Of a stretch of 22,007 nt of DNA, positions 1 through 22,007 are shown piece by piece. The stretch is taken from IMG/VR virus record IMGVR_UViG_3300009505_000077, positions 1 through 22,007 of that record; one strand, written 5' to 3'. The DNA comes from a virus. The translations under genes were made by a program, and so were the position numbers. The notes beneath the pieces are model-generated. The model saw only the letters and a list, made by a program, of their open reading frames with translations, had not been told where the DNA came from and did no database searches. Position 1 is the stretch's first letter, and every line of letters begins with the position of its first letter.

Positions 1-180
1 CGTCAGTCAGGCGTCCCCATGAGCGACGCTATGCGCGTTGCTGGTGACAACGAGGCTCTACGCGCTATGGTCGTCGCCGCTTACAGCTACCCGCGCTTTT
101 CCAGCGACAGCTACCGCAGGGAAGCCGCAACGGACTTCCGCAATGAGATCGAGCTTATCTGCTACGGCACTGGCACCTGA
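1..180 (+). CDS. 3' end of a small conserved phage-like protein (partial)
   Basis: Frame 1 is open from the window edge to a TGA at 178-180, giving 59 residues that end in CYGTGT. The start lies outside the window, although an internal ATG at 19 exists. The text (a segment reading SDAMRVAG, then AYSYPRFSS and a closing acidic/aromatic stretch) resembles short uncharacterised proteins common in phages of alphaproteobacteria, but I cannot name a function. A GC hairpin follows 33 bases after the stop, which supports this being the real end of a transcript. Confidence 0.55.
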   Translation, partial: RQSGVPMSDAMRVAGDNEALRAMVVAAYSYPRFSSDSYRREAATDFRNEIELICYGTGT

Positions 181-212
181 TTGACCAAACGCAAAATTGA
201 CCAGAATCAGCA

Positions 213-232
213 AGGGGGCCGCAAGGCCCCCT
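213..232 (+). terminator. GC-rich hairpin, likely terminator of the first gene
   Basis: A perfect 8-bp stem (AGGGGGCC / GGCCCCCT) with a GCAA tetraloop lies 33 bases after the stop at 180. The following bases (ATCTCTAT) are only moderately T-rich, so termination may be imperfect. It also lies between the convergent ends of the first gene and the leftward gene at 278. Confidence 0.6.
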
Positions 233-277
233 ATCTCTATCCAGATTATTCGCCATCCGGCTTACTCGCTACCCAGC

Positions 278-565
278 TTATTCAATCCGCCATACCCGAA
301 CACCATTGCCCTCTTTTCTTGACGAGAACTTCTTCCCGTGTCTGGCCCCATGTATCCTAGACGAAACTGCTGGGTTCGACCTAGACCCCCTCGGCTCATC
401 CTCGAAGAAAATACTATCCCCGACATCCATTTCTAAAAACGGGTAAACCGGCTTACCACGAGAAGCCTTGCCGTATCTATACTCGTTCACCTTCCTGCCA
501 TTCTCATGAACCGGGCAGTCCTCGTATGTTTCTCTCAGCTCTACATCCTTATCAATCTTGAACAT
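278..565 (-). CDS. small conserved phage protein (DUF7303-like)
   Basis: A 95-residue protein with a basic N-terminal half and a recognisable C-terminal pattern: YPFLEMDVGDSIFF, then a basic run with HGARHGKKF, and a final GVRVWRIE. This YPF-x2-M-x-VGD ... (K/T)F-x2-R ... VWR layout is typical of small uncharacterised phage proteins (DUF7303-like, from memory). A GAAAGGG Shine-Dalgarno lies about 8 bases before the ATG. The gene is preceded by the 460-base non-coding region, so any promoter lies there. A divergent relative of the same pattern is encoded at 6970-7182. Function unknown. Confidence 0.7.
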   Translation of the reverse strand: MFKIDKDVELRETYEDCPVHENGRKVNEYRYGKASRGKPVYPFLEMDVGDSIFFEDEPRGSRSNPAVSSRIHGARHGKKFSSRKEGNGVRVWRIE

Positions 566-1026
566 TGATAAATCCCTTTCTGTTCATCGGTTACATATGA
601 AACGTATATACGCACACACATCAACCCGCAAGTCGCCATTACGGATATTTCGGATATCCACGATTATGTAAAAATGTGTGTAGGCGTTAGGGCCATAGAA
701 ATAAGGGGTGAAGTATCTCTTTAGAGATCGAATATCGGATATTTATACTTTATATTTTATTTCCAGAAAAGAGACTAAACCAACCTTAAGGTAACTGTTT
801 ATGTGTAATACTCCTTAGTGGTACTGGCTACCTATAAATATGGCTATTCCTGCATAGGCGATTTTCCGTAATATCCGAAAAATACTATCCAGTAAAAACA
901 ATGACTTAGATGCAAATAACGCCTACACATTCTCTGCATAGGCGTTAGATATTCGTAGGGATATTCGTGGTGTGCGGGCCAAAACTAGGCCAGTGTCGCT
1001 GGAAGTTAGACCAGTGTCGCTGGAAA
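566..1026. other. AT-rich non-coding region with short repeats (candidate origin or control region)
   Basis: No convincing ORF lies in these 461 bases, the only long non-coding stretch in the window. The core TAGGCG occurs at 681-686, 854-859 and 940-945 on the plus strand and at 920-925 inverted. TGTGTAGGCGTT (677-688) is the exact inverse of AACGCCTACACA (918-929), and AACGCCTA (918-925) pairs with TAGGCGTT (939-946). CGGATA occurs at 642, 651 and 736 and inverted at 872-877. AATATCGGATATT (731-743) is a perfect palindrome. The region lies directly downstream of the primase-helicase gene. Clustered short repeats in AT-rich DNA next to replication genes are typical of phage origins or regulatory regions; this role is inferred. 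Confidence 0.5.
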
Positions 1027-1040
1027 CTAGACCAGTGTTA
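985..1040. repeat. 21-base tandem repeat spanning the primase stop codon
   Basis: CCAGTGTCGCTGGAA at 990-1004 recurs at 1011-1025, and a partial third unit (CCAGTGTTA) begins at 1032; the period is exactly 21 bases. Read on the minus strand in the primase frame, each unit is seven codons and contains the stop: ACA CTG GTC TAG, then ACA CTG GTC TAA, then ACA CTG GCC TAG. The end of the gene has therefore been tandemly copied, leaving the stop in triplicate. The unit core CCAG-N5-CTGG is also a dyad. Confidence 0.8.
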
Positions 1041-3273
1041 GCCTCTTCGATGTCCTGCCTTTGCCTGCTGCGATCTCCTCCTCGTGGAGCATTTTGCGCT
1101 CAACCATGTGCGCGACCATCTTGTCCACGTCCTCTGGTTTCCACTTTCGAGACAGTTTGTTGCGCAGAACGCCGATTGTGAGGCCCTCGTCACCGACTGC
1201 GTGTGCAATGGTGGACTGCAACGCCATCGCCTGCTTGCCCTTGTTGGGATCGTTGGAAACAACAAGGTGCATCTTGGACTCGATGTCGCGCTTGACCAGT
1301 GCGAACGCCCAGCGGACATGCTCTACCGTGCGCAGACCTTCTGGCGCGGCCAACACAAACGATACCTTGGCAACAAGCTCGTAGGCCCGCAGATAGAGCG
1401 ATTCCAAGCCTGTCATGGCCTTGTGTTCCTCGGCGTTGGTTTCAAACCAGTCCACCACCTCGTCCAGAAGCGCAGACGCGGCTGGCTCCGTCCTGATGGG
1501 GGTGCGCGGACTGGTCTCAGCAACCTCGTTGGATGACATGGTGTCAAAAGACCCCGCAGCGTAGATAGACCTGATCTTGTCAGCCATGCCAGATGGCAAC
1601 GCCGAACGCTTGAAGCCCTTTTTGGAGCGGGGTGCCGTCTCCTTTTCCTCAAACAGCAATGACCTGCCGATAAATCCGTTGGTGGCAGCGTCGAAGTCCA
1701 CAAGGCCGTCAAACGTCACTGGCGTAGTGAAGCCGATGATGCTGACGAACGGACGGATCAAACCCTCGTCCAGCGCATCCAGCTTGGACACCAGCTTTGC
1801 TATGGCGGATTCGTCCACCCTGTCGCCCTCGTCCTTGCGGCGGTTCATGGCGGCGATCTCTTTGCTGATCTGAGACTTGATGTCGTCCTTCAGGTCGCCC
1901 GTAATAAGCATCCGCCCGTTTGCCTTGGAGTACGCAGACATCAAGGTGCCGATCACGCCTTCAAGGTAGGCCGCGCCACCACGCTGCTGCGCGTTCTTGA
2001 TCTTGTGCAGGAACAGGCCGATCTCGTCCACGATGTAGAACGCAGCCTGATGGCGGAGCGCGATGTTGCGCATGATCTCCTGCTCTGACTTGATGGCACC
2101 ATGCGTGGCGGCGCTAATACCAGCCACGGCGTGTATCTCAGCGATGGACTGCTGGATTGATTCCTTGCCAGTACCAGACCCTGCAACGCAGAACGTAAAC
2201 AGGTTGGACGTTACGTTGTCGCGCTCGTCGCGGTACTTCAGGCCGACAAGGTTGCCGACAGCCGTAAGCGCCCCAGCAACAGCAAGACGCTCACGTGGGC
2301 GGCGGGACTGGGATTCGATCCACGCGGCAACTTCACCGACAAACCCCGGCGGGCGCAACAGGTCAATGTCGTGGTCAAGCGGAAGGGATGTTTCTGGTGT
2401 GCCAAGATCGAACTCCACGTCCGGCGTGAAGGTGACGGACTGCACCCAACCCGCCTGCTCCGCGAGATAGATCAGGGTTCCGATTGTTTTTGGTGACGCC
2501 GACTTGCCAAATGAGTGCCACTTCTTGTGCATCTCGTCTGCTTCGTACTTGCTGGATGATTGCGACCACTTGTCCCAAACGTCGAAACCAGTGCCTTCAG
2601 TGGCATGGTGTACGCACATACCAACCTCGACCCAACGCTCGTAATCGTCTGGATCGTCGATATAGGAAAGCATGTCCGCGATGTCCTCGTGGGACACGTC
2701 CAGCACGGAACCGTTGTACTCATTGCGGTGGTGTTCCGGCTTCTTGAGCATTGCCAGCAATTCTTCAGGCGCGTCGTCGATGTCGTCAGGTTCACCGAGT
2801 ACGGCTTTATACCTATCACCGGACTGGTGCATGGACCCTGGACCGACAACATAACCAGACGACTTGAAGTCAATTCCGGGGTAGTCTTTTAACGACTGCA
2901 CAAGCGGGATACCACTTGCCTTGAAGTACAGGTGCTTTGACCCACCGCCGGAACCAGTGTCCACGACAAGGCCAGCAGACGAAAGCGCAGGCACATCTTC
3001 GAGCAGCTTTTGGTACGATTCTACGCCGCCATTGCGGGCGTCAATGTCAACAACGAGAAGGCCAGACATAAGGACGCCGTAGCCCGTGTTGAACACGCCT
3101 ATATCGTGGAACGTGTCCCACTGCTCGTCCGACCAGTCCGGTGTGTGCTGCCAACCGGATGAGTACGGTTTCTTGTACGCCATTTTCTCATGAAGCGGTT
3201 CGCCATCGTGATCGTTCGCGCCAAGCAGGCCAAATACTTTGTATCCTGCATCCCTAAATTCATTGTGTATCAT
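1027..3273 (-). CDS. bifunctional DNA primase-polymerase / helicase fusion
   Basis: A 748-residue replication protein predicted to make primers and unwind DNA. Residues about 10-175 form an archaeo-eukaryotic primase (PrimPol) domain: the metal-binding DID at 76-78 in LLVVDIDARNGG, SKHLYFK at 112-118, and GIDFKSSGYVVGPGS at 133-147. Residues about 195-270 match the PriCT-2 linker (DDYERWVEVGMCVHH). From about 305 a DUF3987-like ATPase follows, with Walker A AGSGTGK at 364-370 and Walker B YIVDE at 413-417. The C-terminus (about 690-740) looks like a winged helix. Its start overlaps the upstream HTH gene by 14 bases, so they are probably one transcript. Similar fusions are known from phages and plasmids. 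No separate DNA polymerase is visible in the window. Confidence 0.88.
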   Translation of the reverse strand: MIHNEFRDAGYKVFGLLGANDHDGEPLHEKMAYKKPYSSGWQHTPDWSDEQWDTFHDIGVFNTGYGVLMSGLLVVDIDARNGGVESYQKLLEDVPALSSAGLVVDTGSGGGSKHLYFKASGIPLVQSLKDYPGIDFKSSGYVVGPGSMHQSGDRYKAVLGEPDDIDDAPEELLAMLKKPEHHRNEYNGSVLDVSHEDIADMLSYIDDPDDYERWVEVGMCVHHATEGTGFDVWDKWSQSSSKYEADEMHKKWHSFGKSASPKTIGTLIYLAEQAGWVQSVTFTPDVEFDLGTPETSLPLDHDIDLLRPPGFVGEVAAWIESQSRRPRERLAVAGALTAVGNLVGLKYRDERDNVTSNLFTFCVAGSGTGKESIQQSIAEIHAVAGISAATHGAIKSEQEIMRNIALRHQAAFYIVDEIGLFLHKIKNAQQRGGAAYLEGVIGTLMSAYSKANGRMLITGDLKDDIKSQISKEIAAMNRRKDEGDRVDESAIAKLVSKLDALDEGLIRPFVSIIGFTTPVTFDGLVDFDAATNGFIGRSLLFEEKETAPRSKKGFKRSALPSGMADKIRSIYAAGSFDTMSSNEVAETSPRTPIRTEPAASALLDEVVDWFETNAEEHKAMTGLESLYLRAYELVAKVSFVLAAPEGLRTVEHVRWAFALVKRDIESKMHLVVSNDPNKGKQAMALQSTIAHAVGDEGLTIGVLRNKLSRKWKPEDVDKMVAHMVERKMLHEEEIAAGKGRTSKRLTLV

Positions 3274-3442
3274 TATTCCTCCGGCGCAGATGCTTGGATA
3301 GCGTCTGGATTGTGTGGTGTGTCGGGTTCTTGTTTTCGCCAGTCTTGATTCGACGTATGGTGTTGTAGTGCAAACCCGTCACCCTGACGAGGTATGACAG
3401 GTTCGCCGTGCGCAGCGCATCAACGACTTGTTCTAGGGTCAC
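3260..3442 (-). CDS. small HTH (Cro/cI-like) transcriptional regulator
   Basis: A 60-residue DNA-binding protein. I chose the GTG at 3442 because a strong AAAGGAGG (3449-3456) lies six bases upstream; the longer readings begin at ATG 3469 or TTG 3508, and the latter overlaps the control region. The helix-turn-helix spans about residues 10-50, with the recognition helix near TGLHYNTIRRIKTGE, a form usual in phage Cro/XRE proteins. It overlaps the primase-helicase start by 14 bases and diverges from the Sak4 operon. The intervening DNA contains inverted TGACA/TGTCA half-sites that it may bind (inference). Confidence 0.75.
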   Translation of the reverse strand: MTLEQVVDALRTANLSYLVRVTGLHYNTIRRIKTGENKNPTHHTIQTLSKHLRRRNNDTQ

Positions 3443-3538
3443 TTTGTGCCTCCTTTCATTATTTGACATCTTAATGTTGACACTGCACTGTCCTGTATGT
3501 AATGTCAAGTTTGTGGAAAGAAGAGAAAAGGAGACGAT
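3443..3538. promoter_or_regulatory. divergent control region with TGACA/TGTCA half-sites
   Basis: This short region separates the leftward HTH/primase genes from the rightward replication operon. TTGACA occurs on the plus strand at 3463-3468 and 3477-3482 (14 bases apart) and on the minus strand at 3508-3503. TTGACAT (3463-3469) and ATGTCAA (3502-3508) are exact inverses. In the centre, GACACTGCACTGTC (3479-3492) is a near-perfect dyad. The TTGACA copies could serve as -35 boxes, but no good -10 box sits at the right spacing, so promoter positions are uncertain. The ribosome-binding site for the rightward gene is AAGGAG at 3528-3533. Confidence 0.55.
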
Positions 3539-4309
3539 ATGTCAATTCTATCCAAAATCGCCAAGCCTAAGGATCGCGCTATCATCGCAACATTATGCGG
3601 TGACAGCGGTATGGGTAAGACCACCCTCGCGGCGACATGGCCGAAGCCTATTGTTATTCGTGCCGAGGACGGTTTGCAATCCATTGCGCAGGACAAGCGC
3701 CCGGATGCGTTCCCGTTGCTGACAAGTGTAGATGAGTTGTGGGAGCAGTTGACCGCTCTTGTAACCGAAGATCATGAGTACAAGACGCTCATCATTGACA
3801 GCGTGACTGCGCTGGAGCGACTGTTTATTCAGAACGTGATCGACAGTGACCCGAAGAAGCCGAAGAGCATCAACCAAGCAATGGGTGGCTACGGCGCTGG
3901 CTTGTCAACTGTTGCATCTATGCACCAGCGTGTCCGTAAGGCTTGCGGCCTGCTTAATGAGCGCAAGGGCATGAACGTTATTTTTGTTGCTCATGCTGAC
4001 ACTGAGACCATCGAGCTTCCCGACCAAGACCCGTACACGCGGTACAGCTTGCGGCTGGGTAAGAAGTCTGTTGCTCCATATGTGGACGACAGCGACATAG
4101 TTGGTTTCTTGAAGCTGGAGACATTCACGACTGGCGACGGTGAGCGCAAGAAGGCGATCAGCGACGGTACGCGGGTTATTGTGACACACGCCACTGCGTC
4201 GAACGTGTCGAAGAATCGGTATGGCTTGACTGAAGAGCTTACTGTGAAAGAGGGTGAAAACCCGTTTGCCGGTCTTATCCCCGGCTTGGATAAAGGAGCA
4301 TCTAAATGA
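3539..4309 (+). CDS. Sak4-like RecA-fold ATPase (AAA_24), recombination mediator
   Basis: A 256-residue P-loop ATPase. Walker A is GDSGMGKTT at 21-29, Walker B is TLIIDSV at 83-89, and a RecA-like strand NVIFVAHADTE follows later. Length and motif order match phage Sak4/AAA_24 proteins, which act as single-strand annealing or RecA-like recombinases together with a phage SSB. The immediate downstream gene is an SSB-type protein overlapping by ATGA, as in many Sak4 modules. It opens the rightward replication/recombination operon, with ribosome-binding site AAGGAG six bases before the start. No Rad51-like N-terminal extension is present. Confidence 0.85.
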   Translation: MSILSKIAKPKDRAIIATLCGDSGMGKTTLAATWPKPIVIRAEDGLQSIAQDKRPDAFPLLTSVDELWEQLTALVTEDHEYKTLIIDSVTALERLFIQNVIDSDPKKPKSINQAMGGYGAGLSTVASMHQRVRKACGLLNERKGMNVIFVAHADTETIELPDQDPYTRYSLRLGKKSVAPYVDDSDIVGFLKLETFTTGDGERKKAISDGTRVIVTHATASNVSKNRYGLTEELTVKEGENPFAGLIPGLDKGASK

Positions 4310-4863
4310 GTGATTTTTGGGGACTGTCCGATGGTGACAGCGTAAAGGCAACAACGTCTTTCGAACTTGAGGGAGGCAGCATTGAACCTATCCCTGACGG
4401 GACACAGGTTTTGGCGTCTATCGACGAGGCGCGTTGGGACGACAAGGAGGGCGCTGAGTTCATCTCGCTGCGCTGGACTGTCCTGAAGCCAGAGACGTAC
4501 AAGAACCGCAAGGTTTTCCAGAAGCTGTGGGTCATGGGTAACAACCCGAACCAGAACGACCCGACGAAGGCAAAGGCGCAGGGCGACAAGGCCAAGCGTA
4601 TGCTGGGTGCCATTGACGGAAACTGCGGTGGAAAGCTGATGGCTGGCGGCGGAAAGCCGAGCGACACTGACTTGCAGGTGTCGTTGATTGCAAAGCCAAT
4701 GATTGTGAAGTTGGCGGTGTGGGAAATGACAGGCGCTATGGGCGACAAGATGTCCGGCAACTGGGTTCAGGCTGTGTCACCAAAAGAGAATGGTGTCGCA
4801 GAAGCACCTAAGCCGCAAGCGCCAAAGCCTGACTCGGCGGCTTCGGATGAGATTCCGTTTTGA
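4306..4863 (+). CDS. single-stranded DNA-binding protein (DUF669-like)
   Basis: A 185-residue protein whose start overlaps the Sak4 stop (ATGA). Residues about 28-75 (PDGTQVLASIDEARW ... FISLRWTVLKPETYKNRKVFQKLW) fit the DUF669/phage SSB beta-barrel. The C-terminus is a proline/alanine-rich linker ending in SDEIPF, an acidic tail like the DDIPF tip by which bacterial SSBs recruit partners. Together these indicate a phage SSB that covers replication intermediates and loads Sak4. AAAGGAG at 4292-4298 provides the Shine-Dalgarno. Confidence 0.83.
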   Translation: MSDFWGLSDGDSVKATTSFELEGGSIEPIPDGTQVLASIDEARWDDKEGAEFISLRWTVLKPETYKNRKVFQKLWVMGNNPNQNDPTKAKAQGDKAKRMLGAIDGNCGGKLMAGGGKPSDTDLQVSLIAKPMIVKLAVWEMTGAMGDKMSGNWVQAVSPKENGVAEAPKPQAPKPDSAASDEIPF

Positions 4864-4875
4864 GAGGAGTGAACC

Positions 4876-5067
4876 ATGACTGAAGATATGGAACAAGTAC
4901 ATCACTTCATGGCCGAGGCGCTTCTTATGGCTATGGGAGACAATGGGGCAATGTCAGAGGCGCTGGACCAAGAGTGTAGCAGTCCCACTGATAAGCTGCG
5001 GGTTATTGGCTCAACTGACAGCCTCGATGAACTTGAGACGGTCATGATGTTTGACCGGCTAGACTAA
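4876..5067 (+). CDS. small acidic hypothetical protein
   Basis: A 63-residue, strongly acidic and methionine-rich protein (N-terminus MTEDMEQVHHFM). AGGAG at 4865-4869 and a 12-base gap after the SSB gene support translation as part of the same transcript. It has no recognised domain, membrane segment or metal site. The structured element at 5080-5144 begins 13 bases after its stop and may end this transcript. Confidence 0.65.
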   Translation: MTEDMEQVHHFMAEALLMAMGDNGAMSEALDQECSSPTDKLRVIGSTDSLDELETVMMFDRLD

Positions 5068-5079
5068 CGCCCAACTAAC

Positions 5080-5144
5080 CCACCCGCACGAAGGTTCCCG
5101 ACACCGATTAGCCTGAGTATTCAGAGCCGTGCGGGTGGTTTTTT
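5080..5144 (+). promoter_or_regulatory. structured leader/terminator RNA element, copy 1
   Basis: The outer stem CCACCCGCACG (5080-5090) pairs perfectly with CGTGCGGGTGG (5128-5138) and is followed by six T (5139-5144). The 37-base interior carries AAGGT (5091-5095), CCGATTA (5104-5110) and an inner hairpin CTGA-GTAT-TCAG (5113-5124), extended by a GC/GC pair around a bulged A. The next gene's ribosome-binding site and ATG (5164) follow within 20 bases. It can act as an intrinsic terminator, but the large conserved interior is shared with 12509-12571 and is not needed for termination, suggesting a regulated attenuator or a processed small RNA. Confidence 0.75.
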
Positions 5145-5163
5145 AACGATAAAGGATAATCCT

Positions 5164-6021
5164 ATGGAGCAAAGATCGACCGAATGGTTTGAGGCGCGAA
5201 AGAACCGTGTGACTGGCAGTGTTGTGGGGGCGATCTTGGGTCTATCCACATACATGACCCGCGATGATGTGATGCGGTCGATGGTGCGTAGCAGCCACGG
5301 CGCTGAGAGCGAGTTTACAGGGAACCCAGCGACACAATGGGGCGTGTTCAATGAGGACGGTGCCATTGTGGACTTCACGATGGAAACTGGCATGAAGGTC
5401 GTGTCGTGCGGCTTCTATCCACACCTAGACTGGCTTGGTGCGAGTCCTGATGGTTTGATCGGTGATGACGCACTGATCGAGGTTAAGTGTCCGTTCCGGC
5501 TTCGCGACGGCGGTGAGCATAAGAGCATTGACGTGCAGCCGCACTACTACGCTCAGATGCAGGTGCAGATGTATTGCACGGGCCGCACAAAGACGCATTT
5601 CTGGCAGTGGGCACCACACGCGACGATGCACGAAGTTGTCACTCTGAACGAGGATTGGCTGGACGACAACATTCCTGAGCTGTTCAATTTCTATGAGGAG
5701 TTTCTGGTCGAGCGTGACAATCCAGATGACCACCTGTCACCGAAGCGCCTAGAGGTGAACACAAATCGTGCGTTTCACCTTGTTTCTGAATACGACGACT
5801 TGCAGGAAGCCATTGATCGTGCGGCGGAGCGCAAGGCTGAGATCATGGAAGAGATGGTGGCGATGGCTAAGGGGCGTGATGCACTTATTGCTGGCCGCAA
5901 GATGACAAAGGTCGAGCGTAAGGGGTCTGTGTCATACGCGAATGTTGTGAAGAAGCATTGCAAGGGCGTAGACCTTGAGCCGTTCCGTGGAAAGTCCAGC
6001 ACAAGCTGGAAGTTCACATGA
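5164..6021 (+). CDS. YqaJ-family viral recombinase / 5'-3' exonuclease
   Basis: A 285-residue nuclease of the lambda-exonuclease/YqaJ type, which resects double-strand ends for annealing by a partner such as Sak4. The N-terminus has the family signature QRSTEWFEARKNRVTGS. The PD-(D/E)XK core is GASPDG (92-97, metal ligand D96) followed by IEVK (105-108; E106 and K108), with a conserved Q-x-Q-x-Y helix (QVQMYCTG) after it. The C-terminal 70 residues are helical. It starts just after the structured element, with Shine-Dalgarno AAAGGA, and ends in an ATGA overlap with the HNH gene. All catalytic residues appear intact. Confidence 0.9.
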   Translation: MEQRSTEWFEARKNRVTGSVVGAILGLSTYMTRDDVMRSMVRSSHGAESEFTGNPATQWGVFNEDGAIVDFTMETGMKVVSCGFYPHLDWLGASPDGLIGDDALIEVKCPFRLRDGGEHKSIDVQPHYYAQMQVQMYCTGRTKTHFWQWAPHATMHEVVTLNEDWLDDNIPELFNFYEEFLVERDNPDDHLSPKRLEVNTNRAFHLVSEYDDLQEAIDRAAERKAEIMEEMVAMAKGRDALIAGRKMTKVERKGSVSYANVVKKHCKGVDLEPFRGKSSTSWKFT

Positions 6022-6737
6022 CAAGCATCACAAAAAAACTGGAACGCGCTAGAGATATACTGGCGAAGTACGAGATGCTTGAGAAGTTCTCTGCCGAACA
6101 CGTCGCTGAATTGTCTGATCTGACTGGCGCAAAACTGTCTAATGTTTGCAAGGCAAGATGCCCAAGATCAGGCCGGACAGACATATTTCTTGTCGTTACA
6201 TACGAGGGGTCGGACACCAGAGAATATGGTTTTTCATGGAATAAAAGGATAAGAGGTAAGCACGGCGATCCTAGCGCAAGGGTGAACGATGTTCTGCGCA
6301 GAACGATAAGTCACCAACTTATGTCGTTCAGGGAGCAGGCAGTGCAGCAGTGCTTCTTTTGCGGCTCTGACAAGCACGAACTTCACGTTGACCACGCATG
6401 GCCGACGTTTTCAGTTATTCGAGACGATTGGGTTTCAAAGTCTGGATACCCTAAACTTAAAAAGTCGGCGGACGGTTGCGGCCATGTTTTTGAGTGCCGT
6501 GATGCCGAGCGGTCTTGGCAGAAGCATCACCACGAATCTGTGTCACTTCAGATGCTATGTAAGCCCTGCAATCTGAAGAAATCTGATAACGATAGCCTAG
6601 CAATGTCTGCACTGTGGATCATCGCGCTGCTCTCAAAGCAGCATGAAGAAACTGATGTCAGCGGAATACTGAATACGCTTATGACCATTGGTTCCATGCT
6701 TTTGCCAACAGACGACATCTATAAGGAATACACATGA
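6018..6737 (+). CDS. HNH-type endonuclease, DUF3223-like N-terminus
   Basis: A 239-residue protein with a zinc-stabilised HNH/beta-beta-alpha metal site: CFFC at 112-115, HVDH at 123-126, WQKHHH at 167-172, and LCKPCNLKK at 180-188. A preceding segment (about 52-80, RTDIFLVVTYEG ... GFSWNKRIRG) resembles DUF3223, which often accompanies such nucleases in phages. Its place between exonuclease and helicase, joined by ATGA overlaps on both sides, suggests a resident replication/recombination nuclease rather than an inserted homing endonuclease, but a homing origin cannot be excluded. Confidence 0.7.
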   Translation: MTSITKKLERARDILAKYEMLEKFSAEHVAELSDLTGAKLSNVCKARCPRSGRTDIFLVVTYEGSDTREYGFSWNKRIRGKHGDPSARVNDVLRRTISHQLMSFREQAVQQCFFCGSDKHELHVDHAWPTFSVIRDDWVSKSGYPKLKKSADGCGHVFECRDAERSWQKHHHESVSLQMLCKPCNLKKSDNDSLAMSALWIIALLSKQHEETDVSGILNTLMTIGSMLLPTDDIYKEYT

Positions 6738-6979
6738 CACCCGAACAAGAGCGTAAGGCGAACGAGGCCGCGAACAAGATAATTGATGAGCTTACCAACG
6801 CGGTGACTGAGGCCGACTGTGAGGCTATTGGCGCACGGTCTGGCAAGCTGTTTGCGCGGTTGCAGGAGGTCCACCCAGTACGCGCCACCCACATCATGAA
6901 CTTAGCCTCCCTGCGCAAGAGAGACTTCGCTCGTGGTCGCTTAGTGAGTGAAAAGGTGCAAGGCGACCTGTGGGCCTGA
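6734..6979 (+). CDS. small helical hypothetical protein
   Basis: 81 residues, coupled to the HNH gene by an ATGA overlap. The N-terminal half is a predicted charged helix (TPEQERKANEAANKIIDEL) and the rest is basic. No known domain. It overlaps the next gene by 10 bases, so the three form a coupled unit. Confidence 0.65.
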   Translation: MTPEQERKANEAANKIIDELTNAVTEADCEAIGARSGKLFARLQEVHPVRATHIMNLASLRKRDFARGRLVSEKVQGDLWA

Positions 6980-7182
6980 CAAACAAGCGAGGCAGGCCGA
7001 GGAAGTACCCGTTCGCGGGTATGGCAGTTGGCGATGAACACTTTGAGCCTGGATGCCTTCCGCTACGCAGCCTCCAAAAGAGATTGCAATCATCTTCGTC
7101 TCGCTTCGGACGATTCACTACAAGGCAGGTCCAGCGCAAAGGGCGTTTTGGCGTCCTGCTAACAAAGATCGAAGAAAGGTAA
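6970..7182 (+). CDS. small basic phage protein, paralogue-like to 278-565
   Basis: A 70-residue basic protein that starts at GTG 6970, with AAGG seven bases upstream, inside the end of the previous gene. The opening NKRGRPRKYPF resembles an AT-hook-like GRPRK followed by the YPF-x2-M-x-VGD motif (YPFAGMAVGD). The C-terminus RFTTRQV...GVLLTKIEE parallels the GVRVWRIE end of the protein at 278-565. It may bind DNA via the GRPRK segment (inference). An AAAGG for the helicase gene lies within its last codons. Confidence 0.65.
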   Translation: MGLTNKRGRPRKYPFAGMAVGDEHFEPGCLPLRSLQKRLQSSSSRFGRFTTRQVQRKGRFGVLLTKIEER

Positions 7183-7187
7183 TACAC

Positions 7188-8816
7188 ATGATACTTAGGC
7201 CGTACCAACAGGAAGCCGTGAACGCGATTATGGATTGGGTGCGCAAGTCAACTGAGCCATGTTTGATTGAGGCCGCGACTGGGGCCGGTAAGTCCTTACT
7301 GGTTGCTGATATTGCGCGTCAGGTGCATGAGGCCAGCGGTAAGCGCGTTCTATGCCTAGCGCCAAGCGCAGAGCTTGTGGTGCAGAACCGCGAGAAGTAC
7401 ACAGCAACAGGAAACCCTGCATCCACGTTCTCAGCCTCCGCTGGAGGCGTAAGCCTGCGTCACCCAGTTGTTTTCGGTTCGCCGCTTACGGTCAAGAACA
7501 AGATAACAAGGTTCGGGTCTGACTTCGCTATGGTGATTCTTGACGAAGCGCACGGGCTTACCCCAACCGTCAGAACAATCATTGATAGCATCAAACAAAA
7601 GAACCCGAACCTTCGTGTTGTTGGTATGACGGCGACACCGTACAGGCTTGGCGATGGTTACATCTACAAGATCGGCCCTGACGACAAGCCGATGCCAGAC
7701 TTCAGCATTAAAGACCCGTACTTCACAAAGCTGGTGTACCAGATTGGCGCACGGATGCTGATAAGCGGTGGATACCTTACACCGCCAGTCATGGGTAAGC
7801 TGGGTGCTGGTGGATACGACACTCTCAACATGGCTCTCAACAGCCGTGGTCAGTTTGACAAGCAAGACATTGATATGGCGTACCACGGTCAGGGTCGCAA
7901 GACAGCGGCGATCATTGCAGATATTGTTTCTCAATCTCGTGACCGTAATGGCGTAATGATATTTGCCGCCACGGTGCAACACGCACAAGAGTGCATGGAC
8001 AGCCTACCTCCTGGGCTTTCTGCAATCGTCACTGGATCAACTACAGCAGAAGATCGTCGCAACATAATCGCAAGGTTCAAGGCGCAAGAAATCAAGTATA
8101 TCGTGAATGTTTCTGTACTGACCACTGGGTTTGACGCCCCTCATGTTGACGTTGTTGCGCTTCTACGTGCCACTGAAAGCGTGGGCCTTATGCAGCAGAT
8201 CATCGGTCGCGGGTTGCGGCTTCACGATGGAAAGACGGACTGCTTGGTTCTGGACTTCGCTGAAAACATCGACAGACACTGCCCAGATGGTGACATATTC
8301 GATCCTAACATTAAGGCTGGCCGTGTCAGTGAGGAGATCAAGTCTGTAAAGTGCTTGTGCGAGTATTGTGAAACACAAAACGAGTTCAAGGCGAGAAAGA
8401 ACGAGGGTGGATTCGGCATTGACCGGAACGGATATTTCACTGACCTAGATGGGAACCGCGTGTCCACTGAACACGGAGACATGCCTGCGCATTATGGTAG
8501 AAGATGTCAGGCTTTGACCCGTGGACTGGATGGCAAGTATTATCAATGCGATTACAGGTGGACGAGCAAAGAGTGTCCGCATTGCGGCGAAGATAATGAC
8601 CTTGCGGCAAGGTATTGCATCGACTGCAAGGGCGAAATTGTTGACCCAGGTGAGAAGTTGCGCGTAGAGTTTAAGGCATTGAAGAAAGACCCCACAAGAC
8701 GCCAGACCGATGAGGTTCTTGACTGGAAGGTGACGGAGAACATCAGCGCAAAGGAAATGAAACATGGCGCATTGACTGGACGACGCCATACAGGTCGTTT
8801 TCAACGTGGACAATGA
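7188..8816 (+). CDS. SF2 DEAD/DEAH-box helicase with C-terminal zinc ribbons
   Basis: A 542-residue helicase. The ATG at 7188 is chosen because AAAGG precedes it and because the protein then begins with the expected Q-motif-like MILRPYQQEAV; a longer reading from 7053 only overlaps the previous gene. Motif I is TGAGKS (31-36), motif II DEAH (119-122), motif III TAT (148-150), and motif VI is in the IIGRGLRLH segment. The C-terminal part has two Cys pairs (CLCEYC; CPHCGE and CIDCKG), i.e. zinc ribbons. It resembles phage restart/branch-migration helicases of the RadD/UvsW-like group. A frameshifted partial copy lies at 11831-12120. Confidence 0.88.
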   Translation: MILRPYQQEAVNAIMDWVRKSTEPCLIEAATGAGKSLLVADIARQVHEASGKRVLCLAPSAELVVQNREKYTATGNPASTFSASAGGVSLRHPVVFGSPLTVKNKITRFGSDFAMVILDEAHGLTPTVRTIIDSIKQKNPNLRVVGMTATPYRLGDGYIYKIGPDDKPMPDFSIKDPYFTKLVYQIGARMLISGGYLTPPVMGKLGAGGYDTLNMALNSRGQFDKQDIDMAYHGQGRKTAAIIADIVSQSRDRNGVMIFAATVQHAQECMDSLPPGLSAIVTGSTTAEDRRNIIARFKAQEIKYIVNVSVLTTGFDAPHVDVVALLRATESVGLMQQIIGRGLRLHDGKTDCLVLDFAENIDRHCPDGDIFDPNIKAGRVSEEIKSVKCLCEYCETQNEFKARKNEGGFGIDRNGYFTDLDGNRVSTEHGDMPAHYGRRCQALTRGLDGKYYQCDYRWTSKECPHCGEDNDLAARYCIDCKGEIVDPGEKLRVEFKALKKDPTRRQTDEVLDWKVTENISAKEMKHGALTGRRHTGRFQRGQ

Positions 8817-8980
8817 AGAGGCCGACACACCCTACCGCGCTGCGAGATAAAGAGAAGTTGATATGGGGTACTCAGGACATGACAGTTATGCCGCATAGCA
8901 TCACTTACGCAAAAGACCCGAACACAAAGTTCTACAGGGTTATGGACTACAACAAGGAGATAGACGTTGAACCTGAATGA
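8813..8980 (+). CDS. small hypothetical protein between helicase and VRR-NUC
   Basis: A 55-residue ORF overlapping the helicase stop by ATGA and overlapping the TTG start of the nuclease by 14 bases, so it fills what would otherwise be a gap. It starts MKRPTHPTALRDKEKLIWG and ends YNKEIDVEPE, with no recognisable domain. Position and coupling are the main evidence that it is real. Confidence 0.6.
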   Translation: MKRPTHPTALRDKEKLIWGTQDMTVMPHSITYAKDPNTKFYRVMDYNKEIDVEPE

Positions 8981-9377
8981 TTGCCCAGTGCGGGTTTATG
9001 GGGACCAGAAGTGGCGCGGAAAGTGCGCTTCTGAATCTGTCGAGCAGATCACGTTTTTTAACAGAATCAGGAAGGTGCCGATCTACGGAGTTCTGGCTCT
9101 GCACCCAAGGAATGAGGGAAAGCGCCACTTCAAGCAGGTTGCGCGTGAGAAGGCAGAGGGCATGACAAAGGGCGCGTCTGACATCATCATTCCGGGAAAC
9201 CCATCCTTTGTGTGCGAGTTGAAACGCAGAGACAGGACGCAGTCATCGTGGCAGGATGGTCAGAAAGAATACTTGGAAGCCGCTAAGAAGGCGGGCGCTT
9301 TTGTTTGTGTTGCGCTTGGCGCTGACGCAGCAACAGAGGCATTTAGCGAGTGGCTATCAATTCAGGAGACCTCATGA
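8967..9377 (+). CDS. VRR-NUC domain nuclease
   Basis: A 136-residue PD-(D/E)XK nuclease of the VRR-NUC family, which cuts branched DNA or resolves junctions. Visible motifs are the early ESVEQ (E26 and Q27), HPRNEG at 46-51, GASD at 69-72 (metal ligand D72), ELK at 84-86 and a later Q at 99 with a YL. The protein is a stand-alone phage-type domain of normal length. A TTG start at 8967 is supported by AAGGAGA at 8954-8960; no ATG of suitable position exists. The next gene overlaps by ATGA. Confidence 0.85.
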   Translation: MNLNDCPVRVYGDQKWRGKCASESVEQITFFNRIRKVPIYGVLALHPRNEGKRHFKQVAREKAEGMTKGASDIIIPGNPSFVCELKRRDRTQSSWQDGQKEYLEAAKKAGAFVCVALGADAATEAFSEWLSIQETS

Positions 9378-9577
9378 CCGATCAAGACCAAGAGCAGAAC
9401 GACGAAATCCAAGAGATCATCGACAATCTGCCGGACGTGATGTGTCCGAACGACATTATCATTTTGTTCCTAATGACGCTCGATGCGTATAGTATAAATG
9501 CCGAAGAAGCAGGGCTAATCCTGCAAGATGTGTTCGGCATCTATACCAGTCATGTTGACGCGGTTACGCTACACTAG
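9374..9577 (+). CDS. acidic hypothetical protein at the end of the operon
   Basis: 67 residues from the ATG overlapping the VRR-NUC stop; AGGAG precedes it. The N-terminus is very acidic (TDQDQEQNDEIQEIIDN), followed by a hydrophobic IIILFLMTL stretch that could be a helix core rather than a membrane span. It ends four bases inside the convergent gene at 9574-9888. Function unknown. Confidence 0.6.
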   Translation: MTDQDQEQNDEIQEIIDNLPDVMCPNDIIILFLMTLDAYSINAEEAGLILQDVFGIYTSHVDAVTLH

Positions 9578-9888
9578 ACATCGCCATGTTCTAACCAGAA
9601 ATCCATGAGCGCAGCGGCCACTGATTCGGCTTTGCGCTCATGGACAAGAGACATGAGTGCCTTGACCTCGAAGTCTGCCAGCGTGTTCACCTCATTGCCG
9701 TTTGAACCCATAGGGAAGCCGCCACGCTTCATGTAGTCGCACTTGTCTTTCGGCAGTGGCTTCTTTGCCTTGTAAAACCCAAGCGAATTGCGCACTGCAT
9801 ACAGGCTAATACCAAGCGATTTGCGTATAGCATCTTGCGACATTCCTGATTCAATCATCTCTTTGATCTTATGGTCTTGCTCGGTCAT
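9574..9888 (-). CDS. HTH-containing hypothetical protein
   Basis: 104 residues, coupled by ATGA to the HD-domain gene. The N-terminus (EQDHKIKEMIESGMSQDAIRK, then LGISLYAVRNSLGFY) fits a helix-turn-helix of the resolvase/MarR-like recognition type. The remainder is charged and may be helical. Probably a DNA-binding accessory protein. It ends by overlapping the rightward operon's last four bases, so the two transcripts converge without a visible terminator. Confidence 0.6.
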   Translation of the reverse strand: MTEQDHKIKEMIESGMSQDAIRKSLGISLYAVRNSLGFYKAKKPLPKDKCDYMKRGGFPMGSNGNEVNTLADFEVKALMSLVHERKAESVAAALMDFWLEHGDV

Positions 9889-10358
9889 TCCATCAGCCCC
9901 GCTACTTCGTCATACACTTCGAGTTCTTCCGCCATGTCGAAAATGGCATCGAGGTATATGATCCACTTTTCTTCGCTCAGGATGTGTGGCTTTAAGGTCT
10001 GAACATAGAGATAGGCTTCGATCATGTCTGCCATCTTCAGCCACACACGATCCTCTTCTTTCAGCGCGAATCCCAGCCCGGTCAGTCGCAGATAGGCCGC
10101 GTTTTCGACCTTCTTGAGTTCATTCGCCAGATCAGGATTGTCCACCTTTGCGGTGTATGGCGTGTCGCCTGATACAGACTCGCCCGTATCGTGCCACAGT
10201 GCGGCCATTATGAGCCACGCGGATGGGTCTGGGTGCAGTTGCGCTACAATGGTCGCTACGCCCCACTGGTGATGCGCGTTGGTCTGTCCAAGTCGTGCCA
10301 TTGTCGGGTGCGTGTGCCAGCGTTGCACAAGGCCGCTCTTGTATAGGTCAGGGTTCAT
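9885..10358 (-). CDS. HD-domain hydrolase, YfbR/5'-nucleotidase-like
   Basis: A 157-residue HD-superfamily metal-dependent phosphohydrolase. Ligand motifs: HH at 29-30, the HD pair H56-D57 in ALWHDTGE, and a downstream GDTP-x2-AK segment (64-71) matching the YfbR family, which removes phosphate from deoxynucleoside 5'-monophosphates. In a phage this could adjust nucleotide pools for DNA synthesis or modified bases (inference). It is the third gene of a four-gene leftward operon, overlapping its neighbours by ATGA on both sides. Confidence 0.8.
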   Translation of the reverse strand: MNPDLYKSGLVQRWHTHPTMARLGQTNAHHQWGVATIVAQLHPDPSAWLIMAALWHDTGESVSGDTPYTAKVDNPDLANELKKVENAAYLRLTGLGFALKEEDRVWLKMADMIEAYLYVQTLKPHILSEEKWIIYLDAIFDMAEELEVYDEVAGLME

Positions 10359-10567
10359 CGTTTGGTGTCTCCATATTTAAAGTTAAAGGCTGTTCGGGGT
10401 AGTTTACGTCGGCATTTGCGCTCCAGCGCATCAAACCAAGAGGCTGGTAGCGTGCCTGTCTTGAGGTGCTGGTTCACTGAGTCGCGGGTGTAGGCTGTCT
10501 TGAGACCGACGGCATCGCACACAGCCTTATGCCCACCTGCTAGTTTCACAATATCCTTGGGTGTCAC
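10355..10567 (-). CDS. small HTH DNA-binding protein (YdaS-like)
   Basis: A 70-residue basic protein. Residues 5-45 (KDIVKLAGGHKAVCDAVG ... RDSVNQHLKTG) read as a Cro/YdaS-type helix-turn-helix, followed by ALERKCRRKLP. It overlaps the HD gene by ATGA and is preceded by the gene at 10567-10884 with a one-base overlap. It may regulate its own operon at the palindrome 10907-10919 (inference). Confidence 0.68.
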   Translation of the reverse strand: MTPKDIVKLAGGHKAVCDAVGLKTAYTRDSVNQHLKTGTLPASWFDALERKCRRKLPRTAFNFKYGDTKR

Positions 10568-10884
10568 TACACCACCTCACGGACAACAATACATTCCACC
10601 TCACAAGCGTATTGATCTAACTCATCTACCTCTTTCGCAGTTTCAACAATATCGCCATATTTATTAACCAACGCGAACCACTCGCGCGGCTTCTTTGGCT
10701 CTAGGTATGGCTTGGTGACGCGGAAGGCGACGATACCTGTGCGCCCAAGTTTCCACGTTAGATCACCTGCCATGTCAGTGCTCCCATAGTGTGACTGGTG
10801 AACCCACTGAACCTCGCTCTCAGGATGCACAGGGCATTCGCCGCCGTTCCAACCATGCCAATTTCCGTTGTTGTAGTTAGTCAT
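10567..10884 (-). CDS. conserved phage protein with GNWHGWNGGECPVHP motif
   Basis: 105 residues. The N-terminal NGNWHGWNGGECPVHP and the later GIVAFRVTKPYLEPKKPREWF match a widespread but uncharacterised phage/prophage protein; the Cys/His-rich start could hold a metal. First gene of the leftward operon 9574-10884, with its ribosome-binding site (GGAAA-rich) close upstream. The dyad at 10907-10919 lies between start and promoter. Confidence 0.72.
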   Translation of the reverse strand: MTNYNNGNWHGWNGGECPVHPESEVQWVHQSHYGSTDMAGDLTWKLGRTGIVAFRVTKPYLEPKKPREWFALVNKYGDIVETAKEVDELDQYACEVECIVVREVV

Positions 10885-10998
10885 CGTTCCGTTTCCTTTC
10901 GTTTTCGGTAGAATCTACCTAGCACGATAGTTTTCCCCTTGTCAAAGCAATTAGTATCATGCTAACAAGTATTCACAAACACAGGAAAGGATAGAATC
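10885..10998. promoter_or_regulatory. divergent promoter region with GGTAGAATCTACC palindrome
   Basis: A 114-base gap between divergent operons. A perfect 13-base palindrome GGTAGA-A-TCTACC lies at 10907-10919. TTGACA on the minus strand (10945-10940) is a good -35 for the leftward operon and places the palindrome at the -10 area, although no close TATAAT is seen. For the rightward gene, TTGTCA (10939-10944) overlaps the same site. AAAGGA at 10986-10991 is the rightward Shine-Dalgarno. Confidence 0.5.
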
Positions 10999-11319
10999 AT
11001 GGCGCAGATAAATGTTGAGGTTGTTGAGGCTTACGCGACTGGCGAGACCCTTGCGGTATTTGCCGATATGTTTGACGAAGATCAGCAGTTGTTGATCGAG
11101 TGCGTTGTCACTGCTGACTTCGTTCAGGATCACTACGGTGTTCCTGGTTCACCAGTTTGGATGTCAGCGACTAATGAAGCTGTCGATACGATCACGGTCA
11201 ACGACATTGACTACTCGGTTCGTGAGGCCGAGGCTATGTTTGGCGGCGATGCTGTCAATGCGATTTGGGAAATGGCGCTGGATGCAGCGGCGAAGAAGGA
11301 GGCAAGCGAATGGGAGTGA
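10999..11319 (+). CDS. acidic hypothetical protein
   Basis: 106 residues, acidic overall, with mixed beta-like segments (INVEVVEAYATGETLAVF, LIECVVTADFV) and a C-terminal helix (AMFGGDAVNAIWEMALDAAAKK). Shine-Dalgarno AAAGGA eight bases upstream. First of at least three coupled genes. No recognised family. Confidence 0.68.
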   Translation: MAQINVEVVEAYATGETLAVFADMFDEDQQLLIECVVTADFVQDHYGVPGSPVWMSATNEAVDTITVNDIDYSVREAEAMFGGDAVNAIWEMALDAAAKKEASEWE

Positions 11320-11462
11320 ACCAAGAGATGATACTTAAGCGGTTGCGGCGCAAAGCTGAGATTCTGCGCATGGACATGAAGGCGCGTGGAAATTTGCAGT
11401 ACCACGACATGAACGAGATTTTGACACTGATTGATCTTCTGGAGAAGGATTTGGGGCAATGA
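11310..11462 (+). CDS. small helical hypothetical protein
   Basis: 50 residues from ATG 11310, chosen over a longer reading because AGGAGG lies seven bases before it; it overlaps the previous gene by 10 bases and the next by ATGA. Sequence is strongly helical and charged (MILKRLRRKAEILRMDMKARG ends in a leucine-rich tail). Function unknown. Confidence 0.65.
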   Translation: MGVNQEMILKRLRRKAEILRMDMKARGNLQYHDMNEILTLIDLLEKDLGQ

Positions 11463-11668
11463 GCTACAACGAAGCAATGGCAGAACTGAACGAGGCGATC
11501 TACAAGGCGGTACGCGCCGCTGACAACGAGGATGGCGCACCCGTCCACACACTGCGCGAACTGGCGGCAGAGATCGACTGCCTGATCGACCACAACTGCA
11601 CCCGCGCGGAAATGCGTGACGCTAAGGCGCTGTATGATGGTGCAAAGCTGGCGGGGTTAACAGCCTGA
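11459..11668 (+). CDS. small helical hypothetical protein
   Basis: 69 residues, joined to its neighbour by ATGA. All-helical and acidic, with two Cys and one His in CLIDHNCTR that are too few for a clear zinc site. Its TGA stop sits within CCTGAGTG, where a further reading frame could begin (see next entry). Confidence 0.62.
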   Translation: MSYNEAMAELNEAIYKAVRAADNEDGAPVHTLRELAAEIDCLIDHNCTRAEMRDAKALYDGAKLAGLTA

Positions 11669-11907
11669 GTGACGCACCAGAACGGATATGGACTACAAAA
11701 GGTGAAGGCGGCATAACCGGCGCATGGAATGCGACACCCTCGAAGCCACCCAAGCCGCAGCCCAAGCCCACTATGAGCGCAGCATCTTGGACGCGCTGGA
11801 ATGACCCGCAAAATCATCAAATTCGTCAGCTTATGGGCCGTGTTCTGGTTCTGCGTCGGGTTTGCTCAAGGGGTGCCGCAAGTCCTTGCCGCCCGCTGAC
11901 GCACTAA
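11665..11907 (+). pseudogene. possible truncated phage protein lacking a standard start
   Basis: After the stop at 11668 a frame is open to a TAA at 11905-11907. It begins SDAPERIWTTKGEGG, then GAWNATPSKPPK, close to small phage proteins that start with a PERIW motif. There is no ATG, GTG or TTG at its head; only a CTG at 11665-11667 that overlaps the upstream stop as CTGA, mimicking the ATGA coupling used elsewhere. The last residues come from DNA antisense to the helicase remnant, so the C-terminus is probably not original. Either a decayed gene or one using CTG. Confidence 0.35.
11801..11899 (+). CDS. 32-residue predicted membrane peptide, chimeric C-terminus
   Basis: ATG 11801 overlaps as ATGA a 26-codon ORF (11724-11804). 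The peptide starts MTRKIIK and then has a hydrophobic span (FVSLWAVFWFCVGFA), a plausible single membrane helix or signal sequence. Its last nine residues (GVPQVLAAR) are encoded by DNA that on the other strand is the RHP end of the helicase remnant, so the original C-terminus may have been lost at the breakpoint near 11870. Low confidence that it is expressed; it competes with the overlapping frame 11665-11907. Confidence 0.35.
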   Translation: MTRKIIKFVSLWAVFWFCVGFAQGVPQVLAAR

Positions 11908-12120
11908 ACATGCTGGCCTTATAGCCCGCTTCTAAATACTTGGAGCGGTTCTGCGTTACAAGTTCCGCAGACGGCGCAAGGCACAACACCCGCTTGCCTG
12001 TCTTGTCGTGTATCGTCCGCGCAATCGCTGCAATGACGTGTGACTTTCCAGCGCCTGTTGCAAGGTCCAGCATTGCTGGATCGCGGCGTCATGGGCTTCT
12101 TGTTGATATGGTCTAAGCAT
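11831..12120 (-). pseudogene. truncated and frameshifted second copy of the SF2 helicase N-terminus
   Basis: From ATG 12120 the minus strand reads LRPYQQEAHDAAI, matching the start of the helicase at 7188. The homology then continues in another frame from near 12080 as PAMLDLATGAGKS, so a small out-of-frame deletion has removed roughly seven codons. A hand alignment of 63 residues from the Walker A to RHP shows 44 identities with the intact helicase. Homology stops at about 11870, before the DEAH box; the reading frame runs on to 11831 in unrelated sequence. It cannot encode a working helicase. ATG 12120 overlaps the stop of a 16-codon ORF (12121-12171), itself coupled to 12168-12494, so an intact gene once belonged to this operon. 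Confidence 0.82.
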
Positions 12121-12171
12121 TTACCAAAGTTCCTGTTGCTCTTGGTTCCGTTTCTTTTCGGCGCGTGTCAT
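12121..12171 (-). CDS. tiny coupled ORF (16 residues)
   Basis: ATG at 12171 overlaps the upstream stop as ATGA, and its TAA abuts the ATG of the helicase remnant (TAAATG). The peptide is highly charged (MTRAEKKRNQEQQELW). It may be a translation-coupling leader to the former helicase or the remains of a longer gene. Only its position supports it. Confidence 0.3.
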   Translation of the reverse strand: MTRAEKKRNQEQQELW

Positions 12172-12494
12172 AGCATATATTCCCTTATCCATTCGCGCAG
12201 GTCGTGGACAGTCTCGGCATTGTCAAATGCGCGCATTTTATTTTCTTCAAACAGGTATTGTTCATTTAATTCCTCGCACTGCATACAGACTGTTTCTCCA
12301 GCATCGTGGCGAGTTTTAGAGATCTTTCCCGTGCAGTCTGGGGCGATACCGCTGGCGCATTTTGGGAGAGTATTCTGCACCCTTTCCCATTCTTTTTGCT
12401 TACGTAAGTACGCTTCGCCGCATGGCTTGCAGTATCTCTTGCGCCACGGGCCGCCTTGTGCGTCTCGACCGCATGATAATTTACATTTCGGCAT
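12168..12494 (-). CDS. zinc-knuckle hypothetical protein
   Basis: 108 residues with eight cysteines arranged as two likely zinc sites: C4, C8, C22, C25 and C46, C54, C70, C73 (CKLSC ... YCKPC; CMQC). The C-terminal 35 residues are acidic and helical. Such small Cys-rich proteins are frequent in phages; function unknown. It is preceded by the structured element at 12509-12571, with Shine-Dalgarno AAGGATAA within it or immediately after, so its expression may be controlled by that element. It lies in the leftward methyltransferase operon. Confidence 0.68.
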   Translation of the reverse strand: MPKCKLSCGRDAQGGPWRKRYCKPCGEAYLRKQKEWERVQNTLPKCASGIAPDCTGKISKTRHDAGETVCMQCEELNEQYLFEENKMRAFDNAETVHDLREWIREYML

Positions 12495-12508
12495 GGTCTG
12501 TTATCCTT

Positions 12509-12571
12509 AAAAAGCCCGCGCTGCGCCTTGAATACTCAAGGTAATCGGCTCCACACCTTCGCAGCGCGGGC
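12509..12571 (-). promoter_or_regulatory. structured leader/terminator RNA element, copy 2
   Basis: On the minus strand a perfect 12-bp outer stem forms between 12571-12560 (GCCCGCGCTGCG) and 12525-12514, followed by five T (12513-12509). The interior has AAGGT (12559-12555), CCGATTA (12548-12542) and the hairpin CCTTGA-GTAT-TCAAGG (12541-12526). AAGGATAA (12508-12501) then gives the ribosome-binding site for the ATG at 12494. Interior sequence, GTAT loop and position match copy 1 (5080-5144), while the outer stems differ in sequence but keep pairing. Confidence 0.75.
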
Positions 12572-12576
12572 GGTTG

Positions 12577-12592
12577 ACCCCTAGAAGGGGGT
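12577..12592. terminator. short GC hairpin after the methyltransferase/zinc ORF
   Basis: ACCCC-TAGAAG-GGGGT forms a small stem just after the stop at 12596 on the minus strand and before the structured element. There is no strong T-run on either strand, so it may be a pause site or weak terminator only. Confidence 0.3.
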
Positions 12593-12595
12593 TTA

Positions 12596-12751
12596 TTAAT
12601 CGTCTTTGTGCTCATCCCTGTGGCATTGAACGCAAATCCATATAACATCTAATGGCTTTGTGTAGTCGTGGTGATGAGCGTGAATATGCCTGCTTTTCCT
12701 TACAGCCTTGCACCTGCTGCAATGATCAGGTTTTTGTATTTTCCCGTCCTT
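12596..12751 (-). CDS. HNH-like zinc protein in frame directly after the methyltransferase amber stop
   Basis: 51 codons follow the methyltransferase TAG (12754-12752) in the same frame, ending at TAA 12598-12596. The text has C11 and C14 (CSRC), then HIHAHHHDYTKPLDVIWICVQ and CH-x3-H, the pattern C-x2-C ... HHxDYxKPLxVxWxCxxCHxxxH of small zinc/HNH-like proteins common in phages. There is no ATG, GTG or TTG. GAAGGAC in front of an ATA codon (about residue 5) could allow a rare start; UAG read-through would fuse it to the methyltransferase; or the start was lost. The domain itself looks intact. Confidence 0.55.
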   Translation of the reverse strand, partial: KDGKIQKPDHCSRCKAVRKSRHIHAHHHDYTKPLDVIWICVQCHRDEHKDD

Positions 12752-13447
12752 CTAATGGTTGATGTAGCGTCGTGCATCTTGCAGCGCTTTTGCGATGATA
12801 AAAGGTATGGTCGGCACTACCGCGTTTCCGAGCAATGCAAGTCTGTGCTTTTGATCGGGAACCCCATCAGCCACTCGACAAATTCGGGGTTCGGTCGGCC
12901 ACTCAGGAACGTGCTTAACGAAGTGCCGCCTTGTGAGAACTTGGCCTTCCGGTAGCCTGTCTCCGAGGCCAGCGGGGTAGGAAATAACCCATAGCCTGTC
13001 CCGAGAATGCGGCGCGTCAACGGCTGTAGCTGGGATGCAGTGCCATTCCGCATCATACCCGATCTCGCTGAGCTCACTGAGGATGCGATCAAGTCCTTTG
13101 GTTCGCAAGACAGGAGAGTTTTCAATGATCGCGAATGTAGGATTGTGTCTTCGAATTTGCTGGTAAAATTCAGACCATAGGCCGCTTTTCTTTCCTGCAA
13201 TGCCGACCATAGATCCTGAGTTTGCAAGGCTAATGTCTTGGCATGGGAAACCTCCGCAAACAATGTCAACTGATCCGTTGTATTCTGCACTAATTACGTC
13301 TCCAAGATTGGGTGTTTCAGGCCAGCGATGGTGCAGAACTCTTGATGGGTATTCTGCTATTTCGCTATGTGCGATCACTTCAATTCCAGCGCGCTTAAAG
13401 CCGTCAGAAAATCCGCCGCCGCCGCTGAATAGGTCGAGCGCTCGCAT
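12752..13447 (-). CDS. DNA cytosine-C5 methyltransferase
   Basis: A 231-residue m5C methyltransferase. Motif I LDLFSGGGGFSDGF (4-17) binds SAM; motif IV GGFPCQDIS carries catalytic C69; motif VI IIENS (108-112); motif VIII HSRDRLW (147-153); motif X GNAVVP (207-212). The target-recognition region between VIII and X is short, so the enzyme is small, as in phage solitary Dcm-like enzymes; the target cannot be read from sequence. No restriction partner is adjacent, suggesting protection of phage DNA (inference). AAAAAGGA lies before its ATG. It diverges from the recombinase across a TGTCA-rich region. Confidence 0.9.
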   Translation of the reverse strand: MRALDLFSGGGGFSDGFKRAGIEVIAHSEIAEYPSRVLHHRWPETPNLGDVISAEYNGSVDIVCGGFPCQDISLANSGSMVGIAGKKSGLWSEFYQQIRRHNPTFAIIENSPVLRTKGLDRILSELSEIGYDAEWHCIPATAVDAPHSRDRLWVISYPAGLGDRLPEGQVLTRRHFVKHVPEWPTEPRICRVADGVPDQKHRLALLGNAVVPTIPFIIAKALQDARRYINH

Positions 13448-13588
13448 TCAATTGGTCCTTTTTGCGTTTCGTTACCTATCACTAAACCCTGTCACATAGG
13501 ATGTCAACAAAGGATTGTCATAAAATGTCATTTACTGTCACTTTCTTTTCTGCTACACCAATGTTGAATTTAAGGGAATCTGTCACTT
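13448..13588. promoter_or_regulatory. divergent control region with six TGTCA repeats
   Basis: TGTCA starts at 13490, 13502, 13516, 13526, 13536 and 13581, all on the plus strand; five fall within 51 bases and three are spaced exactly 10 bases, i.e. on one face of the helix. CTGTCAC is the extended form at three of them. The copy at 13502 reads TTGACA leftward and could be the methyltransferase -35. The same half-site occurs at 3463-3508. A repressor operator, or a binding array for the adjacent serine recombinase (like resolvase res sites), are the likely explanations. Confidence 0.6.
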
Positions 13589-14239
13589 ATGGCCACAAGA
13601 CTGTTCGGATATGCCCGCGTTTCGACGTTGGACCAAAAGCTAGAGGTGCAGCATTCGGCGCTGATCGAAGCGGGGGTTCCAGAGGCGTATATCTTTGATG
13701 ATAAGAAGTCAGGCCGGACCTTGAAGCGTGACGGTCTTAACCGCGTTCTGCGCGTCATGCGCAAGGGTGACACGCTCGTAGTTTGGCGGTTTGACCGACT
13801 GGCCCGCAATGCGCGAGACCTTCTCAGCGTGACGGATGATTTGACCGCGCAAGGGATTGAGTTTCGTTCGCTCAAAGAGGGCGTGGACACGGCAACGCCA
13901 GCAGGCAAGCTGATGCTGACTATGATTGCGGCAATGGCCCAGTTCGAAAGCGACGTGAACAGCGAGCGCACCAAGGCGGGCATGGCTAACGCGGCCAAGC
14001 ATGGGCGCAAGGGCGGACGCAAGCACTACATCCTTGCCTATCCCAAGCGACTGGCGCGGTTCACGCAAATGTGGATCGATGGCGATATTCCAGACGGCAA
14101 CATGAGTGCGTCAGAGATCATTGCGGAAATGAATGAGGTTGACCCAAAGGCCCCGCGTTTGAAGTCTTTGGGCAGCTATCAGAACTGGAAGGCTAAAGGT
14201 TTTCCGGGTTTCAACGTCACACCAAAGGAGGCTGAGTAA
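13589..14239 (+). CDS. serine recombinase (resolvase/invertase family)
   Basis: 216 residues. The catalytic domain begins GYARVST (7-13) with nucleophile S12, then the RFDRLARN segment (67-74) giving the active-site arginines, and a long E-helix (about 105-137, including QFESDVNSERTKAGM). The C-terminal 75 residues carry a DNA-binding region (SASEIIAEMNEVD). Small serine recombinases catalyse inversion or resolution at short sites. No obvious flanking inverted pair was found by eye. AAGGGA lies about 11 bases upstream. It leads a rightward operon of small genes. Confidence 0.9.
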   Translation: MATRLFGYARVSTLDQKLEVQHSALIEAGVPEAYIFDDKKSGRTLKRDGLNRVLRVMRKGDTLVVWRFDRLARNARDLLSVTDDLTAQGIEFRSLKEGVDTATPAGKLMLTMIAAMAQFESDVNSERTKAGMANAAKHGRKGGRKHYILAYPKRLARFTQMWIDGDIPDGNMSASEIIAEMNEVDPKAPRLKSLGSYQNWKAKGFPGFNVTPKEAE

Positions 14240-14413
14240 ATGCCATTTTTGCCCACCGCACACGGCACTGACGTAATGATTGCGGGTGATGATGTTGGCG
14301 GCTCTGACAAGTATGGCTCGAAACAGAAATGCCCACACTGCACCAGAATGTTTGCCACACGATCCGGCATGTTGGCGCATATGGATAAACTTCATTTTGA
14401 GGAGGCTGAATAG
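14240..14413 (+). CDS. 57-residue C2H2 zinc-finger protein
   Basis: Begins at the ATG directly after the recombinase TAA, with AAAGGAGG 10 bases upstream. It contains a C2H2 finger: C31, C34 (CPHC), then H47 and H52, spacing C-x2-C-x12-H-x4-H, with a hydrophobic M/F in the expected core position. A small phage DNA- or protein-binding factor. Ends in TAG abutting the next ATG. Confidence 0.7.
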   Translation: MPFLPTAHGTDVMIAGDDVGGSDKYGSKQKCPHCTRMFATRSGMLAHMDKLHFEEAE

Positions 14414-14752
14414 ATGCCGTATGAAATAGAAAGGGGAACTGTCGTTCAAGTCCAGTTTCAGGCCGGAGATAAGCGTGGCGATTGGAACGTAGAACTTCGC
14501 GATCCGCGCAATGGCCGCCCTATAACTGCCATCACTGACCGTGAACTTGACGACGCCGTGTTCTCGGCAAACCACATGAACGACTTACGCCCGTATCAAG
14601 ATTTGCAGCAATTTCGTGCATTGAGGGCGGAAGCTGTTGAAGCCCACTTTCGAACCTGCGCGCGCAAGCTGATAACTCAAATTGAAAGCTGCGAGGGTTG
14701 GGATGAATGGATGGACAGACTGTCACAAAAGGAGCCAACCGATGGCACGTAA
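14414..14752 (+). CDS. hypothetical phage protein
   Basis: 112 residues with Shine-Dalgarno GAGGAGG. The N-terminal half reads as beta strands (TVVQVQFQAGDKRGDWNVEL) and the second half as helices (LQQFRALRAEAVEAHFRTC). No known domain. It overlaps the next gene by 11 bases. Confidence 0.65.
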   Translation: MPYEIERGTVVQVQFQAGDKRGDWNVELRDPRNGRPITAITDRELDDAVFSANHMNDLRPYQDLQQFRALRAEAVEAHFRTCARKLITQIESCEGWDEWMDRLSQKEPTDGT

Positions 14753-14999
14753 GCGGCCCAGAGTATTTGCAGGGCTTACATGGCCCCAAGTTTGCTTTTT
14801 GCGCGATGTCGCCTGTGGCGTGAAGTACATTTCGGCGAACGGCAGAGAGCCTTGGTCTTTGTCTAAGCGATCAGTCCCTCTCATTGAGATGACACGCAAC
14901 GGCTGGGCGCTGACAAGCACTGGTCAGGATGTGTGGATTGCAATGCAGTATTGGCGACCTAATAAATTCAACACCCACAATCAGGAGCCGAAAGCATGA
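14742..14999 (+). CDS. hypothetical phage protein
   Basis: 85 residues from ATG 14742, preferred over a reading from 14682 because AAAAGGAGCC lies just upstream. Contains LTWPQVCFLRDVACG and a C-terminal TSTGQDVWIAMQYW; possibly a winged-helix-like fold, but not recognised. ATGA overlap with the next gene. Confidence 0.65.
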   Translation: MARKRPRVFAGLTWPQVCFLRDVACGVKYISANGREPWSLSKRSVPLIEMTRNGWALTSTGQDVWIAMQYWRPNKFNTHNQEPKA

Positions 15000-15211
15000 A
15001 CGATAAAGACCTAGACAAAGTGTTTTCCCAGATGTTTGAGGCGATGCGCCCAGCACTCGGTCGTGCGTACACCCACGCGAAAGAGGTTGGCATTGGATGG
15101 ATGCGGGTAACGGTCAACGAAGACACCGGAATGGTTGAGGTCGAGAACCCACACCCCTCTGAGGTGTGGGCGTGGAGTGACGTCAACATCGATAATAAGG
15201 AGGCAAGCTGA
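14996..15211 (+). CDS. hypothetical phage protein
   Basis: 71 residues; coupled by ATGA and preceded by AGGAGCCGAAAGC, a leader text repeated before several genes here. Ends in an acidic tail (NPHPSEVWAWSDVNID). Function unknown. Confidence 0.65.
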   Translation: MNDKDLDKVFSQMFEAMRPALGRAYTHAKEVGIGWMRVTVNEDTGMVEVENPHPSEVWAWSDVNIDNKEAS

Positions 15212-15411
15212 TGACGCCTAACCAGATTTCATCTTTCGTCGCAAATGCGATGTGCTGCGAAAATTGCGGAGAAGTATTTGACAGCGTAAGCCACCCACAT
15301 GTTGATGACGATTGTCCAAAAAAATATGCCCTTTGGGAATCCGCAGACCAAGAGCAGATTGCCGCAAGGCTTCACCGCATGTTGATTGAATCAAAGGAGC
15401 CGAAAGCATGA
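15211..15411 (+). CDS. small zinc-ribbon-like protein
   Basis: 66 residues with a probable metal site: C15, C16, C19 (CCENC), then H28 and H30 and C35 (HPHVDDDC). Helical C-terminus (DQEQIAARLHRML). Starts at the ATG sharing one base with the previous TGA. Function unknown; perhaps a small DNA- or RNA-binding accessory. Confidence 0.62.
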   Translation: MTPNQISSFVANAMCCENCGEVFDSVSHPHVDDDCPKKYALWESADQEQIAARLHRMLIESKEPKA

Positions 15412-15599
15412 GACACCCCGCACAAGTCACGTTGTGGCAAGCGCACGAACACGCCAAGGCGGAAGTCACTAAGCAGATTGGTGACAAGTGGGTTCCGGCC
15501 CGGCCTCTAGGTTTCCAGTCTTTCGGATCACGCGTCAAACTGGCGTGGATGGTGTTCACTGGCAAAGCTGACGCGCTTATCTGGCCAGAGGGTCAGTGA
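15408..15599 (+). CDS. conserved small phage protein
   Basis: 63 residues, ATGA-coupled, with the leader AAAGGAGCCGAAAGC directly before the ATG. The segment ARPLGFQSFGSRVKLAWMVF, then TGKADALIWPEGQ at the end, matches a small protein I recognise as frequent in phages of proteobacteria, without a known function. Confidence 0.68.
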   Translation: MRHPAQVTLWQAHEHAKAEVTKQIGDKWVPARPLGFQSFGSRVKLAWMVFTGKADALIWPEGQ

Positions 15600-15634
15600 T
15601 GAATATCAACATTCACACAAAAGGAGCCAAAGCC

Positions 15635-15934
15635 ATGATCCCGATAATGGATGATCCGCTTGGAAAGCATTGGGATCAACCTGCCGACATCATGCAGGCC
15701 CCTATGGACGAAAAGACAATCCTTCTCAGGCCAGATCAGTTTCGCGACCTTTGCGATTATTCAGCCAGCCTGCCAAGCGGTGTGTACCCCGGCAAGTGCT
15801 GGAAGTCTCAAGACAAACGCGGGTGGTTTATTCGCTGGTATGGTGAAGAAACCCCGGAGGGCAATTGTCAGGTCAACAACCGCGATATTGAGGTTGTGGA
15901 AAACACCCCTACACCAAAGGAGTCAAAAGAATGA
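15635..15934 (+). CDS. hypothetical phage protein
   Basis: 99 residues from ATG 15635, chosen because AAAAGGAGCCAAAGCC sits directly before it; in-frame alternatives at 15599 (ATG) and 15596 (GTG) would add 12-13 residues. Contains SGVYPGKCWKSQDKRGWFIRWY and a proline/threonine tail. Function unknown. ATGA overlap with the hydrolase gene. Confidence 0.65.
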   Translation: MIPIMDDPLGKHWDQPADIMQAPMDEKTILLRPDQFRDLCDYSASLPSGVYPGKCWKSQDKRGWFIRWYGEETPEGNCQVNNRDIEVVENTPTPKESKE

Positions 15935-16302
15935 CCCCACTATTCTGCATGGCCGCAGCCATCTACTTCGAGGCGCGTTCTGAGCCGCTGGATGCGCAGG
16001 TGGCTGTTGCTGGTGTTGTGTTGGAGCGCGTAGCCCATGACAAGTACCCTGACGACGTGTGCGGCGTCGTGTTCCAGCACAAGCAGTTCAGCGCGTTCAA
16101 CGCTGGGCTACCTGCTATCCGCAACTACGCGGCGTGGGCTGTCAGCGAGAACGTTGCCCAGATGGTTCTTGACGACCCGCAAAGCATCATGCCAATAGTC
16201 GGGGCGACACACTATCACACAGAGGATGTGATGCCGTACTGGGCCGGACAGTTTGAATATCTTGGTCAGAGCGGTTCGCATCTGTTCTACCGAGGGTTCT
16301 AA
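15931..16302 (+). CDS. SleB-like cell-wall hydrolase
   Basis: 123 residues of the Hydrolase_2/SleB family, transglycosylase-like enzymes that cleave peptidoglycan. The signature AAIYFEARSEP (9-19, catalytic E14) is followed by AVAGVVLERV, YPDDVCGVVFQHKQFSAF (39-56), GATHYH and a final GSHLFYRGF. Length is that of the bare catalytic domain. No classical signal peptide; the N-terminus is only mildly hydrophobic. A second lytic enzyme beside the amidase at 19010; its distance from holin and spanins leaves its role (lysis or DNA entry) open. Confidence 0.85.
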   Translation: MTPLFCMAAAIYFEARSEPLDAQVAVAGVVLERVAHDKYPDDVCGVVFQHKQFSAFNAGLPAIRNYAAWAVSENVAQMVLDDPQSIMPIVGATHYHTEDVMPYWAGQFEYLGQSGSHLFYRGF

Positions 16303-16569
16303 GTGACCGAGCAAGAGCAGGAAGCCATCAACGAATGGCTCAAGAACAATAAGCCTACCGTCTATCCGATTGGGCATAGCGCGATCTGGGATGAGTTTGG
16401 CAACAAAAGGGCCGGTCTGAAATTCAGGCTGGCCTCAACTGCAAAACGCATCCGCAAGGTCAGAGGGCATCGCTTCATGTCCTACGTGCAGTTAAGCGAA
16501 AGACTATCCGTAGATGCTGACGAGATCATGGAAACCTGCAAGAAGCACAATATCCAAGTCAACGAATAG
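16303..16569 (+). CDS. hypothetical protein, possible HTH
   Basis: 88 residues starting at GTG directly after the hydrolase stop (TAAGTG). The C-terminal part (SYVQLSERLSVDADEIMETC) could be a helix-turn-helix. It ends one base before the convergent methyltransferase gene. No clear family. Confidence 0.6.
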   Translation: MTEQEQEAINEWLKNNKPTVYPIGHSAIWDEFGNKRAGLKFRLASTAKRIRKVRGHRFMSYVQLSERLSVDADEIMETCKKHNIQVNE

Positions 16570-16570
16570 G

Positions 16571-17083
16571 TTATCTACCGTAGAACACGGTGTCAGCTTC
16601 AGTCGCATCGAACAAGTACCACGCGCTGTCGTCCTTACCTGTCATCTTACTACCCTCAATCCATTTCACACGACCAATCGTGACGATCTTGTGGCAGAAC
16701 GGCAAGTGCGCCTTCGCTTGCTTGGTGAACATCCAATTTGCATCGAAAAGGAACCAAGTCGGTGCCAGTACCCTGAAATGCTGAATGGCCGGGTGCAGTA
16801 TCTTTCGATCCCAAGGTGGATTGGTCAGCACGTATTTTGCCGACACGTGCGGTATGTCGAACATATCCCGCTTGTAGATGCTGTGATCTTGAGGCTCGAT
16901 GTCGCAGGCGTATGCGCAGCGATACCCGTGGCTCTCCAAGTGACGCACAAGCGTACCCTCGCCAGCGCACGGCTCAATGAACGTAGATGTCTCTGGCAGA
17001 TGCGGCAACAGCGGGCTGACGCAAGACATTGGTGTCTTGTAGTAGTCGCGCTCATTGCGCACGAAATTGCTCCGCTTACCCAT
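16571..17083 (-). CDS. SAM-dependent DNA methyltransferase-like protein
   Basis: 170 residues from ATG 17083 (the longer TTG start at 17110 would add nine residues). It has motif I FIEPCAGEGTL (35-45), an acidic DIEP after strand 2 (61-64) and the catalytic-type TNPPW (87-91), a variant of the NPPY/DPPY motif of amino-methylating N6-adenine or N4-cytosine enzymes. No separate target-recognition domain is evident. A phage DNA modification enzyme is the best guess. It overlaps the HTH gene stop by eight bases. Confidence 0.8.
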   Translation of the reverse strand: MGKRSNFVRNERDYYKTPMSCVSPLLPHLPETSTFIEPCAGEGTLVRHLESHGYRCAYACDIEPQDHSIYKRDMFDIPHVSAKYVLTNPPWDRKILHPAIQHFRVLAPTWFLFDANWMFTKQAKAHLPFCHKIVTIGRVKWIEGSKMTGKDDSAWYLFDATEADTVFYGR

Positions 17084-17258
17084 GCAGTAGCCTATCGACC
17101 ATATCCTCAATCTCGCGTGTATTGAGGAACTTGATTTTGTGCTGGGATGCTACGACGGAGATGCACTTCGGCGTTGTGCCGAGTTCCTCCGCGATGCGCG
17201 ACGGACCCCAGTGCGGGTATAGCTTGAGCAGCTTGCGTATTCTCTGGTGTAATTTCAT
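17076..17258 (-). CDS. small HTH protein
   Basis: 60 residues. KLYPHWGPSRIAEELGTTPKC forms a helix-turn-helix, with a second helix (SVVASQHKIKFL). AAGGTG lies seven bases before the ATG. It likely regulates the short leftward operon or its divergent neighbour at 17335 (inference). The region between contains a small dyad at 17287-17299. Confidence 0.7.
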   Translation of the reverse strand: MKLHQRIRKLLKLYPHWGPSRIAEELGTTPKCISVVASQHKIKFLNTREIEDMVDRLLHG

Positions 17259-17334
17259 ACCGACACCTTAAATAATTCTTGACCATTTGCCAAGGGCAAG
17301 TTAACAATGTGTTCAAGGTAATAAGGAATCAGAA
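17259..17334. promoter_or_regulatory. divergent intergenic region with TTGCC/GGCAA dyad
   Basis: TTGCC-AAG-GGCAA (17287-17299) is a perfect short dyad. TTGACC at 17279-17284 could be a rightward -35, with TAACAA at 17302-17307 as a poor -10 at 17-base spacing; the dyad would then lie in the spacer, as a repressor site would. Evidence is weak. AAGGA precedes ATG 17335. Confidence 0.4.
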
Positions 17335-17631
17335 ATGTTAGCACATGTCCACTTAACACGAGTCGTCAACGAGCCAGACAAAAAGTATGGCTTTGGTCTA
17401 CTTGATGATGGCACTGATGTGTATATCCCAGGTGCTGCGATCTCATCGTTCGATATGTCTATTGACGATGTTGGTGGCCGAGAGAAGGCAGCGCTCATCC
17501 CAGACCCGTCTAATCGCACTGGGTACATTGTCACCACTTTCTTGGATGACGACAGTAAGGAGTGCGCAGAGCTTCGTGACGAGGTTGAGCGTTTGCGCGA
17601 ACTTCTGGAAGCGAATGGGGTTGTGGCATGA
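17335..17631 (+). CDS. cold-shock-like OB-fold protein with coiled-coil tail
   Basis: 98 residues. KKYGFGLLDDGTDVYIPGAAI (about 16-36) resembles the cold-shock RNA-binding signature (K-x-GFG ... DVF-x-H), followed by beta-like text and a C-terminal leucine/glutamate coiled coil (ECAELRDEVERLRELL). A nucleic-acid-binding role is inferred; this is not a typical full cold-shock domain. ATGA overlap with the next gene. Confidence 0.6.
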   Translation: MLAHVHLTRVVNEPDKKYGFGLLDDGTDVYIPGAAISSFDMSIDDVGGREKAALIPDPSNRTGYIVTTFLDDDSKECAELRDEVERLRELLEANGVVA

Positions 17632-18077
17632 CTGAGCAAGACACAGACAGGCTGCTTGACCGCATCGAAGAACTAGAAGCCCAGCTTGCCAAGGTTACGG
17701 TGGAACGGGATGAGCTAGACGCTGCAATCAAGCGGCAGGCTGGCGCGGCAAGGACCCTGCGTCAATACACTTTATCTGAGGTTCAACACATCAAGGACAA
17801 CGAGCGCAAAGAGTACGTCGCAACACGCACCCTTGATAGTGAGCGGCAGGCAAATGCAATCCTTACCGACGAACTAGAAACCTACCACGCTGCCCTCCCC
17901 CGCGTGTATCGTATGGGGCTGGAAGATGCGGCTACTGTCATGGACCACCGCGCATATGGTTGCAGAATTACTGTAGGGATGGACCCACAAGGGCAGTGTG
18001 AGGGTGGGGCAGAGGACATCCGCGCCATTCGCACACCCACAGACCTTGTGGAACGGGCAATGAAAGAATCCCCCTAA
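17628..18077 (+). CDS. coiled-coil hypothetical protein
   Basis: 149 residues. Residues 5-40 form a clear coiled coil (LLDRIEELEAQLAKVTVERDEL), then helical segments and a C-terminal region with two cysteines. It may pair with the coiled-coil tail of the preceding protein. A CCCCT-AAC-AGGGG hairpin overlaps its stop codon (18071-18083). Confidence 0.65.
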   Translation: MTEQDTDRLLDRIEELEAQLAKVTVERDELDAAIKRQAGAARTLRQYTLSEVQHIKDNERKEYVATRTLDSERQANAILTDELETYHAALPRVYRMGLEDAATVMDHRAYGCRITVGMDPQGQCEGGAEDIRAIRTPTDLVERAMKESP

Positions 18078-18220
18078 CAGGGGTCAGTCCATCCAAGTAA
18101 GACACGCGGCCTAAACCACCTAAGCGCAGTCGTTGCTGTGCCGTGACACCACTTGGTTTGTGGCCCTTCCGGCGGGTAGGGGTTGGATGACACCCGCCAA
18201 TAACAACGAAGGGAAGCGAA
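18078..18220 (+). promoter_or_regulatory. structured leader region before 18221
   Basis: No ORF fits in these 143 bases. Several stems are visible: CCCCT/AGGGG (18071-18083), CCAC/GTGG (18149-18163), and GGCGGGT/ACCCGCC (18171-18177 with 18192-18198). The loop of the last contains TTGGATG (18183-18189), complementary to CATCCAA at 18090-18096, which would form a pseudoknot. The Shine-Dalgarno GAAGGGA follows. A leader RNA or remnant of a lost gene are both possible. Confidence 0.4.
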
Positions 18221-18415
18221 ATGACAGACGCAATCAACGTGCATATTTATGATGTGCCATATAAGGACAGGTATCACGCAATGGACTGCGCAGAGCATTT
18301 TGCCAAGCAATATCCAGATCGCGTAGGTGTAAGAAATCTCTGCGTATATGAACAGACCATCGCAGTATATCGCACAAAAACTGGCCGCATTGTTGCGCGC
18401 GGTGTATCGCCATGA
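18221..18415 (+). CDS. small hypothetical protein
   Basis: 64 residues with Shine-Dalgarno GAAGGGA. MTDAINVHIYDVPYKDRYH ... AVYRTKTGRIVARGVSP looks like a compact alpha/beta protein, no family recognised. ATGA overlap with a 37-codon ORF downstream. Confidence 0.6.
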   Translation: MTDAINVHIYDVPYKDRYHAMDCAEHFAKQYPDRVGVRNLCVYEQTIAVYRTKTGRIVARGVSP

Positions 18416-18525
18416 CCATACGCAGAACCACACTATGCGCCCACAGCGGCTGCAAGAAATCACTCAGGGCAGACTACGGAATCAAGAACGCCCACTCAGG
18501 ACAGGTCAAGCTGAAGTCGGCGTAA
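18412..18525 (+). CDS. 37-residue basic hypothetical peptide
   Basis: Coupled by ATGA to the previous gene. Basic, with two cysteines (TTLCAHSGCKKS). Its last 52 bases overlap the 3' end of the convergent o-spanin gene, which lowers confidence, though such antisense overlaps occur in compact phage genomes. Confidence 0.4.
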   Translation: MTIRRTTLCAHSGCKKSLRADYGIKNAHSGQVKLKSA

Positions 18526-18698
18526 GCCTCTTGTATCTCATCTTGCGTCTGCTCCGTATCACTGCGCGATCTTGTTGGCAGGCTCTCTCCCCAGATGCGG
18601 CAGATCGCGCTCTCAGTCGCGCCTGTATCCTGCGTCGTCGAGTTCACGCATCCGCTCATCACGACCACGACTAACGCGCACACTAATGTCTTGGGCAT
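18474..18698 (-). CDS. Rz1-like outer-membrane spanin lipoprotein
   Basis: 74 residues with a lipoprotein signal: MPKT, hydrophobic LVCALVVVVMS, then lipobox GC with C17. The mature part (AICRIWGES ... DTEQTQDEIQEAYADF) resembles phage Rz1-type lipoproteins. It begins inside the i-spanin gene in another frame and extends beyond it, the classic overlapping Rz/Rz1 layout. Predicted to sit in the outer membrane and join the i-spanin to fuse membranes at lysis. Confidence 0.75.
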   Translation of the reverse strand: MPKTLVCALVVVVMSGCVNSTTQDTGATESAICRIWGESLPTRSRSDTEQTQDEIQEAYADFSLTCPEWAFLIP

Positions 18699-18831
18699 TT
18701 TCTAAATCCTCTTGTACGGCTTTTGTACGTGCGTCATCAGCGCCTTTGCGTTCACGCATTGCGCCGAAGCTGAAGATAGCGATCAAAGCCGCTAGCACAG
18801 CCGCGCCGTACAGCTTCAGGCGCAGCATCAT
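18613..18831 (-). CDS. Rz-like inner-membrane spanin
   Basis: 72 residues: an N-terminal membrane helix (about 8-24, GAAVLAALIAIFSFGA) followed by a charged helical periplasmic domain. Shorter than lambda Rz. Starts by ATGA overlap with the holin and contains the start of the Rz1-like gene. Third gene of the lysis cassette. Confidence 0.72.
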   Translation of the reverse strand: MMLRLKLYGAAVLAALIAIFSFGAMRERKGADDARTKAVQEDLENAQDISVRVSRGRDERMRELDDAGYRRD

Positions 18832-19013
18832 GTGACTAGACCTTTGCGCTTTGCATAGGCGTAAGCGACCTCTGTGATGAATCCGAGCAGCGCACCTGCA
18901 ATCAGCACAAGGTCTGGCATCAGGGTGGCGGCATCACCTTGGCTCATCAGGCCATAGGACACCATCAAACCAGAGGCGTATCGTGCGATGATACGAGAAA
19001 GTGGACCGATCAT
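18828..19013 (-). CDS. holin
   Basis: 61 residues with two hydrophobic segments (about 11-24 and 32-51) and a basic C-terminus (AYAKRKGLVT), a family often found beside phage amidases. Overlaps amidase and i-spanin genes by ATGA on both sides. Predicted to form the membrane lesion that releases the endolysin. Confidence 0.75.
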   Translation of the reverse strand: MIGPLSRIIARYASGLMVSYGLMSQGDAATLMPDLVLIAGALLGFITEVAYAYAKRKGLVT

Positions 19014-19564
19014 TTCTTTGCTCCTTTAAGCAGTGCCGCGAAAAACTTGCCGATGGCAGCGAACGGGCTTTGTGGCTTTTCTGGTTTTTGCGCATCGCGT
19101 ATCTTCTGGCGCAGCATATCACCAGCGTCCGTGGGGTAAGCAGCTTGCATCATTCCCGGCAACCAGTTGGTGTCCCACTTGCCCCGCTGCTTGACGCCAA
19201 GATTGCCCTCAACCTCCGCATGGGTCAACACAGTCTGAGGCGTGACTGTGATGTCATACTGCGCACACAGATCGGCCACAAGGCGCACCATAGCACCGAC
19301 CTGCCTGTCGGTGATCGGATACTTGCCAGCGTTGAACGGACGCTCTACGGCCCCGTACATGGCCGCAACAGCAACACCGATGGAGCCTGTGTTGAGGCCG
19401 CGTGTGTGCGCTGCGTAGACGGTGGATGTGGTCTCGTTGGCCTCTGGCGGCAGATCACCATGAACAACGCGCCCAGTGCCTTCTACAATGAAGTGGTAGT
19501 GCTTTTTGTCCAGTTTACTGGCCGCGTAAGCGCCTCCAGTCCAATGTAATATGATTCTTTTCAT
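19010..19564 (-). CDS. N-acetylmuramoyl-L-alanine amidase (endolysin)
   Basis: 184 residues from ATG 19564, preceded by GGAG; a GTG at 19588 would add eight residues. It is an Amidase_2/PGRP-type zinc amidase cutting the bond between muramic acid and the peptide stem. RIILHWTGG gives H7, LTHAEV gives H115 and GKWD gives D131 as likely zinc ligands. The C-terminal 40 residues are basic, with a hydrophobic patch. No signal peptide; export through the adjacent holin. First gene of the lysis cassette. Confidence 0.87.
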   Translation of the reverse strand: MKRIILHWTGGAYAASKLDKKHYHFIVEGTGRVVHGDLPPEANETTSTVYAAHTRGLNTGSIGVAVAAMYGAVERPFNAGKYPITDRQVGAMVRLVADLCAQYDITVTPQTVLTHAEVEGNLGVKQRGKWDTNWLPGMMQAAYPTDAGDMLRQKIRDAQKPEKPQSPFAAIGKFFAALLKGAKK

Positions 19565-19618
19565 CACTAATGCTCCGTCAGGTTTCACGCGAATACTAAC
19601 ACGATGCGAGTGATTACT

Positions 19619-21181
19619 CTAGGCCCGCCACTTGCCGTTCTTGATCTCGATCATCTGGCGCTTACCAGTTTCGTCCGTAATCACATGGCAATGGGACCAT
19701 GAACTCGGCCCGCGCACATACGACATATCAAGCCGCGTGGACGTACCTGCTTGGAACGCACCATCAACGATCTGCGCGGAATGGCTATGCTCGATGTTAG
19801 CCTTGCGACCTGTTCTCGATATATTACGCACTGTGCCGCGCGACCCGTTTGGGCCAAGGTCGCCGTGCTGCCCCATGTCCACGCCAGCAATGACAAAACT
19901 CTCGTTGCGAGGCAGGAAATGTACATCCAGATCACCAATGCGGGACATGGCCCACTCAAGCATGTCGAACTCATCGTCCAGTTCACGGATTGCCCGCAGC
20001 TTCGCTGCCATTGCCTCAAGGTAGAACGGCGCGTTCAGTAGGTCCGTCTTGAAGTTTGCCTCGCGCAGCCACCGCTCAAGATGCTCATCGTGATTCCCTT
20101 TTTTGATGTGCGTCTTGCACCAAGGGCGCGTCATGTCCGCGATGCAGTCGAACGTCTCTTGTATTTCACCCTCAACGCTGTCGCCACCAGCTACATGCAG
20201 CTTGTAGTTATCGAACAGCGTATTGTGGTGCGATCTGCTCTCGAAGTCCAGCACGTCTCCTAGAAACTGGTTCTCAGGCTTGAGCGTATCCATCAGACCG
20301 CCTTCGCCCCATGTTGCCTCTTTGACAACTGGGTCAATGTTACGGGCGTGGATGTCACCAGCAGAAAACGCAGCGATACGCGACTTGCCGATCTTGCCGT
20401 CACGCACCCGCACACCAAGGTCAAAGAACGCGCCGTCATGCCCAGCGTTGAGTTGGCGCACAAAGAAGTCGCCATCGGCGTCGATCTCTACGAAGGATGC
20501 GCCGTAGGCGTGGTGAAACTCGGCTTTCTGACCGGCCTTGCGCTGGATGTAGTTGGACAGCGTGACTGTGCCTGTGGTGTAGTTTTTCTTTGGTGGGTCA
20601 TCCATTGCCGTTGCGATGGACTTCAGTGCGATCTTGGCGTGTGGGAATATACAGCTTTCCAGCCCTGTGAAGCTGTCTAGGCCGCTCAGGGGGTCCGTGG
20701 CGGTCGGCATGATGTTCATGTCACCAGCGAAGATCAGGCCGTCACACAGGCGCACACGGCGGTCACAGGCGTAAGGTTCTATCTCTGGCGCGTACCAGTC
20801 GGAGTTGGACGCTGTTGCGTCTGTCTTGCTCTGCTTGGCTTGCTGCTCGGATATGTTGTAGCGAAACCTTGATACGAGGATTTGTGCTCCGGTGAACTTG
20901 GCGTATGTGATGAGGTTACGCCAGAAGGGTTCGAATATCTTTGTGCCAGACTGGGCTGACGTTACAATGAACTTGTTGCCATCAAGCGTGTCTATTTTCG
21001 TCGGGTCAATCTCACCCGCAGCAGCCTGCTCCACTTGCCACTCCAGCGCCCTGCGCAGTCGGTGCAGGTAGGTCTTGTCGTGTAGCCCTAGAGACGCCGC
21101 AGCAGCGATCTTTGTATCATGCGCTTCGTAGGCGTTAATCGCCTCGATCATTTGCGCTTCTGTCAGGGGCGGGGTTGGCAT
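19619..21181 (-). CDS. calcineurin-like metallophosphoesterase with N-terminal HTH (T5 A1-like)
   Basis: 520 residues. Residues 14-48 (AINAYEAHDTKIAAAASLGL ...) form a helix-turn-helix. The metallophosphoesterase core shows the ordered metal motifs DIH (276-278), GGDSVEG (332-338), GNHDEH (362-367), GQHGD (437-441) and HSHS (465-468), ending RGPSSWSH and GKWRA. The order and ending resemble the large phage phosphoesterases related to T5 A1, which is needed for host DNA breakdown. Substrate is therefore likely DNA, by inference. It lies upstream of the lysis genes in one leftward direction. Confidence 0.78.
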   Translation of the reverse strand: MPTPPLTEAQMIEAINAYEAHDTKIAAAASLGLHDKTYLHRLRRALEWQVEQAAAGEIDPTKIDTLDGNKFIVTSAQSGTKIFEPFWRNLITYAKFTGAQILVSRFRYNISEQQAKQSKTDATASNSDWYAPEIEPYACDRRVRLCDGLIFAGDMNIMPTATDPLSGLDSFTGLESCIFPHAKIALKSIATAMDDPPKKNYTTGTVTLSNYIQRKAGQKAEFHHAYGASFVEIDADGDFFVRQLNAGHDGAFFDLGVRVRDGKIGKSRIAAFSAGDIHARNIDPVVKEATWGEGGLMDTLKPENQFLGDVLDFESRSHHNTLFDNYKLHVAGGDSVEGEIQETFDCIADMTRPWCKTHIKKGNHDEHLERWLREANFKTDLLNAPFYLEAMAAKLRAIRELDDEFDMLEWAMSRIGDLDVHFLPRNESFVIAGVDMGQHGDLGPNGSRGTVRNISRTGRKANIEHSHSAQIVDGAFQAGTSTRLDMSYVRGPSSWSHCHVITDETGKRQMIEIKNGKWRA

Positions 21182-21184
21182 TGG

Positions 21185-21460
21185 CTACTTTACTGCTTGT
21201 TGCAGTAACAACTTAATGTCTCGTTGAACCTCTTGCAGAATCCGCTTTGTGTCCTCGCGGTCCTCACGGCGCAATTCCATGTCCTCTTTGCGCTGCTTCT
21301 CTAGGCGTAGTTCTAGGGCGATAAGCTCTTGCTTGCGTGACTCGTTATCGGCACTGTTCCTAATGGCTCTGGATTCAAGTCTCACCAGCCATATGAGAAC
21401 GCCACAGACGCCCATAATAATGGCCCACCAATCCTTTATTGCGCTAAGTGCTTCGCTCAT
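21185..21460 (-). CDS. membrane-anchored coiled-coil protein
   Basis: 91 residues from ATG 21460 (GGAG upstream; a longer reading from 21529 is poorly supported). One membrane span (WWAIIMGVCGVLIWLV, about 11-26) and then an extended charged coiled coil (LRLEKQRKEDMELRREDR). This topology is seen in spanin-like or holin-associated phage proteins, but a separate lysis cassette is present, so its role is open. Three bases before the phosphoesterase gene. Confidence 0.65.
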   Translation of the reverse strand: MSEALSAIKDWWAIIMGVCGVLIWLVRLESRAIRNSADNESRKQELIALELRLEKQRKEDMELRREDREDTKRILQEVQRDIKLLLQQAVK

Positions 21461-21544
21461 TTTTGATTGGCTCCGTGAGTGTTCTTGCATGAACAATACC
21501 GTGTTGGCGACTTGGCGTAAAGGCCGCAACTGGTGGTTGTTGGC

Positions 21545-21868
21545 TTAAGCTAGGTCGCCGTTTCGTTCTAGCGTTTTTCTTGCGCGTGTGACTTCGCTGG
21601 TCCACGCCTTTGCGCAGTGATCGTCCTGCCAGAAGAATATGGCATTGATGCGCTTCTCTCGCTTGATCCATTTGCGGTTATATTCGCAATCCCACCCGTC
21701 ACAGATCGCTAGTAGCGCATCACGCGCTTCAATATGGCATCGCGCCGATAGCGTCTGGTGCATGGAGCCTTGATAAAACACCGCATTGAGAACACGGGAA
21801 ATTAGGCTAATTAGAAAATAACCAACCTCGAATAAAACGTGTCCTGTTTGATGGATAGGTCCGCGCAT
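21545..21868 (-). CDS. conserved phage protein with FFWQDDHC motif
   Basis: 107 residues. The C-terminal half (INAIFFWQDDHCAKAWTSEV, then RARKTLER) looks conserved in phages; the N-terminal half has a hydrophobic segment (VGYFLISLISRVLNAVF). A second start at ATG 21763 with AAGG upstream would give only the conserved half. Its ATG abuts the stop of the preceding gene. Function unknown. Confidence 0.6.
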   Translation of the reverse strand: MRGPIHQTGHVLFEVGYFLISLISRVLNAVFYQGSMHQTLSARCHIEARDALLAICDGWDCEYNRKWIKREKRINAIFFWQDDHCAKAWTSEVTRARKTLERNGDLA

Positions 21869-22003
21869 CTATACATCCACCGTCATTGCAAGGCGGAACA
21901 GGTCGTCCATTTCGGTGTCACTGTAGCCTAGCAGATAACCCAACTCTGTCATGGCTTGGCTCGTTCGGCTCCATTCAATCGCGTTCTGAATTGTCTGCCG
22001 CAT
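21869..22003 (-). CDS. small hypothetical protein, possibly truncated by the window edge
   Basis: 44 residues from ATG 22003 to TAG 21869. The frame stays open to the window end, so a start beyond the window is possible. Text: MRQTIQNAIEWSRTSQAM, then LGYLLGYSDTEMDDLF. Abuts the next gene in the same leftward operon. Confidence 0.5.
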   Translation of the reverse strand: MRQTIQNAIEWSRTSQAMTELGYLLGYSDTEMDDLFRLAMTVDV

Positions 22004-22007
22004 AGCC

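Follow-up and report, generated by a model that had tools for sequence, protein, structure and literature searches.

The window (the whole stretch of viral DNA analysed, 22,007 nucleotides in length) contains two copies of a structured element, one on each strand. Copy 1 lies on the plus strand, between a small open reading frame and the start codon of an exonuclease gene, in the following arrangement:

3539-4309, plus strand: Sak4-like recombinase gene, first of the gene run
4306-4863, plus strand: SSB-like gene (ssb; phrog_9002), the gene found most consistently upstream of the element family
4876-5067, plus strand: 63-aa open reading frame inserted between ssb and copy 1 in this lineage, with relatives in loci L087/L111
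5080-5138, plus strand: copy 1 of the element, a three-way junction
5080-5090/5128-5138, plus strand: outer stem P1 of copy 1, 11 perfect pairs
5091-5127, plus strand: interior of copy 1, 37 bases
5091-5092, plus strand: J12, AA
5093-5095/5103-5105, plus strand: P2
5106-5110, plus strand: J23, GAUUA
5111-5116/5121-5127, plus strand: P3, with a bulged A at 5125
5117-5120, plus strand: P3 loop, GUAU
5139-5144, plus strand: run of six T directly 3' of P1, terminator-like and not kept across the family
5164-6021, plus strand: RecE/YqaJ-like exonuclease gene (exo), the downstream neighbour, start codon at 5164

The perfect outer stem, the 37-base interior and the T-run before the downstream gene had been recognised in a sequence-only reading of this DNA, and their coordinates are reproduced here. 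The interior hairpin of that reading is also present, and is refined to one arm of a three-way junction (P3), the other arm being a GGU..ACC/GCC mini-hairpin (P2). Two sites, and no more, in the 22,007 bases carry the interior pattern, GAAGGT..CCGATTA..TGAGTATTCA, which is absent from 100 shuffles. Its second occurrence falls on the opposite strand within 12509-12571, where the recurrence had been placed before, and belongs to copy 2:

12514-12571, minus strand: copy 2 of the element, a three-way junction
12571-12560/12525-12514, minus strand: P1 of copy 2, 12 perfect pairs, with an interior of 34 bases between its halves
12559-12558, minus strand: J12
12557-12555/12549-12547, minus strand: P2
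12546-12542, minus strand: J23
12541-12536/12531-12526, minus strand: P3, with its loop at 12535-12532
12509-12513, minus strand: run of five T 3' of P1
12168-12494, minus strand: 108-aa open reading frame after copy 2, start codon at 12494, without a family match and with a weak relative in locus L202
11834-12120, minus strand: frameshifted and truncated helicase remnant, a recombination scar from another phage lineage

Each copy folds much more stably than shuffles of itself, with folding z-scores of -4.4 for copy 1 and -4.7 for copy 2; a chance or low-complexity artefact is ruled out by the shuffles, these z-scores and the pairing in the alignment. The helicase remnant at 11834-12120 shares 96% identity over 69 aa with the helicase of locus L283, compared with 65% identity with the window's own helicase. 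In addition, the closest locus to the DNA flanking copy 2 is again L283 (83% over 99 nt), and P1 is identical between the two. Because copy 2 adjoins a broken helicase piece so similar to that of L283, sequence comparison identifies it as an imported remnant of another lineage's ssb-element-helicase module, which rules out a duplicate of copy 1. The apparent covariation in P1 between the window copies is genuine, but reflects divergence between lineages. The proposal of a duplicated element is consequently abandoned, since each element-bearing contig carries one copy and copy 2 is an imported remnant; likewise, a dispersed mobile or duplicated repeat is rejected, as the element-bearing contigs of 18-57 kb each have one strong copy.

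When 2.9 million viral contigs were scanned with the pattern, 43 initial loci emerged; more than half of them were chance matches in coding sequence, lacking the fold, and were discarded after folding. Searches anchored on the neighbouring SSB protein and a covariance model enlarged the set, and the family proposed from the two window copies now comprises 43 distinct member sequences in uncultured phage contigs, plus further type-B members. Five matches, none folding as the element, were returned from the bacterial and archaeal genomes of 84,980 species. Among cultured phages, 12 records contain no strong match, with one weak match in Torfinnsbu (E = 0.03). A phage collection queried with copy 1 and a plasmid collection queried with copy 2 gave short partial matches only; the core in MT121967 is incomplete (E about 0.06-1).

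Across its members, the element folds as a three-way junction that is conserved by compensatory change. The layout consists of the GC-rich P1, AA, P2 (GGU..RCC), GAUUA and a P3 ending in GA-GUAU-UC, where P2 branches off between AA and GAUUA, and P3 directly abuts P1 with 0 nt between them. In a sequence-only alignment of 31 members, standard pairs occupy 91.5% of the cells, and sliding the partners by 1-3 columns drops the pairing to 33-47%. Two-sided changes exist at 16 of the 20 pairs in this alignment, and 74 cells are changed on both sides, compared with 11-29 in the slid versions. RNAalifold, unaided, recovers essentially the same structure. Compensatory changes in several helices across divergent sequences, as expected of a structured cis-regulatory RNA motif, are therefore present; both P2 and P3 carry them, and P2 appears as GGU:ACC, GGU:GCC, GGC:GCC, GUG:CAC or GGG:CCC. 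The many homologues, the conserved interior and the compensatory changes in the outer stem bear out the selection on RNA structure that the sequence-only reading had supposed.

While the stems vary, hardly any change is seen in the unpaired J12, J23 and P3 loop. Of the 43 members, 40 have AA at J12 and 29 have GAUUA at J23, the J23 variants fitting GNNYR; 40 members have a P3 loop that reads either GNAU or five bases with a final AU. The P2 loop sequences vary freely. Three members, L115 and the L250/L258 clade, have an A at J23 position 3 together with a G at the last loop base, where the rest have U and U. Because L115 and L250/L258 also have similar P3 stems, an independent origin of this A/G core in the two is uncertain. 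An alternative pairing between GAUUA and the P3 loop was considered, and variation at its fifth position gives it no support. As separate observations, the core of L250/L258 (GAATA with a GCAG loop) differs from that of L245/L248/L256 (GATTA with a GCAT loop) between loci that have closely related SSB proteins and flanks and share an outer P1 half, a pattern resembling exchange of the whole core. The divergent members L262, L264 and L253 possess longer junctions, with TTGCA before P2 and several unpaired bases after P3, and retain GATTA/GCTTA and GAGTATTC parts.

The gene run Sak4, ssb, element, RecE/YqaJ exonuclease and helicase surrounds all placed members except window copy 2; with that exception, the constant gene context of a structured cis-regulatory RNA motif is found. 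The element begins 5-14 nt past the ssb stop codon in 36 of the 43 members. In most of the remaining members, a small or HNH gene is inserted after ssb and the element lies 16-40 nt before exo; in some members, a small gene is located between the element and exo. The earlier description as a leader thus stands insofar as the element lies ahead of exo, but its most constant position is just past the ssb stop codon, and small genes can precede exo. Such inserted small and HNH genes argue against tight regulation of one specific neighbour. The replication and recombination core (ssb, exo, helicase and primase) is common to all ten element-bearing contigs compared, and also occurs in contigs without the element. 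Outside the replication core, the ten share no phage protein family, and a phage-encoded partner unique to element-bearing phages was sought and not found among the incomplete contigs compared, ten with and six without the element.

At the same site, 57 of 59 junction-less relatives have a strong uninterrupted hairpin, starting at a median of 12 nt past the ssb stop codon; among 1180 random stretches, only 9 score as high as the median hairpin. Plain hairpins also occupy the site in the cultured relatives H103, phiHSIC, pYD21-A, CASP1 and YX3973. The junction is thus an elaboration of an existing intergenic hairpin. The L206-L220 clade is the sister of the L169/L221 group; its stem, CCAGCGGCGC/GCGCCGTTGG, nearly equals the P1 of the sisters, and the junction interior is replaced by about nine bases. 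On a quick tree of the SSB proteins, junction-bearing members fall in clusters, and about seven changes account for the distribution; L242 and L244, scored as junction-less on this tree, actually have a junction with a longer P2 loop. The stem kept without the interior in a sister clade and the clustered distribution on the SSB tree indicate that the junction can be acquired or dropped as a whole. Another conserved hairpin, TGGCAGRCCGG-N-TAAAGTCTGCCA, was observed about 20-45 nt past the ssb stop codon in the junction-less clade of L134, L137, L160 and L187.

The element is an apparently new RNA family, an elaborated form of known intergenic hairpins that has no Rfam match. Covariance models of 4227 Rfam families were run on the window and 12 member-bearing loci, and none matched the element at E values up to 5; Rfam 15 holds no matching family, and an earlier description may exist outside Rfam. 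The sequence-only reading, which had not recognised a known class, agrees with this result. Neither outcome that it had named as counting against it, an absence of homologues or an Rfam match, was obtained. The core of hammerhead-type ribozymes is CUGAUGA / GAA with a cleavage site; the junction here is AA / GAUUA / 0 nt without a match to an Rfam ribozyme, and this class is rejected. The nearest published ideas within PMC2864571 are two: the L17 downstream element, for which a role of the structured RNA in a 3' UTR was proposed, and the STAXI motif, consisting of tandem pseudoknots near Ssb, topoisomerase and antirestriction genes (PMC2864571). Like the L17 downstream element, the phage element is a conserved, bacterial-type structured RNA just 3' of a gene for a nucleic-acid-binding protein, but the structure, host group and gene are different, and no Rfam match links them. 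STAXI shares the association with genes for single-strand-binding proteins, whereas the phage element is a single nested three-way junction, one per element-bearing contig, rather than a tandem pseudoknot repeat. Membership of STAXI is rejected on the single nested junction, the absence of tandem pseudoknots and the lack of an Rfam match.

SSB, Sak4/RecT-type annealers and RecE-type exonucleases are needed in balanced amounts, and how they are balanced in phages without known regulators is little understood; here, two of these recombination genes have a structured RNA exactly at their shared boundary. The element probably sets the output level of the downstream genes. The explanation preferred here, tentatively and at somewhat less than an even chance, is a cis-acting 3'-end or attenuator RNA of the ssb-exo operon, the conserved core of which docks a candidate factor. 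A local cis-acting element that would end, protect or attenuate the transcript is suggested by the constant distance to the stop codon, the tolerance of inserted genes and the equivalence of plain hairpins at the site, and a putative docking site is suggested by the nearly fixed unpaired core. P2, P3 and then P1 would fold behind the polymerase, next to the ribosome as it departs from the ssb stop codon, and the rigid stem would end or protect the ssb transcript. Only part of transcription or translation would then pass into exo and the helicase gene, so that more SSB than exonuclease would be made. In this lineage, the former hairpin loop would have become the conserved core (AA, GAUUA and the GNAU loop), and the putative factor docked on it would tune stem stability or read-through. 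Such a factor would most likely be a protein. As the core proteins are common to all ten element-bearing contigs and occur elsewhere too, it would be either a core replication protein of the phage, such as SSB or exonuclease, or a host RNA-binding protein. The window copies with T-runs would probably be partial intrinsic terminators, and copies without a T-run would act as a stability or processing block.

The element resembles intrinsic terminators and the intergenic 3'-end hairpins of phages in its GC-rich stem a few bases past a stop codon, in the T-run present at both window copies and in the plain hairpins that occupy the same site in relatives. It is unlikely, however, that the element is an intrinsic terminator of the ordinary kind, placed between ssb and exo, with an oversized loop conserved by descent. 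The required stable GC-rich stem is present, both window copies have this stem followed by 5-6 T, and the hairpins at the site in H103, pYD21-A and YX3973 have T-rich tails. Nevertheless, at least five T within the next eight bases after the element exist in only 14 of the 43 members, leaving two thirds without a T-run, and a T-run follows only 4 of the 57 plain hairpins. The T-run is hence not the family-wide feature it had seemed from the two window copies, termination alone cannot be the common function, and a pure intrinsic terminator is rejected in that role. Furthermore, the loop of the element is a conserved junction in which AA/GAUUA/GNAU are nearly fixed despite changing stems, and P2 and P3 carry compensatory changes; a loop kept by descent would not be expected to combine compensatory stems with a fixed unpaired core. 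A riboswitch-like aptamer, with a small-molecule ligand at the junction core that stabilises P1, is improbable: the compact junction, in which some twelve unpaired bases hardly vary, has the form of a metabolite aptamer, but the neighbours are all recombination or replication genes and none is metabolic, no alternative expression-platform pairing is seen, no Rfam riboswitch matches, and a site 5-14 nt past a stop codon is unusual for a riboswitch. A comparably small chance is given to a single-stranded DNA hairpin recognised in replication as a primase or origin signal. The location in a replication gene block, the few G.U pairs in P1, the overall G.U to A.C count of only 24 to 15 and the suggestion that STAXI near Ssb genes acts as single-stranded DNA (PMC2864571) are in line with such a signal; against it, the third pair of P2 is U-A, U-G or C-G and never A.C, as expected of RNA on the element strand, the site is tied to the stop codon, and the GC skew changes direction near 3 kb rather than at 5.1 kb. 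The release of a phage small RNA from the 3' end of ssb is very improbable, as no conserved single-stranded seed is exposed and the P2 loops are freely variable, even if a stable 60-nt fold past a stop codon, sometimes with a T-run, resembles small RNAs derived from 3' UTRs.

The identity of the candidate factor bears on two related possibilities. That the junction is read by the phage's own SSB or exonuclease, through the cores GAUUA/GNAU and GNAUR/GNAG, with P2 copied in one clade as a second operator, is conceivable and doubtful; if true, it would constitute a new regulatory class. The autoregulatory mRNA element of T4 gp32 is a 5' pseudoknot plus an unstructured leader. The phage element likewise represents a structured mRNA element in a phage SSB operon and may be autoregulatory, but it is a junction located 3' of ssb and the gp32 element lies 5'. 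By a mechanism resembling that of gp32, SSB or exonuclease would repress translation of the mRNA encoding it by binding to the junction (and to a P2-like hairpin covering the ribosome-binding site of exo). Such translational autoregulation is rated as unlikely. It agrees with ssb and exo being the nearest neighbours, with the core replication nature of the proteins common to element-bearing contigs, and with the reappearance of the P2 sequence at the exo Shine-Dalgarno site in one clade. However, junction-less sister phages have closely homologous SSB and exonuclease proteins, and the likeness of P2 to the ribosome-binding site is confined to that clade, its permutation test ignoring relatedness.

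In the clade concerned, the P2 hairpin GGTTGGAGCC reappears at the exo ribosome-binding site; P2 is GGUUGGAGCC, and this sequence or TTGGAGCCG overlies the exo Shine-Dalgarno site. TGGAGCC is found only at P2 and the Shine-Dalgarno site in L239, L245, L247, L251, L278, L304 and L250, with 3-5 kb available per locus. In L304, the repeated P2 site precedes a small inserted open reading frame rather than exo. The paired positions of the P2 sequence (G)GTTGGAGCC are 1725 and 1786 in L239, 2883 and 2942 in L278, and 2839 and 2900 in L304. This recurrence may hint at autoregulation and is treated as a lead from one clade, in which the permutation test ignores relatedness.

Matched controls exist in nature for the preferred attenuator-type RNA, namely the sister phages that have the same genes and a plain hairpin, and the clade with nearly the same outer stem and no interior, and the function of the interior is therefore directly testable. 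A second, unrelated structured element, AAGCGNGGC-TA-ACTGGCCAGT-TGAAAA-GCAGTTCGTCACTGC-CT-GCCNCGCTT, with one compensatory change in its outer stem, is located between ssb and an inserted gene in L173 (1948-2002), L198 (about 2800-2860) and L214 (about 1500-1560). The inserted gene beside it in L173, read by eye, encodes an HNH-like protein, and this second element may travel with the inserted gene in the three loci.
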